14,724 nucleotides of DNA from an uncultured Campylobacter sp. GTDB lineage: Bacteria; Campylobacterota; Campylobacteria; Campylobacterales; Campylobacteraceae. The DNA lies in assembly GCA_905373295.1 (NCBI GenBank), contig CAJPSJ010000016.1, positions 1 through 14,724 on the forward strand, written 5' to 3'. This document shows, piece by piece, positions 1 to 14,724 of the stretch. Every line of letters starts with the position of its first letter. Position 1 is the stretch's first letter. The position numbers were made by a program, and so were the translations under genes. Below the pieces are notes generated by a model. That model was not told the origin of the DNA and searched no databases. It saw nothing but the letters and a program-made list of their open reading frames with translations.

Positions 1-1
1 G

Positions 2-910
2 ACCTACGCCGAGCGCAAGGTGCTTGCCTTTATGCAGCGCAGGATCGGGCCCTCTATGGTCGGGCCTGCGGGACTTTTGCAGGTTGGCGCGGATATGATA
101 AAGCTTTTTACCAAAGAGGACGCGATCCCTGCGCGGGCGAATAAGCTTCTTTTCAAAATCGCGCCGATAATCTCTGCTACCGGGGCTTTCGTGGCGCTTT
201 CGGTAGTGCCGCTGCTGCCGGAGTTTACGATCGGCGGGCGGACGATCCAGCCGATTTTAAGCGATATAAATGTGGGAATTTTATTCCTGCTCGGAGCTAG
301 CGGCACCTGCGTTTACGGACTGCTGATCGGAGGGCTTGCGAGCTACAATAAATGGGGCACGATAGGCGCGTTTCGCGCGTTTTTGCAGATCACCTGCTTT
401 GAGGTGATAAACGGCCTTAGCCTGATCCCTATCGTGATGATCACGGGCTCGCTCTCGCTCATCGACATCGTAAGCGCGCAAAGCGGCGGCATTGATAAGT
501 GGTTTATCTGGAAAGAGCCCGTTTGCTTCGCGCTCTTTCTCATCGCAGCCTTTGTAGAGTGCAACCGCACGCCGCTGTGTCTTACCGAAAACGAAACCGA
601 GATCGTAGCGGGCGCGGGTACGGCATATTCGGGTATGCGCTGGGGTATGTTTTTTATCGGCGAATACGCCAATATCATAACCTACTCAGTCGTTACGACG
701 CTGCTGTTTTTGGGCGGATTCAACGCGTTTTGGTTTATCCCTGGCGGCGTTATGATGGTATTAAAATCAAGCCTCGTGTTTTTCTGCTTCCTATGGGCGC
801 GCGCGGCGTGGCCGCATCTGCGCCCCGATCAGCTGATGGGGCTTTGCTGGAAAGTCTGCATGCCGTTAGCTCTTGCTTGCGTGCTAATTACCGCGCTAGC
901 GATCGTTTAA
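2..910 (+). CDS. nuoH: NADH-quinone oxidoreductase (complex I) subunit H, 5' partial
   Basis: Membrane subunit of complex I that, with NuoB and NuoD, forms the quinone-binding chamber at the foot of the membrane arm. The reading frame is open from base 2 and the start lies outside the window; about 30 residues of a usual ~330 are missing. The visible N-end shows the family signature ERKVLAFMQRRIGP, followed by a GADMIKLFTKED segment. The large conserved loop at about 550–660 reads NRTPLCLTENETEIVAG and ends with RWGMFFIGEY, the usual NuoH loop near the quinone site. Several hydrophobic segments follow, and the C-end has the RPDQLMGLCWK motif typical of the family. The position matching the conserved Glu of the EYSG motif is Ala here (codon 623–625). 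The stop at 908–910 is directly followed by the ribosome site of nuoI. Identification is secure; only completeness is lost. Confidence 0.96.
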   Translation, partial: TYAERKVLAFMQRRIGPSMVGPAGLLQVGADMIKLFTKEDAIPARANKLLFKIAPIISATGAFVALSVVPLLPEFTIGGRTIQPILSDINVGILFLLGASGTCVYGLLIGGLASYNKWGTIGAFRAFLQITCFEVINGLSLIPIVMITGSLSLIDIVSAQSGGIDKWFIWKEPVCFALFLIAAFVECNRTPLCLTENETEIVAGAGTAYSGMRWGMFFIGEYANIITYSVVTTLLFLGGFNAFWFIPGGVMMVLKSSLVFFCFLWARAAWPHLRPDQLMGLCWKVCMPLALACVLITALAIV

Positions 911-920
911 GGAGGGTACG

Positions 921-2132
921 ATGGCAAGATACGCCCAGATCGACAAAAGAGCCCCTATTAAATCCGGCGGCGATAAGCTTCGCAGATTCCTAGCCCGCAC
1001 CTTTAACGGCGAGCTTTTCGTGGGGCTGTGGGTCGTTTTGCGAAATATGTTTAAGCGCGGCGGCTCGCACACGCTTCGATATCCTATGGAAAAATTTGTC
1101 ATGCCGCCTAGATACCGTGGCGTGCACAAGCTTATGCGCCTGCTTGAAAGCGGCAGCGAACGCTGCATCGGATGCGGTTTGTGCGAGAAGATCTGCGTGG
1201 CAAACTGCATCGCGATGGAGACCAGCCTCGGCAGCGACGGCCGCAAAAAGGTAGATAACTACTCGATAAATTTAGGGCGCTGCGTCTACTGCGGGCTTTG
1301 CTCGGACGTCTGCCCCGAGATCGCTATCGTGCATGGCTGCGAATATGAGCTTGCGAGCGAACAGCGCGCGTATTACGGCTTTAAAGAGGATCTTTTGATT
1401 CGCGGCGAAAATTTATGTTTAAACGGCGCGGCGCAGGAGTTTGCAGGCTACGGCAGCCTGGATGAAAACGCAGGCGCGCGGATCAAGGTGACGCCGAACG
1501 CTTATATAAAAAGCGACGCCGCAAGCGATGAGCTAAGCTTGAAGAGCGCGGATTCAAATTTAAAAAGCAGCGCCGCGGAAAGCTCCAAAAAAGAGGGCGC
1601 CGCTAGCGATAAAATTCTATTTTCAAAGGGCGCGGGCTTAAGCGGCGAAATTTTAGCCGAGCGGCAAGACGTCGGGCGGGCAAGCTTAAAGGAAAGCTCC
1701 GCCGCGGACGCCGAAAATTCTAAAGAAAATTCCGTTACGGACGCTCAAAATTCCGCGCCTGATTCGCAGCGAAATTCCAAAGAAAATCCCGTCTCTCAAA
1801 GCGCCGAAGATTCCGCTACGGATAGTAAAAATTTGGCGGAGAATTCTAAAGAAAATTTCGCTTCTCAAAGCGCCGAAGATTCCGCCACTCAAAGTAAAAA
1901 TTTTAAAGATAATTCGGTTGCGCCGCACATCGAGAATTCTGTCGGTGAGCTTGCTACGAACGACGATTCTGCGGAAAAATCTAAAGAAAATTCCGCCATG
2001 CAAGACTCGGGGAGCTCCGCCGCGCGAGGTAAAAAATCTAAGGCAAATTCCAAAAAGAATTCCGCCGCGGACGTCGAGAATTCTACGCAAAGCTCCGCGC
2101 CGGATTCCGCTGTGCAGGGGGAGGAGCAATGA
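921..2132 (+). CDS. nuoI: Complex I iron-sulfur subunit I with long low-complexity C-terminal tail
   Basis: Two-[4Fe-4S] ferredoxin-like subunit that carries electrons through the peripheral arm (centres N6a and N6b) toward quinone. ATG 921 follows GGAGGG at 911–916. The first cluster motif uses Cys82, 85, 88 and 92 (C92 is followed by Val rather than the common Pro). The second uses Cys121, 124, 127 and 131, in CVYCGLCSDVCP. The recognisable protein ends near residue 197. Residues ~198–403 are a hydrophilic tail of Ser, Ala, Asn, Lys, Glu and Asp with repeated SKEN and ENS words, predicted disordered and cytoplasmic. E. coli NuoI is 180 residues, so this protein is about twice the usual size. 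No frameshift or stop interrupts the tail. Its last codons carry the ribosome site of nuoJ, and the stop overlaps the nuoJ start (ATGA, 2129–2132). The ferredoxin domain is certain; the role of the tail is unknown. Confidence 0.96.
   Translation: MARYAQIDKRAPIKSGGDKLRRFLARTFNGELFVGLWVVLRNMFKRGGSHTLRYPMEKFVMPPRYRGVHKLMRLLESGSERCIGCGLCEKICVANCIAMETSLGSDGRKKVDNYSINLGRCVYCGLCSDVCPEIAIVHGCEYELASEQRAYYGFKEDLLIRGENLCLNGAAQEFAGYGSLDENAGARIKVTPNAYIKSDAASDELSLKSADSNLKSSAAESSKKEGAASDKILFSKGAGLSGEILAERQDVGRASLKESSAADAENSKENSVTDAQNSAPDSQRNSKENPVSQSAEDSATDSKNLAENSKENFASQSAEDSATQSKNFKDNSVAPHIENSVGELATNDDSAEKSKENSAMQDSGSSAARGKKSKANSKKNSAADVENSTQSSAPDSAVQGEEQ
1773..1910 (+). repeat. 69-bp tandem duplication inside nuoI tail
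   Basis: Two adjacent 69-base copies, 1773–1841 and 1842–1910, encode two 23-residue units that both begin NSKEN, share SQSAEDSAT in the middle and then SKN. A 23-base stretch is identical in both copies (1794–1816 and 1863–1885); the ends have diverged by substitutions. The exact in-frame length points to duplication after the tail already existed. Confidence 0.85.
2117..2125 (+). promoter_or_regulatory. Ribosome binding site of nuoJ inside nuoI tail
   Basis: GGGGGAGGA lies four bases before the nuoJ ATG at 2129 and within the final codons of nuoI. With the ATGA overlap this implies translational coupling, so ribosomes must read the whole repetitive tail before nuoJ is initiated. Confidence 0.75.
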
Positions 2133-2656
2133 TACAAACGCTTGCATTTTATTTTTTCAGCGCGGTTTGCCTGGCGCTTTTCGGCATCAGCGTTTTTAGC
2201 AAAAACGTCCTTTACGCCCTTAGCGCGCTGGCCGGCGGCATGGTCTTTATGAGCGGATTTTTCTTTTTGCTGGATGCGGAGTTTTTGGGCGTAGTGCAGA
2301 TCATAGTCTACACTGGCGCCGTGATCGTGCTTTACGGCTTCGCGCTGATGTTTTTGGGTGCAGATAAAAACGTAAGCGAGCCGAAAAAGGGGGCAAGGCT
2401 ATTTTTTGCGCTTAGCGGCGTGATTGCATTTTTGCTCGTGATTATCGTGCTCGGCGCGGTGGTCGCAAACAACGTAGAAACGCTTAAAATTTTAAACACC
2501 GACGATACCGAGGCGCTTGGGATGATTATTTTTACGAAATATCTGGCGATTTTCGAGCTTGCCGCCGTGATGCTGCTCGTGGCGATGATCTGCGCTATCG
2601 TGCTTGCGCATAAGCAGATGGACGCGAGCCTGAGCTACGAAGAGAGCGAGGGGTAA
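2129..2656 (+). CDS. nuoJ: Complex I membrane subunit J
   Basis: Small membrane subunit (175 residues) of the complex I proton-pumping arm, lying between NuoH and NuoK. About five membrane helices are visible, at roughly residues 4–22, 28–48, 53–76, 90–111 and 136–160. The third contains VVQIIVYTGAVIVLYGFALM, the signature of the family, with Tyr61 in the place of the Tyr near the pi-bulge that is thought to link quinone reduction to pumping. The start overlaps the nuoI stop by four bases and is served by a strong purine-rich ribosome site. The stop at 2654–2656 is one base before the nuoK start. Length is normal and no inserts are present, in contrast to NuoI. Confidence 0.96.
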   Translation: MIQTLAFYFFSAVCLALFGISVFSKNVLYALSALAGGMVFMSGFFFLLDAEFLGVVQIIVYTGAVIVLYGFALMFLGADKNVSEPKKGARLFFALSGVIAFLLVIIVLGAVVANNVETLKILNTDDTEALGMIIFTKYLAIFELAAVMLLVAMICAIVLAHKQMDASLSYEESEG

Positions 2657-2657
2657 A

Positions 2658-2981
2658 ATGGGTCTAAATCACTATCTAATCGTCGCTGCGATGATGTTTG
2701 GGCTCGGGCTTGCGGGTATGATGAAGCGAAGAAATTTGATAATGCTCTTTTTTTCGAGCGAAATTTTATTAAACGCCGCAAATTTAGCCCTCGTAGCCGT
2801 GGCGAAATTTTACGACAACATAAACGGCGAAATTTTTGCGCTTTTCATCGTCGCGATCGCCGCGAGCGAGATGGCCGTGGGGCTTGGGCTGCTCATCTTG
2901 TGGTATAAGAAAACGGGCAGCATCGAACTTGACAGCTTCGTAAATTTTAAAAATCCTTCCAAGGACGGGCCGGATGCTTGA
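2658..2981 (+). CDS. nuoK: Complex I membrane subunit K
   Basis: MrpC/NuoK-like subunit, 107 residues with three membrane helices, part of the proton path between NuoJ and NuoN. Glu35 (in SSEILLNAANL) and Glu71 (in AASEMAVGLGL) match the two membrane glutamates of E. coli NuoK, Glu36 and Glu72, which are needed for pumping. ATG 2658 follows GCGAGGGG with one base between it and the nuoJ stop. The 3' end overlaps the nuoL start by eight bases (2974–2981). A short polar C-terminal extension is the only difference from the usual ~100-residue form. Confidence 0.96.
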   Translation: MGLNHYLIVAAMMFGLGLAGMMKRRNLIMLFFSSEILLNAANLALVAVAKFYDNINGEIFALFIVAIAASEMAVGLGLLILWYKKTGSIELDSFVNFKNPSKDGPDA

Positions 2982-4821
2982 TACCGTTTTTGTATGGCTC
3001 TTAATCGCCCTTTTCGCACCGCTTGCCTCGGCGATCTTCGCAGGCGTTTTCATTCGCGCCAAAGATAAGATGTTTATTGGCGTAGTCTGCTCGGCGCTGG
3101 TGATTTTAAGCACTATTGCGTCGCTTGCTTTGATGGAGCTCGTCTCTGACAACCGCCTAATCAGCGTAAATTTAGCCGATTTCATAAGCACGGGATTTTT
3201 GGACGCAAAATTTAGCTTTCTCATAGATAGCGTAAGTGCGGTGATGATGGTGGTCGTAGGCATCGTATCCAGCGTCGTGCACGTGTATTCGATCTACTAT
3301 ATGTGGGATGATGAAAATTTCTCTAAATTTTTCAGCTTCCTGGGGCTTTTCGTATTTTCGATGCTGGTTTTGGTAACAAGCGATAATTTTTTAGGACTTT
3401 TTATCGGCTGGGAAGGGGTCGGACTCTGCTCATGGCTGCTAATAGGCTTTTGGTATGATAGGAGCAATTACAGCTGGTGCGCCAATGAAGCTTTCATAAT
3501 GAACCGCATCGCAGACCTTGGGATGTTGCTTGGAATTTTTCTAATATATTTAAATTTCGGCTCGTTGCGCTACGAGGTGGTATTTGCGAACGCAGCGGGC
3601 TTGGAGCCTGAAATTTTAACTCTGATCGCAGCACTTTTATTTATCGGCGCGATGGGCAAAAGCGCGCAGTTTCCGTTTCATACATGGCTTGCCGACGCGA
3701 TGGCGGGTCCTACGCCCGTCTCCGCGCTCATTCACGCAGCGACGATGGTTACGGCGGGCGTTTATCTGGTAATCCGCGCAAACGCGATTTTCGCGCTCGC
3801 GCCAGAAGTAAGCGGCTTTATCGTCTGCTTGGGCGCCTTTGTGGCGGTCTTTGCGGCGTCGATGGCGCTGGTTCATAACGATCTTAAAAAGATCATCGCC
3901 TACTCCACGCTTTCGCAGCTTGGCTATATGTTCGTAGCCGCGGGGCTCGGGGCGTATTGGATCGCGCTATTTCATCTGGCGACGCACGCGTTTTTCAAAG
4001 CGCTTCTATTTTTGGGAGCGGGCAACGTAATGCACGCGATGAAAGACGATCTAAATATCCAAAATATGGGCGGATTATATAAGTTTATGCGGCCTACGGC
4101 GATTTTGATGTGCATAGGCTCGCTCGCGCTTTGCGGATTTTATCCGTTCGCGGGCTTTTTCTCAAAAGATAAAATTTTAGAAGCGGCGTGGAGCGCGGAC
4201 GCGTATTTTATCTGGGCGTTGCTGTTTGCGGGCGCTGCGATGACGACATTTTACAGCGTACGACTAATAATGCTTGTGTTTTTCGGCAAGCAAAATTTTA
4301 CCCACCATCCGCACGAGGCGAAAGGCTTTGCCCTTATCGCAATGGGCGTATTAGCCGTGCCTGCGGTGATAGCGGGCTTTTTCGAGCACGATTTTGCGGA
4401 GTTCGTGCTTAGCATATTGCCGGGATTTAAAATTTCGATCCCGCACGGCGTGGAGGTAATTTTGATCGCCATAACGCTAGCGATGATAAGTGCGGTGGCG
4501 ATCGGCACGATTTGGACATACGGCAAGGGTAAATTTAGCCAAAATTTAAAGAACTGCAAATTTTATAAAATTTTGATCGCTCAGTATTTTATCCCGCAAA
4601 TTTACGAGCGCGTGATCGTGCGCGGATACGCCAAGCTTAGCGAGATCTGTGCTAAATGCGACGGCGCGATCATAGACGCCAGTGTCGATCTGATCGCTCG
4701 CATCGCGGTAAAAGGCGGCGAAGGTGCGGATCGCGCAAGCAATAGCGGAGATTTGAGCGCAAATTTAAGGTGGATGGTTTTGGGATCTTTCATTTTGCTG
4801 ATTTTGGCGTTTGCGCTGTGA
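2974..4821 (+). CDS. nuoL: Complex I antiporter-like subunit L
   Basis: Distal antiporter-like proton-pumping subunit of complex I (615 residues, normal length). Key charged residues in the membrane are present: Glu147 in GWEGVGLCSWLLIGF, Lys229 before AQFPFHTWLADAM, Lys342 in HAFFKALLFLGAG and Lys398 in FAGFFSKDK. They correspond to E. coli Glu144, Lys229, Lys342 and Lys399. The C-terminal ~130 residues fit the lateral amphipathic helix and the last membrane helix that clamp the arm. The segment 4531–4605, coding the linker KFSQNLKNCKF and what follows, has five AAATTT words in about 75 bases. ATG 2974 lies inside nuoK (8-base overlap), which argues for coupling. The stop TGA at 4819–4821 touches the ribosome site of nuoM. 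Confidence 0.97.
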   Translation: MLDTVFVWLLIALFAPLASAIFAGVFIRAKDKMFIGVVCSALVILSTIASLALMELVSDNRLISVNLADFISTGFLDAKFSFLIDSVSAVMMVVVGIVSSVVHVYSIYYMWDDENFSKFFSFLGLFVFSMLVLVTSDNFLGLFIGWEGVGLCSWLLIGFWYDRSNYSWCANEAFIMNRIADLGMLLGIFLIYLNFGSLRYEVVFANAAGLEPEILTLIAALLFIGAMGKSAQFPFHTWLADAMAGPTPVSALIHAATMVTAGVYLVIRANAIFALAPEVSGFIVCLGAFVAVFAASMALVHNDLKKIIAYSTLSQLGYMFVAAGLGAYWIALFHLATHAFFKALLFLGAGNVMHAMKDDLNIQNMGGLYKFMRPTAILMCIGSLALCGFYPFAGFFSKDKILEAAWSADAYFIWALLFAGAAMTTFYSVRLIMLVFFGKQNFTHHPHEAKGFALIAMGVLAVPAVIAGFFEHDFAEFVLSILPGFKISIPHGVEVILIAITLAMISAVAIGTIWTYGKGKFSQNLKNCKFYKILIAQYFIPQIYERVIVRGYAKLSEICAKCDGAIIDASVDLIARIAVKGGEGADRASNSGDLSANLRWMVLGSFILLILAFAL

Positions 4822-4828
4822 GGTGGGC

Positions 4829-6358
4829 ATGGAATACTTTTTAAGTTTGGTTATATTTTTTCCGGCGGTAGCTGCGGTTTTGGGCTTTTTGATCGACGAA
4901 GCGAGCATTAAGACCTACGCCGTTACGATGAGCTTTATAGAGTTCGTGCTTTCGCTTGTTTTGTGGATACTCTACGAGCCGGTGGACGGCATCGCGTTTA
5001 GCGTGCTGCACCCTTTCATAAGCGAATACGGCATCAGCTACTTCATCGGCGTGGACGGAATTTCGCTGTTTTTGGTGATCCTAAGCACGCTGGTTACATT
5101 TTTGGCGCTGCTTAGCCTAAGTATCAAAGAGCGCGCCAAAAATTTAATCATCTGCATTTTGTTTTTAGAGATGACGATGGTGGGCGTTTTCGTGGCGCTG
5201 GATGCGATTTTGTTTTACATCTTTTGGGAGCTTTCGCTAATTCCAATGCTCTACATCATCGGCGCGTGGGGCAGCGGCAAGAGAATTTACGCCGCGGTGA
5301 AATTTTTCATCTACACCTTTCTAGGTTCGATGTTTCTACTCGTAGGACTCGTAGCGATGAGCTATTTCTATCACGAGGCTACGGGCGAGTATAGCTTTAA
5401 TATCCTAAACTGGCAGAGCTTATCGCTGCCGCTTAGCACGCAAATTCCTCTATTTTTGGCATTTTCGGTCGCTTTTGCGATCAAGACGCCTTGCTTTCCT
5501 TTTCATACCTGGCTTCCGTACGCGCACGGGCAGGCCCCTACGATAGGCTCGGTTCTGCTTGCCGCGGTGCTTCTTAAGATGGGCACCTACGGCTTTGTGC
5601 GATTTTCGCTGCCGCTATTTCCCGACGCGAGCGTGCATTTTAGTGGGATGATGTGCGCCGTAGCGATCGTTATGATCATCTATGCAAGCTTCATCGCCTT
5701 TGCGCAGAAGGATATAAAGCAGGTTATCGCGTATAGCTCGATCGCGCATATGGGCGTCATAATGCTTGGAATTTTTTCAATGAGTCGCGAAGGAATGAGC
5801 GGTGCGGTATTTTTGATGATAAGCCACGGTATCGTAAGCGGCGGGCTTTTTATGCTCGTAGGCTTTTTATACGACCGCAAGCATACGAAGCTTTTCAGCG
5901 AGTTCGGCGGGCTTGCGCGGGTGATGCCGCTTTATGCGTTTTGCTTTTGCGTCGTGCTGCTAGGCTCGATAGGACTTCCGCTTACGATCGGCTTTGTGGG
6001 AGAATTCTTAAGCCTTGCGGGGATTTTTAAAATAAGCTTTAGCTATGCGCTTTTGGGCGGACTCGGCATCATAATGGGCGCGATCTATTCGATGAATCTT
6101 TATAAAAAGACCTTCTTCGGCGCGCTCTTGCATGAGGAGAATAAAAAGCTAAGCGATCTAAACAGAACCGAGCTTTGCTCTATCATCCCGATCTGCGCGC
6201 TGGTAGTGGCGCTGGGCGTCGCGCCGAATTTGATGCTAAAGAGTATCGAGCCCAGCGTGACGCAAAGCCTTGAGCTGATGTTTAACAAAGCCTCTCAAAC
6301 CGCGACTCGCGCCTATATGGAAAAAGCAAATTTTAAGGTAAGAAGCGATGCAAAATAA
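4829..6358 (+). CDS. nuoM: Complex I antiporter-like subunit M
   Basis: Middle antiporter-like proton-pumping subunit, 509 residues from ATG 4829. This start is preferred over the upstream in-frame TTG at 4811 because AGGTGGG (4821–4827) lies just before it and the protein then begins MEYFLSLVIFFP, a normal first membrane helix. Essential membrane residues are visible: Glu134 in FWELSLIPM, Lys219 before TPCFPFHTWLP, Lys250 in LLKMGTYGF and Glu392 in FVGEFLSL. They match E. coli Glu144, Lys234, Lys265 and Glu407. The overlap with nuoN is 11 bases (6348–6358). There is no insertion in this protein, unlike its paralogue NuoN. Confidence 0.96.
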   Translation: MEYFLSLVIFFPAVAAVLGFLIDEASIKTYAVTMSFIEFVLSLVLWILYEPVDGIAFSVLHPFISEYGISYFIGVDGISLFLVILSTLVTFLALLSLSIKERAKNLIICILFLEMTMVGVFVALDAILFYIFWELSLIPMLYIIGAWGSGKRIYAAVKFFIYTFLGSMFLLVGLVAMSYFYHEATGEYSFNILNWQSLSLPLSTQIPLFLAFSVAFAIKTPCFPFHTWLPYAHGQAPTIGSVLLAAVLLKMGTYGFVRFSLPLFPDASVHFSGMMCAVAIVMIIYASFIAFAQKDIKQVIAYSSIAHMGVIMLGIFSMSREGMSGAVFLMISHGIVSGGLFMLVGFLYDRKHTKLFSEFGGLARVMPLYAFCFCVVLLGSIGLPLTIGFVGEFLSLAGIFKISFSYALLGGLGIIMGAIYSMNLYKKTFFGALLHEENKKLSDLNRTELCSIIPICALVVALGVAPNLMLKSIEPSVTQSLELMFNKASQTATRAYMEKANFKVRSDAK

Positions 6359-8153
6359 TCTTTTAAATTTAGCCTCGATCGCGCCTATGGCGATACTCGG
6401 AGGATTTGCCCTGCTGATGCTCGCGGTTTCGCTTTTTGCGCGCACGCTATCGTATAAATTTTACGCCGTCATTACGATACTAGCACTAGCTCTCGGCTTT
6501 GGGCTCGTTTTTGGTTACAACAGCGGCATACGTGGGCTTTTTGACGTGATGCTAGTGGACGGAATCGCGACGCTATCGATGCTTATCATGCTCGCAGGCT
6601 CGATATTTTTCATCTTTCTATCTTTGGGTGCAAGAAGCGCGCACGAGTACCACACCGCGGAGTTTTTCGTGCTGTTTTTATTCGTGCTCGTGGGGTATGA
6701 GTTTATGGTCGCGAGCGAAAGCTTAATGATGATCCTCGTGGGACTTGAGACGGGCTCGCTGGCGCTTTATACGCTAATCGCTCTTCACAACCGCGCCAGA
6801 TCAATCGAAGCGGCGCTAAAATACTTCATAATGGGTGCGCTGGGATCGGGGTTTTTCGCATTCGGTGCGGCGATGTTTTTTCTATCGACCGGCTCTATGG
6901 AAATTTCAAACATCGCGCAGATCGCCAAGAGTTCAAATTTACAAACCAATGTCTTGCTTTTCGCCGCCTGCTCATTTATGATCGTCTCGATAGGATTTAA
7001 GCTCTCGCTGATCCCGTTTCACACCTGGACGCCCGACGTTTACGATGGCGCGAGCTCGGCTATGGCGGGCTTTTTGTCCGTCGTGCCCAAGATCGCGGGC
7101 TTTGTCGTGGCGATCAGGCTATTTGAAGCGCTGCAAAGCATCGGCGTGCAGTGGCTAAACATCGTGCTCTACGCCGTAGCGGTGCTTACGATGAGCTTAG
7201 CGAACCTCATGGCGCTCGTACAGCGCGACGTCAAGCGGATGCTCGCTTTCAGCTCCATTTCGCACGCAGGCTTCGTGCTCTGCGCGATCGTGATCGGCTC
7301 GACGCAGGCAAACGCCGCACTTTTCACCTACTGGATCCTATATGCCGTCGCAAACCTCGGTGCGTTTGCGTTCATCTGGTGCGTGCGGCAAAGGCGCGCT
7401 CGCTCGTTAAATTTAAAATTTAAAACCCAAAGTTCCGCTTTAAATTTAAATGCAAACGGCGAGGGGAGTGAGAGCTTTATCTCAAACGCAAAGCCCGCTT
7501 TTTCGCAAAATCACGAGCCGAGCTCTGCCGGCAAGTTAAATTTAGGCGCGAGCGGACAAATTTCAGCCTGCGACGAGTGGAATTTTAAAGCGAGCGAGCA
7601 GAATTTTAAAGTAGGCGAGCAGAATTCCAAAGAAAACGAGCAAAATTTTAAAGCGAGCGAGCCCGGCGCGGAAGCGACCCTTTTTGGCACTGAAACTTGC
7701 GAGCCCGGCGCCGAAACTTTCGAGCAAAGCTCTAAATTTACAGCTCGCTTCGAGCATCCGTTTGAGAAATTTGACGGGCTGATCCGCACCCATCCGCTTT
7801 TTGCGCTATGCGCGGCGATCTTTATGCTCTCGCTTGCGGGCATTCCGCCGTTTAGCGTGTTTTGGGGCAAGATGTATCTGCTAAGCGCCGCGGTCAATTC
7901 TGGCTACTTTGCTCTCGCCGTCATCATGGCGGTAAATAGCGCGCTCGCGCTGTATTACTACCTGCGCCTCATCGTGCGTATGTTTTTGCATGAGCCGCAG
8001 GAGGACGCGGAGCTTGACGGCTCGCTGGGAGCGGTCTCGGTGCAGATAAAATTTGCCGTCGTGCTAGCTAGCGTGGCGTGCGTGCTGGCGCCGTTTTTAG
8101 TGAAATTCCTAACCGGCGCGGTAAATAATTTCGTCTTCTTAAGCGGGTATTGA
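6348..8153 (+). CDS. nuoN: Complex I antiporter-like subunit N with ~116-residue loop insertion
   Basis: Proximal antiporter-like proton-pumping subunit. ATG 6348 lies inside nuoM, with AAGG at 6335–6338 as a probable ribosome site. Expected membrane residues are present: Glu134 in VGLETGSLAL, Lys218 in GFKLSLIPFHTW, Lys248 in VVPKIAGF and Lys508 in FWGKMYLL. The protein has 601 residues against 485 in E. coli. The surplus is residues ~351–466, between the helix ending GAFAFIWCV and the one beginning HPLFALCAA. These correspond to TM11 and TM12, so the loop should face the cytoplasm (inference from the family topology). The insert is polar, ends abruptly on both sides, keeps frame, and contains a four-copy seven-residue repeat. 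Removing it leaves a protein of normal length with all helices, so function is probably kept. Confidence 0.95.
   Translation: MQNNLLNLASIAPMAILGGFALLMLAVSLFARTLSYKFYAVITILALALGFGLVFGYNSGIRGLFDVMLVDGIATLSMLIMLAGSIFFIFLSLGARSAHEYHTAEFFVLFLFVLVGYEFMVASESLMMILVGLETGSLALYTLIALHNRARSIEAALKYFIMGALGSGFFAFGAAMFFLSTGSMEISNIAQIAKSSNLQTNVLLFAACSFMIVSIGFKLSLIPFHTWTPDVYDGASSAMAGFLSVVPKIAGFVVAIRLFEALQSIGVQWLNIVLYAVAVLTMSLANLMALVQRDVKRMLAFSSISHAGFVLCAIVIGSTQANAALFTYWILYAVANLGAFAFIWCVRQRRARSLNLKFKTQSSALNLNANGEGSESFISNAKPAFSQNHEPSSAGKLNLGASGQISACDEWNFKASEQNFKVGEQNSKENEQNFKASEPGAEATLFGTETCEPGAETFEQSSKFTARFEHPFEKFDGLIRTHPLFALCAAIFMLSLAGIPPFSVFWGKMYLLSAAVNSGYFALAVIMAVNSALALYYYLRLIVRMFLHEPQEDAELDGSLGAVSVQIKFAVVLASVACVLAPFLVKFLTGAVNNFVFLSGY
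7398..7745 (+). repeat. Low-complexity, RAATTY-rich insertion in nuoN
   Basis: In-frame insert encoding residues ~351–466. It begins with closely spaced AAATTT words (7409, 7416, 7442) and ends near the AAATTT at 7734–7739. By reading it contains ten RAATTY hexamers in 348 bases; the remaining ~1.46 kb of nuoN contains seven. Asn, Lys, Glu, Ser and Ala dominate. The word AATTCCAAAGAAAA at 7623–7636 also occurs at 1773–1786 in the nuoI tail, coding NSKE in both. Confidence 0.87.
7581..7664 (+). repeat. Four tandem 21-bp units in nuoN insertion
   Basis: Four adjacent 21-base units encode NFKASEQ, NFKVGEQ, NSKENEQ and NFKASEP (residues 412–439). A RAATTY hexamer straddles the start of each unit, at 7580, 7601, 7622 and 7643, so the sites are spaced exactly 21 bases, or two helical turns. 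A further EPGAE word recurs at residues 438–442 and 452–456 just after the array. Confidence 0.9.
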
Positions 8154-8177
8154 GAGCTGTTTTTTTAAGGGAATGAG

Positions 8178-9995
8178 ATGAAAAATTTCAAAGAGTGGCT
8201 AGATGATTTAAAATCAAGAGGGTTCATAGGTAAAGATGTAGAGCTTGCCAATATCGCGGAACATATTGATGAGGAAAATGGAAAATACATTATTAAAAAT
8301 TTTTATGGCCCTCGCGCAATAGATCGCGTATTGAATTTAACTAAGATTATTTGCAAGCTTGAGGTAGAATTCCAAAATTGTGATTTTAGTAATCTATGTA
8401 TATCGGGAACTATAGAGCAAAAAATAAGTTTTATCGGTTGTAAATTTAACGAAGCGGTTTCATTTGAAAATTCTAAATTTAAAAAATGCGTTTCGTTTGA
8501 GAAAACCGAATTTAACAGCATTGTTGACTTCTCAAATTGCATATTTGAAAAACAGGTAAATTTCGATAACTCTGACGAGAAAGAATATACAAAACCAATA
8601 AATTTTTCTAATGTTATATTCCAAGATAACGCTTATTTTAATAATATCGTATTTAATAATCGTGCGGACTTCCATGGGGCTATATTTAAAAAAATAGCAT
8701 CTTTTTATGGCGTGCGATTTAAAGACTTTGTAAATTTTTCCGCCACTATATTTGAGGGGGATTTAAATTTAGTAAATTCTAAACTGGACTTTGAATATGA
8801 AGATTTGAAGAAAGCTATAACCAAAGCTGCAGAAAATAGCTCGATTAAAGAGGTGGCGAATGATTTCCGCGATAGTTTTAGGGTTTTAAAAAATATCGTA
8901 ACTAAAACAGGGAATCATCTTGAGGCTATAAGGTATCGCGTTTCCGAATTGTATTGTAAGGAGATAGAGCTAGAGGACGATCTTAAAGATAAAGAATCTA
9001 AAGATCCTGCAAGAAAAAATATTAAAAATTTTATAGATTTAATGCTATTAAAACTTTATCGCGTTACGAGCGATCATCATTCAAATCTCGTAAAGATCAT
9101 TAATTTTGCCGTCACTATCGTAGTGTTTTATGGGCTCTTAAATTGGTTTTTCCCTCGTTTGTATGTATGTTTGGAAGTCTGTTTGGAAAAAAGGGAGTTT
9201 TGCTTACAAGATCTGTTATTTTTTATTACTTTTATCTTTACAGCAGTTATGTTTGCAATTTGGATTATAAGGGCGGCCGCTCAAAGGTGGAAAAGTCTCG
9301 TAATTGTCCTAATACTTCCAATTTTTCTTATTGCTATGCTTCAACCTATGTCCAGATCTTTTTTACACTATTCATTTATGTCAGAATTAAATGATATCCT
9401 TAATACCGCAGGTGTATTTATTCTTATATTTTTGTTCCTTATTTGCGGATATACCTATATCTCTGAAAAGATGGGGTATGTAATTTCTTACGTTTTTCAT
9501 ATTTTTCTCTATGTTTGCTTTATAGTGTTTTTATTAATTAGGCCGGAACTTTTTAATCCATTTAGCGGGATATTTCAAAGCACAAAAATAGAGCCCGATA
9601 AATTTAGAAATTATGTATTAGAAAACAATGAAAGTGCACCAAAGGAAATTTTAGATTTAATAGAGACTAATAGCAGCAAAAATAAGGATTATAATATCAA
9701 ATTGATTTCCGATCATCGTCTTAAAATTTTAAAGAAAATAGATAGTATAAATGATCAATCAAAGCCCAAAGCAAGATCAAATGTATTCAGTTATTTTTGC
9801 CCTTCTGCATATTTAGAAGAATCTAAAAATGATAAAAAATATGTGCAAATTTATAACATTCTTTTGGATGACGAAATTTCGGAAATATCTAAAAAAATAT
9901 CAAAAGCGGGTTATTTGGTTTATACTTTTATTATGCTTTTGGTTATTTACTCTCTTACAAAAACGGCGCGTCGCAACTCCATCGTACCTAGTTAA
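8178..9995 (+). CDS. Pentapeptide-repeat membrane protein, AT-rich, function unknown
   Basis: 605 residues from ATG 8178, with AAGGG at 8167–8171. Residues ~62–200 form a run of pentapeptide repeats in ten-residue steps with Phe at the core, for example SFIGCKF, SFENSKF, DFSNCIF, DFHGAIF and NFSATIF. This predicts a right-handed beta solenoid with about 12–14 coils' worth of repeats. Residues ~225–265 (DSFRVLKNI ... EAIRYRVSELYCKEIEL) resemble a helical connector that often follows such repeats in membrane-bound members. Five hydrophobic helices follow (about 307–325, 345–364, 372–390, 409–427, 433–454), then a polar domain of ~120 residues and a last helix (578–594). No enzyme motif and no potassium-channel filter were found. 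Spot GC counts of 18–37 % per line set it apart from its neighbours, suggesting acquisition. It may be cotranscribed with nuo, but this is not shown. Confidence 0.85.
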   Translation: MKNFKEWLDDLKSRGFIGKDVELANIAEHIDEENGKYIIKNFYGPRAIDRVLNLTKIICKLEVEFQNCDFSNLCISGTIEQKISFIGCKFNEAVSFENSKFKKCVSFEKTEFNSIVDFSNCIFEKQVNFDNSDEKEYTKPINFSNVIFQDNAYFNNIVFNNRADFHGAIFKKIASFYGVRFKDFVNFSATIFEGDLNLVNSKLDFEYEDLKKAITKAAENSSIKEVANDFRDSFRVLKNIVTKTGNHLEAIRYRVSELYCKEIELEDDLKDKESKDPARKNIKNFIDLMLLKLYRVTSDHHSNLVKIINFAVTIVVFYGLLNWFFPRLYVCLEVCLEKREFCLQDLLFFITFIFTAVMFAIWIIRAAAQRWKSLVIVLILPIFLIAMLQPMSRSFLHYSFMSELNDILNTAGVFILIFLFLICGYTYISEKMGYVISYVFHIFLYVCFIVFLLIRPELFNPFSGIFQSTKIEPDKFRNYVLENNESAPKEILDLIETNSSKNKDYNIKLISDHRLKILKKIDSINDQSKPKARSNVFSYFCPSAYLEESKNDKKYVQIYNILLDDEISEISKKISKAGYLVYTFIMLLVIYSLTKTARRNSIVPS

Positions 9996-10009
9996 ACAGC
10001 ATAGATCTT

Positions 10010-10915
10010 TCAAATCTCGCGGCGAAGGAGCTTTAAAATTTCACGCTCCAGCTCTTGCGGCGGCGCCGAAATTTTATCCGCGAACTGCGAGCGGTTGAAG
10101 GTGCGCTGGCGCTTTGCAAGCTGTACCGTGTGCAGGCTTACGAGCTGCTCGCACTGCGCCCGCGAGATCTGCCCGCGCAAAAGCTGCCCGCACTCCTTTA
10201 GCCCGATGCAGCCTAGCGCCCTGCACTCCGCACCGTAGCGAGCGAATAAAAACTCCGCTTCCTCCAAAAGCCCGCGCTCAAACATCGCCTTCGTGCGCGC
10301 CTCGATACGTCCTGCAAGCCACTGCTTGGGCGCGTCGATCTCAAAAATTTTAATATCCGAAATCACGGGCGGGGCGGTTTTTTCGCGCAGAAATTTACTC
10401 GGCGCCTCGCCGCAAAATTTATAGATGCTTAGCCATTTTCTTAACCGAAAGCTGTCCGCTGCGCTAAGCTTTGCGGCAAATTCCGGATCGATCCGCTGCG
10501 CTAGAGCGCAAATTTCATCGTTTGAAATTTCACTTTTAAAATCGGGAACCTTCGGCGCCAGCCCGCTTAACATCGCCTTTAGATAAAATCCGCTGCCGCC
10601 CGTGATTATCAAAGGCGCGCCGCTACGCTCTGCAAAAGCCCGCGCGGCTGCGTATTCTTTGATAAACCCGCCGACGCTGAAGTACTCGTTTGGATAGATT
10701 AAATTTACGCCGAAGTGCCTGATCTCGCGCAGCTGCTCCTCGCTTGGCTTAGCGCTTGCGATGTCGATTTGCCGGTAAATGCAGAGCGAATCGAGGCTTA
10801 AAATCACGGCGCCGATTTCTCGCGCGATACTTAGCGCAAGATCGCTTTTGCCGCTTGCTGTGGTGCCGATGATCGCGATCTGCGGGCTTGCGTGCGAGTT
10901 TTGATTTTGGTTCAA
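10010..10915 (-). CDS. miaA: tRNA dimethylallyltransferase
   Basis: Adds a dimethylallyl group to N6 of A37 in tRNAs that read UNN codons. With a TTG start at 10915 the protein has 301 residues, normal for the family. It shows the P-loop GTTASGKS (residues 17–24), the [16 protein letters not shown] motif (from Asp42), [11 protein letters not shown] (106–116), CIGLKE (236–241) and AKRQRTF (267–273), which covers the usual tRNA-binding signature. The longer reading from TTG 10945 is rejected because a TATAAT box on the same strand (10951–10946) would leave almost no room for a leader. AAAAGGA six to eight bases before TTG 10915 fits a ribosome site. The gene is convergent with the pentapeptide gene (14-base gap, no clear terminator) and divergent from the prenyltransferase gene. 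Confidence 0.94.
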
Positions 10916-10945
10916 GGCGTTTCCTTTTGTAAATTTTTCGTTCAA

Positions 10946-10951
10946 ATTATA
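10946..10951 (-). promoter_or_regulatory. Probable miaA -10 box
   Basis: On the minus strand the sequence reads TATAAT, preceded by AAATTTGA. A start about seven bases downstream would give a leader of roughly 20–25 bases to the TTG at 10915. No convincing -35 box is seen, which is usual for Campylobacter sigma-70 promoters. Confidence 0.55.
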
Positions 10952-10973
10952 TCAAATTTAGAGCTATTCTTAC

Positions 10974-10989
10974 TTTTTTTTGATACAAT
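10974..10989 (+). promoter_or_regulatory. Probable promoter of the prenyltransferase gene
   Basis: A run of eight T (10974–10981) precedes TACAAT (10984–10989), the T-rich plus -10 arrangement typical of Campylobacter promoters. It is followed by AAGGGG at 11002–11007 and ATG at 11012, giving a short leader. The region is divergent with the miaA promoter about 30 bases away. Confidence 0.5.
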
Positions 10990-11011
10990 GGTGCCCAAAA
11001 TAAGGGGCGAA

Positions 11012-11881
11012 ATGGCTAAATTTAAAGAAATTTTATCCGATATCAACGAATTAATAGTTTTTAAACACTCGGTTTTCGCGCTACCGTTTATCTTTACGGC
11101 GATGATTACTGCAAGCAAGCTGCAAAACGGCTCGGTATGGTTCGGCTGGAAATTGCTTTTTTTGGGGATTTTATGTGCGGTGAGCGCGAGAAGCTTCGCG
11201 ATGGCGCTAAATCGTTACTTGGACGAGGATATCGACCGCGCCAATCCGCGCTGCGCCTCGCGCCCTAGCGTGGACGGACGGATCGGACGCGGGAATTTGC
11301 TGCTTTTCATCATCGCAAACGCGGTGGTTTTCATAGCGGTTTCGGCGTTTATAAATCCTTTGGCGTTTAAGCTTTCGGTGCCGATTTTAGCGGCATTGGG
11401 TGGGTATTCGTATTTTAAGCGCTTTAGCGAGACCGCACATTTGATGCTAGGCTTTTGCTTGGGGCTTGCGCCGATTGCGGGCGCGATCGCCGTTAGCGGC
11501 ACAATTCCGCTATGGTCGGCGCTGCTATGCCTCGGGGTAGTATTTTGGGTGGGCGGCTTTGATGTGCTGTATTCGCTTCAAGATATGGAATTTGACCGCA
11601 CGGCAGGGCTTTACAGCATCCCTGCGCTTTACGGCAAGGAAGCGTCGATGTTTATCTCCAAAATTTTTCACGCCGTGGCGGTGCTTTTTTGGCTGTTGTT
11701 TTGCGCGGCGGCAAATTTAGGCTTTTTTGCCTATCTTGGCGTGGCTGCGTGCGCGACGATTTTGTACTTCGAGCATAGGATCGTGCGTAACGATTTTAGC
11801 AAGATCGATCGCGCGTTTTTTACGCTTAACGGCTACTTGGGCATTGCGTTTTTCGCTTTTATTTTTGTAAATTTATTTTAA
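11012..11881 (+). CDS. mqnP: UbiA-family prenyltransferase, probably menaquinone biosynthesis MqnP
   Basis: Integral membrane prenyltransferase of 289 residues. ATG 11012 is chosen over the longer open frame from 10892 because AAGGGG precedes it, a promoter lies just upstream, and the longer start would overlap miaA. The first Asp-rich motif is NRYLDEDID (Asn67, Asp71, Asp75), followed by RANPRCASRP. The second is DVLYSLQDMEFD (Asp184 to Asp195), followed by the GLYSIP motif. About eight to nine hydrophobic helices are visible. In Campylobacterota, which make menaquinone by the futalosine route and have no ubiquinone, the likely reaction is prenylation of a dihydroxynaphthoate (MqnP); the older label is 4-hydroxybenzoate polyprenyltransferase. 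The product would serve as electron acceptor for the complex I encoded upstream. Family is certain, substrate is inferred. Confidence 0.88.
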   Translation: MAKFKEILSDINELIVFKHSVFALPFIFTAMITASKLQNGSVWFGWKLLFLGILCAVSARSFAMALNRYLDEDIDRANPRCASRPSVDGRIGRGNLLLFIIANAVVFIAVSAFINPLAFKLSVPILAALGGYSYFKRFSETAHLMLGFCLGLAPIAGAIAVSGTIPLWSALLCLGVVFWVGGFDVLYSLQDMEFDRTAGLYSIPALYGKEASMFISKIFHAVAVLFWLLFCAAANLGFFAYLGVAACATILYFEHRIVRNDFSKIDRAFFTLNGYLGIAFFAFIFVNLF

Positions 11882-11891
11882 GGAACCCCCT

Positions 11892-12251
11892 ATGGATCTT
11901 AACACTATCATCATTTTAGGACTTTGCGTCGTTATATTTTTGATGTTTTTCGTCATATATTTTAAGGATAAGCAAGCGGATAAAAAATTCGAGCGATTTG
12001 ATCAGGTATTGACCGATGCTATGCAGGAAAACTATCTGCTTAAAAAGAAGGTCGAGGAGCTAAAAGAGATGATCGATTCGGGCGGTAAAGTCGCTCCCAA
12101 TATCGATATAAACGCGATTGCAGACGTAATCGACGAGACAATAGAGCAGAGACTAGATGTAGTGCCTACGATGATCGACGAGCGGGTAGAAAAGCAGATC
12201 AGACCGCTTCTGGATCGGCTTAAAGAGCTCATCGGCTCGGTAAGAAAATAG
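11892..12251 (+). CDS. Small membrane-anchored coiled-coil protein, unknown function
   Basis: 119 residues from ATG 11892. AAGGA (11880–11884) overlaps the stop of the prenyltransferase gene, so the two are probably cotranscribed and coupled. Residues ~5–24 (TIIILGLCVVIFLMFFVIYF) form one membrane helix near the N-end. Residues ~25–62 are charged and heptad-like (FERFDQVLTDAM, LLKKKVEELKEMI), predicting a coiled coil. The C-terminal half is again helical, with many Ile, Asp and Glu (INAIADVIDETIEQ). I do not recognise the family. The architecture suits a small scaffold or partner of a membrane protein; no catalytic motif is present. Base composition is like its neighbours. Confidence 0.85.
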   Translation: MDLNTIIILGLCVVIFLMFFVIYFKDKQADKKFERFDQVLTDAMQENYLLKKKVEELKEMIDSGGKVAPNIDINAIADVIDETIEQRLDVVPTMIDERVEKQIRPLLDRLKELIGSVRK

Positions 12252-12291
12252 CCGGAGCAATATAAAAATAAAATTTTGCAAAATCGCTTTG

Positions 12292-12304
12292 TTTTTTATA
12301 TAAT
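12292..12304 (+). promoter_or_regulatory. Probable promoter of moaA–queE–queD
   Basis: A T-rich stretch ends in a perfect TATAAT (12299–12304). The moaA ATG is at 12332 with AAGG at 12322–12325. The 80-base gap before moaA, unlike the overlaps that follow, makes this the likely start of a three-gene transcript. Confidence 0.65.
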
Positions 12305-12331
12305 CACCGCAAATTGATATTAAGGCAAAAT

Positions 12332-13297
12332 ATGCTAATTGATAAATTTGGACGAACGATCGATTATTTGCGCATTTCGGTTACGCAGCGGTGTAATTTC
12401 AGATGCAGATATTGCATGCCGAGCACGCCGTTTAACTGGGTGCCGCGAGAGAATATTTTAAGCTTTGAGGAGATGTTTTTATTCGTCAAGGTCGCGATCG
12501 ACGGCGGCGTAAAAAAGATCCGTATAACCGGCGGCGAACCGCTGGTGCGAAAAGGGATCGAAGATTTTATAAAGATGATTGCGGATTATGCTCCGGACAT
12601 CGATCTTGCGCTTACTACCAACGGATATTATCTCAAAAACTACGCGCGCGCCTTGAAAAACGCGGGGCTAAAACGCATCAATATGTCGCTTGACTCGCTG
12701 CGTCCGGAGCGAGCTAAATTTATAGCTCAGTGCGGCGTGCTTTATAACGTCTTAGAGGGTCTTGACGCCGCGCTTGAAGCGGGACTAAAGGTCAAGCTAA
12801 ATACCGTAGCGCTAAAGGGGATCAACGACGACGAGCTGATCTATTTGCTGGAATTTGCCCGCGAGAAGGATTGTCAGATCCGCTTCATAGAATTTATGGA
12901 AAATACCCATGCCGGCGATCTTACAGGCTTAAAATCAAACGAAATTTTAGATATTTTAAGGCGTAAATTTATCTTTACCGCTCTGCCGAAATCGCAAAGC
13001 TCGCCCGCGTCGCTTTATGCGCTTGGAGACGGCTACACCTTCGGCATCATCGATCCGCACAAGCACGATTTTTGTGAGAGCTGCAATCGCATCAGATTAA
13101 GTGCCGAGGGGCTTTTGATCCCATGTCTTTACTTCGAGGACGCGCTAAGTATCAAAAAGGCGGTCAAAGAGGGCGACATCGCTGCAGCCGCCGAAATTTT
13201 GGCTAAAATTTTAGCGAATAAGCCCGAAAAAAACCGCTGGCAAACGGACGCTTCGAATGAAATTTCAAGCCGCGCATTTTACGAGACGGGCGGATGA
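12332..13297 (+). CDS. moaA: GTP 3',8-cyclase (molybdenum cofactor, radical SAM)
   Basis: Converts GTP to 3',8-cyclo-GTP, the first step of molybdenum cofactor synthesis. It has 321 residues from ATG 12332; the in-frame TTG at 12314 is less likely because the ribosome site (AAGG at 12322–12325) lies downstream of it. The radical SAM cluster is bound by Cys21, Cys25 and Cys28 (CNFRCRYC), and ITGGEP lies at 65–70. The second, substrate-binding cluster uses Cys248, Cys251 and Cys265 in [13 protein letters not shown] and CLY. The protein ends in Gly-Gly, as MoaA proteins do; that tail is needed for catalysis. C. jejuni is remembered to have more than one moaA-like gene, so this may be one of two. 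The stop overlaps the queE start (ATGA, 13294–13297). Confidence 0.93.
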
Positions 13298-14259
13298 GGC
13301 TCGTAGAGAGCTTTTTAAGTATCCAGGGCGAGGGCAAATACGCAGGCAGACTCGCGTTTTTCTTTCGCTTTTCAGGCTGTAATCTGCGCTGCGAGGGCTT
13401 CGGCGGCGAGCGCGTTTCGCCAAAGACCGGCGAGATCTTGCGCGGTTGCGATACGATCCGCGCGGTTTTTACAAATCACTTCGAGCACGAAGAAATTTTA
13501 AATTTAGCGCAGCTTTTGAATAAAATTCCAAATTTATCAGGTTTGTCCTGTTCCGCACCCGCATGCTCTGCGCCGGGTTTTTGCGCCGCGGAGTCTTTTT
13601 CTGAAAGCGATACGTTAAATTCCGCCGCCGCACAAACGCCTCCTCGTCCAAACGGTAACGCAGAAAAATCTTTAAATTTAACGAGCGAGAATTCTTTAAA
13701 TTTCGCGGCACAAAATTCCTCAAATTTAAATCCGCAAAGCTCCGTTTCGCCGCAAATGGCTAAGCTTCATCAAAAGCCGATCATCGTTATCACCGGCGGC
13801 GAGCCGATGTTGCATCACAAAGAGGCGCTATTTTACGAGTTCGTCTGCGAGATGCTCGCGCGCGGACATGCGGTGCACTTCGAAACCAACGGTACGATTT
13901 TAGTGGATTTTGAAAAATTTCCCGCCTACAAAAGCTGCGTCTTTGCGGTCTCGCCTAAGCTTTCAAACTCCGCTGAGCCGCGTGAACGCAGGTTAAACTT
14001 CGCCGCGCTGCGAAGCTTAAAACAAAACGCGAAGGATAGCTTTTACAAGTTCGTCATCTCGCCCGAGTTTGACGCGCAGCCCGAGATCAGAGAAATTTTA
14101 GCGACGTGCGATGGCGAGGTTTATTGTATGCCGCGCGGCGCAGATCGTCGCGAGCTGGAAAGCGCCGCGCAATTTTGCGTGGATTTTTGCCTAAAAAACG
14201 GCTATAATTACTCCGATCGCCTGCATATTAGAATTTGGGGCGAGAAGGACGGGGTATGA
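13294..14259 (+). CDS. queE: 7-carboxy-7-deazaguanine synthase with low-complexity insertion
   Basis: Radical SAM enzyme that turns 6-carboxy-tetrahydropterin into 7-carboxy-7-deazaguanine on the way to preQ0 and queuosine. The start overlaps the moaA stop. The N-end [27 protein letters not shown] is typical of the family in its QGEG and SGCN words. The cluster cysteines appear to be Cys29, Cys33 and Cys52, a CX3CX18C spacing instead of the classic CX3CX2C; Cys52 is followed by the usual Asp-Thr. TGGEP lies at 167–171 and FETNGT at 196–201. Residues ~79–156 are a polar low-complexity loop between a helix and the strand IIVITGGEP. Without it the protein would be about 243 residues, close to normal. 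The loop keeps frame and lies away from the conserved motifs, so activity is probably preserved. The stop overlaps the queD start. Confidence 0.92.
13523..13761 (+). repeat. Low-complexity, RAATTY-rich insertion in queE
   Basis: In-frame segment encoding residues ~79–156 (with its left edge just before), rich in Ser, Asn, Ala, Pro and Leu. By reading it holds eight RAATTY hexamers, at 13523, 13530, 13617, 13674, 13689, 13698, 13713 and 13722. Seven are in the same codon phase (Asn-Ser, Asn-Leu, Asn-Phe) as in the nuoI and nuoN regions. The last five are spaced 15, 9, 15 and 9 bases, a 24-base period. The rest of queE has five such sites. Confidence 0.85.
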
Positions 14260-14724
14260 TAATCAGGAAATTATACGAATTCGAAAACGCTCACATCGTG
14301 CGCCTGTGCGGTTCGAAGCGGTGTCGCACGAGCATCCACGGCCACTCCTACAGATGCGAAATTTTGCTTAGCTCAAATTTTTTGGACGAAGCGGGGATGG
14401 TTTATGATTTCGGCTACATGAAGCTCGGTATCCGCGAACTAATCGATAGTTTTGACCACGCTACGACGATCTATGCGCGCGATGATGCGGGCTATATCGC
14501 GGATCTTAAAAAACACAGCGCGCGCTGGGTACAGATACCGCTAAATCCGAGTGCGGAGCAGTTTTGTAGAATTTTTTTCGTCCTTGTGGACCGACTTTTG
14601 AGCCTGACTCAGATGCAAAACGGCGAGCGCGAAGTAAAGCTTCACAGCGTCATCGTGCACGAAACGGCCACCGGCTACGCACAGTGCTTCCGCGAGGACG
14701 CCTACAACGCGCAGATGGGCGAGA
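14256..14724 (+). CDS. queD: 6-carboxy-tetrahydropterin synthase (QueD/PTPS family), 3' partial
   Basis: Converts 7,8-dihydroneopterin triphosphate to 6-carboxy-5,6,7,8-tetrahydropterin, the substrate of QueE. The frame is open from ATG 14256 to the end of the window (156 residues visible). Zinc-ligand histidines are His13 (FENAH), His28 and His30 (SIHGHSY). Cys23, five residues before the HGH motif, is the likely catalytic cysteine. YDFGYMK and SFDHAT match the conserved DFg..K and DH motifs. HETATGYAQC near the end matches the family's C-terminal His-Glu substrate-binding motif. The start overlaps the queE stop (ATGA) with AAGGACGGGG just upstream, so the two pathway steps are translationally coupled. 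The end of the gene is not in the window. Confidence 0.92.
   Translation, partial: MIIRKLYEFENAHIVRLCGSKRCRTSIHGHSYRCEILLSSNFLDEAGMVYDFGYMKLGIRELIDSFDHATTIYARDDAGYIADLKKHSARWVQIPLNPSAEQFCRIFFVLVDRLLSLTQMQNGEREVKLHSVIVHETATGYAQCFREDAYNAQMGE

Follow-up and report, generated by a model that had tools for sequence, protein, structure and literature searches.

The window, which is the whole stretch of 14,724 nucleotides that was analysed (contig CAJPSJ010000016.1 of an uncultured Campylobacter sp.), includes three genes that each carry a segment dense in the hexamer RAATTY. The genes and segments are as follows.

921..2132, + strand: nuoI, 403 aa; matches to the ferredoxin domain do not extend beyond residue 136, and several database records name NuoI
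1512..2117, + strand: C-terminal tail of nuoI (aa 198-399) with 16 RAATTY, 14 of them in the frame xxR AAT TYx (Asn-Ser/Phe/Leu)
6348..8153, + strand: nuoN (the name is our interpretation), 601 aa; Proton_antipo_M match, best stretch 123-354
7398..7748, + strand: loop of nuoN (aa 351-467) with 10 RAATTY, four at 21-base steps
13294..14259, + strand: queE, 321 aa; Fer4_12 match at 159-238, and two database records name QueE
13519..13758, + strand: loop of queE (aa 76-155) with 8 RAATTY in 15/9 spacing

RAATTY-rich segments in the window

A recount bore out the densities that an earlier note on this DNA had given. There were 16 RAATTY in the 606 bases of the nuoI tail against 3 in the other 606 bases of the gene, 10 in the 351 bases of the nuoN loop against 7 in the other 1455, and 8 in the 240 bases of the queE loop against 5 in the other 726. 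The shared codon phase (14/16, 7/10, and 7/8 sites, respectively) and the regular spacing were also as described, with 21-base steps in nuoN at 7580, 7601, 7622, and 7643, spacings of 15/9/15/9 in queE at 13674-13722, and spacings of 12, 21, and 24 in nuoI. Four tandem arrays were found by TRF within the inserts (1773-1903, 7409-7425, 7580-7662, and 13660-13729). In addition, the segments had been said to be absent from homologues, and indeed their counterparts in G053, the nearest relative genome examined (ORFs 284, 289, and 295), were largely gapped in the orthologues of genome G009. Most database matches of NuoN aligned only outside residues ~350-462, and a megablast search of nuoI against phages gave no match.

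Codon-order shuffling gave mean RAATTY counts of 1.73 for the nuoI tail, 1.68 for the nuoN loop, and 1.42 for the queE loop, and the observed count was reached in 0 of 5000 shuffles in each case. When synonymous codons were shuffled within the inserts, the means were 8.92, 5.96, and 5.29, and the observed counts were reached in 0, 4, and 30 of 5000 shuffles, respectively. The control hexamers YAATTR, RTTAAY, AATATT, and RATATY had no site in any of the three inserts. More generally, most control hexamers were not enriched in the window, in G053, or in its inserts, the exception being TTTAAA, with 2, 7, and 3 sites in the nuoI, nuoN, and queE inserts (codon-order means 0.36, 0.75, and 0.36; synonymous means 1.15, 4.49, and 1.23). 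The entire window had 134 RAATTY against 53.5 expected (sd 6.4; maximum 70 among 200 shuffles).

The word in the nearest relative genome

G053 is probably C. gracilis, and 800 kb of it was analysed. ORFs were called naively, as the longest open frames with a minimum of 90 aa, and thus the gene sets are approximate. We found that the RAATTY effect was broad in this genome. Compared with synonymous shuffles, AAATTT ranked first of 2075 hexamer classes (z = 66.6), the RAATTY classes exceeded expectation, and the seven remaining NAATTN classes were all depleted. Coding RAATTY amounted to 5190 sites against 2338 by synonymous shuffle (o/e 2.22), spread almost equally over the phases (1775/1727/1688). 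Intergenic RAATTY reached 18.7/kb (o/e 3.44), compared with o/e of 0.39 for YAATTR and 0.31 for RTTAAY. TTTAAA was also enriched (1.94 coding, 2.30 intergenic), and 1149 of its 2005 sites overlapped an AAATTT. Against synonymous shuffles, GAATTC was barely enriched (1.13), and AAATTT reached 3.0 against 1.6 for AAATTC; thus, a preference for A-tracts may act on top of the R..Y rule.

The G053 windows lowest in RAATTY o/e, only part of which were typed, cover two prophages and what appears to be a polysaccharide locus; the prophage windows had o/e of 1.38-1.92 against a median of 2.96, still above 1. Three 20-kb stretches (L176, L178, and L179) combined low RAATTY density with much sequence outside ORFs and were retained in the tables. 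Site conservation between our window and G053 gave no clear support as a sign of selection, with AAATTT retention outside the inserts of 0.873 against 0.896 for other AT-only hexamers (12767/14724 bases aligned).

Insertions defined by alignment

The enrichment also held for insertions that were defined by alignment alone, from G053 proteins and their G009 orthologues. Among 271 reciprocal best pairs, 232 passed a 45% identity filter and 39 were dropped beforehand; N-terminal extensions and gaps with any residue opposite were left out. This gave 55 inserts of 12 to 155 residues in 25 of the 232 proteins, and not all of them hold RAATTY. The inserts had 23.1 RAATTY/kb against 8.5/kb elsewhere in the same genes, at an insert GC of 0.50. 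They contained 198 RAATTY, compared with 26.2 after codon-order shuffling, 127.3 after synonymous shuffling, and 58.5 after recoding with genome usage (maxima 41, 140, and 73 in 300 runs each).

Codon choice in the inserts followed the word. Ser codons after Asn were TCN rather than AGY by 100:3, against 147:150 for other insert Ser. Asn was AAT rather than AAC by 164:9 before codons starting with T and by 48:31 before others, and four-fold codons had a third-place purine in 69/80 cases before Asn against 515/1199 elsewhere. Furthermore, same-phase RAATTY runs numbered 38, 5, and 5 in the Asn, Lys-Glu-Phe, and Lys-Glu-Ile frames, against 5.2, 2.4, and 0 after synonymous shuffling, so that one DNA word lies behind different peptides (N-S/F, K-I-L/S, and K/E-F). 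Flank identity between sites within one insert was 0.29-0.54 (background 0.285). By composition, the segments appear disordered. A mobile insert shared between genes was ruled out, as only 7 cross-gene pairs were found among 58 inserts at E<=1e-4, over 22-42 bases.

ctsM across the family

A putative orthologue of ctsM, the methyltransferase gene to which the earlier note had linked the word, is present in G053, the closest of the relatives examined. Its product is of the D12 class (PF02086, 61.3 bits) and is 51% identical to that of the gene after thrS-infC in G074; thrS-infC-ctsM is presumably the gene order in C. jejuni. The DPPY motif was invariant in the 10 ctsM-type sequences compared. 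By homology, putative ctsM orthologues occurred in 130 of 150 family genomes. The median AAATTT density was 5.05/kb in ctsM-positive and 1.56/kb in ctsM-negative genomes (genome sizes rounded to 100 kb), although phylogeny confounds the relation between the presence of ctsM and the density of RAATTY. Five ctsM-positive genomes (G021, G028, G034, G043, and G067) were AAATTT-poor like the ctsM-negative ones, and most other sampled ctsM-bearing genomes had a milder RAATTY enrichment. G101 and G107, with equal RAATTY density, each had just 3 runs within 200 kb, and thus density does not by itself produce arrays. As a discriminator, ComEC was useless, since it was found in all 150 family genomes, including G053, and likewise in 10 of the 14 control genomes.

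Comparison with known systems

DNA uptake that depends on CtsM and RAATTY methylation was reportedly described in Campylobacter jejuni by Beauchamp et al. in 2017. The same system is treated in parts of PMC10046745, PMC8468864, PMC8627207, and PMC8437040. In the account of PMC10046745, C. jejuni imports only CtsM-methylated DNA. According to a passage of PMC8437040, C. jejuni is the only species in which the uptake effect is demonstrated, and the motif and CtsM are conserved in at least four species, gracilis not being among the four named there. A passage of PMC4294202 assigns a D12 enzyme to RAATTY in strain IA3902. The present case shares the word and a putative D12-class methyltransferase orthologue with C. 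jejuni; however, at a GC of 47%, RAATTY here lies far above composition and builds in-frame arrays within insertions of proteins. Arrays do not come up in the passages cited.

The uptake signal sequences (USS) of Pasteurellaceae and the DNA uptake sequences (DUS) of Neisseriaceae are each one short word that is over-represented, denser between genes, and sparse in foreign DNA. Similarly, RAATTY in G053 is over-represented beyond composition and codon usage, is enriched independently of frame and also between genes, and is poorer in the prophage windows. However, USS and DUS are longer words, lack palindromic symmetry, and are much sparser, whereas RAATTY here occurs at about 10 sites per kb and in arrays that lengthen proteins, and its methylation dependence is shown in C. 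jejuni. Rickettsia palindromic elements likewise form in-frame insertions in unrelated proteins, but the inserts here share only the hexamer and no common element. Searches limited to open-licence papers turned up no description of RAATTY arrays within proteins.

Proposed explanation and alternatives

Very probably the DNA word, and not the peptide, accounts for the insert sequences and their codon choices. The cause is probably biased uptake of CtsM-methylated self DNA, which would raise RAATTY chiefly where protein constraint is weak. RAATTY would be the recognition word of CtsM, an orphan D12-class adenine methyltransferase. DNA with more methylated RAATTY may enter competent cells more readily and recombine into the chromosome, and therefore alleles with more copies would be over-sampled. 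Molecular drive of this kind has been put forward for the uptake sequences of Haemophilus and Neisseria. Where coding DNA is constrained, synonymous choice would make room for the word; where added residues are tolerated, arrays could accumulate and persist, leaving Asn-Ser/Phe, Lys-Ile, or Lys/Glu-Phe peptides as by-products. Less securely, uptake bias in the gracilis-like lineage may well have grown RAATTY arrays into insertions in any open frame, their sequence being set by uptake and not by protein function. The earlier proposal, in which clusters of the host's transformation word accumulate where coding sequence tolerates them, is partly supported; it passed the controls that were run, and uptake as the cause is what we infer.

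If this is true, core enzymes can gain protein segments through the force of a DNA uptake preference, and the puzzling Asn-Ser-rich insertions of these Campylobacter proteins are explained. Caution would then be needed in giving such insertions a protein function. In addition, drive and selected benefit of uptake words would become directly testable in a species series with one word and varied array loads.

It is unlikely, but less so than the other alternatives, that RAATTY is selected for another effect of CtsM methylation, such as chromosome organisation, expression, or nuclease protection. Any function of RAATTY methylation would be consistent with the R..Y specificity and with the link to ctsM. 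However, the arrays lie within core-enzyme genes without evident regulatory logic, and scarcity in mobile DNA is the known pattern of Neisseria uptake words, with which a part of PMC7371117 agrees. An orphan RAATTY methyltransferase is also listed in six Spirochaetaceae in a portion of PMC4752239, but uptake is the demonstrated function of RAATTY methylation in C. jejuni, as far as the passages cited above go.

AAATTT could instead be favoured by a DNA-binding protein, of the nucleoid or otherwise, or by intrinsic A-tract curvature, with CtsM being incidental; we regard this as rather doubtful. Across the genome, AAATTT is the strongest form, the flanking positions favour T (-2) and A (+7), and pair spacing in G053 has a phasing of ~10-11 bases, mixed with codon spacing, for which the uptake model has no need. 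AAAATT is also high in the inserts (127 vs 16.4). However, AAATTC (96) is as common there as AAATTT (81), AAAAAA is not clearly enriched (18 vs 21.9 codon-order and 13.6 recoded), and all seven AATT classes outside R..Y are depleted.

That the segments are functional peptides (disordered linkers or binding segments), with the DNA word secondary, is very improbable. We compared, at the protein level, the best 120 of 7109 QueE matches and the best 120 of 294 NuoI matches, which are mutually related. The insert of the QueE variants was steady in length (proteins of 317-322 aa) and motif-coded residues were conserved, as this reading would have it. The variants also bear on the DNA word: in its favour, 166 of 177 changes of the residue after the motif Asn stayed within S/F/L and were RAATTY-compatible; against it, the motif Asn of NuoI was changed in 77 cells (47 to Ser, 25 to Lys), by which the word is broken. 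Against the peptide reading, synonymous choices track the DNA word, three kinds of peptide all encode it, and most of the segments are missing from the G009 orthologues. Codon choice and the three-frame arrays thus disfavour selection on the peptide as the cause.

Composition as the only cause, through Asn/Ser-rich low-complexity expansion in an AAATTT-favouring genome (in the earlier note, the duller reading of expanded Asn-rich simple repeats), is hardly tenable despite the TRF arrays of the window, since all three nulls fail, the Ser codons and three-frame arrays contradict it, and simple repeat expansion is ruled out by tandem arrays in only 9/55 inserts, with RAATTY outside arrays still at 21.6/kb and no AT-rich insert composition.

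The inserts of the window

The earlier note had reported site counts and codon phases for RAATTY, the word methylated by CtsM in C. jejuni, in the nuoI C-terminal tail, the nuoN loop and the queE loop, and both were correct on recount. The gene names are our own reading; Pfam was applied to NuoI, NuoN, QueE and the AT-rich gene.

Window: nuoH-nuoN, a 605-aa AT-rich gene, miaA, a ubiA-like gene, moaA, queE, queD

The 16, 10 and 8 sites compare with 1.73, 1.68 and 1.42 under codon-order shuffling (observed number reached in 0 of 5000 shuffles each), and with means of 8.92, 5.96 and 5.29 under synonymous shuffling within the insert (reached in 0, 4 and 30 of 5000). Of the control hexamers, YAATTR, RTTAAY, AATATT and RATATY are absent from every one of the three inserts; TTTAAA was raised (2, 7 and 3 vs 0.36, 0.75 and 0.36 in codon-order shuffles).

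The 605-aa gene (8178-9995, GC 0.305, between nuoN and miaA) encodes a pentapeptide-repeat protein with hydrophobic stretches by our reading, and PADLOC gave no match for this protein. Its RAATTY observed over expected (o/e) is 1.49, against 2.93 and 2.59 in the remaining window. In G053, among the sampled genomes the one nearest to the window (2,281,652-base contig; NuoN 94% identical), a 206-aa ORF stands at its place, and the DNA-level comparison found no alignment across the gene. Thus, the gene has the appearance of an AT-rich insertion specific to the strain.

Insertions defined by alignment alone

Between G053 (800 kb) and the comparison genome G009 (840 kb) there were 271 reciprocal best pairs, and the 232 with at least 45% identity were aligned. 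As inserts we took insertions and C-terminal tails no shorter than 12 residues, located without using RAATTY. We found 55 inserts in 25 genes of G053, including the counterparts of nuoI, nuoN and queE (ORFs 284, 289 and 295), and 10 in 7 genes of G009. The G053 inserts (8583 b, GC 0.502) hold 198 RAATTY, or 23.1/kb. The remainder of these genes has 8.5/kb, and the paired genes as a whole 7.9/kb. Within the G053 inserts YAATTR is at 0 and RTTAAY at 0.12/kb; in G009 the inserts have 24.0/kb vs 14.4/kb. The null means for the 198 sites were 26.2 (codon order), 127.3 (synonymous) and 58.5 (genome-usage recoding), with maxima of 41, 140 and 73 in 300 runs each.

The sites comprise 81 AAATTT, 96 AAATTC and 21 GAATTC; GAATTC showed no excess over its synonymous null (21.8), and no NAATTN class outside RAATTY clearly exceeded its null in these inserts. 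Several G053 inserts lack RAATTY altogether. Tandem arrays occur in only 9 of the 55, and RAATTY outside arrays still reaches 21.6/kb. Furthermore, sequence shared between inserts of different genes is almost nil: a comparison of 58 inserts gave just 7 matching pairs, 22-42 b long.

DNA word and peptide

The DNA word, not the peptide, appears to underlie the insert pattern. In the G053 inserts, Ser codons directly after Asn are TCN in 100 cases and AGY in 3 (other Ser, 147:150), and AAT:AAC is 164:9 preceding T-starting codons and 48:31 preceding others. Four-fold codons end in a purine in 69/80 cases before Asn vs 515/1199 elsewhere. RAATTY includes 156 of the 254 Asn, and this Asn frame prevails (156 of 198 sites; 24 and 18 in the other two). 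In the 741 ORFs, every frame has runs of four or more same-phase sites, with 38 for Asn-Ser/Phe/Leu and 5 each for Lys/Glu-Ile and Lys/Glu-Phe, vs 5.2, 0 and 2.4, respectively, in synonymous shuffles.

Natural variation was compared at the protein level in the best 120 of 7109 QueE and the best 120 of 294 NuoI matches, whose rows are non-independent. Insert Asn was kept at 0.99 in RAATTY (n = 6) vs 0.62 otherwise (n = 3) in QueE, and at 0.95 (n = 14) vs 0.78 (n = 3) in NuoI. The residue after the motif Asn stays S/F/L at 0.99 and 1.00, respectively (other S/F/L, 0.91 and 0.87). Its changes number 177, with 166 within S/F/L and 151 being S>F or F>S, which, provided that Ser is coded by TCN, corresponds to C/T freedom at Y. 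Motif-coded and other insert residues differ with P = 0.00013 (QueE) and P = 0.015 (NuoI), subject to the same non-independence. The motif Asn itself is altered in 9 QueE and 77 NuoI cells (47 N>S and 25 N>K in NuoI); such replacement breaks RAATTY and so counts against preservation of the word.

RAATTY across the genome

RAATTY occurs at 9.55/kb in the 800 kb of G053 (GC 0.464). The 741 naive ORFs hold 5190 sites vs 1453 (codon order) and 2338 (synonymous), in codon phases 1775/1727/1688. AAATTT ranks first of 2075 hexamer classes against synonymous shuffles (3333 vs 1112, z = 66.6). The NAATTN classes above expectation in coding DNA are AAATTT (3.0), AAATTC/GAATTT (1.6) and GAATTC (1.13), and the other seven of ten stand at 0.25-0.71. 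Between genes RAATTY reaches 18.7/kb (o/e 3.44; YAATTR 0.39, RTTAAY 0.31, TTTAAA 2.30). Its intergenic flanks favour T at -2 and A at +7 (0.52 each in G053, 0.41 in G009; 0.31 and 0.33 around RATATY). AAATTT pairs in G053 peak near 24, 33 and 42 bases, with troughs near 17, 28, 38 and 50; helical phasing may contribute, though each peak also falls on a multiple of three. In addition, G053 coding DNA (stretches L112-L131, L182-L201) shows strong depletion of GGCC-containing hexamers (e.g. GCGGCC, 171 vs 605) and of some words of the AAGATT/AGAAT type.

RAATTY o/e exceeds 1 in every G053 window. The 14 lowest windows have 1.38-1.76 (median 2.96), and further low windows include 448, 484 and 508 kb. 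PHROGs on 8 proteins gave the two prophages listed below.

G053 200-208, 212-228, 560-592, 696-716 kb: lowest RAATTY o/e windows
G053 about 217-224 kb: prophage (integrase, CI-like repressor, replication protein)
G053 about 570-582 kb: prophage (terminase, portal, head, baseplate proteins)
G053 near 704-712 kb: polysaccharide locus, by the look of its ORFs

Low o/e flagged the two prophages (L190, L191, L122, L123) before typing, so in such genomes RAATTY might help to mark out foreign DNA.

Possible mechanism

C. jejuni imports solely DNA that CtsM has methylated at RAm6ATTY (PMC10046745), with similar methylation-dependent import in PMC8468864 (word printed RATTY) and PMC8627207. The simplest chain would be preferential uptake of methylated self DNA, a link established in C. 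jejuni only, and from it a molecular drive of RAATTY, which we infer and which would be strongest wherever the protein tolerates change. That RAATTY methylation explains the pattern through a different role seems improbable, and an explanation by a DNA-binding protein slightly more so. Uptake words in general are of an already known kind; in the open-licence papers searched we found no report of a methylation-dependent word, at about 10/kb, building in-frame protein arrays.

Distribution of arrays and ctsM

The arrays are tied to lineage. Runs of four or more sites number 48 vs 8.5 in synonymous shuffles in G053 (800 kb), 48 vs 12.5 in G009 (840 kb), and 3 vs 1.0 in each of the sampled genomes G101 and G107 (200 kb each), where overall RAATTY (9.7 and 9.6/kb) equals that of G053 despite the few runs. 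No such run was found in 80 kb of four genomes, which presumably resemble the thermophilic group.

RAATTY stands at 6-14/kb in 18 of 22 samples bearing ctsM, an orphan D12-class adenine methyltransferase gene (13-800 kb, GC 0.26-0.46), at 3.6-5.2/kb in the other four (G036, G091, G050, G034), and at 1.6-4.4/kb in five outgroup sets. Coding o/e against synonymous shuffles was 0.93 (L176) to 2.80 in 18 ctsM-bearing sets, 1.59 in C. portucalensis and 0.78-1.21 in eight other sets. A CtsM match (E ≤ 1e-60) was found in 130 of 150 family genomes, counting the split G114 and partial G318. With genome sizes rounded, median AAATTT/kb was 5.05 (1.33-8.21) with a match and 1.56 (0.60-2.27) without, a split that follows phylogeny as far as we can tell. 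TTTAAA likewise differs (3.20 vs 1.91; ratio 1.65 vs 0.89). Five ctsM-positive genomes (G043, G067, G021, G028, G034) are as AAATTT-poor as the negative ones; uptake has possibly been lost in them.

A CtsM match above 580 bits is present in 17 of 199 genomes of the order, and these have 4.0-7.8 AAATTT/kb by our reading; the next is G143 at 3.85, only a little lower in view of the rounded sizes. For G150 the match is split and weaker (321 bits), and AAATTT density is low. In the order sample outside the family sample, AAATTT exceeds TTTAAA 7- to 11-fold in G224 (1021/93), G164 (3560/482) and G201 (865/118). Their D12 matches are distant ones only, and they could be an independent case or reflect TTAA avoidance.

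The ctsM homologue that the earlier note had proposed to look for is present as a putative orthologue in G053, a relative of the window's genome. It encodes a D12 enzyme of 373 aa that carries DPPY and shares 51-70% identity with nine other aligned sequences. By our reading it sits directly between a trpD-like gene and trpF (L158, 3-3324). The trpF-like gene bears an Asn-Phe/Ser array, and Pfam gave no match on its 255-aa open piece. In G074, the putative orthologue follows thrS and infC by our reading (L154, 900-2547), a neighbourhood unlike that in G053.
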